Source: a virus. From it: 49,903 bases of DNA. Position 1 is the first letter of the stretch. Each line of letters begins with the position of its first letter. Made by a program: the position numbers and the translations under genes. The stretch lies in IMG/VR virus record IMGVR_UViG_3300032241_000603, positions 1 through 49,903 of that record; one strand, written 5' to 3'. Shown here in pieces: positions 1 to 49,903 of the stretch. The notes beneath the pieces were generated by a model that saw nothing but the letters and a program-made list of their open reading frames with translations, was not told the origin of the DNA and did not search any database.

Positions 1-237
1 AGAAAGACTGCACCTACCGAGTGGTATGTAGCTTATGAAACTGAGCCGGGAAGTTATACCTTGATAGGTCCTCGCAGAAAAGATAAAGCTTATATACAAA
101 AACTTTACCCGCAACTCAAAGATAGAGTTGCTAAGAAATTGGATTTTTCTGGACTTATTCCAGCTGATCAATATAGAAAAGAATGGAAGCGTGGATATAG
201 TCAAATACATCCAGGCGATCCAGATTACAAAAGCTAG
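1..237 (+). CDS. C-terminal part of an unrecognised phage protein
   Basis: The frame is open from the first base of the window to a TAG at 235-237, giving 78 residues of a protein whose start lies outside. The visible part is hydrophilic and rich in Lys, Tyr and Asp, with no signal, membrane segment or Cys motif. I do not recognise the family. Its stop overlaps the stop of the convergent minus-strand gene by 4 bp, so the two transcripts meet here with no visible terminator hairpin between them. Codon use matches the neighbouring phage genes. That it is coding rests on the uninterrupted frame and the clean convergent junction. Confidence 0.6.
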   Translation, partial: RKTAPTEWYVAYETEPGSYTLIGPRRKDKAYIQKLYPQLKDRVAKKLDFSGLIPADQYRKEWKRGYSQIHPGDPDYKS

Positions 238-521
238 AATTGGTCGAGTGTCTTAAGACTGCTAGCTGGCATATCCCACACTCGTCTTGCTTCAACACCC
301 TTGCTCTGCGCAAACTTCTTAGCATCACAATCACTACATACGTGATAAAAATTATTGTTTAATCTTTTAGGGTCCATGTCCCCTTTGTCTCGATTAAACA
401 CTCCCTGACAACTGTCACATCTGAATACTACAACTGCTTTTCTACGGGCATAGGTATGGACCTTACCGCGTTTGCTGGTTCGCATATAATGATTTTCTCG
501 AAATTCAATGCCAATATACAT
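234..521 (-). CDS. small zinc-ribbon protein, function unknown
   Basis: A 95-residue basic protein with two CxxC knuckles (CDSC at 35-38 and CSDC at 62-65), which is the pattern of a zinc ribbon. The segment between them is rich in Lys, Arg and Asn. Related small proteins are common in aquatic T4-like phages, but no function is established that I know of. The first Met has no clear ribosome site. An alternative Met at residue 13 (485) is preceded by a GAGA stretch and may be the true start. It is the only minus-strand gene in the first 21 kb and lies divergent from the Fe-S carrier gene. A nucleic-acid-binding role is inference. Confidence 0.65.
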   Translation of the reverse strand: MYIGIEFRENHYMRTSKRGKVHTYARRKAVVVFRCDSCQGVFNRDKGDMDPKRLNNNFYHVCSDCDAKKFAQSKGVEARRVWDMPASSLKTLDQF

Positions 522-554
522 ACTTGTATTTACATTAAGGTTATAAAATCCTTT

Positions 555-562
555 GATAAATA
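555..562 (+). promoter_or_regulatory. T4-type late promoter, GATAAATA
   Basis: GATAAATA followed by C lies 18 bp upstream of the ATG of the Fe-S carrier gene and matches 7 of 8 positions of the T4 late consensus TATAAATA. It probably drives the Fe-S carrier together with the fibre genes, since no other promoter is visible in the following 12 kb. Confidence 0.6.
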
Positions 563-579
563 CTCAATCGAGGGTAATT

Positions 580-903
580 ATGATCACTATTTCAGATTCA
601 GCAAAGACAAAAATCAAGGACTTGCTCCTTGAAGAAAACAATCCTAACCTAGCACTACGCACATTTGTCCAAGGCGGCGGATGTAGTGGATTTCAGTATG
701 GTTTTACTTTTGACGAAGAGCAAAATGAAGATGACTTTGAAATTCCTCTAGACGATTTTAAAGTGCTTGTAGATTCGATGAGTATGCAGTATCTAACAGG
801 TGCAGAAATAGATTATAAAGAAGATGTAATGGGTAGCAGTTTTAGTATAAAGAATCCTAATGCAACAACAACATGCGGCTGCGGTAGCAGTTTTGGAGTT
901 TAA
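580..903 (+). CDS. A-type iron-sulfur carrier (IscA/ErpA/HesB family)
   Basis: This 107-residue protein has the full A-type carrier signature: one Cys in GGGCSGFQY (C35) and a C-terminal CGCG pair (C99 and C101), the three ligands that hold or transfer an Fe-S cluster or iron. Length is typical of IscA, SufA and ErpA. The ATG at 580 is chosen because a GAGGG ribosome site precedes it. A longer frame from a TTG at 553 would start inside the late promoter. Only 2 bp separate it from the giant fibre gene, so the two are cotranscribed as late genes. Family members hand clusters to apoproteins. Whether this one serves host enzymes during infection or a virion protein cannot be told from sequence. 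Confidence 0.93.
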
Positions 904-905
904 TA

Positions 906-3900
906 ATGGCAAAGCAAGTAATTGATATTGGTATAACAGGCAATGACGGAACTGGCGACAGTATCCGCACTTCGTTTAACAAAGTAAACGAGAATTTTAG
1001 CGAGCTTTATGCCATATTTGGAGTTGGTGACGGTAAAATTAGATTTACTGATTTAAGTGATGCACCGTCAAGTTATACTGCTAATCAAATTATTATGTCT
1101 AGCAACAATGGTGATAACCTAACTGCTAGAACACTTGTTGGAAATAATATTACTTTTACTGAAACAAACGATAGCCAATTGGTAATCACTGCTAGTTCAG
1201 TGTTGTTACAACAAGAACAAACTCCAACTTTAAATCATCCGTTAAATGTAAATTTACAGGCGATTGGTCGTGTTCCCTATCCTAGTGATGCACTAGTGAC
1301 TGCATTTAATAATGCGTTTAATCCTACACCTTTAATTACACAAGCAGACTTAGCTATCTCTAAAGGATATGCAGATGCTACATATATTGCAAAAGGATCT
1401 GGCGGATTACTATCAACTGCACTTAAAGTTCGAAATGAACCAAACACTCCACAAACAAATGATGTAGATTATGATCCAACATTACAAGGTAATTATGTAG
1501 CCACTGAAGCAATTCAACGTCGTCATGCTGTTCGTAGAGATGGCGATACAATGATTGGAGCATTAACTCTAAATGACCATCCAGCACCAATGTCTGGATT
1601 CGGAACTCCAAATAGTTCTCAAGATCTACAGGCCGCTACTAAATTTTACGTAGACAATTCTACATTTACAAGTAATGTTAACTTGTATGTGTCCACCCAA
1701 GGAGACGATTTACAAGCTAAAACTCCAGCTGGTAAGCAAGGTCGTAATCTTAGATATGCATTTAAAACAATCGGTGCGGCTGCTTTATATGCAGATTCAT
1801 TAATTAATTTATCTGCTTTAGAGCCTGGTCCATATCGTCAAACTATTGCATTTACTATTCCACCAAATCAAACATTTAGCACTATTAGCGACGTTAGTTT
1901 AACTGGCGGTAATACTCATACATCAATAAGTGACTATGGTTACGAAAATGCATTTAAGTTATTAGAAGCAAACAAGGCATTTATTCAAGCAGAAACAATT
2001 GCCTATTTGAATGAAAAATATGTTAATCAATTTACCTATTCAGTATCACAATATCAATCACTAATTAATCAAATTTTAACTGCGGTATCGTATGACCTAG
2101 TATTAGGCACTACCTTTAATACTACCGCCGTAGCCACAGAACTATATGGAGCAAATTATCCTCTATTAGTTTCAAATCAATTGTTGCAAGCAACTACCGC
2201 TATCAACTATGCACTAACACAGATTACAAATTATTCTTATAGCACACCTACACTAACAAATTATATTAGTCAAGTGTTGACTGCTATTGAATATGACTTG
2301 TTATATCAGTCAAACTATCAGAGTTTACAAATTGGTTTAGCATTTAATGGTTACGGAACTGGAATTAGTGGGACAGAAATTACTGCAATTCTTGAAAATT
2401 TAAAGACTGGTGTCTTAGGCCTATCTGCAATTAATTCTGTAAATCAAAGTGTATCAAATATTACATCTAATTTTGCTGTAATTGAAGCGGCTATACTAAC
2501 TGGAACAACTCCTACAGCAACATTTCCAGCACAAGCATCTACAACAAGTAGCCAAACAAGTGCGCAGTATTTGTTAATCAATAACATTTCATTTATTCAA
2601 GCAGAATTAGTTGCGTTCATTACTGCTAACTATCCAAACAATACATATAACAGAGTAAGTTGCCAACGTGACATCAAGTATGTTATCGAAAGTTTAGTCT
2701 ATGACATGATGTATGGCGGTAATAGCCAAACTGTTTATGCCGCGTTGAGATATTGGGAATATGCTTATGTTTTACAAGAAGACCCAGCAAGTTTCTGGAC
2801 AACAGTATACAGCTATTTAGGAACATTGGTGCAAGCAGTAGTTGGTAATGTGCCACCTGCTTTATTATATCAAACTAGTGTAACACAATATTTAAATTCA
2901 ACTTACCAAGGCGGTAGTAGCCAAGCATCTGGTTTGGCTGCAAACGTTGCTACATTTGTTCAAATCATTGGAACTGTAGGCGGATCTACTCCATCTCCTA
3001 TTACCTTAGTAGGAAGCCCATCTACTATCACCATCCAAGGCGGAACAGTTTCAGTTACCTACCCAACTATTAGTTTAGGTGCTACTGCTTTCCAAACTGG
3101 TAGAACAGCAATCGTAAATAATACTACGACACTACAAGCTGGCGTTACTACCTATATTAATAGTAATTTTAATGTAATTAACGATGCAACAACCTTAAGC
3201 AATATTACTAGTCTGTTTGGTAACGTTACTAATTTGTTAAACAATGGTATCGGCACAAGATCCGTTCCCTCATATACAAGTCCAAGCGGAGCAGATACAG
3301 GTGTATCAAACGCACGTTCATTAATTTTACAAAACTTTGGATTTATAGAAGATGAAACTGTAGGATGGCTTGCTGTTAACTACCCAAGCCTAAGCTATAA
3401 CGCAACTACATTTAAAACAAATTTAAGTTATCTTTTAGAAGCAGTTTGCTATGATATAACCTATGGTGGTAATACTGGAAGTATACTAGCGGCACAACAA
3501 TATTATATTAATAATAGTGCCTTAATGACCGGAGCAGGTGCTGGTGCTATTATTGCGGGATTTAACTACGCACAATCTTTAACTGTAAACGTTATTCAAA
3601 ATCAGCTAGTAACACAGCTACACACTGGTGTTGGCTATCCTATTACTACTCCTGGAAGAACCCAAGTTATTAATAATGGATTAACTAACGGATTAGATGC
3701 CCAAAGTGCTGTCAACGTATTGTGGAACGCTATTAAAGAAATTGCCGCCAGCAATCCAGCATTACCGACTAGTGATATAACATACACTGCGCCAAGTTTA
3801 ACAGGATATAATTCTACATTCTTGTCTGCTTATAATATTATAACAAATAACGGAGCAACTATTGCTACCGCAGTTACAAACTATATTAGTTCAACATTTG

Positions 3901-6900
3901 CAGGCGGGTTTACTTATAATCAATCTCATTGTTACAGCGACATTGGCAACATTATCGATGCCGCATGTATTGACCTTATTACAGGCGGAACATATCAAAG
4001 TATAAATGCTGGTAAGAGTTATTACAAAAACGTATCAGCTAAGTCAATTGCTATTGGCACTCAATTAACCGAAACATTAGATGGTATACAATTTGCGCAA
4101 TCATTAGCTGTTCAATGTTTAAATCAAACAACACAAACTCGTTATCAATCACTTGTCAGTCAAGTATTCTTAACTCCTTCAACTCCGAACACTACATTTG
4201 CTTCTGCATTGACAACTTTTAATACTAACTATGGTTATATTATTAGCATTATCAAAACTGGGTTTGGAACTGCACCTGCTCCAACATACGGAAGCGGAGT
4301 TTATACGGTAACGTTTAATAACGGTGGTAATGGTTATGTTGACCAAGGTGCGCCTGGCGACATTCATATCATACCAGGTAAAGTTTTAATCGGTAATGTA
4401 GGTGGCGCTAATGGTATTATAACAAAATACACTCCATCAGGCGGTGGTGCAAGTTATGACACAATTGCTCTTAACTTATCACAACCTGGATTCTTCCAAT
4501 TTGTGCCAACTACTGCAACTGGATCTAGCGGAACTAATACTGTAACCGTTGCTTCATTAACCTACACTACAGCATTTAACGGCACTTCTACTATAGCAGT
4601 TGGTATGGGAATAACTGGGAGTGCTAACATACAGAATGGAACTGTAGTTACAGCTATTAATACAAATACAAATACTATCACGTTAAACTATAATTTGTTA
4701 GGTAGCTTGTCTAATACCAGTGTTGTGTTCGGTGAGACTCTTGACTATGGTGAAACTGTTCCAGTTCAAGAAATTGTTATCTTTGTCGAGGCCGGTGTTT
4801 ACTATGAAGATTATCCTATTAAATTACCTACTAACGTAAGTATTAAGGGTGATGATTTCCGTAGAACTATTGTTCGACCATTAGATAGAATATCGCAGTC
4901 TCCATGGAGATCAACATTCTTCTATCGCGATTCAGTTATAGATGGACTGTTATTAGGGCCTATTAATTATAACGTAGACTACGCTCCCTCTTCTACTGCA
5001 ACACTTGGCGGTATTACCGGTAATATTGCTATTACATTAGGCAGTGGACAGGCAAGTCAAAATTGGATTGGTTATCTAATTGTCGACAACGCAACTCCAA
5101 TTAGCGGAAAGGCTGTTATTAATAGTGTTGCCGGTAACGTGTTGAATTGTTCAGTAGTATATCCGTTCTCTTCGCAAACAACTTATGCTAGTGGAAACTG
5201 GCATATTTACAGCACAACAAATTATGGTAGACATTATTTGTCTAATCCATTAGATCCAAACTCAACTCCATTAAACAACAAATACATTGACGTATTCTTG
5301 TGTAATGATGCTACACGTATTAACAACATGACAATGCAAGGTCATGGCGGGTTTGCCATGGTGTTGGATCCAACTGGACAAATTAAAACTAAATCACCTT
5401 ATGGACAAGTATGTTCTAGTTTTAGCCGCAGTATCAACGCTCAACGATTTGCTGGTGGGCAGTTTGTTGATGGATTTGCTGGACGTTTACAAGGAACGAT
5501 TGTAGGTGTTGCTAACAGCGGTATAACACTTACAGTTCAAGGTCTTTTCAATAGCGGTCTTGATATTCGACCACCATCAACTCCTTGTGCGTTTTATTTC
5601 CAAGGTTTCCGTTATCAAGTTAACAATGTAGTAAGCTATTCACCAGTTACACAGGTCACAACTTCAACCTATCTAAGCGGTGGTGCTAGTGGACAAAATA
5701 CAATAGTATTATCAGGAAATTTAAACATTGTAGTTGGTCAATTTATTAGTGGAACCGGAGTGCCGACTGGTGCTTATATTACTGCTGTTGGAACTACTAC
5801 AACTAACGGAACTCCAGTAGCTATGTCAGTTAACTTAACTGCTCAGGCTGCTGGAACATATACTATATCAGCACCTCAAGTTGTATTGACTTTAGACACA
5901 TCTACTCCTTACTATCCAGCTTCATTGTATAATAATACAACATGCTCACGCGACGTAGGATTAATCTTAGATGCAGTAACATGGGATCTTGTAACTGGTT
6001 CAAACTTCCAATCTGTTAGATCAGGACTTGCTTATCTTAGAGGTGATGCTAGTGTAGTTACTGGAACTCAATTACAACAAACTGTTGCTGGTATTAGTGA
6101 AACACTTCAACTAGCTACATCACTTATCTCAACTACTGCAACTGTTACTAGTTTAATAAATTCACAGTCAATTATCAACAATATTATTCAACAAGGAACA
6201 GGCGGAGCACCAACAATTACATTCCCAACAGGAGTTAATTCTACTGCCAATGCTGTTAACTTAAAGAATAATTTACAAGGTAACAGATCATTTATTCAAT
6301 CAGAAATAGTTGCCTGGATTGCAAGTAATTATAACACAAACAGTATTACAAATTATAGTGCAGTTACCTGTGCTCGAGATGTCGGTTACATAGTTGATAG
6401 TATTTGCTACGATATTATGTATGGCGGAAACAGCATGACTTATGATGCTGTGCTTTCATACTATGGACAAAGCGTTATCAGCGGACCACAAACCGACCAA
6501 ATTACTGGTGAAGAATCAGTAACGGCTGCCGCATATGGTAGATTGCAAACAGTATTACAACAAATTGCAACAAATACAAGTGTTACTAAATCATCTGGTA
6601 ATATTTCAACACAAATTACAAGCTATACAGCAATATCAAGTGGTAGCACAGAATATGGCTATATCACTTCATTGACTAATTTGATCGTTGATTATGTTGC
6701 AGACGGTGTATTCAATAGTGGAGAAACAAGAACAACTCCAACTCTATCTGGGTTAAATTCAGCGGCTCTTGCTGATAGAACTACAATTGAAAATGCCAAA
6801 ACTACAATTCAAACTGGTGTTATTAATTACCTAAATGCAGGTGGAGGTTTACTAATCAATATCGAGCAAGGCGGTAACAAGTCAATGTTGGCAAATGACT

Positions 6901-9900
6901 TTGCTATGATTAACGACCTTGGCTATGCGATTCTTTGCACCAACGGTGGTGTATCAGAACAAGTATCAACATTTACTTACTACTGCTGGACTCACTATTG
7001 GGCATTGAATGGTGGACAGATTCGTTCTGTTGCAGGTTCAAATGCCTACGGACAATATGCCTTACGTGCTAGCGGATATGATGTAACTGAATTGCCAGAT
7101 GCAGTCAATCTAGCTAACACCATGGTTCAAGTGGCTCGTGTCTACAAGCAAGGTGCATTTGCTACTAGTGCGGCTCCTACAGTTAGCCAACAGGCAATTA
7201 TTCTTTATATTGTTGGTTATCAATATATTCCAACAAATAACAGTGAACTTGAAATTGACCATACTGTTGCTGGGTTAGGTATCACTAGATACTTAATTTC
7301 TGGGGTAACACATACCGGTGTAACAATATCAGCTAACGGTATTCAACAAAACGTTTTACAAATAAATTTAAGCACTTCTGGAAGTTCTGGAACTTCTAGC
7401 ACAGGTCTAGTTGCTACATTATATGACGGTCAACAAGTGACTATTCGTGTATTAAGTAACGTTAAGTTTTATAATATTGCTAACGTAAAACCTACTCGTC
7501 CAAGCACTGCGCTACAATATGTAGATAACTTGTCAGCAATTTATAGAGTTATTTCTTATAACCTAACTGAAGCTACAGGTGAGCCATTTGGTCTCGGTAG
7601 CGGTATTGCTATTCTTGGAAGTGATTCATCTTTCAATTATTATCTGTTTACTACTGACGTTCTAAATTTAACTCAGTTAGATCCTCAAGATGCTACAAAA
7701 ACACAAGGTTCAAAAGTTGGAGATAATAAAATTGCTGTATTGCAAATTAGCACTCAAACAACAATTGATCAAATTAACAAAGGAACTTATGTAACTGGTT
7801 GGAATGGACGTATTCATCGAATCATCAGTTATACCATTCCTACATTTATTGCTACTGGAACTTATGTAAGTTATACCGCGGTTGGAAGTGTATACACACT
7901 GATTGTTAGCGCAGTAGCGGGAACAATTGTCAACGGTGATATTGTAACAGGCACTGGCTTCAATGGAACACAAACTGTTCAAAGTTTTTCATACAATTCG
8001 ACAACTGCACTAACAACTATTATACTTACTTCGGCAGCTTCGGGCTCACCAAGCGGCACGATTACATTTGGTGTTGCCAAGAATGGATACTTAACCATTG
8101 ACCCAAATCCAATCCTTAATACTGTTGGTAGTAGCAGTTATCCAATACCTGCTATGACTTATAATAGCCAAGTGTCTAACGCCACTGGTTACAGCTTTGT
8201 TACCTATGACGTAGCATGGACTCCTTCTCAGTTGCCAATTGTTGACAATTTCTACTTGGTTAACGGTCAGGCTAATACAAGTTATAATGTAAGTAGTCAA
8301 ATTACTAGTTCAGTAAGTAAAACACAAATTACTGTATCGTCAACAACAGGCCTGTCAGTAGGCATGGTGGTAACTTGTTCAACTGCTGGCTCTTATGTGC
8401 CAAGCGGAACAATTATTCAAAGTATTGATAGCCCAACACAATTTACAGTTAGCCCAGCATGTTGGGTTCCAGCAGGTGCATTTGTTAGTTCTACAATTGT
8501 TTCAGTGTTGCAAGGTGTAACAATTACCAATGGTGGTAGCGGTTACTCTAGCAGTAATCCTCCAATTGCAACCGTCGGTGGAGTTACTTCAGGCGGAGCA
8601 GTAACACAGGCTATTGTGTCATTGATTGTTACAGGTGGTAGTATTACTAACGTAATCATTGTTAGCCCTGGATATGGATACACTTCAACACCAGATATTA
8701 CAATTACTACTCCTAACGGAGGAACTGGAGCTGTTCTTACTGCTGTGTTAAGTGCTACTGCAACTACAAATACTACTGCTCAAGCAGGTGTAAGTATTAA
8801 TCAAGTTACAGTTCCATACTCTACATTGCCCGGGGCATTTACTCTGGGAACAAGCATAACAGTAACGACTGGAACTGGTAGTGCAACAGCATATACCTAT
8901 AATAGCGTAACAGGATATAGTGCAACATTCGGGTTTGGAACAACTACTGCACCAACTGCAAATGCTTGGTTCAAAGTTGCTGGACATGCTAATCCATTGT
9001 ATAATGGTTTCTATCAAGCAATTAGTAGCACTACTACAAGTGTTAATTTATTCTACAAATATAATCCAGGTATTGGAACACTAATCAGTATTCCAGCGGC
9101 AGCAAGTGCCCCAACGATCACAGGCTCCGGACCATACCTAGTAACTTACGCAATTACAACAACTGCAAGTGCTACCAGTGCTACAATCTCAACTACTACA
9201 TTAACTGTAGCTGGAACTGTTACAGGAACATTTGCAACTGGTATGGTGCTAAGTGGCGGAACTATTGCTACTAATTCAGCAAGCTCTGGAACTAGCGGAC
9301 AGTTTACTATTGTTGTTAGTGGAACACAAACTGGAACATTTGCTGTTAATCAACCAGTTAGCGGAACTGGTGTCGGAACTGGTGCTGTTATTACTAATAT
9401 TAATAGTTCTACCCTAACTGTTAGTGTAGCCAATAGTGGCGCAGTCTCAGGAACAATAACAGGCGGACTACCAGCTAACACTTATTGGATTACTGGTCAG
9501 CTAACAGGAACAACTCCAGTAGTAAGCACAACAAGAGCAAGTGGTGGAACTGCTGGAACTAATACATTTGTAGTTACATCTGCAACTAGTATTGTTACTG
9601 GTCAGCTGATCACTGGTTCTAATTTACCAAGTGGAACCTATGTTAGTGCAATTAGCGGAACTACTATTACTGTAAGTCAAAACTTTACAACCGGTGGCGC
9701 AACTGGAACATATAATTTCTATGTGCCAGGTGTTGCTGGAACATATAGTATAAATGCATCAGCTAGTTCAGTTGGGGCCGCAACTATCACTGGAACTATT
9801 ACTCCTCCAGTAATAGGTAGCACTTGGACTGTAGCTGATGATAATCCTACAAGCTATAACAGTTCATCTCCACTAACGGTTACTGCCAGTTCAACAACAA

Positions 9901-12749
9901 GTATAACATTGAGTTATGCGGCAAGTCCGGCGGCTTACGTTAGTGGGTATGCCATAATAACAAATGCTCCAACATTTACAGTTGAAGCTACAAATGGAAC
10001 TACTACTTCATTGGGTATTAGTAAGGCATTTAGTTCAACAAGTGCTACTGCATTACGAATTGGTTATGCAGCCGGTGAAGGCGGACAGATTACAACACGT
10101 ATTTCAACAACTCGTGTTACAGGTCATGACTTGTTAGACATCGGAACTGGTGGGTATAACACTACAAATTATCCAACATCAATTTATGGTAATCCAATAA
10201 ATCAAAAGACACAGTCTAATGAAGTTATCGAAGAAGGTGTTGGTCGTGTATTCTACGCAACAACTGACCAAGATGGTGTATTCCGTATTGGTAGATTCTT
10301 TACTGTTGACCAAGGAACTGGAACTGTTACATTTGCGGCAAGTATCGCTCTAAGTAACTTAGACGGTCTAGGATTCAAACGCGGTGTTGTGGTAAGTTCA
10401 TTTAGCACTGATGCTAGTATGGTTGATAACGCGGCAGACGAAGTTCCAGTTCAATCTGCAATCCGTGGATTCGTTGACAAACGTTTAGGTCTAGACTACG
10501 GTGGTGGTCCGGTATCGGCTGCTAATCGAATTGGTCCTGGATATTTGCCATTAAATGGTGTATTACCAATGGCTGGTAATATCAACATGTCAAGTTATGG
10601 CATTAGTAATTTAGCCAGCCCAACTTATGCGGCTGATGCGGCAACCAAAGGTTATGTAGATTCAGGACTATCCGGTGTTAGCGCATTAGCATTGTTAACC
10701 GACGTCAGTGTTACAACACCTAGCAACGGTCAAGGATTCTTATATGATTCAACTGTTGGAAAATGGATTAACTATAATCAACCAAAAGGTGGCGATGTAA
10801 CTATTAGCTATACTAGCATAGGAACTGCATACTACGTAACAGGTATAACTGTTACTGGAAGCGGACCATGGTTAGTAACTGCTACAATTTATCCAACACA
10901 GGGATCAGCATTTACTACAGGCGTTGACTACACTATTGCTGGGGACAGTAATAGCGGATTTAATGGAACTGCAATTGCTACTGCTAGTTCAACTTCTAGT
11001 ATTACTATTAGACGTTCAACTAATCCTGGAACTTATACTCCACAAACTTCAATTACTGTTTCAGGGCTAAACGGTGTTACAGGAACTGGACCATATCTAG
11101 TTACATTTAATATCCCAACTCAAGGTGTTGCACCTCAAGTTAGTGGTCACTTTGTTGTAGCAGGTAATACTAATACTGGTTACAATGGGGTGTTTGTTTG
11201 CACATCAAGTTCAACAACTACTATACAATTAAGCTATCCAAGTAACCCTGGAGTGTATAGCACAGCAACTACAACAACTGTTACTTTAACTACAACAACT
11301 ATACAAGCAGGTGGCCTACAAGCTGTTGTCAAACCATATGTGATTACAGATAGCAACATTAGCACAGTGGCAGCTATTCAACAGAGCAAGTTGGCTTTGC
11401 AGGCAGCTACTGTAGCTCCAACTGCTCCTGGTAGTTATACACAAAGTAGTTTAGGTCTAGCACAGTTTGACCAGGCATATTTCTTAGCTACAAATGGTTG
11501 GATTACTCATACAACTAGTTCTTCAACACTCACAGGTCTTCAATATAATAATATTAGATATGTAAGTAGCAATTCTATTTTAGGTAATTTAGGCGTTAGT
11601 GCTAACACTATACAAGAATTAACTCCTGTATCAGTTATTACAGCTGGCGGTGGATTATTATCTGCAAGTTTTACAGGCGCAGGTGTATTAACACAAGTTG
11701 CTACAGGAGGAACTTACAGCGTTACTCCAACTACAACAGCTGGAGGAAATAGTGCGTTAGTTCAAACATTAAGTGACGGTGGAATTAATGTTAAGTATCT
11801 ACAGATTAACAGTGATAAATTTATAGACTTAACTAGTGCTACATCTACATTTAATTTATACACGCCAAGTGGATTTAATTTTGCTACTATTGTAGGAACA
11901 AATGGAGCAACTACTGTTTCTTCAATACTTGGAACATTAGACACAACAAGTGGAACAATAAAAGCATTACAGATCACAACAGGTGCACCGGCTACTAATG
12001 GGTCGTTAACTGGTCAATGGCAAGTGGCTGGTAGTAGTGCAATTGACTTGGCTACTAATTCAGCTACACTAAAATCAACCAGTCTTACTACTGGATCAAC
12101 TTCAACTTCGGGCACAATTACTGGAGCTTGGGGGTTAAACGGATCGTTAACTGGAACATGGGCGCTTGGCGGAACTGGTATCTTAGATGCATCTGCAGGA
12201 ACTATAGTAGGCGGTAGCTTAACTGGCACAACAACTGCTACTAATACTGCTGTTGTTGATCTAGCAACTAACAATGCATCGTTTAAATCTAGAACACTTA
12301 ATGCCGGTAGTTCAACTACAACAGGAACAATAACAGGTAACTGGAGCATTAATGGACAACTACAAGCTACATATAGTGACTTGGCTGAGTTCTACGAAGG
12401 AGATCAAGAGTATGAACCCGGAACTGTTCTAGTGTTTGGCGGAGACAAGGAAGTTACAATAACTACTACAATGAACGATACACGTTCAGCTGGTGTTGTA
12501 ACAACTGATCCAGCGTATGTTATGAACGCAGAACAATCTGGCATTAAAGTTTGTATAGCACTTGCAGGACGTATTCCTTGTAAAGTAATAGGACGGGTGA
12601 ATAAAGGAGACTTGCTAACAACAAGTGCAACTGCTGGGTATGCGGTTCGCGCAACAAATCCAACACTAGGTGCTATTATTGGTAAAGCGTTAGAAAACAA
12701 AGACTACGGTGAAGCCGGAGTTATTCAAGTAGCCGTAGGGAGAGTATAA
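906..12749 (+). CDS. giant tail fibre / adhesin-like structural protein, 3947 aa
   Basis: The largest gene in the window. Residues 7-35 carry the NDGTGD...FNKVNENFSELY motif shared with neighbouring fibre proteins. At about 214-290 come tail-fibre-type segments (MIGALTL, AATKFYVD, LYVSTQGDD). Residues about 340-1040 and 1675-1855 hold at least five, perhaps seven, divergent copies of a helical repeat with a CxRD...DLxTGGNxQS core. A stretch near 1289-1325 (VFVEAGVYYEDYPIKLP type) looks like a beta-helix. The middle is dominated by Thr/Ser/Gly-rich beta repeats. Near 3210 comes another MAGNINM...DAATKGYVD fibre motif. The last 125 residues, starting YSDLAEFYEGD, form a compact C-terminal domain also seen on other phage fibres. 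The ATG has GGAG 7 bp upstream. Role in host recognition is inferred from architecture and position. Confidence 0.85.
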   Translation: MAKQVIDIGITGNDGTGDSIRTSFNKVNENFSELYAIFGVGDGKIRFTDLSDAPSSYTANQIIMSSNNGDNLTARTLVGNNITFTETNDSQLVITASSVLLQQEQTPTLNHPLNVNLQAIGRVPYPSDALVTAFNNAFNPTPLITQADLAISKGYADATYIAKGSGGLLSTALKVRNEPNTPQTNDVDYDPTLQGNYVATEAIQRRHAVRRDGDTMIGALTLNDHPAPMSGFGTPNSSQDLQAATKFYVDNSTFTSNVNLYVSTQGDDLQAKTPAGKQGRNLRYAFKTIGAAALYADSLINLSALEPGPYRQTIAFTIPPNQTFSTISDVSLTGGNTHTSISDYGYENAFKLLEANKAFIQAETIAYLNEKYVNQFTYSVSQYQSLINQILTAVSYDLVLGTTFNTTAVATELYGANYPLLVSNQLLQATTAINYALTQITNYSYSTPTLTNYISQVLTAIEYDLLYQSNYQSLQIGLAFNGYGTGISGTEITAILENLKTGVLGLSAINSVNQSVSNITSNFAVIEAAILTGTTPTATFPAQASTTSSQTSAQYLLINNISFIQAELVAFITANYPNNTYNRVSCQRDIKYVIESLVYDMMYGGNSQTVYAALRYWEYAYVLQEDPASFWTTVYSYLGTLVQAVVGNVPPALLYQTSVTQYLNSTYQGGSSQASGLAANVATFVQIIGTVGGSTPSPITLVGSPSTITIQGGTVSVTYPTISLGATAFQTGRTAIVNNTTTLQAGVTTYINSNFNVINDATTLSNITSLFGNVTNLLNNGIGTRSVPSYTSPSGADTGVSNARSLILQNFGFIEDETVGWLAVNYPSLSYNATTFKTNLSYLLEAVCYDITYGGNTGSILAAQQYYINNSALMTGAGAGAIIAGFNYAQSLTVNVIQNQLVTQLHTGVGYPITTPGRTQVINNGLTNGLDAQSAVNVLWNAIKEIAASNPALPTSDITYTAPSLTGYNSTFLSAYNIITNNGATIATAVTNYISSTFAGGFTYNQSHCYSDIGNIIDAACIDLITGGTYQSINAGKSYYKNVSAKSIAIGTQLTETLDGIQFAQSLAVQCLNQTTQTRYQSLVSQVFLTPSTPNTTFASALTTFNTNYGYIISIIKTGFGTAPAPTYGSGVYTVTFNNGGNGYVDQGAPGDIHIIPGKVLIGNVGGANGIITKYTPSGGGASYDTIALNLSQPGFFQFVPTTATGSSGTNTVTVASLTYTTAFNGTSTIAVGMGITGSANIQNGTVVTAINTNTNTITLNYNLLGSLSNTSVVFGETLDYGETVPVQEIVIFVEAGVYYEDYPIKLPTNVSIKGDDFRRTIVRPLDRISQSPWRSTFFYRDSVIDGLLLGPINYNVDYAPSSTATLGGITGNIAITLGSGQASQNWIGYLIVDNATPISGKAVINSVAGNVLNCSVVYPFSSQTTYASGNWHIYSTTNYGRHYLSNPLDPNSTPLNNKYIDVFLCNDATRINNMTMQGHGGFAMVLDPTGQIKTKSPYGQVCSSFSRSINAQRFAGGQFVDGFAGRLQGTIVGVANSGITLTVQGLFNSGLDIRPPSTPCAFYFQGFRYQVNNVVSYSPVTQVTTSTYLSGGASGQNTIVLSGNLNIVVGQFISGTGVPTGAYITAVGTTTTNGTPVAMSVNLTAQAAGTYTISAPQVVLTLDTSTPYYPASLYNNTTCSRDVGLILDAVTWDLVTGSNFQSVRSGLAYLRGDASVVTGTQLQQTVAGISETLQLATSLISTTATVTSLINSQSIINNIIQQGTGGAPTITFPTGVNSTANAVNLKNNLQGNRSFIQSEIVAWIASNYNTNSITNYSAVTCARDVGYIVDSICYDIMYGGNSMTYDAVLSYYGQSVISGPQTDQITGEESVTAAAYGRLQTVLQQIATNTSVTKSSGNISTQITSYTAISSGSTEYGYITSLTNLIVDYVADGVFNSGETRTTPTLSGLNSAALADRTTIENAKTTIQTGVINYLNAGGGLLINIEQGGNKSMLANDFAMINDLGYAILCTNGGVSEQVSTFTYYCWTHYWALNGGQIRSVAGSNAYGQYALRASGYDVTELPDAVNLANTMVQVARVYKQGAFATSAAPTVSQQAIILYIVGYQYIPTNNSELEIDHTVAGLGITRYLISGVTHTGVTISANGIQQNVLQINLSTSGSSGTSSTGLVATLYDGQQVTIRVLSNVKFYNIANVKPTRPSTALQYVDNLSAIYRVISYNLTEATGEPFGLGSGIAILGSDSSFNYYLFTTDVLNLTQLDPQDATKTQGSKVGDNKIAVLQISTQTTIDQINKGTYVTGWNGRIHRIISYTIPTFIATGTYVSYTAVGSVYTLIVSAVAGTIVNGDIVTGTGFNGTQTVQSFSYNSTTALTTIILTSAASGSPSGTITFGVAKNGYLTIDPNPILNTVGSSSYPIPAMTYNSQVSNATGYSFVTYDVAWTPSQLPIVDNFYLVNGQANTSYNVSSQITSSVSKTQITVSSTTGLSVGMVVTCSTAGSYVPSGTIIQSIDSPTQFTVSPACWVPAGAFVSSTIVSVLQGVTITNGGSGYSSSNPPIATVGGVTSGGAVTQAIVSLIVTGGSITNVIIVSPGYGYTSTPDITITTPNGGTGAVLTAVLSATATTNTTAQAGVSINQVTVPYSTLPGAFTLGTSITVTTGTGSATAYTYNSVTGYSATFGFGTTTAPTANAWFKVAGHANPLYNGFYQAISSTTTSVNLFYKYNPGIGTLISIPAAASAPTITGSGPYLVTYAITTTASATSATISTTTLTVAGTVTGTFATGMVLSGGTIATNSASSGTSGQFTIVVSGTQTGTFAVNQPVSGTGVGTGAVITNINSSTLTVSVANSGAVSGTITGGLPANTYWITGQLTGTTPVVSTTRASGGTAGTNTFVVTSATSIVTGQLITGSNLPSGTYVSAISGTTITVSQNFTTGGATGTYNFYVPGVAGTYSINASASSVGAATITGTITPPVIGSTWTVADDNPTSYNSSSPLTVTASSTTSITLSYAASPAAYVSGYAIITNAPTFTVEATNGTTTSLGISKAFSSTSATALRIGYAAGEGGQITTRISTTRVTGHDLLDIGTGGYNTTNYPTSIYGNPINQKTQSNEVIEEGVGRVFYATTDQDGVFRIGRFFTVDQGTGTVTFAASIALSNLDGLGFKRGVVVSSFSTDASMVDNAADEVPVQSAIRGFVDKRLGLDYGGGPVSAANRIGPGYLPLNGVLPMAGNINMSSYGISNLASPTYAADAATKGYVDSGLSGVSALALLTDVSVTTPSNGQGFLYDSTVGKWINYNQPKGGDVTISYTSIGTAYYVTGITVTGSGPWLVTATIYPTQGSAFTTGVDYTIAGDSNSGFNGTAIATASSTSSITIRRSTNPGTYTPQTSITVSGLNGVTGTGPYLVTFNIPTQGVAPQVSGHFVVAGNTNTGYNGVFVCTSSSTTTIQLSYPSNPGVYSTATTTTVTLTTTTIQAGGLQAVVKPYVITDSNISTVAAIQQSKLALQAATVAPTAPGSYTQSSLGLAQFDQAYFLATNGWITHTTSSSTLTGLQYNNIRYVSSNSILGNLGVSANTIQELTPVSVITAGGGLLSASFTGAGVLTQVATGGTYSVTPTTTAGGNSALVQTLSDGGINVKYLQINSDKFIDLTSATSTFNLYTPSGFNFATIVGTNGATTVSSILGTLDTTSGTIKALQITTGAPATNGSLTGQWQVAGSSAIDLATNSATLKSTSLTTGSTSTSGTITGAWGLNGSLTGTWALGGTGILDASAGTIVGGSLTGTTTATNTAVVDLATNNASFKSRTLNAGSSTTTGTITGNWSINGQLQATYSDLAEFYEGDQEYEPGTVLVFGGDKEVTITTTMNDTRSAGVVTTDPAYVMNAEQSGIKVCIALAGRIPCKVIGRVNKGDLLTTSATAGYAVRATNPTLGAIIGKALENKDYGEAGVIQVAVGRV
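2645..6465 (+). repeat. degenerate protein repeats within the giant fibre gene (CxRD...TGGN unit)
   Basis: About 35-55-residue units recur at nt 2645-2740, 3341-3505, 3915-4025, 5929-6039 and 6291-6463, with weaker relatives near 2028-2145 and 2250-2358. Common features are a Cys-x-Arg/Ser-Asp start, a hydrophobic helix, a DxxxGGN/TGG turn and a Tyr-rich end, often preceded by a FIQxExxAWI segment. The repeats are visible at protein level and strongly diverged at DNA level, so this is old duplication and not a recent tandem array. Confidence 0.6.
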
Positions 12750-12985
12750 TGACACAGCAAACTATCAACATAGGACAGTCAGCTAACGATAATAGCGGAG
12801 ACCCGTTGCGTTCCGCTTTTACTAAGGTAAATGCAAATTTTACAGATCTATATGCTCAAATAGGAACTTTAGCATATACTCCTACTACCCCTAGTAATTG
12901 GGCAGGAACTGCACCTACAACTGTGCAACATGCATTAGACAGATTGGCAGCGGCCGTTAAGGCGTTGAATACAACAGGCGCATAA
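12749..12985 (+). CDS. short fibre-associated protein with N-terminal NDNSGD motif
   Basis: This 78-residue protein begins within the TAATG junction of the giant fibre gene, so it is translationally coupled. It consists almost only of the module found at the N-terminus of its neighbours (INIGQSANDNSGDPLRSAF, then TKVNANFTDLY), followed by a short Pro/Thr linker and a helix. It could be a free copy of the fibre-attachment module or a small accessory fibre. The function of the motif is not established in what I can see. Its recurrence only at N-termini suggests attachment to the tail. Confidence 0.7.
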   Translation: MTQQTINIGQSANDNSGDPLRSAFTKVNANFTDLYAQIGTLAYTPTTPSNWAGTAPTTVQHALDRLAAAVKALNTTGA

Positions 12986-12986
12986 C

Positions 12987-12994
12987 GGTAAATA
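12987..12994 (+). promoter_or_regulatory. possible late promoter, GGTAAATA
   Basis: GGTAAATA lies 18 bp upstream of the ATG at 13013, just after the stop of the preceding gene, at the same distance as other late motifs in this window. It matches 6 of 8 positions of the T4 late consensus. A GGAG ribosome site follows at about 13002. Confidence 0.4.
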
Positions 12995-13012
12995 TACTAA
13001 ACGGAGCAGACA

Positions 13013-13525
13013 ATGTCATTTACAATACCAGCAGAACTACAATTAAATTTAGGAACTTACCCTAACGATGGCACAGGGGATGATTTAAATACTGCTTTTA
13101 AAAAGATACAAGCTACATTCACACTTCTTAATTCAGAACTAAGTCAAGTAGGAGGTGCGGCTACTGTAAATTCTATAGGATCGGCAGTCTATTCAGGTAA
13201 CACAGGTGGAGTGTTACAATTTAAAAATATTACAGGATCTGGAAGTATTATTGTTACAGCACCAACATCGGGTCCTAACGCTAATACTATTAATATTGCA
13301 AACACAGCGTTAACAACTATTCGAAATGATACTAGTCCAACATTAGGCGGCAATTTAAATCTAAACGGATTCAACGTAGTTGGTAACGGAGATGTTCAAA
13401 CTACTGTTTGGGGGGTTGATGTTCGAAATCTACAAGCCTTAGTTAATGTAGAAACCGGAGGAGATGTTGATTTAGGATCTTTTACTCAGCCTGCATCGTT
13501 AGGTTTTGATTTTGGAACCTTTTAA
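13013..13525 (+). CDS. fibre-associated protein with N-terminal NDGTGD motif, 170 aa
   Basis: The N-terminus (LNLGTYPNDGTGDDLNTAF, then KKIQATFTLLN) is the same module as in the giant fibre protein, followed by Gly/Thr/Ala-rich beta sequence. The section PTLGGNLNLNGFNVVGNGD is a typical phage fibre-shaft motif. The end is short and hydrophobic. It sits between two other fibre-type genes in a single transcription direction. Likely a minor tail fibre or fibre connector. There is no enzymatic motif. Confidence 0.7.
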   Translation: MSFTIPAELQLNLGTYPNDGTGDDLNTAFKKIQATFTLLNSELSQVGGAATVNSIGSAVYSGNTGGVLQFKNITGSGSIIVTAPTSGPNANTINIANTALTTIRNDTSPTLGGNLNLNGFNVVGNGDVQTTVWGVDVRNLQALVNVETGGDVDLGSFTQPASLGFDFGTF

Positions 13526-13536
13526 GGTTTATTAAT

Positions 13537-16425
13537 ATGCCATTAGTAGTATGGACACAACCGTCTGGATATTCCTTAGGAACATTCCCAGAATTAGAAA
13601 AATTTCAAACTGGTTCAACTAATGGATTAGTATTACCAACGAGCTCCACTTCTGGGATTACATTTACTCTTATTTCCGGATCGTTACCTCCTGGAATTAG
13701 TTTATCGGGTAACGTGTTATCTGGAACTCCATATAATATCATAAGAACTACTACTTTTACATTTTGTATTAGAGCTAGTAACGGATCTCAGATTTCCGAT
13801 AGAACATTTAATCTCACAATAGAAGGTGGCGGTCCCCCTCAATTTATTACGCCAGCTGGACCATTAACAGTTTCAACTACTCGATACTTTGTGTTGGATA
13901 ACAGTTTTGTTAATTTTCAAGTTCAAGCATTTGATAGTAATCCCGATGTAACCTTAAATTATTTTATTTCATCAACAGGAGGAGAACTTCCTCCTGGACT
14001 AACTTTATCTAAGTCGGGAAAAATTACTGGAACAGTTGCTCCGGTTGTATCTGTTACACCCCAAGACGGAAATGGGTCGTATGATACCGGAACCTATGAC
14101 GGAATTGCTTATGATTTCGGTTCTGTGAAGGAACTTAACAGAACATATTCATTTACCGTTACAGTATCAGATGGTGACAATTATGCAGAAAGAACTTTTG
14201 AAATTTTTGTCGTAGGCGGAAGTTATTTTACTGCCGACAATACTGCATTAACAGACGACAACGTATTATTTACAGCAGACAATACAAATGTTAGAATGCC
14301 CGTATGGATTACTGATTCTGCATTAGGTAGCTATCGATCTAATAACTATGTAACGATTCCATTATCAACTTATGATAAAACAGGAATTACCTATAGTCTA
14401 GATCCTATTAATGCCGAAATTGCCGCATCAACATATAAAATTTTACAGTCTGATAACAAAGCAGGAAATTATAATTTAACAGTCCAATACGTGCAGACTG
14501 CACCAAGTGTTGGACAGTATCTAACATTTTTAAATGCAGTTAACGCAAATCAATGGTATAAGAATAAAGCCTACGTATTCGGAGATATTGTTCGGGTAGG
14601 TAATATAATTTATGAGTGCATTGTTGCAAATAAAAGTTTTAATGATTTTAACGGTTTTGCTATTGATCTTGCAAATGGCTATTGGCAAATATTCCCGGCT
14701 GCAACTGAATATGAAATTTCATCTGTTGCAAGTTTAGGTTCAGGACAGTATAGATTAACATTATCAACACCTTTGCAACTTAATGTTCCAAATGGCTGGG
14801 TATTTTATATCGGTAGTTTATCGTTATTACCTCCCGGATTAGTTTATGATACTACAGGTTCAAATTTGTATGGTAATGTGCCATTCCAACCTTCTATAAC
14901 ACAAACTTATACATTTACTACAACTGCTTCACGACAAGGTAATGATGGTGAAGTAGTATGGGCATCTCGATTATTTACAATTAGCATAATTGGAGAAGGT
15001 GATAGTGTTATAACATGGATCACACCTTCAGATTTAGGAACCATTGATGCTAGCTTTATTTCAATATTAAGTGTCCAAGCAACCAGTAGTTTATCAAATG
15101 CTACTGTTGTATATTCACTTGTTAGCGGAACATTACCCCCAGGACTAAGTTTAAATTTAGATGGTGAAATTATTGGTGTTACTAATCAGTATCCTATAGT
15201 TACTGGGTCAACTGGTATAGTGTTAGTCGGTGATGGTGGATTGTCTACTAGTTTATCTGGGGCAATCGATGATGGCGGAATAGCTAATGAAATAAACAAT
15301 GCATCAATAGATGGCGGTAATTCATATAGCATAAACAATACAGTAAATATTATCCTCGGATTGACTACTTTTGATTTTTCAACAGGTCAAACTACTTTTG
15401 ATCGAGGAACTACTACGATTGACAGAGTGTTTACATTTACTGTTCAAGCACGAGATTTGATTAACTATACTGCAAAGAATAGAACATTTACTGTTAAAGT
15501 AGAAACAATCAATGAAAAATTGTTTAGTAACATTACAGCAAAACCATTTTTAAAGCACGATCAAAGATCAACATGGCAAGAATTTATTAATAATTCTAAT
15601 GTTTTTACTCCTAGTAGCATTTATAGATCAAATGATACTAATTTTGGCTTGCACTCTGATTTATCAATGGTTATATACGCCGGCATAGAAACATCTGATG
15701 CTGCCAAGTATGTTAGTGCGATAGGATTAAATCATAAACGTAAAAGATTTCAATGGGGTGATGTTACAAAAGCAATAGCAATTTCTCCTACAACTGGTGA
15801 AGAAATCTACGAAGTAGTGTATGTAAGCATGATTGATCCTTTAGAAATTAATGGAAAGTATTTGCCTAATACAATACATAGTAGTCCGCAGCCAAATGCT
15901 GTAAGTATAGATAAAAATAATGCATTTTATCAAAGTGGTTTTGTATTGCCAAATTCTACACTAACTGCTCAAATGGGTGCAGATGGATTAAACACCGGCA
16001 GACCAGATCCATTAATTTCAATTGATTCTCAAGAATACAGGATTTCTGATAATAATCCAAGTGATTATAATCCTAGCAGTATAAGTATTTGGCGTAACAG
16101 AATCGAAAATTGGAGTGCTCAAGTTCCAGATCCTAACAATCCCGGAAGCTATATTACCTTAAATTTAGCCCATGAAAGAAATTATCTACCCCTATGGATG
16201 AGAACTATTCAGCCTGGAACTTATCAAGAACTTGGGTTTCAACTAGCAGTTCCCTTATGCTATTGTAAGGTAGGAACTGCTGATAGTATTATTTTAAACA
16301 TTAAAGAAAATGGGTTTGATTTCAAACAAATAGACTACACTATTGATAGATATATCATAGATTCTGTAGCGAATGAAATAGGGGATAAATACCTAGTATT
16401 CAAAAACGATAGGATAACAGTATGA
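13537..16425 (+). CDS. virion protein with putative Ig-like (He_PIG-type) repeats, 962 aa
   Basis: At least four repeats of the putative-Ig (He_PIG/cadherin-like) type are visible. Each has a LPPGxSL turn (about residues 50, 150, 430 and 535) followed by a GxxxGTP or similar turn and a TFTFxxxAxD strand. Such domains are common in phage tail and adhesin proteins and bind surfaces or sugars. The last 300 residues differ: they are mixed alpha/beta with many Asn, Asp and Tyr and no repeat, and end in a segment rich in Ile and Asp. No transmembrane segment is seen. It overlaps the next gene by 4 bp (ATGA). A structural role within the fibre module is well supported by context. Confidence 0.78.
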   Translation: MPLVVWTQPSGYSLGTFPELEKFQTGSTNGLVLPTSSTSGITFTLISGSLPPGISLSGNVLSGTPYNIIRTTTFTFCIRASNGSQISDRTFNLTIEGGGPPQFITPAGPLTVSTTRYFVLDNSFVNFQVQAFDSNPDVTLNYFISSTGGELPPGLTLSKSGKITGTVAPVVSVTPQDGNGSYDTGTYDGIAYDFGSVKELNRTYSFTVTVSDGDNYAERTFEIFVVGGSYFTADNTALTDDNVLFTADNTNVRMPVWITDSALGSYRSNNYVTIPLSTYDKTGITYSLDPINAEIAASTYKILQSDNKAGNYNLTVQYVQTAPSVGQYLTFLNAVNANQWYKNKAYVFGDIVRVGNIIYECIVANKSFNDFNGFAIDLANGYWQIFPAATEYEISSVASLGSGQYRLTLSTPLQLNVPNGWVFYIGSLSLLPPGLVYDTTGSNLYGNVPFQPSITQTYTFTTTASRQGNDGEVVWASRLFTISIIGEGDSVITWITPSDLGTIDASFISILSVQATSSLSNATVVYSLVSGTLPPGLSLNLDGEIIGVTNQYPIVTGSTGIVLVGDGGLSTSLSGAIDDGGIANEINNASIDGGNSYSINNTVNIILGLTTFDFSTGQTTFDRGTTTIDRVFTFTVQARDLINYTAKNRTFTVKVETINEKLFSNITAKPFLKHDQRSTWQEFINNSNVFTPSSIYRSNDTNFGLHSDLSMVIYAGIETSDAAKYVSAIGLNHKRKRFQWGDVTKAIAISPTTGEEIYEVVYVSMIDPLEINGKYLPNTIHSSPQPNAVSIDKNNAFYQSGFVLPNSTLTAQMGADGLNTGRPDPLISIDSQEYRISDNNPSDYNPSSISIWRNRIENWSAQVPDPNNPGSYITLNLAHERNYLPLWMRTIQPGTYQELGFQLAVPLCYCKVGTADSIILNIKENGFDFKQIDYTIDRYIIDSVANEIGDKYLVFKNDRITV

Positions 16426-18278
16426 CAAGTGCAATAACAGTTAGCGGAATAAACACCAGTTACCCAGTAGCTGGACAAGATAACGATTCAGCGGGATTCC
16501 GCAGTAATTTCAGCGCAATTAGCCAAGGATTAACAACTGCGGCTAGCGAAATTAGTGCGTTACAAGTTAATACAGTATTAACTGCAAATTTAACAACTAA
16601 CGCGGCTGTTGCAAACAATCTCAATGGCAGTAGTTTGTATAATGGTGCTTTTAAGAATTTTAATGGCATAGCAACTAACTGGGGATTAACTCCTAGCAAT
16701 GCAAATATTGCCGCTACTAGCACTAGTATTGATGTAAGTGCAGGTCCATTACAAGCATATCAATTACAAAAAAATCAAGCATTAAATTTTATTAATTGGG
16801 CAGGAACTGGATACGATAGTAGAATTAGAGTCCATGTTTCTAATCAAAATACAGCGACCCTTTCCACTCCAGCAATTGCCGGAACTGCTGGTCAATTTAC
16901 CTGCACTACATTTACAAACGGATTAGCTGTAGGACAACCAATTACTGTTTCTGGAATACTTGCTACTAACAGCACAGCTAGCGTAAATGGTATTATTTCT
17001 AATGGAACTGGATCAGTTGTGGGCAACACGCTAACTCCAACAGGATCGACTACTGGAACTTTTACAGTTGGCATGACTTTGTCAGGCACTAATATTACAG
17101 GAAGTCCTGCCATTACTGCTATCAATAGTGCAACATATACCGGTAGCGTAGGAGTTGGGTTAACTGTAACAGGAATTACTAGCAACACTGGTAATTTTTC
17201 ATGCTCAACGGCGGCAGTATCCTTATACGCCGGTATGCCAGTAACTATTTCTGGAACTATTTCAAACACTTCAACAGCATTAACTAATGTGTTAGTCACT
17301 GGAACTAGCGGAACATTTTCATGCAATACTGCTACATTAACAGTTGGCATGGCAATTGTAGTTACTGGAACTAATACAGGAACTGGCACTATCAATGGTT
17401 ATGCTTCAGGAACTACTTACTATGTTATCGGAACACCAACTTCTACATCATTCCAACTATCTTCTACATTCGGTGGCGGCAATGTAACAACAGTATACGG
17501 ATCAGGTGGAACAACTACAGGTTTAACATTTACTGTTCAAGCACCGGCTATTACTGGATATAGTAATCCCACAACATATTATATTATTGGCAGTCCGACA
17601 ACGAACAGTTTCCAATTATCCGCAACACCTGGCGGCGGTGCAGTATCTAGCATAGTGGGAGCACCAACTGGGTTGACTGTAACTTTAGATGTATTAAACG
17701 TAAGTGCTACTGCAACAGGCACACTATCACTAGGTATGCAGATTACAGGAACCGGGGTTACTGCTGGCACATATATTACTGGATTTGGTTCAGGAACTGG
17801 TGCTGCCGGAACATATATTCTAAATCAATACGCAACTGGAACTCCAACTACCGGCACTAGTTATACAGTAAATGGCACGGCTCAGCTTGCCACTGTTGGC
17901 ACTATTACAGGAACAACAACAGGAACTGGAACTATTACTGGATACGGCAATACCAGTGCAACATATTACATAAGTGCAACAAATGGCACTACAACATTTA
18001 CATTAACTGATACATTGGCGCATGCAATTGCAGGAACTAACACGTTAACAACTACTGCTGGTTCTACACTAGGGTTAACATTTACAGTTGGATCAATCGT
18101 TCAATTAACCACAGCTAACTCTGGAGTATTCCATATAGAAACTACTAACACATACATCCAACTGTTAGGCGGTTTGCCAAGTTTTGCCAGCTCAGGAACA
18201 TCAAACTTTGTATTTGATGCATGGTCATACGACGGTGGTGCTAATGTGTATATTAAACATATAGGATTATTCAACTAA
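16422..18278 (+). CDS. beta-repeat fibre protein with N-terminal YPVAGQDND motif, 618 aa
   Basis: The N-terminus carries the diverged attachment motif (YPVAGQDNDSAGFRSNF). The rest is built from repeats of a beta unit with TVGM or SLGM turns (xxVGMxxxGTGxxxGTxIxxxxGTTxTL), the same Thr/Gly/Ser-rich unit found in the centre of the giant fibre protein. The C-terminus changes to a compact end with Trp and Tyr (FVFDAWSYDGG) that may be the tip domain. It starts inside the previous gene (4-bp overlap) and shares its final A with the next start. Probably a virion fibre. The low-complexity repeats make it prone to recombination. Confidence 0.75.
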   Translation: MTSAITVSGINTSYPVAGQDNDSAGFRSNFSAISQGLTTAASEISALQVNTVLTANLTTNAAVANNLNGSSLYNGAFKNFNGIATNWGLTPSNANIAATSTSIDVSAGPLQAYQLQKNQALNFINWAGTGYDSRIRVHVSNQNTATLSTPAIAGTAGQFTCTTFTNGLAVGQPITVSGILATNSTASVNGIISNGTGSVVGNTLTPTGSTTGTFTVGMTLSGTNITGSPAITAINSATYTGSVGVGLTVTGITSNTGNFSCSTAAVSLYAGMPVTISGTISNTSTALTNVLVTGTSGTFSCNTATLTVGMAIVVTGTNTGTGTINGYASGTTYYVIGTPTSTSFQLSSTFGGGNVTTVYGSGGTTTGLTFTVQAPAITGYSNPTTYYIIGSPTTNSFQLSATPGGGAVSSIVGAPTGLTVTLDVLNVSATATGTLSLGMQITGTGVTAGTYITGFGSGTGAAGTYILNQYATGTPTTGTSYTVNGTAQLATVGTITGTTTGTGTITGYGNTSATYYISATNGTTTFTLTDTLAHAIAGTNTLTTTAGSTLGLTFTVGSIVQLTTANSGVFHIETTNTYIQLLGGLPSFASSGTSNFVFDAWSYDGGANVYIKHIGLFN

Positions 18279-18508
18279 TGCATCCATTAATACAAGATTT
18301 GGAAAATCTTACCGACTCAGAGTTAGATGCAAAAATTAATGATCTAACTAAAAAATACTTTATGGTTAGCAACTTTGAAGTTCAAAGACAAATTGCAATT
18401 GTGTTAGATAGCCATAAAGAAGAATTGAGTAAACGACGTGCCAAAGAATGGCAAAAAATGTCTGAAAAACTTAATAAAAATCTTGACAAACTAGTAAACG
18501 TCAGTTAA
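18278..18508 (+). CDS. small conserved phage protein, helical
   Basis: A 76-residue, highly charged, all-helical-looking protein containing LENLTDSELDAKINDLTKK near the start and a Lys/Glu-rich coiled C-terminus. Similar short proteins follow structural genes in aquatic T4-like phages, without a known role to my knowledge. It is coupled to the fibre gene by a TAATG junction. No Cys, no membrane segment. Confidence 0.65.
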   Translation: MHPLIQDLENLTDSELDAKINDLTKKYFMVSNFEVQRQIAIVLDSHKEELSKRRAKEWQKMSEKLNKNLDKLVNVS

Positions 18509-18518
18509 ACTATAGGCT

Positions 18519-19028
18519 ATGCGCCTAGATCAATTCGGTAATCCTATTTTTAATACACAAGACATATTCAAGTTCCTTTACCAAGGGAAACTTACCAACC
18601 TCAAAGATCTCACAGTAGACTATGATAAAGAGATTAGCGAGTTGGAGAAAACTGCTGGATTTACATTCCAAAGATTCAACGAGCAATTAGATCAACTCAG
18701 CATTGAAGATTTTGATTCAGCACTACAAAGTGACTGGTTTATGCCAGAAGAGTATAAAAACTTTGACGTTGAAAAATGGTGTTTAGATCGTTGCACAACT
18801 GACGAGCAAGCAAACAGAGTTCGAGACGAAATGGATGCTTATATCGAGCGAGGTATGCTGCCATTGCTACAATGGACTAAACATTTTGTAGATACCTGCC
18901 ATGCTAATAACATTGTTTGGGGTGTAGGACGAGGGTCTAGTGTAGCTAGTTTTGTATTATTTTTACTCGGAGTTCACCACATAGATTCAGTCAAATATAA
19001 TTTAGACTGGCAGGAATTTTTGAGATAA
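18519..19028 (+). CDS. stand-alone fragment resembling DNA polymerase III alpha (DnaE) palm entry
   Basis: A 169-residue protein. Its last 75 residues follow the part of bacterial DnaE/PolC that leads into the active site: a helix, a WTKHFVDTCHANNIVWG segment, the GRGSS loop (G137-S141), then LLGVHHIDSVKYNLDWQEFLR. In DnaE the same order is GPGRGSxAGSLVAYxL, DPLxFDLLFERFL, then the catalytic Pro-Asp-x-Asp. Here the stop codon falls directly after the EFLR, so the catalytic aspartates are missing. No other frame continues the match, so this is not a simple frameshift. The N-terminal 90 residues are unrecognised. It cannot polymerise DNA by the known mechanism. A binding or regulatory role is a guess. 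Confidence 0.65.
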   Translation: MRLDQFGNPIFNTQDIFKFLYQGKLTNLKDLTVDYDKEISELEKTAGFTFQRFNEQLDQLSIEDFDSALQSDWFMPEEYKNFDVEKWCLDRCTTDEQANRVRDEMDAYIERGMLPLLQWTKHFVDTCHANNIVWGVGRGSSVASFVLFLLGVHHIDSVKYNLDWQEFLR

Positions 19029-19031
19029 GTA
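19024..19031 (+). promoter_or_regulatory. late promoter variant, GATAAGTA
   Basis: GATAAGTA overlaps the TAA stop of the preceding gene (19026-19028) and lies 27 bp upstream of the ATG at 19058. A strong AAGGAGG ribosome site sits between. Same layout as the other late motifs, with G in place of one A. Confidence 0.4.
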
Positions 19032-19057
19032 GTAGTATATTCAAGGAGGCTTACGCC

Positions 19058-19318
19058 ATGAGACAACAACCAAAACAAGTATATCGAACTATGCAAGGCA
19101 AAGAAGTCGATATGTTTAAATTAATTGCAAGAAACGAACTAACACCAGCTGTTGGAAATGCTAAAGTTAATGCACGAGGAGATAAGTTAGGTCCCGGTGG
19201 AAAAATTATTAAACAAGCCCAACCAGAAACGTTAACAGTTCCCTCTGGCACAGGAACCGTCGGCCAACGTGTTCCAACTAAAGATGTAAGCGGAATGGAT
19301 CCAGAGGGTAATGAATGA
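19058..19318 (+). CDS. small conserved T4-like phage protein, function unknown
   Basis: An 86-residue basic protein with the ribosome site AAGGAGG 8 bp before its ATG, the best in the window, so high expression is likely. The central LTPAVGNAKVNARGDKLGPG segment is characteristic of a short protein found in aquatic T4-like phages. The rest is Pro/Thr/Gly-rich and looks extended or disordered. It overlaps the GroES-like gene by 4 bp (ATGA), so the two are made together. I know of no assigned function. Head or neck assembly is a guess from the chaperonin neighbour. Confidence 0.65.
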   Translation: MRQQPKQVYRTMQGKEVDMFKLIARNELTPAVGNAKVNARGDKLGPGGKIIKQAQPETLTVPSGTGTVGQRVPTKDVSGMDPEGNE

Positions 19319-19707
19319 GAGCATTAGCAAGTAAAATTAAACCGATACGAGATCATATCCTAGTAAAGGATATGAATTTTGGAGAGCAATTAACGCAGTC
19401 TGGAATTTACATTCCAAGTGATGATGGCAAAAGCGAAGGTGTTAAACCACGTTGGTGCCAAGTGTTTGCTATTGGTCCAATGCAAAAAGAAATCAAAGTA
19501 GGTGAATGGATATTTGTCGAGCATGGTCGCTGGACTCGTGGTGTAGAAGTAATCGACGACGATGGCAACGAGTTTACTATTCGTAGAGTTGAAAATACTG
19601 CAATACTATTGTCAGCAGATGAAAAACCAAACACAGTTGAGTTTGGTCAGTATAGAACCCCTGAACATGGATCGATCCATCGTCCAGAAGATTTTGTTAG
19701 ATATTAA
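19315..19707 (+). CDS. GroES-like co-chaperonin (T4 gp31 functional analogue)
   Basis: This 130-residue protein has the GroES fold signature: IKPIRDHILVKDMNFGEQLTQ near the start, the mobile-loop position SGIYIPSDDGKSEG, then VFAIGP, KVGEWIFVEHGRW and a late beta strand. GroES proteins cap the host GroEL chamber. In T4 the phage-encoded gp31 replaces GroES so that the larger capsid protein can fold. The C-terminus is about 30 residues longer than bacterial GroES and rich in Pro and His, which may adapt the cap. Translationally coupled to the gene before it. Followed by a strong terminator at 19723. Confidence 0.88.
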   Translation: MRALASKIKPIRDHILVKDMNFGEQLTQSGIYIPSDDGKSEGVKPRWCQVFAIGPMQKEIKVGEWIFVEHGRWTRGVEVIDDDGNEFTIRRVENTAILLSADEKPNTVEFGQYRTPEHGSIHRPEDFVRY

Positions 19708-19722
19708 TTCTAATATTCGAGT

Positions 19723-19752
19723 AATAGGGCTCTTGACGAGCCCTATTTTTTT
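19723..19752 (+). terminator. rho-independent terminator after the GroES-like gene
   Basis: A perfect 10-bp stem (AATAGGGCTC at 19723-19732 with GAGCCCTATT at 19738-19747) closes a 5-nt loop TTGAC, followed by a T run to 19752. It ends transcription of the preceding late operon. The loop is also the core of the -35 element of the next promoter. Confidence 0.9.
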
Positions 19753-19761
19753 CTGTATAAT
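19733..19761 (+). promoter_or_regulatory. sigma70-type early promoter embedded in the terminator
   Basis: TTGACG (19733-19738), a 17-bp spacer and a perfect TATAAT (19756-19761). The -35 core occupies the loop of the upstream terminator. The expected start, about 7 bp after the -10, falls at or next to the ATG at 19768, so the first message may be leaderless. It should drive the 40-aa protein, the 96-aa protein and the clamp loader. Confidence 0.82.
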
Positions 19762-19767
19762 ACGAAC

Positions 19768-19890
19768 ATGAAATGTGAAAACTGTAAAAAAGAATATTCG
19801 CCTTCTTGCGATTATAAGCAAGGACGATGCCCACATCATCCGTCATTGTGGGAAAAAATTAAGGAATGGTTAAATGAAAGAAAAAATTAA
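19768..19890 (+). CDS. 40-residue Cys-rich mini-protein, possibly from a leaderless mRNA
   Basis: A 40-codon frame from ATG 19768 to TAA 19888-19890. It has four Cys (residues 3, 6, 14 and 21) and two His (23 and 24) in the order CxxC...C...CPHHP, consistent with a small zinc-binding fold, then a Trp/Lys-rich helix. There is no room for a ribosome site if transcription starts at the predicted position. It overlaps the next gene by 17 bp in another frame. Supporting signs are a strong promoter immediately in front and a sensible composition. It is short, so it could still be an untranslated leader. Confidence 0.5.
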   Translation: MKCENCKKEYSPSCDYKQGRCPHHPSLWEKIKEWLNERKN

Positions 19891-20164
19891 AGAAATTGCA
19901 ATGAAAACAAAATTAGGATCCGCTAATTTTGATAACGGTGTAAACTATTATGTCGGCACAGATGATACTTTTGAAAAATTTGCTGACATGCTTGTTAAGC
20001 ATATTATTAAAGACATTGAAAATACCAATATATTAAATTCATGTGCAACTACTACCTATGATATGAGTGTAGCAGAATGTGCTAGAGAAAGTATCATTAA
20101 TATGATTAAAAACGAATATAGTATTAGTTACGAATTCTTAGAAAAGGAAAAGTCAGGCTTATGA
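19874..20164 (+). CDS. small conserved phage protein of unknown function
   Basis: A 96-residue acidic, mostly helical protein. Its layout (KEIAMKTK..., FADMLVKHIIKDIE, then ARESIINMIKNEY) resembles a family of short T4-like phage proteins with a FAELIVRECAE-type segment, for which no function is known to me. An AAGGAAT ribosome site about 9 bp upstream supports ATG 19874, and the stop overlaps the clamp-loader start by 4 bp (ATGA). It belongs to the early transcript from 19733. Confidence 0.6.
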   Translation: MKEKIKEIAMKTKLGSANFDNGVNYYVGTDDTFEKFADMLVKHIIKDIENTNILNSCATTTYDMSVAECARESIINMIKNEYSISYEFLEKEKSGL

Positions 20165-21066
20165 TAGAACTATGGGTGGACAAATATCGTCCTAAAACAA
20201 TGGACGGATATGTTTGGAGAGACAATTCCCAGCGTAGGCAAGTTGAAACATGGATTAAGGAAAAATCAATTCCCCACTTATTACTAAGTGGTAGTCCTGG
20301 TATTGGCAAGACAACCATGGCTAAGGTATTAATTAGCGAGATTGGAATCGAGGATGCTGATTTCATGGAAGTAAACGCAAGTCGAGAAAATGGTATTGAA
20401 TTTATCCGCACCAAGATTACGCCGTTTATTCAAAGCATTGCATGGGGACCATTTAAGGTTATCTTGCTAGACGAAGCAGATAGGCTAAGTCCAAATGCGC
20501 AAGATAGTTTAAAAGGTATTATTGAAGAATACTCTAACTATGCTAGATTTATTTTAACTTGTAACAGTCCTAATATGGTTGTGCCGGCATTGCATAGTCG
20601 ATGCCAACAATTACATTTTTCTAAATTAGATCAAACAGAGTTTACTGCTCGAGCGGCTACTATCCTAGTTGAAGAAAATGTCGAGTTTGATTTAGAAACA
20701 TTAGATGCGTATGTGTCTTCAACATATCCAGATTTAAGAAAATGTATCAATCTTTTACAACAAAATACTAGCGATAATCAATTGCATAGTCCCCAGAAAG
20801 AAGATACTGGCACACTAGACTACAAGTATGAAATGATTGAATTATTTAAAGCTGGTAAAATTACAGAAGCTCGTAAACTAGTATGTAGCAAGGCTAGACC
20901 GGAAGAAATTGGTGAAATTTATACTTGGCTTTATAATAATTCAGAACTATTTAAAGATCCGGACAAAGCAATTCTTATTGTTAAACAAGGTATGGTCGAT
21001 CATCCAATGTGTATTGATCCAGAGATTAATTTATCAGCAACACTGATTAGATTAAACTACCTATAA
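20161..21066 (+). CDS. 44: sliding-clamp loader large subunit (T4 gp44 type)
   Basis: A 301-residue AAA+ ATPase with Walker A GSPGIGKTT (44-52), Walker B DEAD (104-107) and the SRC arginine-finger motif (146-148), followed by the helical lid and collar. T4 gp44 is 319 residues and forms a 4:1 complex with gp62 that loads the gp45 clamp at primer ends. VDKYRPKTMDGYVW at the start is typical of gp44/RFC small subunits. The partner gene for gp62 is not adjacent, as it would be in T4. A terminator follows directly. The clamp gene is 24 kb downstream. Early expression from the promoter at 19733 is likely. Confidence 0.92.
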   Translation: MIELWVDKYRPKTMDGYVWRDNSQRRQVETWIKEKSIPHLLLSGSPGIGKTTMAKVLISEIGIEDADFMEVNASRENGIEFIRTKITPFIQSIAWGPFKVILLDEADRLSPNAQDSLKGIIEEYSNYARFILTCNSPNMVVPALHSRCQQLHFSKLDQTEFTARAATILVEENVEFDLETLDAYVSSTYPDLRKCINLLQQNTSDNQLHSPQKEDTGTLDYKYEMIELFKAGKITEARKLVCSKARPEEIGEIYTWLYNNSELFKDPDKAILIVKQGMVDHPMCIDPEINLSATLIRLNYL

Positions 21067-21091
21067 AAAAAGGGCCCTAAGGGCCCTTTTT
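21066..21091. terminator. bidirectional terminator between clamp loader and phoH
   Basis: A run of A, GGGCCC, loop TAA, GGGCCC and a run of T form a stem of 6 GC plus about 5 AT pairs with U-tracts on both strands. It lies between two convergent genes and can end transcription from both sides. Confidence 0.92.
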
Positions 21092-21103
21092 CATGACATC
21101 ATA

Positions 21104-21823
21104 TCATTCTCCATAAACCGCTAACACCTCCTTCACGGCATTATGGCGTTCGATGTCTTTGGCGTCAAATCGAATAATATCGATATGTTCCAAGTATTCT
21201 TTTTGTTCGAGTAAATTGCAAAAGTCAATTAGACCATTATCGCTCAATCGGTCTGCTTGTGCTAAATCACCTGTAACGACCATCTTACTACCTTCGCCCA
21301 AGCGAGTCAGTAACATTTTCATTTGATTTATTGTAGCATTTTGCATTTCATCTGCAACTATATATGCGTTCTTAAATGTGCGGCCACGCATATAGGCCAA
21401 TGGACTTATTTCAATAACACCTTCCTCTAGCATTTTTGCTATTTCTTTAGTTTGATAGTATTCGCCCAAGACATCGAATATAGGTCTTGTCCAAGGTGCC
21501 ATCTTTTCGTTTAAGTCACCTGGTAAAAATCCTAAATCCTCATCTACGGACACGGCGGGTCTTGTCACAATGATTTTATCAACCTTGCCTTCCTGAAATA
21601 ATTTAACACCAAATTGCACAGCTAACATGGTTTTACCCGTGCCAGCTGGTCCAATAGCAAGCACGATGCTAGTGGATTCCTCGTATAGTTTAGTGAGATA
21701 TAATTTCTGATTAGCATTACGTGCCTGAATTGACACACGTTGCTTTTTTGCCGGAAGATACGGCTGGAAATCAATGATATTAACTTCTGATGTAAAACGC
21801 TTTTTCACTCGTTGTTTACTCAT
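21104..21823 (-). CDS. phoH: PhoH-family ATPase
   Basis: A 239-residue protein with the PhoH P-loop GPAGTGKT (58-65), a VTRPAVSVDEDLGFLPGDL segment, Walker B VADEMQN (157-162) and the VVTGDLAQADR sensor motif. PhoH-like proteins are very common in aquatic phages. The bacterial family is phosphate-regulated, and the domain also occurs in PhoH2 RNA helicase/nucleases, but the phage role is still unclear. This is the only sizeable minus-strand gene in the window. It has a TAGGAG ribosome site and a late-type motif (21900-21907) upstream, and a shared terminator downstream. Length is normal and all motifs are intact. Confidence 0.93.
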   Translation of the reverse strand: MSKQRVKKRFTSEVNIIDFQPYLPAKKQRVSIQARNANQKLYLTKLYEESTSIVLAIGPAGTGKTMLAVQFGVKLFQEGKVDKIIVTRPAVSVDEDLGFLPGDLNEKMAPWTRPIFDVLGEYYQTKEIAKMLEEGVIEISPLAYMRGRTFKNAYIVADEMQNATINQMKMLLTRLGEGSKMVVTGDLAQADRLSDNGLIDFCNLLEQKEYLEHIDIIRFDAKDIERHNAVKEVLAVYGE

Positions 21824-21899
21824 TAAAGTTGCTCCTACTTTTATGAAAAAGTAAGACTTGTAGTGACCGCCTTTGATAACTACAGAGGTCCTACACTAT

Positions 21900-21907
21900 T
21901 ATTTAAC
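21900..21907 (-). promoter_or_regulatory. probable late promoter for phoH (GTTAAATA on the minus strand)
   Basis: On the minus strand GTTAAATA is followed by ATAGT, like the plus-strand motifs at 25335 and 26181. It lies 77 bp upstream of the phoH start and is divergent from the late motif at 21951. A 7-bp hairpin (21836-21853, loop ATGA) sits just before the phoH ribosome site. Confidence 0.45.
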
Positions 21908-21950
21908 GAATCTACAGAAATATAAACTGTTATGTTATGATTTCAAACCA

Positions 21951-21958
21951 GCTAAATA
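21951..21958 (+). promoter_or_regulatory. late promoter, GCTAAATA
   Basis: GCTAAATA ends 25 bp before the ATG at 21984, with TAGGA as ribosome site between. This starts a long plus-strand late operon. The 160-bp gap 21824-21983 holds this promoter, the divergent one at 21900 and the phoH leader hairpin, and nothing else that I can see. Confidence 0.5.
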
Positions 21959-21983
21959 AGTATAGAATAATCTAGGACTTAGC

Positions 21984-22568
21984 ATGCACCACGACATTTT
22001 AGATGTAATTAAAAATATAGACGATTTATATGAAAATAATACCAGTTTAGCTGTCTTAAAAGACTTTGAACGTGTATTAGATCAAATGGATATGTATGTT
22101 TATGAAAACTGGGAAGACGGTGAACTAGCCTATGGTCCTCGTGTAGACCGTCATTGGATTACAGCAGGCTTTATGTGGGAAGAAAAGAAGATGCCAAACC
22201 CAGTGGCCGCTAAACGACTAACAGAAATGGGTTGCAAAGTATCTTATCAAAAGAGCCATTTGCTAGAACCCCGCAAAATTAAAAAGCCAAGTGATATACG
22301 CCCAGGAACTAAAAAGGGCAAATTAGATCGTAAACCAATTTGGATTGTAGAAATACAGATGCCTAAGCAAGTAGCCTTTGATATTTACAGAGGCTACATG
22401 GATAAAATGAAAACTGAAAACTTGTCAGCAGAAGGTCCTAGCACTAAACCGCCAGCAGGTAGTGCAGTTACTAGCGGTCCTATGCCAGCAAGTAATACTG
22501 GAGCCGCACCTATGGGTGGTGCACCGGCTGCACCGGCAGCAGGATCTAGTCCAGCCCCAACAGTTTAA
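21984..22568 (+). CDS. conserved T4-like virion-type protein, 194 aa
   Basis: The N-terminal 145 residues are alpha/beta with conserved-looking blocks (WITAGFMWEEKKMPNP, KIKKPSDIRPGTKKGKL, PIWIVEIQMPKQ) typical of a family widespread in aquatic myoviruses. The last 45 residues are a Pro/Ala/Gly-rich tail, probably disordered. There is no catalytic motif. Together with the next gene it forms a pair that is usually conserved in order in such phages. A virion role is suggested by late promoter and company, not proven. Confidence 0.65.
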   Translation: MHHDILDVIKNIDDLYENNTSLAVLKDFERVLDQMDMYVYENWEDGELAYGPRVDRHWITAGFMWEEKKMPNPVAAKRLTEMGCKVSYQKSHLLEPRKIKKPSDIRPGTKKGKLDRKPIWIVEIQMPKQVAFDIYRGYMDKMKTENLSAEGPSTKPPAGSAVTSGPMPASNTGAAPMGGAPAAPAAGSSPAPTV

Positions 22569-22577
22569 GGACTCATA

Positions 22578-23309
22578 ATGATTAATGAAAGTTTACAGCC
22601 AGCTGACCTTAGACACTTAATTAAAGATGTTTTTGAAGTTGATAGTTTTAAAAGTAAGATAGGCAACGATGCAGATATCGTTGTTGTAAGTTTTACAGTA
22701 GAAAACGAAGAGGCAGCCAAAGATTTAGAAAACTTCATTGAGATGGGTTACGAATTTGTAATCGATGCAGATACTAGCACTGGAGAAACAGACGATGGTG
22801 TTTTTAAAGTATTTGTAGAAATTGAAAGAAGTAAACATATATCTAAACAGTTAATGGAATTACTTGACGGGATATCTAAATTAACTGGTGGTCAAGAAAT
22901 GCGTTTTCGCTATTTCAAAAGTTTTAAAAGCAAAGAAGCAACTGAAAAAAATCTAAGAAACACTATTCCAGCTGATAAAGATGAATACTTACTAGCAACC
23001 GAAGAAAACAAATTAGATAATTTTCAAGAATTTTTCAGCAATAGTTATGCTGACGAAATTAAATTGTTAGACGAAAGCATTACCTTTAAACGTCCTTACA
23101 GCGGTGCTGTATCGTTCAAAGTGATAGACAGTGGTTTAAAGAAAGACATATATAACAATGTTAAGGGTCCAATTGTATTAGAAAGCAAGGATATGGCTGA
23201 AGTCATGTTCTTAACAAAAATTATCGGTAATTACAATATTACAAAGATAGATAAAACATTTGTTTTTGAAAACAAGAACTGGGCTGTAGCATTAGAAAGG
23301 ATACTATAA
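22578..23309 (+). CDS. conserved T4-like phage protein, 243 aa
   Basis: An acidic alpha/beta protein with blocks such as DLRHLIKDVFEVDSF, FIEMGYEFVIDADTSTGE, VFVEIERSK and RFRYFKSFKS that match a protein family I associate with aquatic T4-like phages, of unknown function. It follows the previous gene after 9 bp and shares an A with the start of the endolysin gene. No signal peptide, Cys cluster or nucleotide-binding motif is visible. Confidence 0.65.
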   Translation: MINESLQPADLRHLIKDVFEVDSFKSKIGNDADIVVVSFTVENEEAAKDLENFIEMGYEFVIDADTSTGETDDGVFKVFVEIERSKHISKQLMELLDGISKLTGGQEMRFRYFKSFKSKEATEKNLRNTIPADKDEYLLATEENKLDNFQEFFSNSYADEIKLLDESITFKRPYSGAVSFKVIDSGLKKDIYNNVKGPIVLESKDMAEVMFLTKIIGNYNITKIDKTFVFENKNWAVALERIL

Positions 23310-23941
23310 TGGCAGACGGATTTACATTTGATTTTAGCGTAGAGAAATGCACAGCAATTCTACAAAATAACCCATACAGCGAACATTGGCACGAAGCATT
23401 GTGCAAAATATTACCTGATTACGATATTAATACCCCAGAGCGTGTGGCTTGCTTTCTAGGGCAGACTATGGTAGAAAGTGCAGGATATAAGGCACTAACA
23501 GAAAATCTAAACTACAAACCAGAAACATTGATGAAAGTATGGCCACATTACTTTCCAACACCTGAAATAGCACAGCAATACGGCCATCATCCAGAACAAA
23601 TTGCCAACAGAGCCTATGCAAATCGTATGGGTAACGGTCCAGAATCATCAGGTGACGGTTGGCGTTATTGCGGTCGTGGTTTAATTCAGATTACTGGTAA
23701 AGATAACTACAGCCGTTTTGCTCAAAGTATCGATACACCTGTTGAAGAAATTCCAGATTTCCTAGCAACATTTGAAGGTGCTGTGCAGTCCGCTTGCTGG
23801 TTCTGGGAAAGTAACAATCTTAATGCGCTAGCTGACAACGGAGATGTTGTAGGATTAACTAAAAAGATCAATGGTGGAACTTTAGGTTTACAAGAACGTC
23901 AGCAACATACTGCACAAGCTCATCAAATTCTACAAGGATAA
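23309..23941 (+). CDS. endolysin, glycoside hydrolase family 19 (chitinase-like muramidase)
   Basis: This 210-residue protein fits GH19 lysozyme/chitinase enzymes, which cut the glycan backbone of peptidoglycan. It has E56 in GQTMVESAGY and E65 in LTENLNY as likely catalytic pair, ANRMGNGPESSGDGWRYCGRG (split here as ANRMGNGPE and WRYCGRG) and LIQITGKDNYSRF as substrate-binding block, and SACWFWESNNLN later. No signal peptide or membrane anchor is seen, so export needs a holin. It starts the lysis cassette: endolysin, then two spanin-like proteins, with the holin-like protein 2.3 kb downstream. All key residues are present. Confidence 0.9.
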   Translation: MADGFTFDFSVEKCTAILQNNPYSEHWHEALCKILPDYDINTPERVACFLGQTMVESAGYKALTENLNYKPETLMKVWPHYFPTPEIAQQYGHHPEQIANRAYANRMGNGPESSGDGWRYCGRGLIQITGKDNYSRFAQSIDTPVEEIPDFLATFEGAVQSACWFWESNNLNALADNGDVVGLTKKINGGTLGLQERQQHTAQAHQILQG

Positions 23942-23944
23942 GTT

Positions 23945-24418
23945 ATGTGGATGTTAAGTTTTATTCCTGATAGCTTTTTACATTTAGTTATTTTAGGAGT
24001 AATTGGTATTGGTGTGCTAACTTATTTGGTTATACCTTTATTACATTTCTTCCCTAATTTATTACCTCTTAAAGAACCTGCTAGAATATTAGCAACAGTT
24101 TTAATTATTGCAGGTGTATACTTTTATGGTAGCTACGATACCGAAATGTCTTGGCGTAAAAAAGTTGAAGAACAACAAGCACAAATAGATAAAGCAGAAG
24201 CGGCTAGCAAAGATGCTAATGCTAAATTAGATGCTGTTAGAAAACAAAAACAAAAAGTGCGTGTAGAGTATTATGCACAAGTTCATGAGCGTGTTAGAGA
24301 AGTTGAAAAACAAATTAATGCAGAGTGTAAGTTAGACCCAGTAGTTCCTAAACTTATTAACGAAGCTGCCAAAAATCCATATACTGCTGGATCTGTTACA
24401 GTAGAGGTTAACAAATGA
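23945..24418 (+). CDS. inner-membrane spanin-like protein (Rz type)
   Basis: A 157-residue protein with two N-terminal hydrophobic segments (about 8-35 and 45-65), then a long charged coiled-coil region (about 68-125) and a C-terminal domain with one Cys. It directly follows the endolysin and overlaps a small lipoprotein gene by 4 bp, the arrangement expected for an i-spanin/o-spanin pair that fuses inner and outer membranes at lysis. Two membrane segments are unusual, since classical Rz has one. The assignment rests on topology and context and not on a sequence match. Confidence 0.7.
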   Translation: MWMLSFIPDSFLHLVILGVIGIGVLTYLVIPLLHFFPNLLPLKEPARILATVLIIAGVYFYGSYDTEMSWRKKVEEQQAQIDKAEAASKDANAKLDAVRKQKQKVRVEYYAQVHERVREVEKQINAECKLDPVVPKLINEAAKNPYTAGSVTVEVNK

Positions 24419-24684
24419 AAAAAATATTGCTAGCCATTGCTATTCTATCACTAGTAGGATGTGCATCTACTCCGCACGGTAAAGAAACTTTTCCAGAAGT
24501 TCCTAAGGATATGCTAACTGCTTGCCCAGATTTAGGAACTGTAGATCCAACAACAACCAAATTAAGCGATGTTGTGGACAGCGTAACTGGTAATTATCAA
24601 GCATACTATAGTTGTAAAGACAATGTAGATAGCTGGATAAACTGGTATAACACTCAACAGAAAATATTTAATAGCATCAAATAA
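24415..24684 (+). CDS. outer-membrane lipoprotein, o-spanin-like (Rz1 type)
   Basis: The 89-residue product begins with a signal peptide ending in a lipobox LVGC (Cys16), so it should be lipidated and sent to the outer membrane. The mature part has three further Cys and ends in a helix with Trp and Tyr. It overlaps the putative i-spanin gene by 4 bp (ATGA). The mature part is not Pro-rich like many Rz1 proteins. The TAA stop lies inside the next late promoter. Confidence 0.78.
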   Translation: MKKILLAIAILSLVGCASTPHGKETFPEVPKDMLTACPDLGTVDPTTTKLSDVVDSVTGNYQAYYSCKDNVDSWINWYNTQQKIFNSIK

Positions 24685-24687
24685 ATA
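24680..24687 (+). promoter_or_regulatory. late promoter, AATAAATA, with conserved leader
   Basis: AATAAATA includes the TAA stop (24682-24684) of the o-spanin gene. The following leader TAGCATATTATGTAGGAGC is nearly repeated after the late promoter at 26181. The ribosome site AGGAG is part of that leader. Confidence 0.65.
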
Positions 24688-24711
24688 CTAGCATATTATG
24701 TAGGAGCGAAT

Positions 24712-25302
24712 ATGGCACTAATTGACTCAGTTTTAAATTTAATCACAAAGCAACCCAAAGATCCAAATGCAGTTAAACCGCCAGTAGGATCTCGCTCAGA
24801 ACGCGAAGCAAAACTAAAAGATAAAGCAGGTATGGTTATCAGCATATTTGCACTATTCCTTGCAGTTAATTCGTGGTATGGTGGCAAATTATCAAGCACA
24901 ACACTTAATAACACTATTGCCGCTAATGATGTTTGGCAATTTTACGAAGCTAAGAGTATTAAACAAATGTTAGCAGAACAAAGTTTAGATGACGCACTTG
25001 TTCGTAAGGACGATAAAAAAGCTGAACAACTAAAAGCTAAAATTGCTCGTTACGAAAGTGATCCAGCAACAGGTGAAGGTAAAGTAGAGCTAATGGCTAA
25101 AGCTCGTAAGCTAGAAGACGAACGTGATCAAGCTAAAAAGAAAAGTCCATGGATCGGTTATGCTAGCACACTATATCAATTGAGCATTGTTGTGCTATCT
25201 GCAAGTATTCTAGCAGTAAGTATGAGCATGTTTTGGGGCAGTTTTTTTGTTGCCGGTCTAGGTATCCTGCTATCAGCGCAGGGCTTATTTCAATTCTTTT
25301 AA
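24712..25302 (+). CDS. DUF4337-like membrane protein
   Basis: This 196-residue protein has a cytoplasmic N-terminus, a membrane segment at about 42-60 (MVISIFALFLAVNSW), a long charged middle with the WQFYEAKSIKQMLAEQ block, and two closely spaced C-terminal membrane segments (about 150-195). The order and the WxFYxAKSIK motif match the DUF4337 family of small bacterial and phage membrane proteins of unknown function. It follows the spanins and precedes two further membrane proteins, each with its own late promoter of nearly the same sequence, which hints at a joint job at the envelope late in infection. Confidence 0.7.
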   Translation: MALIDSVLNLITKQPKDPNAVKPPVGSRSEREAKLKDKAGMVISIFALFLAVNSWYGGKLSSTTLNNTIAANDVWQFYEAKSIKQMLAEQSLDDALVRKDDKKAEQLKAKIARYESDPATGEGKVELMAKARKLEDERDQAKKKSPWIGYASTLYQLSIVVLSASILAVSMSMFWGSFFVAGLGILLSAQGLFQFF

Positions 25303-25324
25303 TTAACACACTACTTAATTCATA

Positions 25325-25366
25325 GCTCGCTCTGTTTAAATAATAGTATACTATTATGGAGCGAGC
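25325..25366 (+). promoter_or_regulatory. nested inverted repeat with late promoter inside and ribosome site in the right arm
   Basis: GCTCGCTC (25325-25332) pairs perfectly with GAGCGAGC (25359-25366). Between the arms lie TTTAAATA (25335-25342), a late promoter core, and an 18-bp perfect palindrome, ATAATAGTA then TACTATTAT (25340-25357). The right arm contains most of the GGAG ribosome site (25358-25361) for the TTG start at 25371. RNA from upstream can lock the ribosome site, while RNA started at the inner promoter cannot. Confidence 0.7.
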
Positions 25367-25370
25367 ATAA

Positions 25371-26189
25371 TTGGATCCTATTACCCTCTTTGCGATGGCA
25401 AACACTGCGGTTGCCGCAGTTAAGAAAGGGTGCCAGCTTTATAAAGACATCAAAGGTGCAGCCGGCGACATCAAAGGTGTTTTAAAAGATCTTGATGATC
25501 AATTCCATAATAATCACAAAGATAAACCTGCTACTGTAGCACAAAAGAATGCCTACATAGAGGAAAAAAATCGTGTTATTGAACTTAATAAGCAACAAGG
25601 CGAAACTGCTGGCATTTATCAACAGTTAGCTAACTACCTCGGTGACTTTTTCGACAACATGAACAAGTGTATGGCCGTTATCGAAGAAGAAGAACGTAAA
25701 GCTCGTGAAGAAATATACGAGGGCGATGACAGTTTAGGACGTAGAGCACTACAACTTGTCATTATGAAAAAGCAACTTGAACAAATGAAAGTTGAACTAC
25801 GTGAAATGATGGTTTACCAAGCTCCGCCAGAACTAGGTGCCCTTTGGACTGATGTTAGTGAAATGATGAAAATCATGGGAGAGCAACAAAAAGTCCTTCT
25901 TACTAAAAAAATGCGTGCCGAAGCAGTGATTGCTAAAAGACGTGCGGCTCGTATGAAAGCATTAAGAGACGAAGCATGGTTAGGGGCTTCAATGTTGGCC
26001 GGTATATTTGTGTTGGCTGGAACATTTGCGGTTATCATACAAAATCGTATAGAACGATATCCAGAATTAGGAACCGGAATTATACCCCGGGTTAGTGATG
26101 ATTACAGAGCCGCTAGGGAACAACATAAAAAAGAACGTATGCTAGAATTTATTGACCAACATAAAAATGAGTTAATAGGTGATAAATAA
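25371..26189 (+). CDS. conserved phage membrane protein, 272 aa, TTG start
   Basis: The protein begins MDPITLFAMANTAVAAVKKG, typical of a family in aquatic T4-like phages. Residues 10-200 are helical and charged with an acidic/basic coiled section, a single membrane segment lies at about 205-225, and a charged C-terminal tail follows. No enzyme motif is seen. The start is TTG with GGAG 9 bp upstream, and the ribosome site lies in a hairpin arm. The stop TAA is part of the next late promoter. A role in lysis or envelope modification is suggested by the neighbours only. Confidence 0.65.
   Translation: MDPITLFAMANTAVAAVKKGCQLYKDIKGAAGDIKGVLKDLDDQFHNNHKDKPATVAQKNAYIEEKNRVIELNKQQGETAGIYQQLANYLGDFFDNMNKCMAVIEEEERKAREEIYEGDDSLGRRALQLVIMKKQLEQMKVELREMMVYQAPPELGALWTDVSEMMKIMGEQQKVLLTKKMRAEAVIAKRRAARMKALRDEAWLGASMLAGIFVLAGTFAVIIQNRIERYPELGTGIIPRVSDDYRAAREQHKKERMLEFIDQHKNELIGDK
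26181..26188 (+). promoter_or_regulatory. late promoter, GATAAATA, with conserved leader
   Basis: GATAAATA overlaps the stop of the preceding gene (26187-26189). The next bases, ATAGCATATAATGTAAGGGG, closely match the leader after the promoter at 24680. Confidence 0.65.
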
Positions 26190-26216
26190 TAGCATATAAT
26201 GTAAGGGGCGAACTAA

Positions 26217-26873
26217 ATGGCAGACGAACAAGAAAAAGACAGTGGTGGCAGTGCAGAGTGGATGCAAAAACTATGGCGTCCGGCAATGGGCTGGATGTAT
26301 ATGTTAATCTGTATGGCTGACATGATAGTATTTCCAGTATTATGGGCGCTATGGCAAGGTATTAATCATGTGCCTATTACACAATGGAATCCTTTAACAT
26401 TACAAGGCGCTGGGCTGTTTCACATTGCAATGGGTGCCGTATTAGGTATTTCAGCATTTGGTCGCACACAAGAAAAACTAGCAGGAACAGCCGCAAATCC
26501 AACATCTACCTCATCAACATCAACACAAAATGTTAATATGACTGGAAATGTTGCTGGCGGATTTGGAAGCATGCCGTTGGGTAACAGCATGAGCACAGGC
26601 GGATTTGGAGGGATGAATAATGGCGGATATGGCTCGCAACCAGGCGGGGCTCCAGCATTTGGCGCACCTGCGGCAAGAGGATTCGGTTCCTCGACCGGCG
26701 GTTTTACACCAGCACCAAGTAACTTTGGCGGAGGCGGCTTTGGAAGCACACCTCCAACAGCGCCGAGTGGATTCGATTCAACTGCAACAAGCCCAGCAAT
26801 GAGCATAAATACTCCAACAGTAAATGCAAAGGGGCAAAAAGTAATCCCACAAGATGCTCAACCCCCACTGTAA
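26217..26873 (+). CDS. holin-like membrane protein with Gly-rich tail
   Basis: The first 90 residues hold a WRPAMGWMYMLICMADMIVF segment, a second hydrophobic stretch (LFHIAMGAVLGISAFG) and the PLTLQGAGLFH linker. The pattern fits the three-membrane-segment holins of the gene-transfer-agent type, which release endolysin through the inner membrane. The following 125 residues are Gly/Ser/Pro/Asn-rich with FGS/GGFG repeats and look disordered, which is unusual for a holin. It is the best holin candidate in the window, near the GH19 endolysin and spanins, with its own late promoter. Confidence 0.65.
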   Translation: MADEQEKDSGGSAEWMQKLWRPAMGWMYMLICMADMIVFPVLWALWQGINHVPITQWNPLTLQGAGLFHIAMGAVLGISAFGRTQEKLAGTAANPTSTSSTSTQNVNMTGNVAGGFGSMPLGNSMSTGGFGGMNNGGYGSQPGGAPAFGAPAARGFGSSTGGFTPAPSNFGGGGFGSTPPTAPSGFDSTATSPAMSINTPTVNAKGQKVIPQDAQPPL

Positions 26874-26885
26874 GGAGAAATTTAA

Positions 26886-27143
26886 ATGTCATTAGTAAAC
26901 GCATATTGGAATCCGCCTATGATTAAAGCAGGCGAAACTTCTCAATTTATTTTAGAAGGTCCAGCTGGTTCTGGTAAAGTAAAAGGTGCCAATGCACCAT
27001 CCGGCACAATAAACGTGCCAAGTGTAACTACTGTTACATTTCCAATTGCTGGAAGATTTCAATGGATCTATGCAGATGAGCATCCAGGAACATACCAAGC
27101 AAATGGTGGATCTTCAGCTTTTGCAACAATTATTGTAAGTTAA
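26886..27143 (+). CDS. small beta-rich phage protein, unknown
   Basis: An 85-residue protein with a good AAGGAG ribosome site, rich in Gly, Ser, Val and Thr, with a predicted beta-sandwich-like pattern (PPMIKAGETSQFILEGP, then TVTFPIAGRFQWIYADE). It has no Cys and no signal peptide. It might be a decoration or surface-binding protein, but this is only a guess from composition and late position. Confidence 0.55.
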   Translation: MSLVNAYWNPPMIKAGETSQFILEGPAGSGKVKGANAPSGTINVPSVTTVTFPIAGRFQWIYADEHPGTYQANGGSSAFATIIVS

Positions 27144-27152
27144 GGAAAACAA

Positions 27153-27320
27153 ATGAAAAAATTATTAGTATTATTAATCGTAGCAATGTTTGCGTCAACA
27201 GCTATGGCAGCGGAAAAAGCCAAAGCTCCTGCTAAAAAAGAAGTTAAGCATCACAAGAAAGCAGAAGGCACTAAAGTAGAAGGCACAAAACCAGATACTG
27301 CACCAGCTAAGAAAAAGTAA
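27153..27320 (+). CDS. 55-residue exported Lys/Ala-rich peptide
   Basis: A short frame with a clear signal peptide (MKKLLVLLIVAMFASTAMAA, cleavage expected after AMA) followed by about 35 residues made mostly of Lys, Ala, Pro, Glu and Thr with one KHHKK block. AAGGAAA serves as ribosome site. The product should be a tiny, strongly basic periplasmic peptide. It ends the late run before the DnaJ promoter. Possible roles include binding to peptidoglycan or lipopolysaccharide during lysis. Nothing in the sequence decides between them. Confidence 0.6.
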   Translation: MKKLLVLLIVAMFASTAMAAEKAKAPAKKEVKHHKKAEGTKVEGTKPDTAPAKKK

Positions 27321-27329
27321 ACCAAAAAC

Positions 27330-27358
27330 TTGACAGGCTCCTTTTAAGATAGTATAAT
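27330..27358 (+). promoter_or_regulatory. perfect sigma70 promoter for dnaJ (TTGACA-17-TATAAT)
   Basis: TTGACA at 27330-27335, 17 bp, TATAAT at 27353-27358: both hexamers are exact consensus with ideal spacing. It should be active with host RNA polymerase at once on entry. It lies between the arms of the inverted repeat 27333-27380. Confidence 0.92.
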
Positions 27359-27384
27359 TACTATATTAGATGGGGCCTGTTTTT
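27333..27384 (+). terminator. terminator-like hairpin surrounding the dnaJ promoter
   Basis: ACAGGCTCC (27333-27341) pairs with GGGGCCTGT (27372-27380), with one G-U pair, and is followed by TTTT. Inside, ATAGTA and TACTAT form a second small stem around TAAT. RNA coming from the upstream late genes could end here. RNA starting at the inner promoter (about 27365) lacks the left arm and escapes. The long loop makes termination efficiency uncertain. Confidence 0.5.
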
Positions 27385-28239
27385 ATGACTGATTATTACA
27401 AGATACTAGGGGTTAGCGAAGGTGCTAGTCCAGACGAAATTAAAAAAGCATATAGAAGCTTGGCTAATAAACATCATCCCGATAAAGGCGGAGATCAAGC
27501 CAAGTTTAAAGATATCAGTGTAGCATACGATACACTAAGCAATGACCAAAAACGTGCCGAATATGATCAACAACGACAATTCGGCGGTGGTCCGCAATTC
27601 CACTTTAATACTGGCGGCGGATTCGATCCATTTGGTAATATGTTTCCACAAGGACACCCATTCGGTGATATTTTTGCGCAAATGCGAACTGGCGGACAAC
27701 GAAGAAATAGGGATTTAAATATCCAATGCCAAATAACGCTATTAGATTCATTTGCTGGTAAACACCTTGAAGCAAATTATCAGTTACCTAGCGGTCGAAC
27801 ACAAACTGTAGTAATTGATGTGCCAGCTGGTATGGTTCACGGAGACACTATTAGATACAATGGGCTTGGCGACGATTCTATTCCTCATATGCCTCGAGGT
27901 AACCTTAATGTTACTATTGTTGTATTGCCTGATCCTAACTACCGAAGAGAAGGCGATGACCTTTACACTACAATCCATATTACCCCAATTGAAGCTATGA
28001 TTGGATGCAAAAAGAAAGTAAAAAATATTGCTGGCCAAGAACTTGAGTTAGAAATTAGAGCAGGTGTTGAAGCTGGAACTGAATTTGCATCACACGGACA
28101 GGGATTTAAAAATGTTCATACTGGTAGAGTAGGAAGATTTGTAACTGTAGTTAACCTAAGAACTCCTGTAATAAACGACCAAAATATTCTAAACGAACTA
28201 AAGAGACTAAACGATATTATTAATAAATTACCAAAATAA
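27385..28239 (+). CDS. dnaJ: DnaJ-type co-chaperone without zinc fingers (CbpA-like)
   Basis: The 284-residue product has a J domain (1-66) with the HPD motif in KHHPDKGG, which stimulates Hsp70 (DnaK) ATPase. A Gly/Phe-rich linker (about 68-105, FGGGPQFHF, GGGFDPFG) and the two C-terminal beta domains follow. The CxxCxGxG zinc modules of DnaJ are absent, as in CbpA-type proteins. I choose ATG 27385, giving MTDYYKILGV, the usual start. An ATG 15 bp upstream lies almost at the expected transcription start. Phage DnaJ may direct host DnaK to virion or replication proteins. It has its own perfect promoter. Confidence 0.92.
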   Translation: MTDYYKILGVSEGASPDEIKKAYRSLANKHHPDKGGDQAKFKDISVAYDTLSNDQKRAEYDQQRQFGGGPQFHFNTGGGFDPFGNMFPQGHPFGDIFAQMRTGGQRRNRDLNIQCQITLLDSFAGKHLEANYQLPSGRTQTVVIDVPAGMVHGDTIRYNGLGDDSIPHMPRGNLNVTIVVLPDPNYRREGDDLYTTIHITPIEAMIGCKKKVKNIAGQELELEIRAGVEAGTEFASHGQGFKNVHTGRVGRFVTVVNLRTPVINDQNILNELKRLNDIINKLPK

Positions 28240-28268
28240 TTTAAATATAGTTTAGATTGCTGTATAAT
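28240..28268 (+). promoter_or_regulatory. promoter region for clpA: late-type TTTAAATA and TATAAT
   Basis: TTTAAATA (28240-28247) follows the dnaJ stop, and a perfect TATAAT lies at 28263-28268. With a 17-bp spacer the -35 would be TTTAAA (28240-28245), matching 4 of 6. The two elements could serve different phases of infection. Confidence 0.5.
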
Positions 28269-28296
28269 AAAAAATATAATAACATAAGGATGTATG

Positions 28297-30564
28297 ATGG
28301 TCGAACCAAGTGATAATCTGCAAGCAGTTTTCGAACGTGCTATTGAAACAGCCAAAAAACTGCATCACGAATATCTCACTATTGAGCATTTGCTTTTATC
28401 AATGCTCGAAGATGATGGATTTAACAAGTGTGTTACCGGTTATGGTGCAGATGCTAGTAACCTTAAAGATAATGTTAAAAACTATGTATATAACAAGAGT
28501 AAAGAAATTACCATTGAAGACGTAGTTGTTAAACCTAAAAAGACACAAAGTGTAGAGCGTATTCTTAATCGTGCGTTTACACAGGTGTTATTTAACGGAC
28601 GTCAACGAATCGAAGCCACAGATGTCTTTTTAGCCATGATGGGTGAAAAGAAATCTTGGGCTAATTTTTATATTGCGCAGGCAAATATTGACAAAGATAA
28701 GTTTTCAGATTACATCAACAGCAATAGTGATGAGATCGAAGAAGACCAACAAGATAGTTCTAGCGCAAAAGCACTTGCGTCATATACAACTAATCTTAAT
28801 GATCAAGTTAAGAAAAATAAAATTGATCCAGTTATTGGTCGTATTGATGAATTAGAAAATATTAGTCTGGCATTAGGTCGTCGTAGCAAGAACAACGTTA
28901 TTCTCGTAGGCGACCCTGGTGTAGGTAAGACTGCTATTGCAGAAGGTCTTGCATATAACATTGTTAAAGGTGCAGTTCCTGAATTCTTAAAAGATTACAC
29001 GGTATTTAATTTAGATATCAGTGCAATGCTAGCTGGTAGCAAATACCGTGGTGACTTCGAAGAACGATTTAAATTAGTGCTCAAAGGGCTTACCAAAAAA
29101 GGCAAGACTGTATTGTTCATCGATGAAGCTCACATGATTAGCGGTGCCGGAAGTGCTAGCAATGGGGCTAATGATTTGTCTAATATGATGAAGCCTGCAT
29201 TGAGTAAAGGTAATATTAAAGTTGTAGCCAGCACTACTTGGGAAGAATACCGTAAGCATTTCGAGAAGGATCGTGCGTTGATGCGCCGCTTCCAACGTAT
29301 TACAGTCGACGAGCCTACTGAAGAAATGACATTACAAATTCTTAAAGGTATTAAAAAATACTACGAAGGATTTCATAATGTTAAGATTCGTGATGATGCA
29401 CTACAAGCATCTATTAAATTGTCAGTTAAGTATCAAACAGATAAGAAGCTTCCAGATAAAGCCATTGACTTAATCGACGTAGCATGCTCACGTTTTAATT
29501 TGAAACTTGCGGATGAGCGTATCATCGGTGAACGTGAAATTCAATTTGAACTTGCTAAAATGGTCAATATGCCAGAAGAACAAATTGCAGAGCAAGAAAG
29601 TGAAAACTTAGTATCTTTACAAACACGTATCGAAACAGAAGTCTACGGTCAAGATATTGCTATCCAAGAAATTGTTGATAAGATTTTTGTAGCTCAAGCA
29701 GGTCTAAAGAGTCCAACTAAACCTATTGGATCATTTGTATTCATGGGCCCAACTGGAACTGGTAAAACTGAAACTGCTAAAGCATTGGCTAAAAACTTAG
29801 GTGTCAAACTTCTACGTTTTGACATGAGTGAATATCAAGAGAAACATAGTATCTCTAAATTAATCGGTAGCCCTCCAGGTTATGTTGGCTTTGAAGAAAA
29901 TGCCGGACAACTAATTACCAGTATTCAAGAGTCACCTAATGCAGTATTGTTGTTAGACGAAATTGAAAAAGCACATCCAGATGTCATGACAGTATTGCTA
30001 CAAGTAATGGACAATGGTTTTATTACCGGAAGTAACGGTAAGAAAGCAGATTGCCGTAATTTAATTCTTATTCTTACTACCAATGCTGGCGCTCAATCAG
30101 CTGAGAAAAACGCAATTGGGTTCGGCGGGCAAGAAAAGGACTATAGCGATGCAGACTTGAAGAAGTTCCTAACTCCGGAATTCCGTAATCGTTTAGATGG
30201 TGTTGTTACGTTTAACAAACTAGGCAAAGAAACAATGATTAAAATTGTAAACAAATTTGTCGACGAATTACGTGAACAGGTTAAAGAAAAAGGCATCCGT
30301 ATCAAAATAGATAAAGAAGCTATTAATTGGTTGCTTGAAAAAGGATTTGATTCTAAGATGGGTGCTCGTCCTCTACAACGTGTAATTGACAAGGAAATTA
30401 AACGTGACCTTGCTCGTTTAATGTTGTTTGGAGATCTTAAGAACGGTGGCTGGTTAACTATCACAATTGAAGAAAATAAGATTGCGTTAATAACTAAACC
30501 CAAGTTACCCAAGACTCCATTACTAGCAATCGAAAATAAAGAAGATGTTTTACAAAACAACTAA
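28297..30564 (+). CDS. clpA: ClpA-type AAA+ unfoldase with ClpP-docking loop
   Basis: Full-length ClpA (about 755 residues, E. coli 758). There is a Clp N domain (about 5-145), a first AAA+ module with GDPGVGKT (206-213, numbered from ATG 28294), FIDEAH and an arginine finger region, and a second module with GPTGTGKTE (485-493), the LLDEIEKAHPDV Walker B, and PEFRNRLD. The loop IGFGGQ (IGF at 608-610) sits where E. coli ClpA has its IGL ClpP-contact tripeptide. The protein can therefore probably dock on host ClpP and feed it substrates. Both ATG 28294 and 28297 are possible. AAGGA fits 28297 better. No ClpP gene is seen here. It overlaps the next gene by 20 bp. Confidence 0.93.
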   Translation: MVEPSDNLQAVFERAIETAKKLHHEYLTIEHLLLSMLEDDGFNKCVTGYGADASNLKDNVKNYVYNKSKEITIEDVVVKPKKTQSVERILNRAFTQVLFNGRQRIEATDVFLAMMGEKKSWANFYIAQANIDKDKFSDYINSNSDEIEEDQQDSSSAKALASYTTNLNDQVKKNKIDPVIGRIDELENISLALGRRSKNNVILVGDPGVGKTAIAEGLAYNIVKGAVPEFLKDYTVFNLDISAMLAGSKYRGDFEERFKLVLKGLTKKGKTVLFIDEAHMISGAGSASNGANDLSNMMKPALSKGNIKVVASTTWEEYRKHFEKDRALMRRFQRITVDEPTEEMTLQILKGIKKYYEGFHNVKIRDDALQASIKLSVKYQTDKKLPDKAIDLIDVACSRFNLKLADERIIGEREIQFELAKMVNMPEEQIAEQESENLVSLQTRIETEVYGQDIAIQEIVDKIFVAQAGLKSPTKPIGSFVFMGPTGTGKTETAKALAKNLGVKLLRFDMSEYQEKHSISKLIGSPPGYVGFEENAGQLITSIQESPNAVLLLDEIEKAHPDVMTVLLQVMDNGFITGSNGKKADCRNLILILTTNAGAQSAEKNAIGFGGQEKDYSDADLKKFLTPEFRNRLDGVVTFNKLGKETMIKIVNKFVDELREQVKEKGIRIKIDKEAINWLLEKGFDSKMGARPLQRVIDKEIKRDLARLMLFGDLKNGGWLTITIEENKIALITKPKLPKTPLLAIENKEDVLQNN

Positions 30565-31153
30565 AAGTTTATTTAGAGGAAAATACCAGCACAAAATTGT
30601 GCTGGTAACTAGTAATGCTGGCCTTTTTCGTAATGGTGCAGAAGGTGTTTTAACATCGTTACTGAAGCCTGGCGCAAAGACTTTTATGAAGGCTAAAAAG
30701 GATGATTCTGGATATGCTTCTAAACTAGCAAATTACATTGCTAAAATGGAAGACTATGACATTCGTGTAGAAAGTCCTTGGGTTAGCATTTATACTAACA
30801 ATGTTAAAGACATCAATTATCTAATTAAACTTAATGAAGACAATGTTAAGTATGTAAGCAGTCCAGATTCTTCGCTAGAAGTAGGCACAGTTGTTATGCC
30901 TAAAATGCCATTTGATTACAGAATAACTCTTGGTAAAACAACCAAGAGTCATCCTGAATTTATTGAATGGGCTAGTGCTATGGATAAACTACGCTTAACT
31001 AAAAGTTGCATCAGAGAGCTAGAACGCCCACGCAGTTGGGGAGGAACACATTTTTATGTCAAAGGTGATAATGTGTTGCTCATGGCTAAAATGCACCTAG
31101 GCGGTTCTATAAGCAAGATAGAACGCATTGTCAAGCCATCAACCAAAGTGTAA
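30545..31153 (+). CDS. unrecognised phage protein, 202 aa
   Basis: The frame starts within the last 20 bp of clpA. The protein is basic and alpha/beta with clear blocks (KIVLVTSNAGLFRNG, DIRVESPWVSIYTNN, DYRITLGKT, RSWGGTHFYVKGDNVLLM, MHLGGSISKIERIVK). I have the impression of a family in aquatic phages but cannot name it. No P-loop, Cys cluster or membrane segment. The position after clpA suggests an adaptor or substrate, which is speculation. Confidence 0.6.
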   Translation: MFYKTTKSLFRGKYQHKIVLVTSNAGLFRNGAEGVLTSLLKPGAKTFMKAKKDDSGYASKLANYIAKMEDYDIRVESPWVSIYTNNVKDINYLIKLNEDNVKYVSSPDSSLEVGTVVMPKMPFDYRITLGKTTKSHPEFIEWASAMDKLRLTKSCIRELERPRSWGGTHFYVKGDNVLLMAKMHLGGSISKIERIVKPSTKV

Positions 31154-31160
31154 CATTTCC

Positions 31161-31168
31161 GATAAATA
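31161..31168 (+). promoter_or_regulatory. late promoter of the capsid-core operon, GATAAATA
   Basis: GATAAATA followed by GTATAT lies 47 bp upstream of the ATG at 31215. Transcription would begin near 31173, right at the hairpin 31175-31191. Confidence 0.65.
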
Positions 31169-31174
31169 GTATAT

Positions 31175-31200
31175 CCGCAGTTTATCTGCGGCTGTATAAT
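31175..31200 (+). promoter_or_regulatory. 5'-end hairpin and TATAAT element in the core-operon leader
   Basis: CCGCAG (31175-31180), loop TTTAT and CTGCGG (31186-31191) form a 6-bp stem at the predicted 5' end of the late mRNA. A perfect TATAAT follows at 31195-31200 but lacks a recognisable -35 at the right distance. No U-tract follows, so this is not a terminator. A role as mRNA 5' protection is plausible. Confidence 0.5.
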
Positions 31201-31214
31201 TTAGGGCTCAAAAA

Positions 31215-31595
31215 ATGCGTATAAGAGAATTATTAGAAAATAAACATAGACATTTTGATGATGCAAAATTCGTCTCAAAGGACGAAACTGGCGGACATAA
31301 GATTGATTACGACCTAATCGAAGACCTAGCTTTTTTTATGCACGATGATGATGACACATATCGTAGACATGTATTCCCATCAGTAGCAAGATGTTTAGAT
31401 AGACTAGAAGCTAAAAAAACAATCAGCCCTAAGATATTTGCAGATGCCGTAAAAGAAAGTTACAAAAATTATATTAAAAAATTTCCTATTCGCGAACTTC
31501 CTGAAGAACTTGATGATCAACTATTTGCAGAAGTATGTGAAAAACTACACGAAGACTTTAAAAAGCATCATGCCGAAGGCAAATATAAGGATTAA
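31215..31595 (+). CDS. probable internal capsid protein with targeting N-terminus, 126 aa
   Basis: The N-terminus MRIRELLEN resembles T4 capsid-targeting sequences, which end in a (L/I)xE site cut by the prohead protease gp21. Here L6-L7-E8 fits. The rest is charged and helical (HDDDDTYRRHVFPSVARCLDRLEAK) with no catalytic motif that I know. It is the first gene of a nine-gene late operon to 40292. Related short proteins occur in aquatic T4-like phages. The packaging idea is inference from the shared N-termini. Confidence 0.6.
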   Translation: MRIRELLENKHRHFDDAKFVSKDETGGHKIDYDLIEDLAFFMHDDDDTYRRHVFPSVARCLDRLEAKKTISPKIFADAVKESYKNYIKKFPIRELPEELDDQLFAEVCEKLHEDFKKHHAEGKYKD

Positions 31596-31597
31596 TT

Positions 31598-32815
31598 GTG
31601 TTACTAAGGGAGCTATTTTACAGCGAAGCTAAAGCACCTAGTGAAGATGATTCAATGGAACGCTACGGCCGACCATTTAACCACCCAGAACATTTAGTAT
31701 TCTTTAAAGGTTCCGCTGGCACATTAGAAGCACTACAGCATTTTAAAGAAATCGCAGAAGAAAAACCAGGTAAGACTACCATAAGACGAAAGTGGGATGG
31801 TAACCCTCAAGTATATTGGGGCCGTGAAACTAAAAACGGTCCTTTAATTTTGGCAGGACATAATCAATGGGCACGTGGTGTTAAATCTGATAATGCTCAT
31901 GACGTTTATGATTTTATTGCCAATCAGAGTGGCAAGGTAAAGACACCCGAAGAGCAAGAAAAACGCAATCAGTTTGCTACAAACTTTGCAAACTTATATC
32001 CCCTATTCGATGCCGCTACTCCTAAAAACTTTGTAGGATTTGTATATGCTGATAACTTATTCGGAGTTGAGCCGGCTAATCCTAAAAGACTAACGCAACC
32101 TACTGAAGAATATCCAGCAGGTGTATGGGAATTTAGTCCTAATCCTCTTTCGCACACAACCTATCACGTCGATGCCGCTAGTGATTTAGGTAAACGTATA
32201 GCTAGCGCACAGGTAATGGTAGTAGGACATGCTACATTTCCATCGTTTGGCGCCAGTGATAGAGAACAAGTTCCAAAGGATGATTTTAGCGAGTTTAATC
32301 AAACAGCTAACTTAATTGTGCAAGGCCCAATCTATACAGATGAAGCTCCTGCAATTGATACTAGTGCCATTGACAGCATGATTGAATATACTAATCAACA
32401 TGCCGCAGTTATAGATGGATTTATGAACAGCTTGCCTGATCCAGATAAGAATGGAATATTTTATCCTTTCTTTAATCAAATGAGCAATTTACACGCTACA
32501 GGTAAACAAGATTTTAATTCTATTTCAGGTAACACATTTGTTGATTGGATGACTAAGAAAGGTGTTAGTGCTAAGAAACAGCAACACATTATTGCAATGA
32601 CACAGGCACATCCTGGCGGATTAGACGCTATATTCTTCTTAATCAAAGGTATCCGCAACATGAAAGATACTGTAGATGCCGCTATTCAATCACAACCACG
32701 TAAAGAAATATGGGACACACATGGCGAAGGCCATGTTCGTTATGCTCAGAAACAGCATAAATATGGTAACATCAAAATTGTTCCCACAAGTTGGGCTCCT
32801 GGAATAGCAAAATGA
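31598..32815 (+). CDS. DUF6267-like protein with KxDG nucleotidyltransferase-type motif
   Basis: This 405-residue protein starts with GTG and the N-terminal segment MLLRELF shared with its neighbours. RRKWDGNPQVYWGRE (near residue 67) resembles motif I (KxDG) of the DNA/RNA ligase and capping-enzyme superfamily, where the Lys takes the nucleotide. FVGFVYADNLFG and VWEFSPNPLSHTTY could be later motifs. The layout fits the phage family DUF6267, for which no reaction is proven to my knowledge. The C-terminal 150 residues are helical. It overlaps the next gene, another nucleotidyltransferase-type protein, by 4 bp. An RNA/DNA ligase or nucleotidyl transfer activity is inferred from the KxDG motif only. 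Confidence 0.65.
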   Translation: MLLRELFYSEAKAPSEDDSMERYGRPFNHPEHLVFFKGSAGTLEALQHFKEIAEEKPGKTTIRRKWDGNPQVYWGRETKNGPLILAGHNQWARGVKSDNAHDVYDFIANQSGKVKTPEEQEKRNQFATNFANLYPLFDAATPKNFVGFVYADNLFGVEPANPKRLTQPTEEYPAGVWEFSPNPLSHTTYHVDAASDLGKRIASAQVMVVGHATFPSFGASDREQVPKDDFSEFNQTANLIVQGPIYTDEAPAIDTSAIDSMIEYTNQHAAVIDGFMNSLPDPDKNGIFYPFFNQMSNLHATGKQDFNSISGNTFVDWMTKKGVSAKKQQHIIAMTQAHPGGLDAIFFLIKGIRNMKDTVDAAIQSQPRKEIWDTHGEGHVRYAQKQHKYGNIKIVPTSWAPGIAK

Positions 32816-33942
32816 ATTTAAGAGAGTTATTTGAAGCAACACACCACAAAGCAACCGTAGCATTTTGTTTCGGTCGCTTTAATCCTCCACATCAAGGACA
32901 TGCTAAAGTATGGGAAGCAGTTAAACATGCTGGGCAACATTGGTATATTGGAACTAATCCAACTACTATTGGGCCAAACGATCCATTAGACTTTAATACA
33001 AAAACTGCATGGATGACTGCAATTGATCCCGATGTTGCTGGTCATATCCTGGGTGAAACAAGTATTGTAACTCTAGCGGCTAGAATTTATAAAGAAGTAG
33101 GTGACGGAGCAACTATTGCCTACGTTACTGACGAAACTGACTGGGCATGGAGTGGAAAACTTCTAAACGATTATAATGGCAAAGAAAGCAATCATGGTTA
33201 TTTTAACTTTGCTAAAATTATTCATGTGCCAAGCCCCCGTGTTAGTAGCGCAACTGCATTAAGAACTGCCGCTCGTGCAGGAGACATGGACGCTTTTTAT
33301 CAAGCAGCCGGGACTGATCCTAATTTAGAAGTAAATGGTCAACACTATTTTGATACTGTAGTTGCCGCAGTAGGCGCACATCCTGAAAAAGTCAAAAAGG
33401 CCAAGAAAGAAAAAGCTACTCCTGAAAATTTAGGACAAAATCAGCCCGGTATGCAAACCAGCCTAGGTGGGCAATGGGCAGACACTGGTGCTAAATTCCA
33501 TCAGATGGAGCAGTCGGTTAAATATATTAATAATAGGATAAGAGAAATGCGAGCACAAGAATTTATGCGTAAACAACTAGCAGAGGATGTGCCTTGGGCC
33601 GGCAAAGGTGGTGAAAAGCTTCACCACTCACAATTATCTGCAATTAAAAACGCAATGAGTATTCCTAATATTAGTATGAACAAAGCCAACGGAAGTCCAT
33701 ATATGCAGTATAGATTTGGTCTTGCTATGGCCAACCCTGATATGCCTACAGCAGGCGCTATGAGTGGTGATCCATTAATTACTGCCTATACCGATGCAGA
33801 ATTAGAAAAAGTCAAAGCGGCAGCTAAGACCATGAATGCCGGTGCTATAACAAAATTAAGTGATGGTATTAGCGATGAAGCACACGACACATACAAAATT
33901 AGTCCTGTAGCTAAACCTAAAAAGAATCAATACGGTGTATAA
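32812..33942 (+). CDS. HxGH-type adenylyl/cytidylyltransferase-like protein with extra C-terminal module
   Basis: The start is ATG 32812, in the ATGA junction. After the targeting-like MNLRELFEA comes a nucleotidylyltransferase fold of NadM type: GRFNPPHQGH (HxGH at 27-30), PLDFNTKTAWM and the VSSATALR motif in place of ISSTxxR. Such enzymes join a nucleotide to NMN, pantetheine phosphate or similar. Residues about 175-265 are a charged linker. The last 110 residues form a separate module that is also the whole of the next protein, ending in SPVAKPKKNQYGV. The combination suggests an enzyme fused to a virion-type module. The substrate is unknown. Confidence 0.78.
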   Translation: MNLRELFEATHHKATVAFCFGRFNPPHQGHAKVWEAVKHAGQHWYIGTNPTTIGPNDPLDFNTKTAWMTAIDPDVAGHILGETSIVTLAARIYKEVGDGATIAYVTDETDWAWSGKLLNDYNGKESNHGYFNFAKIIHVPSPRVSSATALRTAARAGDMDAFYQAAGTDPNLEVNGQHYFDTVVAAVGAHPEKVKKAKKEKATPENLGQNQPGMQTSLGGQWADTGAKFHQMEQSVKYINNRIREMRAQEFMRKQLAEDVPWAGKGGEKLHHSQLSAIKNAMSIPNISMNKANGSPYMQYRFGLAMANPDMPTAGAMSGDPLITAYTDAELEKVKAAAKTMNAGAITKLSDGISDEAHDTYKISPVAKPKKNQYGV

Positions 33943-34316
33943 TGAGAGCTAAAGATTTTATTGTTGAAAGAACTGGCAAACATCATCCACACCACGACGC
34001 TGTTCATCAAGGCGTCAGTAAGGATAGAGATCCCGGTGGTTATTATCCTAGCTACCATCAGTTGCGCACAGGATTAGCATTAGCTATGGCCGATGGCAGT
34101 AAAGATAAAATAGACATAGATCATGAAAGTTGGATGGGACCATATTGGACACAACATCCTTATACAGAAGTAGAACATAATATGTATAAACAAGCTCGTA
34201 AGGCTATTCCTACAGAACACCATCAAGTATTGCCGTGGGCAAAAAGTGCTGAACCAGATGATACTCATAAAGTGAGCCCTGTAGCCAAGCATCCAAAAAA
34301 TCAACACGGAATTTAA
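33942..34316 (+). CDS. free copy of the C-terminal module of the preceding protein, 124 aa
   Basis: Starts in a TAATG junction. The N-terminus MRAKDFIVE is close to the T4 capsid-targeting form (I7-V8-E9, cleavage site expected after E9). The remainder matches the end of the previous protein in order: a YxxYxxxRxGLAxAMA block, a YTEVE/YTDAE block and the terminal SPVAKHPKNQHGI. It is rich in His (HHPHHDAVHQG), which could bind metal. No enzymatic motif. Probably an internal head protein or scaffold for the enzyme next to it. This is inference. Confidence 0.62.
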   Translation: MRAKDFIVERTGKHHPHHDAVHQGVSKDRDPGGYYPSYHQLRTGLALAMADGSKDKIDIDHESWMGPYWTQHPYTEVEHNMYKQARKAIPTEHHQVLPWAKSAEPDDTHKVSPVAKHPKNQHGI

Positions 34317-34317
34317 T

Positions 34318-34755
34318 ATGGACGAGAAATATCATCTAGCACTTAAGACAGCATTTGCCAGTGAGTATGCATTTGCATTAAAGGCACAAAACTTTCATTG
34401 GAATACTGAAGGTCCGTTATTTTATCAACAGCATTTAATGTATGAAAGAATATACAACGAAGTATACGAAAGTATAGATACCTTTGCCGAACAACTTAGA
34501 GCTTTGCAAATTTATACTCCCGCCAGTTTACAAAAATTTAGTATGCTTTCTAAAGTTGAAGACGAAAATGAAGTTCCAGACTTCCATGGAATGTTAAGTG
34601 AATTACTAGCAGACAGTGAAAAAATGGCTAACATATTCCGTTTTACATTTGATATGGCAGAACAACATGGTGATCATGGTTTAAGTAACTTTTTAGCTGA
34701 TCGTCAAGATGCACATAAGAAGCATAGCTGGATGCTAAGAGCAAGTTTGAAATAA
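34318..34755 (+). CDS. Dps-like ferritin
   Basis: This 145-residue four-helix protein carries the Dps ferroxidase pattern: NFHWNTEGPLF with H27, H39 in the next helix, then D54 and E58 in IDTFAEQLRAL. Dps proteins form 12-subunit shells that oxidise and store iron and protect DNA. No Lys-rich N-terminal DNA-binding tail is visible. It lies within the putative internal-capsid operon, 1 bp after the previous stop, and shares an A with the next start. A phage Dps could protect packaged or injected DNA, or take up iron. The sequence proves only the family. Confidence 0.82.
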   Translation: MDEKYHLALKTAFASEYAFALKAQNFHWNTEGPLFYQQHLMYERIYNEVYESIDTFAEQLRALQIYTPASLQKFSMLSKVEDENEVPDFHGMLSELLADSEKMANIFRFTFDMAEQHGDHGLSNFLADRQDAHKKHSWMLRASLK

Positions 34756-34985
34756 TGGATGAAATAGCACGTCTTAAAAAGTTAGCAGGCATTAACGAGT
34801 TTAAAGGCCTACAACCATACGGCGGTAGCAACATAAGTATAACTGGCACAGAAAAAGCCAAGATTATGCGAGAGCAAAACATACAACCTGGGACTGAAGA
34901 ATGGTTCAAGTTGTGGTTTAGTTTGCCCAAGTTTATGAATGGCGAACGTGCTGTAGGCACTGGATACAGAGGAATAAAAAAATGA
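34755..34985 (+). CDS. small conserved phage protein, 76 aa
   Basis: Coupled on both sides (TAATG before, ATGA after). It contains MDEIARLKKLAGI and the block TEKAKIMREQNIQPGTEEWF followed by KLWFSLP, which I associate with short proteins of aquatic T4-like phages. The function is unknown. No Cys, no membrane segment, net basic. Confidence 0.6.
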   Translation: MDEIARLKKLAGINEFKGLQPYGGSNISITGTEKAKIMREQNIQPGTEEWFKLWFSLPKFMNGERAVGTGYRGIKK

Positions 34986-35761
34986 AAATTAACGATTTAG
35001 TAAACGAAAATGACATGGTCAATTTCTTTAAAGATTTACAAAAGAATAATCCTAAGTTTAAAAATCTAAGAGTTCACGGTGATCCGGAACATGACGAATT
35101 ACGTCGTAAAGATGCCGAAGAACGTGGACGCCGTCTTAGTATGCCTGCTCCAACGCCTAAAGAATTAAGTCACGAAGAAAGACACAAATTAGAACAAGAA
35201 TTAGGACATTTAGAAGCTCAATTTGATCCTTACTATCAATATAGCGATGATCATAGTGTGTATACCAAACATCATAGTCTAGCACAGCGTATTAATAGTA
35301 TCAAACACAGATTAAAACAAAATGTAGCAGAAGATCATGATCAAGGTGAGCGTATGGACGAAATGGCCATGGGCGAACTTAAAAACATCGCTAACAATGT
35401 TAAAAAGATTTATAACATGCTACAACAAGGTCGTCAACTTGACACCTGGGAATACAGTTATATCACTACAGCTAATGATCATTTAACTACAGTTGCCGAA
35501 GTAGTAGCCACTAGCGAGTTAGAAGAATCAGCAAGTGCTGGTGCTACAAGTTCAGCTAACGTAGGAACAGTTGTAAGTCCTCAAATAGCTATAGGTAAAA
35601 AGAATATAGGAAATAAAGGTTATACAGGAAGCCCTGGAAAATCAGGAACTAAAGCACCTAAACCTCCTAAAATTGTCCAAAGAAAAAACAAAGATGGCAC
35701 TGCTAAAAATGGATTAGATGAACCTAATCTATTCGGTGGCGGAAGCATCAAAAGACGCTAA
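34982..35761 (+). CDS. probable internal virion protein, 259 aa
   Basis: The protein starts MKINDLVNEND, a looser version of the targeting-like N-termini in this operon. It is highly charged and helical up to residue 190 with the block ELKNIANNVKKIYNMLQQG, followed by a Gly/Ser/Lys-rich, probably disordered tail ending KRR. The basic tail could bind DNA. No known enzyme motif. The stop TAA is part of the next late motif. Confidence 0.55.
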   Translation: MKINDLVNENDMVNFFKDLQKNNPKFKNLRVHGDPEHDELRRKDAEERGRRLSMPAPTPKELSHEERHKLEQELGHLEAQFDPYYQYSDDHSVYTKHHSLAQRINSIKHRLKQNVAEDHDQGERMDEMAMGELKNIANNVKKIYNMLQQGRQLDTWEYSYITTANDHLTTVAEVVATSELEESASAGATSSANVGTVVSPQIAIGKKNIGNKGYTGSPGKSGTKAPKPPKIVQRKNKDGTAKNGLDEPNLFGGGSIKRR

Positions 35762-35764
35762 ATA
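35757..35764 (+). promoter_or_regulatory. late promoter, GCTAAATA, over a stop codon
   Basis: GCTAAATA contains the TAA stop (35759-35761) of the preceding gene and lies 22 bp upstream of the ATG at 35787. AACGGAG supplies the ribosome site. It gives internal late transcription in the core operon. Confidence 0.5.
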
Positions 35765-35786
35765 CATAAAGATAACGGAGTTTACC

Positions 35787-37334
35787 ATGCAGAATAATTC
35801 AACCAATAAGGCCATTGCTAGTTTGCTAAAATCAGCAAGCTACTCAACAAAGTTGAGTGAACAGCTACAAGAAAATGTAGCATTAGAGCCTTGGGTTCAA
35901 GATAAAATTAACAAGGCAACTGATGCACTAGCCAGTGTCTATCACTATTTAGGTTACGAAACTAAATTCAACGAATTTACAAACGTATTAAAAAATCCTC
36001 AACTAAGTGAAGGTCAACGTGTTGCTTTAGAAAATCGTTTAAATGAAGCTAAAGCTAAAATGAAAGAGCTAAAGAAAGCTCAAGCACAAAAAGTTGACGA
36101 AGAAAAATCATCAACTGGTGGCGAAATTACTCGCACTAAGACTGGCTTACGTCATTCACATAATCCAGATCGTTTTAGTGATGAGCCACACGCCGAAGTA
36201 GCTAGCAAAGTTAAGTCACGCTCTGCCGCTGAAAAGAAAGGCGAGAAGGCCATGGATAAAGCTGACGAGAAAGAATCCAAAGCATGGGGCAAAGCTAATC
36301 CAGGCAAGCAGACTATCATGAAAGGCGGAGTTAAAACAACTAACGAAGCTAAAAAAGATCTTCCAGGTAAACAAGAAAAGATCGATGCAGATCATGATGG
36401 TAAAATTGAAGCCAGCGACCTAGCCACATTACGTGCTAAAAAGAAAAAGATGGACGAAGCTAAGATGACTGCTGGTCAGAAAGCTCACATCCATGCTGTT
36501 GAATACGCCAAGCATCACAAAGCAGGTAACTTAGAAATGGCTATGCACCATAAAGAAGCCTGCGAAGAGTCAGGTGGAAGTATTAGTCATGCTCCTAACG
36601 GCAATTGCATGCACTCTCACCCACACGTTAATCACGGTGCGGCTTATGAGTGTTACACAGCCGGAGCTCCAACACTAACAGCTCCAATGCAAGAAGCTGC
36701 CAAGCCTGATTTCCTAGACATGGATAAAGATGGTAACAAAAAAGAACCTATGAAAAAAGCTGTCAGAGATAACGATAAGAAAGTTAAGAAGACAGAACAT
36801 GAACTAGGTGAAGCTAAGAAAAAAGCTGGTAAAGATTATGACGGTGATGGCAAAGTAGAAAGCCCTAAAGACGAAGTATGGGGTTCACGTGCCAAAGCCG
36901 CTGCCAAAGCAGGTCATCCTTTTAAAGAAGCTGAAGAAAAAACAATGAGTCGTGCCGCTAAAGGTATGATGAAGTATGGCAAAGAAGGAATGAAGGCTCT
37001 TGCTAAAGCTGGTAAAGAAGGTAAAGACTTAGACAAAGTTCGCGACAAATACGACAAGTATGACGAAAGTGCAAAGCCAAGTGCTGGTATGAGCAAAGGT
37101 GAAAAATCTAGTCTAGTTAAAAAAGCTAAATCAGGTGGAGATATCGGTAAACCAGGTAAGAGTTTTGACAAAGTAGCCAAAGCCGCTGGTGGTGGAGAAA
37201 AAGGCAAGAAGATTGCCGCTGCCGCTATGTGGAAAAATGCCGCTAAAGAAAGCGTAGAAACTACTGCACCAGTATTAGCAGAGTCAGCAGAAGTTAGTCG
37301 TCTTAAAGAATTGACAAAACATTTGCTAGGATAA
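35787..37334 (+). CDS. Lys-rich internal virion protein with EF-hand-like loops, 515 aa
   Basis: ATG 35787 is chosen because GGAG precedes it. An upstream frame start at 35718 lies inside the previous gene. The protein is about one fifth Lys and rich in Ala, Glu and Asp. Three Asp-rich loops look like calcium-binding EF-hand or dockerin loops: DADHDGKIEASDL, DMDKDGNKKEP and DYDGDGKVESPKDE. A HSHPHVNHG cluster may bind metal. Residues 330 to the end are basic Ala/Lys/Gly repeats, suitable for DNA binding or a scaffold core. VLAESAE near the end contains an LxE site. The role as head-core or internal protein is inferred. Confidence 0.62.
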   Translation: MQNNSTNKAIASLLKSASYSTKLSEQLQENVALEPWVQDKINKATDALASVYHYLGYETKFNEFTNVLKNPQLSEGQRVALENRLNEAKAKMKELKKAQAQKVDEEKSSTGGEITRTKTGLRHSHNPDRFSDEPHAEVASKVKSRSAAEKKGEKAMDKADEKESKAWGKANPGKQTIMKGGVKTTNEAKKDLPGKQEKIDADHDGKIEASDLATLRAKKKKMDEAKMTAGQKAHIHAVEYAKHHKAGNLEMAMHHKEACEESGGSISHAPNGNCMHSHPHVNHGAAYECYTAGAPTLTAPMQEAAKPDFLDMDKDGNKKEPMKKAVRDNDKKVKKTEHELGEAKKKAGKDYDGDGKVESPKDEVWGSRAKAAAKAGHPFKEAEEKTMSRAAKGMMKYGKEGMKALAKAGKEGKDLDKVRDKYDKYDESAKPSAGMSKGEKSSLVKKAKSGGDIGKPGKSFDKVAKAAGGGEKGKKIAAAAMWKNAAKESVETTAPVLAESAEVSRLKELTKHLLG

Positions 37335-37338
37335 TTCC

Positions 37339-37683
37339 ATGGACATGAAGCGCATATTACAGGCTGTCGATAGTGTTGCTACAAAGCCTGTAGTAGGCGC
37401 TAATGACATGGCTAAATTTTTATCTATTGTAGATAAAAATGCAAGTGTCCAAGTATTGAAAGAAGGAACAACTCCACACAAAGTTTCTTTGCCTGTGCAA
37501 ATGGCAATGCAACATTATCAAAAGCCTAAAGAAGAAACTGTTAAGCGCCCTTCATTAATGCGTAATTATATGGAAACGGTTGAAGAGGAAGAAGCAGAAG
37601 AAGAGGCAATTCGCGAACAGCGCATCCGCATGTATAGCCAACAAATTGCTGAACGTGTGCTAGCTAATAGGAAAAGAAAATGA
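37339..37683 (+). CDS. conserved phage protein of the core operon, 114 aa
   Basis: The start MDMKRILQAVDSVATKPVVG and the block ANDMAKFLSIVDKNA are typical of short proteins in aquatic T4-like phages. The second half is charged with a Glu run (EEEEAEEEA) and ends basic. It overlaps the next gene by 4 bp (ATGA). Unknown function, probably head-associated by context. Confidence 0.58.
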   Translation: MDMKRILQAVDSVATKPVVGANDMAKFLSIVDKNASVQVLKEGTTPHKVSLPVQMAMQHYQKPKEETVKRPSLMRNYMETVEEEEAEEEAIREQRIRMYSQQIAERVLANRKRK

Positions 37684-40292
37684 ATTTAAAAGATTTAATT
37701 GCCAAAATGGATTTAATTGAAGCAGACGCACCGTCGACGATTGCTACTGCCAATACTAACGCACAAACTTCCGGTGCATATACACCAGATTTTGAAAGGA
37801 TGTATAAATCAAAAGAACAGCAAAAAGCCGCACAATCAATATTAAAGAACATGGTTCGCAGTAAAAGAGATCTTGGTATGGTTAACGGTTTTTATATTGA
37901 AGCCGAAACGGGTATTCTTAAACACAGTATGATTGCTAGTCAAAATGGCGGAGAAGCGGCTCCTACTTATGTAGATCAAAGAGACATTACATCGTATCCG
38001 TCTGGCAAAGAATGGGCCGACTCTATCAGAGCCGCAGGCGTAGAGATTACTCCAGACAAAGAAGTAGTAAAAGGTTTATTTGGGGATCAAAGCAGAGATG
38101 TTTTGAAAATTGATGTAAAAAAATTACAACAAATTGCAGACGGACAAGTAGATCCCCCGGCACCTACACCAGCACCTACACCTGGACCTACTACTGATCC
38201 AATCCATAATCCAAATCAAGATAAAGGTCCGGAAGAGGACATTGCACAGTTAAATGCATTAGTTGATCAGTTAAACGCTAACTGCGGACAGCAAGGTGGT
38301 AATCCTGTTACACCTCCTCCGCATCCAATGAAAAAACAAGGTTGGGAAGCACACGGTGGACAAAATACCGCAGGAGGTGCCGCTGTCGGCAATCCAAATA
38401 TTACTGCTCAAGGTAAGAAAGCCGGTGCCACTCAAGTGCCAGATGTTCCACTACAAAAGACCACTGGTTATCAACCGTCAGCTGAAGAAGCTAAGGCTAT
38501 TCTAGATAATGGTCAACCTAATGACATACTTCGCTACGGCGGAAAAGCTAAACTACAACAGATTGCTGCCGGCGGTGGGGTTAAAGAAAGTTTTATTGCT
38601 GAATCACTAATGGCAAGTTTTGGTATTCTAGACGAACTAGCGTCTGATCCAGTTTCACCAACTGCTAACAGTCCATTAGGTCGTGCGGTGGCTAGAGATG
38701 CGGCTGCAAAAGCAGATCCGTTTGCAGGCCTTGAAAACAAGCCATTAACAGATAGGGGAACAGTAGGTGCTAAAGTATCTGCTGGTCAAGGACAAATGCC
38801 AAAAGTAGCACCAACTACTAGTTCACCAGCGGCAGCTCCTATTGCAAAAGAATTAGAAAAATCAGGCGTTACAGTTGCAACCGACGTTGGCAAGGCTGCA
38901 CAAAAAGCTACTATGTTAGCCAAAGGTGCAAAAATCTTTTCTAAAGTATTACCCGGTGTTGGTCTAGTAGTTGGAACATTAGATGCCATAGATCGTGCTA
39001 AGAAAGGTGACTACGTTGGCGCTGGCATGGCAGGGCTAAGTGCTGTGCTAAGTCTAGGTGGTCCATTAACAGCAGCCGCTTCGATGGGGCTAGATGCCGC
39101 TAATATGGCTCGTGATTATAATAAAACAGGTGATCCTTTTAGTGGAGCTCCTGATATGAACGCTCCAGCACAACAAGGTGGTAATCCAGCAGTCGGCGGT
39201 GATTCTAAGTTAATGCAATTGCAAAAAATGATCGGTGCTAAACCAGATGGCCTAATGGGGCCAGAAACTAAACAAAAATTGCAAGCATGGCAACAAAAAC
39301 AAGGTATTACAGCAGATGGACAACCTGGTCCAGAAACATATGGTAAAGCTGGCATTAAAGAAAGCAAAAAATCACTAGCAGATACAATGAAAGATCTGCA
39401 AGAAAGTCTAGCATTAATTGAAAATAAATCAGTTATCAAAGAAAACTTGCAAACTGAATATTTTGTCGATGAAGATGGATACTATCAAGACTCTGAAGGT
39501 AATTACGTTACAGACTTGTTAACAATTACAGCCATTAACGAAAGTATTGAAGAAGGAAGTGTAACAATTAATGAAGCAAATCCTTTCCAATTAATTGGTC
39601 AAGGTCTAAAAGGTGCAGGCGAATTTGCTTCTAGCGCATTAAGAGGTTCAAGAGCAGTTCCCGGAGCTGCCGATAGATTAGCACAAACTAGTAAAACTCT
39701 GTCTGGAGCTGAAAAAGCTGGATTAAAAACAGGTGCCGCAGTTGCTAGAAACCCTCTTAAAACAGCCGCTGCCGCAACGGGCGCCGGTGCATTAGCTGGT
39801 CTAGCATTTGGTGGCAAAGACACACCTCCCCCAGCTCCGACGCCAGGTCCTGGACCACACAAAGGTGGTGATCCAGTTGACTGTAATGCACTAGCTCAAC
39901 AGATTAAAGATCTAATGAGCCACGAATGGCAAGGAGACGAATGGATCAAAGCAACTGGTAATGCTCGTGTTGCTTTAGATAAATTTGAAAAAGTTGGCAA
40001 GGACCAATTGGCTACTGATCAACAAAGTGCAGAAGCACCAACTCCTGCGGCATCATTGGGCGGCATGTCATTCCAAGATGCTAATAAAGCGGCAATTGCT
40101 GCCGGAGCACCAGCTGGAGGTCAACCGCCAGCAACTCCTGCTCCGCAACCAGCTCCGGCAACTCCTGCTACGACAGATTTAAACATATACAAAAACGGTG
40201 GCGGAGCAGGTGCGGCATCAAATCCAACTCAGTTTGCAGAAAGTCTAGACGATCTTGCAATTCTAAAGGACATGTTGGCAAGATTCAAATAA
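37680..40292 (+). CDS. large internal virion protein with peptidoglycan-binding domain, 870 aa
   Basis: The N-terminus MNLKDLIAKMDLIEADA has a likely prohead-protease site LIE/A (12-14), and LxE sites recur later (LIENK, LQESL). Residues about 150-270 are Pro/Gly/Gln-rich. At about 395-480 comes a hydrophobic Ala/Gly-rich stretch (VLPGVGLVVGTLDAI) that could cross or insert into a membrane. Around 505-560 sits a PG_binding_1 domain (LQKMIGAKPDGLMGPETKQ, ADGQPGPETYG), which binds peptidoglycan. Another Ala/Gly-rich hydrophobic segment is near 695-715. Such a mix fits a protein ejected with the DNA or a core protein. The end AESLDDLAILKDML recalls other phage proteins of this operon. Confidence 0.65.
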   Translation: MNLKDLIAKMDLIEADAPSTIATANTNAQTSGAYTPDFERMYKSKEQQKAAQSILKNMVRSKRDLGMVNGFYIEAETGILKHSMIASQNGGEAAPTYVDQRDITSYPSGKEWADSIRAAGVEITPDKEVVKGLFGDQSRDVLKIDVKKLQQIADGQVDPPAPTPAPTPGPTTDPIHNPNQDKGPEEDIAQLNALVDQLNANCGQQGGNPVTPPPHPMKKQGWEAHGGQNTAGGAAVGNPNITAQGKKAGATQVPDVPLQKTTGYQPSAEEAKAILDNGQPNDILRYGGKAKLQQIAAGGGVKESFIAESLMASFGILDELASDPVSPTANSPLGRAVARDAAAKADPFAGLENKPLTDRGTVGAKVSAGQGQMPKVAPTTSSPAAAPIAKELEKSGVTVATDVGKAAQKATMLAKGAKIFSKVLPGVGLVVGTLDAIDRAKKGDYVGAGMAGLSAVLSLGGPLTAAASMGLDAANMARDYNKTGDPFSGAPDMNAPAQQGGNPAVGGDSKLMQLQKMIGAKPDGLMGPETKQKLQAWQQKQGITADGQPGPETYGKAGIKESKKSLADTMKDLQESLALIENKSVIKENLQTEYFVDEDGYYQDSEGNYVTDLLTITAINESIEEGSVTINEANPFQLIGQGLKGAGEFASSALRGSRAVPGAADRLAQTSKTLSGAEKAGLKTGAAVARNPLKTAAAATGAGALAGLAFGGKDTPPPAPTPGPGPHKGGDPVDCNALAQQIKDLMSHEWQGDEWIKATGNARVALDKFEKVGKDQLATDQQSAEAPTPAASLGGMSFQDANKAAIAAGAPAGGQPPATPAPQPAPATPATTDLNIYKNGGGAGAASNPTQFAESLDDLAILKDMLARFK

Positions 40293-40347
40293 CCTAAGTG
40301 CTTGACTATTTGCTACTAAGTAGTATACAATAGTCAAGTCACATAGG
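40293..40347 (+). promoter_or_regulatory. long inverted repeat over the dsbA promoter and ribosome site
   Basis: CCTAAGTG plus CTTGACTATT (40293-40310) faces AATAGTCAAG (40329-40338) plus CACATAGG (40340-40347). The inner 10 bp pair perfectly, and the outer 8 pair with one mismatch and a one-base bulge. CTACT/AGTAG form an extra inner stem (40313-40323). The right arm covers the first bases of the AGGAG ribosome site. No U-tract follows, so locking of the ribosome site in read-through RNA is more likely than termination. Confidence 0.65.
40302..40331 (+). promoter_or_regulatory. sigma70-type promoter for the dsbA-like gene
   Basis: TTGACT (40302-40307) and TATACA (40324-40329) with a 16-bp spacer, or TACAAT (40326-40331) with 18 bp. 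The start near 40336 would exclude the left arm of the surrounding inverted repeat. Confidence 0.72.
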
Positions 40348-40354
40348 AGATTAT

Positions 40355-40612
40355 ATGCCAGGACGTTCATACGGTGCTGAAGAAAAAGCCAAATTAGAAA
40401 GATTAATTAGCGAAGGCTCAACAGTCTTACGTGAAGTTGAAGACTTGCAAGAAGGCTTAAAAGAAACTGTTAAAGCAGTTGCAGAAGAATTACAAATCAA
40501 ACCAAGTGTTATTAACAAAGCAATCAAGATTGCACACAAAGGTGACTGGTCTCAGTATAATGAAGACTGGGAAGAAATTGAAGCAATCTTGGATATTACA
40601 AAACGCATTTAA
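40355..40612 (+). CDS. dsbA: DsbA-like double-stranded-DNA-binding protein of late transcription
   Basis: An 85-residue helical, acidic protein. Its layout follows T4 DsbA (89 residues): an N-terminal helix with Lys/Glu, a middle helix (LQEGLKETVKAVAEELQIKP), the INKAIKIAHKGDW segment and an acidic end (EEIEAILDITKR). T4 DsbA binds dsDNA and is associated with late transcription. It has its own sigma70-type promoter in a striking inverted repeat, which fits an early-expressed regulator. It is directly followed by the SGNH-type gene. The match is by pattern, so I hold it as probable. This is not the disulfide oxidoreductase of the same symbol. Confidence 0.68.
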   Translation: MPGRSYGAEEKAKLERLISEGSTVLREVEDLQEGLKETVKAVAEELQIKPSVINKAIKIAHKGDWSQYNEDWEEIEAILDITKRI

Positions 40613-41509
40613 ATGGCTAGACTGTTTACATTTGGCTGTAGTTATACTGCCTATGAGTTTTATCCTACCTGGAGTGATTTACTAGGTCTCGAGTTTGAGG
40701 AATACGAAAACTGGGGAGTCACTGGTATTGGTAATAGAGGTATTGCTGAACGTGTTGCCGAATGCCACGTAAAGAATCGATTTACTCCAGAAGATATAGT
40801 TATAGTTCAGTGGACTAGTCATGTTCGTCATGACTATTTTAATCCAGAAGCACCAAAGAGACAAAGTAACATAGGTTGGAAAACTTATGGTAATATGTTT
40901 TATCCCGGTAATAGAGATGTATTTACAGACAATTGGATGCGAGACTTTTTCTTTGAACCAGCGTATGTAATGCATAGTTTAAATTCTATGATAATGGTTC
41001 AGGAACTACTAAAATCTTCCGGATGCAAATGGTTCATGACTACTATTAGCGAATGGTCAAAATTAGGCAGTGATTTAGAATTTACCAAAGGTAAAGGTAA
41101 TACTGCTCCGATTGATATTAGAGATCATAGTCCTCGATTTATTCCTTACCTAGAGAGAATCTGGCAAGAGCATGCAGATCATTGGATAGAACCTATTGCA
41201 CTTCATGCCGCTAGAACTCCAGACTTATATTGGTATTTTAACGATGCTCAAAAACCTGGGCAACGCTATTTGGAAATGCATCCAAGTCCAAGACAATACA
41301 TGCATTGGCTAAATGAATGCCTTAGGCCAAAATTAGGATTAGCAAGTCCTCCCCCTGAGCAGTTACAATGGGTTGAGCAGTTAGAAAAAATTAAAATAGA
41401 TACTAAAGAAATTATTAGTGAATTAAAATTAGCATATTACAAACCAAAAGGCAATAATGATTTTTGGCCGCCATCTAGATTATGGCCGTTGGGGTATAAA
41501 GGTTTTTAA
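40613..41509 (+). CDS. SGNH/GDSL-type hydrolase-like protein
   Basis: The 298-residue product begins with a beta strand and FGCSYT (Ser10), the block I nucleophile motif of SGNH esterases. GIGNRGIAERV (block II/N) and IVIVQWTSHVR (block III region) follow, and HPSPRQYMHW near 223 resembles block V. The Asp usually three residues before the His is not present (LEMH), so activity is uncertain. Family members deacylate lipids, polysaccharides or peptidoglycan. It follows dsbA immediately without a gap and precedes the polymerase leader. No signal peptide is seen, which suggests a cytoplasmic target. Confidence 0.72.
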   Translation: MARLFTFGCSYTAYEFYPTWSDLLGLEFEEYENWGVTGIGNRGIAERVAECHVKNRFTPEDIVIVQWTSHVRHDYFNPEAPKRQSNIGWKTYGNMFYPGNRDVFTDNWMRDFFFEPAYVMHSLNSMIMVQELLKSSGCKWFMTTISEWSKLGSDLEFTKGKGNTAPIDIRDHSPRFIPYLERIWQEHADHWIEPIALHAARTPDLYWYFNDAQKPGQRYLEMHPSPRQYMHWLNECLRPKLGLASPPPEQLQWVEQLEKIKIDTKEIISELKLAYYKPKGNNDFWPPSRLWPLGYKGF

Positions 41510-41516
41510 TAAGAGC

Positions 41517-41545
41517 TTGCTCTTAGAGAATAAATACTGTATAAT
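41517..41545 (+). promoter_or_regulatory. promoter(s) for DNA polymerase: TTGCTC-17-TATAAT plus late motif
   Basis: TTGCTC (41517-41522), 17 bp, perfect TATAAT (41540-41545). The -35 lies in a small dyad, TAAGAG-CTTG-CTCTTA (41510-41525). A late core AATAAATA is at 41529-41536. The early start expected near 41552 coincides with the first base of the operator hairpin. Confidence 0.7.
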
Positions 41546-41551
41546 AGGGTT

Positions 41552-41599
41552 TAGTCAGCCACAAGTGACTACACAGGTATTTGCAAGCCACAAATTGCA
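41552..41599 (+). promoter_or_regulatory. tandem 8-nt-loop hairpins before the DNA polymerase start, candidate gp43 RNA operator
   Basis: Hairpin 1: TAGTCA (41552-41557), loop GCCACAAG, TGACTA (41566-41571). Hairpin 2: TGCAA (41582-41586), loop GCCACAAA, TTGCA (41595-41599). The ribosome site AGGAG is at 41601-41605, directly after hairpin 2, and the TTG start is at 41614. T4 gp43 represses its own translation by binding a hairpin with a short stem and 8-nt loop just before its ribosome site. Confidence 0.72.
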
Positions 41600-41613
41600 T
41601 AGGAGAATAAAAT

Positions 41614-44280
41614 TTGAGTTATGTAGACGCATGGTTCGACCGTAGTAATGATATCATTAGAATTGTCGAACGCAATAAAAAAGGTGAACGTGAGTTCCGT
41701 GACATTCCTGTCAAGCACACGTTTTACGTTAAAGACCCGAGAGGGAAACATCAATCTATTTACGGGGATCCCGTTACAAAGATTGTATGTAAGAACACAA
41801 AAGAATTACGCAAAGAACAAGCAATCAATTCAGGTAAGCAATTATTTGAAGCTGACATCAACCCAATCTTTGTTACACTAAGCGAAAACTATCTAAATCA
41901 AGATGCTCCTAAATTAAATGTAGCATTTTTTGATATTGAGGTAGACTTTGATCCAGAACGTGGTTATGCATCGCCCGACGATGCATTTATGCCAATTACT
42001 GCGATTGCTGTCTACCTACAATGGTTAGAAACTATGGTGTGTTTGGCTATTCCTCCTAAGAAACTTCCTATGGAAGAAGCAAAGGAAATGGTCAAAGACT
42101 TTCCTAACACTTATTTGTTTGAGTCCGAAGCAGAACTGTTAGATATGTTTTTGGATCTTATCAAAGACGCAGATATCTTAAGCGGTTGGAACTCAGAAGG
42201 ATTTGACGTTCCATATACTACAAATAGAGTAACAAAAGCCTTGTCCAAAGAAGATACAAGACGATTCTGCTTGTTTGATCAATTTCCTAAACGTCGTGAA
42301 TATGAAAAATACGGCAAGGATGCTGTTACATATGACTTTATCGGTCGTGTGCATCTAGACTACCTAGAACTGTATCGTAAGTATACATATGAAGAACGTC
42401 ACAGTTATCGATTGGATGCTATTGCTGAATATGAATTAGGCAAGCGTAAGACACAGTATGAAGGCACACTAGATCAATTATACAACAATGACTTTAAGAC
42501 ATTTGTTGAATATAACATCAATGACTGTAAACTACTTGACGATTTAGACAAGAAGTTAAAGTTCATGGATCTAGCCAATACGTTGGCCCATGAAAATACA
42601 GTATTGTTACAGACTACAATGGGCGCTGTTGCTGTAACAGAGCAGGCTATTATTAATGAAGCACATCGTAGAGGATTTGTTGTTCCTAATCGTATTAACA
42701 AAGACGATAGAGAAGACAGCAACGCCGCAGGTGCTTATGTAGCTGTTCCTAAAGAAGGTATTCATGATTGGATCGGCTCACTAGATATTAATTCACTGTA
42801 TCCTAGTGCTATTCGTGCGCTCAACATGGGTCCAGAAACTATTATCGGCCAATTGCGTCAAACAATGACTGAAGAATATATCGAAACTAAGATAGCAAAG
42901 GGATCTAGCTTTGCGGCAGCTTGGGAAGGTATGTTTGGTAGTGTAGAATACACAGCCGTAATGAATCAAGAGATTGGCACTGACATTACTATCGATTGGG
43001 AAAATGGAGATAGTGATGTGTTAAGTGCCGCAGAAGTTTATAGACTTATCTTCGAAAGCAATCAGCCTTGGATGCTTTCGGCGAACGGGACTATCTTCAC
43101 CCATGAAAATGAAGGTATAATTCCAGGGCTATTGAAAAGGTGGTATGCAGAACGCAAGGAAATGCAGGCCAAATTAAAAGATGCAATTAAAGCTGGAAAC
43201 AAAGTTGAAGAAGAATATTGGGACAAACGTCAACTTGTTAAGAAAATTAATCTTAACAGTCTGTATGGCGCTATTCTTAATAGCGGGTGTCGCTTTTTCG
43301 ATAAAAGAATTGGTCAGTCTACCACACTCACTGGACGTCAGATCGTCCGGCATATGGCGGGTAAAGTAAATGAAATTATAACAGGTGATTATGACTATAG
43401 AGGTAAAGCAATTATCTATGGTGATACAGACTCTTGTTATTTTTCAGCATATAAAACTTTAAAGAAAGAAATTGACGCAGGTAGTATACCTTGGTCAAAA
43501 GAAACTGTTATTGGATTATATGATCAAATCGGGGAAGAAGTTAATGCTACATTTCCGCAGTTTATGTTAGACACATTTCATTGTCCAAAGTCACGTGGTG
43601 AAGTTATACGTGCCGGTCGTGAGATTGTTGCTATCAAAGGCTTGTTCATTACTAAGAAACGATATGCTGTTCTTTACTATGATAAAGAAGGTAAGAGAAC
43701 CGATGTTGAAGGTAAACCAGGTAAGATAAAGGCCATGGGCCTGGATCTCAAACGTAGTGATACGCCGGAATTTATTCAAAACTTTCTTAGTGATGTTTTA
43801 GAAATGGTTCTTACTGGTAAAGAAGAGCAAGAAGTTTTAGATCATATTACAAAATTTAGAACAACCTTTAAAGCCCGACCTGGATGGGAAAAAGGTTCGC
43901 CTAAACGTGCTAATAACGTTACAGAATACCAAGCTAAGGAAGCCAAGGCAGGCAAGGCCAATATGCCTGGTCATGTCCGAGCTAGTATTAATTGGAATAG
44001 TCTAAAACGCATGTTCCAAGACAAGTATTCAATGAGTATTACAGACGGTGCAAAAGTAATTGTTTGTAAATTAAAATCCAACCCTATTGGATTCACAAGC
44101 GTAGCCTACCCAGTAGATGAACTACGTCTGCCCCAATGGTTTAAAGACCTTCCATTCGACGATGCAGAAATGGAAAATACTATCATAGATAATAAGTTAG
44201 ATAACTTAATTGGCGTTTTGAAATGGGATATTTCAAGCACAGAAGAAAAAAATACATTTAATAGTTTATTTGAGTTTTAA
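41614..44280 (+). CDS. 43: family-B replicative DNA polymerase (T4 gp43 type), TTG start
   Basis: The 888-residue protein (T4: 898) has the exonuclease DxE in FFDIEVDFD (D107, E109). Motif A is LDINSLYPS (D391), motif B KKINLNSLYG (543-552) and motif C YGDTDS (602-607, D604 and D606). A C-terminal clamp-type tail ends FNSLFEF, which fits the peptide by which T4-type polymerases hold gp45. The start is TTG, 8 bp after AGGAG. MSYVDAWFDR is the usual beginning of this family, so the rare start is well supported. It replicates the phage genome with gp44/62 and gp45. Expression is probably limited by the TTG start and by the two operator hairpins in front. Confidence 0.96.
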   Translation: MSYVDAWFDRSNDIIRIVERNKKGEREFRDIPVKHTFYVKDPRGKHQSIYGDPVTKIVCKNTKELRKEQAINSGKQLFEADINPIFVTLSENYLNQDAPKLNVAFFDIEVDFDPERGYASPDDAFMPITAIAVYLQWLETMVCLAIPPKKLPMEEAKEMVKDFPNTYLFESEAELLDMFLDLIKDADILSGWNSEGFDVPYTTNRVTKALSKEDTRRFCLFDQFPKRREYEKYGKDAVTYDFIGRVHLDYLELYRKYTYEERHSYRLDAIAEYELGKRKTQYEGTLDQLYNNDFKTFVEYNINDCKLLDDLDKKLKFMDLANTLAHENTVLLQTTMGAVAVTEQAIINEAHRRGFVVPNRINKDDREDSNAAGAYVAVPKEGIHDWIGSLDINSLYPSAIRALNMGPETIIGQLRQTMTEEYIETKIAKGSSFAAAWEGMFGSVEYTAVMNQEIGTDITIDWENGDSDVLSAAEVYRLIFESNQPWMLSANGTIFTHENEGIIPGLLKRWYAERKEMQAKLKDAIKAGNKVEEEYWDKRQLVKKINLNSLYGAILNSGCRFFDKRIGQSTTLTGRQIVRHMAGKVNEIITGDYDYRGKAIIYGDTDSCYFSAYKTLKKEIDAGSIPWSKETVIGLYDQIGEEVNATFPQFMLDTFHCPKSRGEVIRAGREIVAIKGLFITKKRYAVLYYDKEGKRTDVEGKPGKIKAMGLDLKRSDTPEFIQNFLSDVLEMVLTGKEEQEVLDHITKFRTTFKARPGWEKGSPKRANNVTEYQAKEAKAGKANMPGHVRASINWNSLKRMFQDKYSMSITDGAKVIVCKLKSNPIGFTSVAYPVDELRLPQWFKDLPFDDAEMENTIIDNKLDNLIGVLKWDISSTEEKNTFNSLFEF

Positions 44281-44281
44281 T

Positions 44282-45061
44282 ATGAAGAAGCAAATTATAA
44301 TTGCAGGATACGGATTTGTAGGCAAGGCTGTAGGCAATGCCTTACAAGATAAAAACAATCTATGTATTGTTGATCCTAAATATAGCACATCAAAAATAGA
44401 AGATTTTCCTAATGCCGAAGGTATTATTATCTGCGTGGGCACACCTAGCACCGAATTAGGTGATTGTGATGTTAGTCAAATTTATCAAGTAATGGAACAA
44501 GTTCCAGAAACAATGCCTGTGTTAATCAAATGCACAGTGCGTCCAGACTACTTAGAAAAGTTATTAACAGACTTTCCCAAGCATACGATCATTTATAGCC
44601 CAGAATTTTTACGTGCGGCTACTGCCAATGAAGACTTTGCTAATCAGACATATATGGTTTTAGGTGGAGTCGACAATGAAGGCTTCTGGCAAACACTATT
44701 TCAAGAATCATTGCCTAAATGCAAATTGTTTTTTAATACCAGCATTGTTGAAGCCAGCATGATCAAATATACTACTAATTGTTTCTTAAGTGTCAAAGTA
44801 GCGTTCTTTAATCAGATTTACGATATGTGTAAATTAAATGGCGCAGACTACGATGCTGTTAGACAAATACTAACACATGATTCTAGAATTGGAAATAGTC
44901 ATATGTTAGTTCCAGGGTTCGACGGAGAACGAGGATTTGGCGGAGCATGCTTTCCCAAAGACACAAGTGCATTTATATATTACGCTGACAAACTACAAAT
45001 ATCACACACATTGGTGGAATCAGCAGTAAAATATAACAAAAAGGTTAGGAAAAATCCTTGA
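44282..45061 (+). CDS. short UDP-glucose/GDP-mannose dehydrogenase-like protein
   Basis: The 259-residue product has the NAD-binding GYGFVG (9-14), CVGTPS, YSPEFLR, KYTTNCFLSVKVAFFN and GFGGACFPKD with the catalytic Cys (C223) of UDP-glucose 6-dehydrogenases. Normal enzymes have 390-450 residues and a C-terminal UDP-sugar domain. Here the protein stops soon after the catalytic Cys, so only the NAD domain and central helical domain remain. It may act as a small dehydrogenase on another substrate, need a partner, or be a relic, although the motifs look intact. It begins 1 bp after the polymerase stop and ends over the next -35 element. Confidence 0.85.
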   Translation: MKKQIIIAGYGFVGKAVGNALQDKNNLCIVDPKYSTSKIEDFPNAEGIIICVGTPSTELGDCDVSQIYQVMEQVPETMPVLIKCTVRPDYLEKLLTDFPKHTIIYSPEFLRAATANEDFANQTYMVLGGVDNEGFWQTLFQESLPKCKLFFNTSIVEASMIKYTTNCFLSVKVAFFNQIYDMCKLNGADYDAVRQILTHDSRIGNSHMLVPGFDGERGFGGACFPKDTSAFIYYADKLQISHTLVESAVKYNKKVRKNP

Positions 45062-45085
45062 CATTGTCAAAAAAACCTATATAAT
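45058..45085 (+). promoter_or_regulatory. sigma70-type promoter for the sliding clamp, with palindromic -35
   Basis: TTGACA (45058-45063), 16 bp, TATAAT (45080-45085). The -35 is the left half of a perfect 13-bp palindrome TTGACA-T-TGTCAA and contains the TGA stop of the dehydrogenase gene (45059-45061). A GGAGA ribosome site follows the start. Confidence 0.82.
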
Positions 45086-45104
45086 ACTACAACATGGAGA
45101 AATT

Positions 45105-45836
45105 ATGAAAGACTTTTTACAAGACCTAGTAGCGCATACACATAGTTTAGGATTCATTCCTTTAATTAAGATTTCTGCTACAAGCAAAGAAACAAATATC
45201 GAATCAATGGCTGAAGATCGTTCAGTGATCATTAACGCCAAGACTCATACACCAGTAGATGGATTAGAAGGCACATTTGGTATGCCTAATCTAAATAAAC
45301 TAGACATTCACTTGAAGTGTCCAGAATATAAAGAAAATGCAAAAATTACTGTTGCATCTATTACAAAAGATGACGATACCTTTCCAATAGGTTTGCATTT
45401 TGAAAACGAAACTGGCGACTTTCAAAACGACTATCGTTTTATGAATAGCGAAATTATTAACGATAGACTTAAAACTGTTAAGTTTAAAGGTGCCGAATGG
45501 GCTATTGAATTTGAGCCAGCAAACTCAAGTATTCAAAAAATGAAGTTTCAAGCCAATGCACATTCCGAGGAACCTATTTTCCAAGTTAAAACAGAAGGTG
45601 GAAATCTTGTGTTTAGCTTTGGTGACACTAATAGTCACGCAGGATCATTTGTGTTTCAACCAAGTGTTGATGGTAAATTAAAAAGCACATGGTCTTGGCC
45701 TGTTAACCAAGTTATTTCAGTATTGAATTTAACTGGAGATAAGACTATGCGTATTAGTGATCAAGGTGCTATGCAGATTACAGTTGATAGTGGTTTAGGA
45801 ATTTATAACTACACATTACCGGCTCAGAGCAAATAA
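45105..45836 (+). CDS. 45: DNA sliding clamp (T4 gp45 type)
   Basis: This 243-residue protein matches the size and strand pattern of T4 gp45 (228). Blocks fitting the family are FGMPNLNKLDIHLKCPEY, KFKGAEWAIEFEP and the C-terminal VLNLTGDKTMRISDQGAMQ with a final YNYTLPAQ, close to the end of gp45 proteins. The clamp is a ring of three subunits that tethers gp43 to DNA. In T4 it also activates late promoters as the mobile enhancer with gp33 and gp55, relevant here because the window is full of late motifs. It has a strong promoter of its own and does not lie beside gp44. Confidence 0.78.
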   Translation: MKDFLQDLVAHTHSLGFIPLIKISATSKETNIESMAEDRSVIINAKTHTPVDGLEGTFGMPNLNKLDIHLKCPEYKENAKITVASITKDDDTFPIGLHFENETGDFQNDYRFMNSEIINDRLKTVKFKGAEWAIEFEPANSSIQKMKFQANAHSEEPIFQVKTEGGNLVFSFGDTNSHAGSFVFQPSVDGKLKSTWSWPVNQVISVLNLTGDKTMRISDQGAMQITVDSGLGIYNYTLPAQSK

Positions 45837-45837
45837 T

Positions 45838-46188
45838 ATGACACAAGATCAAATTATCTATGCAACACTCTTTAGTATAGTATGTATAGCATTTTTGTAT
45901 AATCATATTACGTGGCCTGCTGTTAAAGACTGCTACGCTATGTGGTTTAAAAAAGAATACTGGACTGACTACAATACTATTGAATTTGTATCCTGGACGG
46001 CTAAGGCTATCATTATTATTCCAGGATTAATATTTGGAATTAATATTTGGCAGTTTTATTATCTTACATTAATTACCAGCGCCACACTAATATGGGCAAG
46101 TCGTAAAAAGGCATTGCCCACACTAGTAGGTTTTAACACCATGTGGTTTTGGTTAAGCGCAATGGTATTGGCACAGCATTTGGTATGA
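45838..46188 (+). CDS. small membrane protein with about three membrane segments
   Basis: A 116-residue hydrophobic protein with membrane segments at about 5-22, 54-75 and 78-112 (the last may be two short helices), separated by a Trp/Tyr-rich loop (AMWFKKEYWTDYNT). It begins 1 bp after the clamp stop and overlaps the next gene by 4 bp. A holin function cannot be excluded but the replication context argues against it. Unknown family. Confidence 0.6.
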   Translation: MTQDQIIYATLFSIVCIAFLYNHITWPAVKDCYAMWFKKEYWTDYNTIEFVSWTAKAIIIIPGLIFGINIWQFYYLTLITSATLIWASRKKALPTLVGFNTMWFWLSAMVLAQHLV

Positions 46189-46451
46189 TTAAAAAGTTTT
46201 TTACTCATTGGGCGTGGCCTTGGATGTGGTTCAATGGTCCTTTTGATCCCGTTATCGAAGGACGACTGGCCCACGAATACGTTGATCCAGCCGCAAGAGA
46301 AGAAATTACACGCAGATATATCGAGTATTATCACAACCCGGCTACTCCGTTGGTTAATCCGGAGAGATTTGATCCATTAAATCCTCCGGATGGTTGGGCG
46401 TTTGATCCATACTACTTTATGTGGATAACTGTAAAAAAGAAGAATAAATGA
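46185..46451 (+). CDS. small Trp/Pro-rich protein, 88 aa
   Basis: ATG 46185 overlaps the previous stop (ATGA). An in-frame ATG at 46143 lies inside the previous gene. The protein begins with an amphipathic, Trp-rich segment (MIKKFFTHWAWPWMWFNGP) that may associate with membrane, followed by a charged helix and a Pro/Asp-rich end. It overlaps the TGT-like gene by 4 bp. Unknown function. Confidence 0.58.
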   Translation: MIKKFFTHWAWPWMWFNGPFDPVIEGRLAHEYVDPAAREEITRRYIEYYHNPATPLVNPERFDPLNPPDGWAFDPYYFMWITVKKKNK

Positions 46452-47983
46452 ATACAAATTTAACAGCAACACAAAACGACTACGCATACTTCCTGCCGGC
46501 AACTAGCGGATTTTATAGCACATTTATAGGCAAACAACGCTACGGCAATTATGTAGATCCTGCTCGTGTTCCTGCAAGTTTTAAATCAGGTGTAGAAAGT
46601 CTTAACTATCTTGAACCAGATAAGGGTCAATTTTATTATGACCATTGTCTGTATTCAGCAGGACATGCTAACTTGGATCTTAACAAGATGGACGAAAGCG
46701 AAGACATGTTTCGTAATCGCAATCGTGCTACTAGTTGGGTGCTAGGTGATTCAGGAGGATTCCAGATTGGTAAAGGTGTTTGGCCAGCTGACTGGAAAGA
46801 TCCTAATTGTCCTAAAGCCGCATTAAAACGCAAACAAGTTCTTACTTGGATGGATAGCCTAATGGACTATGGTATGGGATTAGATATTCCAGCTTGGGTT
46901 GCTCGTAGTCCACAAGGTGTTAAAGCTACAGGTATTAGCACTTACAACGAGGCAGTCCAAGGCACATTTATTAATAACGAATACTTTATTAATAATCGAA
47001 ACGGTAATTGCAAGTTCTTAAATGTCTTGCAAGGTGAAAATCATGCTGATGCAGAAGGTTGGTATCAGCATATGAAGAAATATTGTGATCGTAAAATTTA
47101 CGGAGACCGTGCGTTTAACGGTTGGGGAATGGGTGGACAGAACATGTGTGATATCCACTTATTACTAAAGAGATTAGTAGCATTACGCTTTGATGGACTC
47201 CTTGAAAAAGGCGAACATGATTGGATGCACTTCTTGGGCACTTCTAAACTAGAATGGGCAGTTCTTTTAACCGACATACAACGAGCAGTAAGGAAATATC
47301 ACAATGAACAATTTACCATATCTTTTGACTGCGCCTCACCATTTTTGGCAACAGCAAACGGACAAATCTACATCAACACAGAAACAGATGATAGAACAAA
47401 ATGGGTTTACAGGATGCAAGCGTCAGCAGATGACAAAAAATATTCCACAGATACTCGTCTCTTCAAAGATGCGGTCCTCCAAGACTTAATTTTTGATAAG
47501 TTTGAGTCTAGTCCAATTATCGATCAATGTCAAATTAAAGATATTTGCATCTATGGTCCAAACGATGTTAACAAATTAGGCAAAGTTGGAAAGACATCAT
47601 GGGATAGTTTTAGTTACGCTATCATGATGGGTCATAATGTTTGGATGCACATCAATGCTGTTCAAGAAGCCAATCGACAATATGATTTGGGCAAATTGCC
47701 TAGTATGTTAGTTGACGAACGTTTCGATAGAGTGTATTATAAAGACATTATCGAAGCTATTTTTTCAACCAGTGATAGAGGCGTAGCAGACGCAATAGTT
47801 GAAGAATATTCTAGATATTGGGATACTATTATTGGAACTAGAGGAAACACAGGTAAACGTATTACTAATGCGCATACTTACGCAGACTTAAATTTTGATA
47901 TACAAGCAAATTTAGTAAAAGATAAACCAGCTGTTGTTGAACCACCTAAACCTATCTTAAACGACTCTTTATTTGAACTATGA
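46448..47983 (+). CDS. tRNA-guanine-transglycosylase-like enzyme, candidate DpdA (DNA base exchange)
   Basis: The 511-residue protein keeps the TGT active-site order: GDSGGFQ (D101-Q106, compare D102-S-G-G-F in bacterial TGT), GLDIP (D146, compare D156), NVLQGEN (Q195, compare Q203), GMGGQ (G229-G230) and SFDCASP (D294, compare the nucleophile D280). The bacterial CxCxxC zinc site is absent. TGTs swap a guanine for a 7-deazaguanine. Phage relatives called DpdA do this in DNA and protect it from restriction. It is linked by overlapping stop/start codons to genes up to a QueD-like protein, which fits 7-deazaguanine supply. A tRNA-directed enzyme remains possible. Confidence 0.78.
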   Translation: MNTNLTATQNDYAYFLPATSGFYSTFIGKQRYGNYVDPARVPASFKSGVESLNYLEPDKGQFYYDHCLYSAGHANLDLNKMDESEDMFRNRNRATSWVLGDSGGFQIGKGVWPADWKDPNCPKAALKRKQVLTWMDSLMDYGMGLDIPAWVARSPQGVKATGISTYNEAVQGTFINNEYFINNRNGNCKFLNVLQGENHADAEGWYQHMKKYCDRKIYGDRAFNGWGMGGQNMCDIHLLLKRLVALRFDGLLEKGEHDWMHFLGTSKLEWAVLLTDIQRAVRKYHNEQFTISFDCASPFLATANGQIYINTETDDRTKWVYRMQASADDKKYSTDTRLFKDAVLQDLIFDKFESSPIIDQCQIKDICIYGPNDVNKLGKVGKTSWDSFSYAIMMGHNVWMHINAVQEANRQYDLGKLPSMLVDERFDRVYYKDIIEAIFSTSDRGVADAIVEEYSRYWDTIIGTRGNTGKRITNAHTYADLNFDIQANLVKDKPAVVEPPKPILNDSLFEL

Positions 47984-48234
47984 CATTGCCTGATGAAAGA
48001 TATCGTGCTGTAATGGAAACTAGAAAGTTTTTGGAATCCATTATACACACACGAAGTGGTTTATCAAAAGATATGAAAGAGCAAGCTAGATGGTGTTTAC
48101 GTCATTATCCTAGTGAATATGATTTAGATCGTGCGGCTGAAGGTGCTCCTGATATTTTTACTAGACGAATGGAAGATGTTACTCGCCTTTTTAAACAATA
48201 CGAACAGTCAAAGGAAGAAAAAGATGAATCGTGA
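47980..48234 (+). CDS. BPSL0761-like small protein
   Basis: An 84-residue helical protein with MTLPDERYRAVMETRKFLES near the start and ARWCLRHYPSEYDLDRAAEG in the middle, the pattern of the BPSL0761 family of small proteins known from beta- and gammaproteobacteria, of unknown function. Here it sits between the TGT-like gene (4-bp overlap) and the next gene (11-bp overlap). Its presence in a phage suggests transfer from or to a proteobacterial host. Confidence 0.7.
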   Translation: MTLPDERYRAVMETRKFLESIIHTRSGLSKDMKEQARWCLRHYPSEYDLDRAAEGAPDIFTRRMEDVTRLFKQYEQSKEEKDES

Positions 48235-48766
48235 TTATGCTACTGGTGTAAGCGACAACGTAAACTTCTTTATTGGTAATGAAGTTGAGCATACTCCGGT
48301 TTTTGGTATGCGCACTTTGTTTGTTACAGGGGTTCAGCACGAGCAAGTTATTGAACATATACTTAATGATAATAACTGCTTACTCGATACTACTATGCAT
48401 ATCAAACATATTTTCTTTGGTGCTAATCATAGTTTTAATCCTAACGGATATAATGAACATAAGCTATGGGAAGATATGATCATTTATTTCCTTGATAAAG
48501 GTTATTGGTGTAGTTTAGATATTCCTCTTAATCAAGTAGAAGAATTTAATGACGGAGGATTGAACGATTATGATATGTTCATTCCGCAAATTAGAGTGCC
48601 AATTCCTTATATAAAATTATGGAATTATAATACAATGTTAAAAATCGATGATAAAGATTTTAAGGCAACTAATCCAGGTGTGTGGACTCATAGTTTACAC
48701 AATTTAAAAGACCGTAGCAAGTTTACTCCATGGGCAAGCTACAATAACGATGAAATTATTAAATGA
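48224..48766 (+). CDS. conserved phage protein linked to the TGT/QueD-like genes, 180 aa
   Basis: ATG 48224 has AAGGAAG about 9 bp upstream and gives the start MNRDYATGVSDNVNFF. A longer frame begins inside the previous gene. Visible blocks are EVEHTPVFGMRTLFVTG, HIFFGANHSFNP, WCSLDIPLNQVEEF and KIDDKDFKATNPGVW. Alternating strands and helices suggest an alpha/beta barrel-type fold. I believe similar proteins occur in cyanophages but know no function. It has no Cys triad, so it is not a radical-SAM QueE. Coupled to the QueD-like gene by ATGA. Confidence 0.62.
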   Translation: MNRDYATGVSDNVNFFIGNEVEHTPVFGMRTLFVTGVQHEQVIEHILNDNNCLLDTTMHIKHIFFGANHSFNPNGYNEHKLWEDMIIYFLDKGYWCSLDIPLNQVEEFNDGGLNDYDMFIPQIRVPIPYIKLWNYNTMLKIDDKDFKATNPGVWTHSLHNLKDRSKFTPWASYNNDEIIK

Positions 48767-49158
48767 TTATTAAACAAGACATTAGGCCAAATAAAATGAT
48801 ATGGGTTACCTTCCAGAAAGAAGGTATTCACTGCTATCCGGCAGCCGCTACAGATCCAAAATTAGCAACAGGAGACATGTATGACGTATCGTTTCTTGGC
48901 ACTCCTCATCGTCACATCTTTCATTTCAGGGTGTGGCTCAGTGTGCAACACAATGACAGGGACGTCGAGTTCATCCAATTCAAGCGATGGCTCGAGTCGC
49001 TGTATAATGGTCAAGATTCCGTTTTGAAACTTGATTATAAAAGTTGCGAGATGATGTCAGACGATTTGTATGACACAATCTCAGCAAAGTATCCAGATCG
49101 TGAGATTTGGATTGAGGTCTCCGAAGACGGAGAAAATGGTTCATTTATTAAATATTAA
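48763..49158 (+). CDS. QueD-like (6-pyruvoyl-tetrahydropterin synthase family) protein
   Basis: The 131-residue protein (QueD about 120) shows the T-fold pattern: a first strand with H23 (KEGIHCYP), the HxH pair H49-R-H51 (TPHRHIFHFRVWLSV) as the other two zinc ligands, VEFIQFKRWLESL, the helix SCEMMSDDLYDTI and the final IWIEVSEDGENGSFIKY. QueD makes 6-carboxytetrahydropterin on the way to preQ0. The catalytic Cys usually found before the HGH is not in its normal place, although C24 follows H23. It is coupled to the preceding gene and lies 0.8 kb after the TGT-like gene, which supports a shared 7-deazaguanine pathway. Confidence 0.7.
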   Translation: MIIKQDIRPNKMIWVTFQKEGIHCYPAAATDPKLATGDMYDVSFLGTPHRHIFHFRVWLSVQHNDRDVEFIQFKRWLESLYNGQDSVLKLDYKSCEMMSDDLYDTISAKYPDREIWIEVSEDGENGSFIKY

Positions 49159-49170
49159 AGGAAAGCTATA

Positions 49171-49431
49171 ATGGCTAAGAATTACAAGGACTTCAGTTAT
49201 TTCGAATCACGTCCTGATATTGTTAAAATCTTTGAAGAGCTAGAAGCATTTAAAGATTGGTGTCGCCTTGAGCCTGCTCCATTTAATGAAGCAGATTTAT
49301 ATAATAGAGAAAGTTGGGCTTGGAGAAACTTTGACAAGACTCGTCGTCCTAGAAAACCTTTTACAGGTGAACGTAAGCCTTACTTAGGCAAAAATCCACG
49401 CTATAATAATAATGAACGTATTTCTAATTGA
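49171..49431 (+). CDS. small conserved phage protein, 86 aa
   Basis: AAGGAAA precedes the ATG by about 7 bp. The start contains FESRPDIVKIFEELEAFKDW and the middle EPAPFNEADLYNRESWAW, then a basic Asn/Arg/Lys-rich tail. This is the look of a short protein of aquatic T4-like phages without known function. The gene overlaps the next by 20 bp in another frame. Confidence 0.6.
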   Translation: MAKNYKDFSYFESRPDIVKIFEELEAFKDWCRLEPAPFNEADLYNRESWAWRNFDKTRRPRKPFTGERKPYLGKNPRYNNNERISN

Positions 49432-49903
49432 TTTAGAAGCTGTTGAGACTAGGTATACAGGTGAGTGGAAGTCTCACGTGCCTAGTCTTTTACAAAAGGC
49501 AGGACACAATGTCACGATTATATCGGGCCCTAGCGATATTCCTAGCGCCACTACTCCTGGTGCATTTCTCAATTTTGGGGGCACTAATATCTATAAGGCA
49601 AGCCAAGTTGAACAGCTTGGAAGACTTTTTTGTGCAGGATCCGTCAAGGCTGGCGATCATTTTATCTTTACTGATGCCTGGCACCCTGGCATCATAAACT
49701 TAAAATATATGAGTGAGTTACTGGGTATCCCAGTAACAACACATGGGCTATGGCATGCCGGTAGTTATGATCCTCAAGACTTTCTTGGACGTCTTGTTGG
49801 CAATAAGCCTTGGGTTAGACATGCCGAGCAAAGTTTCTATCACGCCTTTGATCATAATTACTTTGCCACCAAGTTCCATATGGAATTATTTTTTAGAGAA
49901 TTA
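49412..49903 (+). CDS. 5' part of a possible GT-B glycosyltransferase (runs off the window)
   Basis: From ATG 49412 the frame stays open for 164 codons to the window end. It begins with a Rossmann-like strand (MNVFLIDLEAVETRY), continues with a strand at NVTIISGP and a Gly-rich loop (GAFLNFGGTN), then GDHFIFTDAWHPG and LLGIPVTTHGLWHAGS. The layout recalls the first half of GT-B glycosyltransferases. T4 beta-glucosyltransferase, which decorates modified DNA, has the same fold, but I see no specific match to it. Overlap with the previous gene suggests coupled translation. The competing frame at 49443-49697 is shorter and less phage-like. Confidence 0.6.
   Translation, partial: MNVFLIDLEAVETRYTGEWKSHVPSLLQKAGHNVTIISGPSDIPSATTPGAFLNFGGTNIYKASQVEQLGRLFCAGSVKAGDHFIFTDAWHPGIINLKYMSELLGIPVTTHGLWHAGSYDPQDFLGRLVGNKPWVRHAEQSFYHAFDHNYFATKFHMELFFREL

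Follow-up and report, generated by a model that had tools for sequence, protein, structure and literature searches.

Tandem pseudoknots at the ribosome site of the DNA polymerase gene in uncultivated T4-like phages, a candidate autogenous operator

Comparison of related phage leaders shows that the leader of a gene 43-type DNA polymerase gene carries two predicted tandem H-type pseudoknots, PK1 (41548-41571) and PK2 (41576-41599). The positions are those of the window, the IMG/VR fragment of 49,903 bases that was analyzed as a whole. Autogenous repression by the polymerase is the leading reading of this element because of its gene specificity, its position at the ribosome site and the precedent in T4, and we assign it a probability of about 0.6. 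Polymerase in excess over DNA primer-templates would bind the leader knots and stabilize PK2, which abuts the Shine-Dalgarno sequence (SD) or in some relatives includes it. With PK2 held closed, the 30S subunit would be unable to start, and the block would last until the polymerase is drawn onto DNA. The two sites could accommodate two polymerase molecules; the presence of two conserved copies suggests two contacts, and at a guess these might be cooperative.

A preliminary description of this DNA had already proposed a gp43 operator here. That proposal is plausible and is now better grounded than before, with gp43 as the presumed ligand: the RNA at the gene 43 ribosome site is conserved, covarying and duplicated, and was found nowhere else in the collections searched. 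The part that finds no support is the T4-type hairpin with an 8-nt loop, since the GCC of the loop is a strand of a pseudoknot helix.

Architecture of the polymerase leader

The two hairpins reported previously are present in the window sequence. In hairpin 1, TAGTCA (41552-41557) pairs with TGACTA (41566-41571) around the loop GCCACAAG, and in hairpin 2, TGCAA (41582-41586) pairs with TTGCA (41595-41599) around the loop GCCACAAA; both are closed by an A-T pair. Hairpin 2 ends one base before AGGAG (41601-41605), and the TTG at 41614 opens a frame encoding a family-B, gp43-type DNA polymerase, as had been described. The claim that such a pair is not expected by chance was also borne out. When the leader was shuffled 200,000 times by a Markov model, two hairpins with loops alike at 7 or more of 8 positions arose once (two hairpins with any loops, 918 times), and the leader pair is the sole hairpin pair of this kind in the whole 49.9-kb window. 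Minimum-energy folding of the leader did not reveal the element (z = -0.34); comparison was needed to reveal it.

A conserved GGU, absent from the preliminary description, precedes each hairpin (41548-41550 and 41576-41578). GCC opens each loop directly after the 5' arm, and GGY lies 5-8 nt upstream of it. Because GGY can pair with GCC, the strands follow the order a-b-a'-b' that defines an H-type pseudoknot, and no linker separates the helices. In the window this order reads GGU, U, UAGUCA, GCC, ACAAG, UGACUA for PK1 and GGU, AUU, UGCAA, GCC, ACAAA, UUGCA for PK2. Helix S1 (GGU with GCC) abuts helix S2, which is 4-6 bp long, and the A-rich loop L3 passes over S1. Since S1 has only 3 bp, one of them U-G in the window, it may need a ligand or Mg2+. 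The features of the locus are as follows.

40355 to 40612, + strand: 85-aa ORF like T4 DsbA (phrog_639, weak PF11126 match)
41531 to 41536, + strand: TAAATA, promoter-like motif (TAARTA), 17 nt before the first GGU; putative promoter
41540 to 41545, + strand: TATAAT, sigma-70-like -10 hexamer by sequence; not conserved at such a distance in relatives
41548 to 41550, + strand: PK1 helix S1, 5' strand GGU; GGY in 174 of 177 distinct leaders
41552 to 41557, + strand: PK1 helix S2, 5' arm (hairpin 1); 5 of 5 counted S2 pairs changed on both sides
41558 to 41560, + strand: PK1 helix S1, 3' strand GCC, the first loop bases; covaries with 41548-41550
41561 to 41565, + strand: PK1 loop L3, ACAAG, A-rich, crossing S1; A invariant at L3 positions 1, 3 and 4 (alignment A3)
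41566 to 41571, + strand: PK1 helix S2, 3' arm; S2 pair changes as for the 5' arm
41576 to 41578, + strand: PK2 helix S1, 5' strand GGU; GGU/GCC in 177 of 177 window-clade leaders
41582 to 41586, + strand: PK2 helix S2, 5' arm (hairpin 2); 10 stem types, middle pairs varying on both sides
41587 to 41589, + strand: PK2 helix S1, 3' strand GCC; as for 41576-41578
41590 to 41594, + strand: PK2 loop L3, ACAAA, of the form NNAAN; AA invariant (alignment A4)
41595 to 41599, + strand: PK2 helix S2, 3' arm; adjoins the SD
41601 to 41605, + strand: Shine-Dalgarno AGGAG, by sequence
41614 to 44280, + strand: gene 43-type DNA polymerase, 888 aa, TTG start (Pfam DNA_pol_B and exo1, PHROG 262)

The best relative of the window polymerase with a solved structure is RB69 gp43 (E 4e-61). 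In many relatives the end of the DsbA-like gene lies directly 5' of the element; in the window a 298-aa ORF that matches neither Pfam nor PHROG (40613-41509) is located between the DsbA-like gene and the polymerase. A UDP-glucose dehydrogenase ORF (44270-45061) overlaps the 3' end of the polymerase gene.

Conservation and covariation in relatives

One polymerase query retrieved 80 contigs at 86-96% identity and a second 80 loci on partly shared contigs, and every locus retrieved by either query carried the element. Adding the 120 loci that a DNA pattern found gave 281 sequences including the window, with 179 distinct leaders. PK2 was present in 281 of these 281 window-clade sequences, and PK1 also in 177 of 178 distinct leaders. 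Pairing was retained in S2 across 20 inner 4-bp stem types in PK1 and 10 5-bp types in PK2. None of the cultured relatives examined (Phosso, Atu_ph07, RaK2 and others) has the element, and a search of named phages gave no cultured carrier; the carriers are a large uncultivated T4-like phage group. Six loci (L091, L093, L101, L152, L189 and L206) have a bulged base in S2 of PK1, as GC-N-GG or GCG-N-G with CCGC. At L123:1-130 (- strand), PK1 is replaced by a hairpin and T run resembling a terminator, PK2 is retained and the polymerase gene runs off the contig.

MAFFT alignments of units of mixed length (A1 and A2) misplaced GGY at the 5' end, and the equal-length sets A3, A4 and A5 were therefore used. 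When S2 and S1 were taken together in the equal-length alignment, 98.0% of the PK1 cells were paired, compared with 76.9% after shuffling, and the covariation score was 0.705 against 0.285. Sliding the partners by 1-3 columns left at most 53.5% paired, with a score of at most 0.16. For PK2, 100% were paired, and the score was 0.334 against 0.090 for the shuffled set.

Within the window clade, L115 and L171 are the only leaders in which the GCC of PK1 has become GCU, and both carry AGU instead of GGU; their polymerases are 76% identical to each other, and the nearest neighbors of L171 (92%) carry GGU/GCC. The exceptions in this clade are UGU/GCC (L209) and GGU/UCC (L031). A scan of IMG/VR for PK2 variants found the compensated pair AGU/GCU before the polymerase in 17 sister-clade loci, whose polymerases are 50-66% identical to that of the window, while the one-sided forms GGU/GCU and AGU/GCC were found there in none (7 and 2 matches lay elsewhere). 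In the sister clade, S1 is AGU or AGC with GCU in PK2, and AGU/ACU or GUC/GAC in PK1. The polymerase tree (130 rows) shows four switches of the S1 pair, each of them on both sides, although four events fall below sign-test significance.

A further test took S2 as its anchor and ignored S1, comparing the base N1 before the invariant G with the loop base N3. In the sister group the combinations were A-U 29, G-C 7, C-G 10, U-A 1 and mismatch 1, so that 47 of 48 were paired; the shuffled mean was 20.9 and the best of 20,000 shuffles reached 31. Alignment A5 agrees with this result for S1 alone (96.8% paired and 80.8% when shuffled). The test took the place of an automatic parser for the best two hairpins, which was noisy on element-free leaders. 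Cross-pairing between the knots, in which the GGY of one would pair with the GCC of the other, was rejected because a single leader can have different S1 types in PK1 and PK2, such as GUC/GAC together with AGU/GCU.

These comparisons bear on the form of the signal that had been suggested, GCCACAAR loops bound by the polymerase. GCC varies in step with GGY upstream of it, the bases in the middle of the loop are free and the A-rich tail alone is kept. In the leader alignment that the preliminary description had called for, the stems vary and stay paired as anticipated, and neither outcome that it had named as a refutation was obtained. Plain T4-type hairpins with gp43 reading the loop would share with T4 and RB69 the gene, the 8-nt loop and the ribosome-site position. 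However, the covariation of the first three loop bases with GGY and the freedom of the middle positions make this reading disfavored and very improbable.

In the window clade, U-G forms the third pair of S1 in 144 of 177 PK1 copies and 177 of 177 PK2 copies. On the opposite strand this pair would be C.A, and the sense RNA is therefore the conserved form. The same observation argues against a DNA element, whether a single-stranded structure at an origin or a site in DNA to which the polymerase binds, as does the weakness of G.T in DNA. A similar idea has been raised for the STAXI repeats near DNA-handling genes (PMC2864571), but the orientation and spacing of the present element track the polymerase ribosome site, and we regard a role as DNA as extremely improbable.

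Gene specificity, losses and the presumed ligand

In a search of IMG/VR with a pattern blind to the gene, 120 of 120 matches preceded a polymerase, 119 by tblastn and the other at L123, where the contig ends with no polymerase tblastn match and the polymerase start ATG TCA TAC GTA GAC GCA follows the element. Because the pattern fixes the sequence frame of PK2, more diverged copies before other genes would escape it. The covariance model R1, which describes one unit, detected the window PK2 weakly (14.9 bits) and missed the bulged forms, and its negatives are thus moderate evidence. With this limited sensitivity, R1 found polymerase leaders and no convincing copy elsewhere in nine records of 139-372 kb. 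Extra R1 matches in L324, L329 and L330 are not knots.

It is unlikely that the ligand is another replication protein, such as a gp32-like SSB or RegA, or a host protein. T4 gp32 does recognize a leader pseudoknot with this topology (PMC3014915, PMC535899), but it targets its own gene, and no copy of the present element was found before other genes by the IMG/VR pattern or by R1 on nine records. The gene 32 operator of T4, T2 and RB69 resembles the element as an H-type pseudoknot in the leader of a replication protein. Its one pseudoknot lies about 67 nt upstream of the start, with UUAAA repeats after it (PMC3014915, PMC535899), whereas here there are two knots with a 3-bp S1, PK2 is 0-5 nt from the SD, and the gene that follows is gene 43, with no UUAAA repeats between knot and ribosome site.

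A tandem small-molecule riboswitch, for example a nucleotide sensor, is improbable as well. Riboswitches can be compact pseudoknots whose third loop is A-rich, and tandem aptamers are found among them, but about 24 nt per unit is less than known aptamers, few unpaired bases are invariant and the element is limited to one phage gene. In addition, Rfam models, including the riboswitch classes and STAXI (RF01728), gave no match in the window and five loci even at permissive E-values. STAXI is the nearest described arrangement, with two or three tandem pseudoknots per row near genes of DNA-handling proteins, but it is enterobacterial, has frequent UUCG tetraloops and accompanies other genes (PMC2864571).

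There is precedent for the polymerase itself as a repressor. The gp43 proteins of T4, RB69 and RB49 repress or bind their own leaders, and T4 gp32 binds a leader pseudoknot (PMC3014915). The T4/RB69 gene 43 operator and the present element share the gene, a leader location near the ribosome site, a stem with an 8-nt loop when viewed as a hairpin and, presumably, autogenous repression. The T4 and RB69 leaders, as read from their sequences, have one hairpin with the loop AAUAACUC, and according to a review nothing indicates that the gene 43 operator contains a pseudoknot (PMC3014915). Here there are two copies, S1 pairing and other loops (GCCACAAG and GCCACAAA) rather than a single hairpin with a UAAC, CAAC or UAAA 8-nt loop. 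The UAAA in the PK1 loops of many relatives (GCCAUAAA) is a resemblance to the T4-type loop only.

Several observations count against a polymerase operator. Not all T4-related gp43 proteins autoregulate (PMC3014915), and the element is missing in part of the sister clade beside polymerases about 80% identical to element-bearing ones, which indicates that it is dispensable. The shortness of S1 and the lack of the element in the cultured relatives weigh on this side as well. A subclade (L336-L348, L353-L359, L364, L367, L369 and L407) has neither element nor SD, and a TATAAT-like hexamer lies about 6 nt before the ATG, suggesting that its polymerase mRNA would be leaderless. The replaced, leaderless-looking leader of the element-free clades indicates that the presumed control is useful but dispensable.

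In some loci other sequences separate the element from the gene. A nearly identical insert of about 750 bp lies between the element SD and the polymerase ATG in three leader contexts (L013:2200-2960, also L029 and L038). It contains a minus-strand DUF723 zinc-finger ORF, probably homing-endonuclease-like, and splits the knots from the gene; the ORF was also found in re-fetched copies of these loci. In L100, L108, L109, L125 and L181 an extra ORF follows the element, which thereby heads an operon. This ORF is small in four of the loci (about 60 aa, Cys-containing, overlapping the polymerase start) and encodes 204 aa in one.

The first SELEX experiment reportedly took as its target the binding of gp43 to its own mRNA, and to our knowledge little is known about the evolution of this binding outside the coliphages. 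No gp43-RNA complex had been solved as of a 2010 review, according to which the gene 32 pseudoknot may be the sole viral one in translational autoregulation (PMC3014915). The leader knots would be a second, on a different gene. We found no description of the element in the open-access literature; an autogenous operator of a replication protein is of a known kind, and its tandem pseudoknot form appears to be new. We consider it slightly better than an even chance that the element is a widespread RNA family outside Rfam whose tandem pseudoknots recognize the replicative polymerase, which represses through them. If so, pseudoknot-based autogenous control, as in gp32, would also reach the polymerase, each leader would offer two binding sites, and one clade would lock the Shine-Dalgarno inside PK2. 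More than 200 distinct natural leader variants offer a compact duplicated fold, compensated S1 changes and natural losses.

Ribosome site and the 5' end of the mRNA

Across the leaders, 9-18 nt separate the end of PK2 from the start codon and 0-5 nt separate it from the SD, which puts that end in the usual 30S footprint. A further clade includes seven distinct leaders in which the CGG or UGG of CGGAG/UGGAG forms the 3' arm of PK2 S2, so that the SD itself is paired.

Most of the 177 distinct leaders have the motif TAARTA 15-21 nt before GGY, and 21 others have TATAAT 11-12 nt before it. As promoters, these motifs would have the mRNA begin at the first GGY or a few bases upstream of it. In the window, TATAAT is closer to GGU (-8) and TAAATA is at -17. 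The former would start the RNA near 41552, with loss of GGU, and the latter a few bases before GGY, with GGU retained. The earlier prediction that the mRNA begins right at hairpin 1 is doubtful, since the commoner, conserved TAARTA implies a start a few bases before GGY.

The location of PK1 near the predicted 5' end and of PK2 next to the SD is also consistent with ligand-free control of translation or mRNA life, by a 5'-end stabilizer, a thermosensor or an intrinsic throttle of the ribosome site. A plain stabilizer would not need two separately kept copies with the same S1 and L3 pattern, and its confinement to one gene would be unexpected; ligand-free control is accordingly rather unlikely.

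NATAARTA, which resembles the T4 late promoter TATAAATA, is intergenic in 5 of 12 occurrences on the + strand, with about 1 expected, and in 0 of 2 on the - strand.
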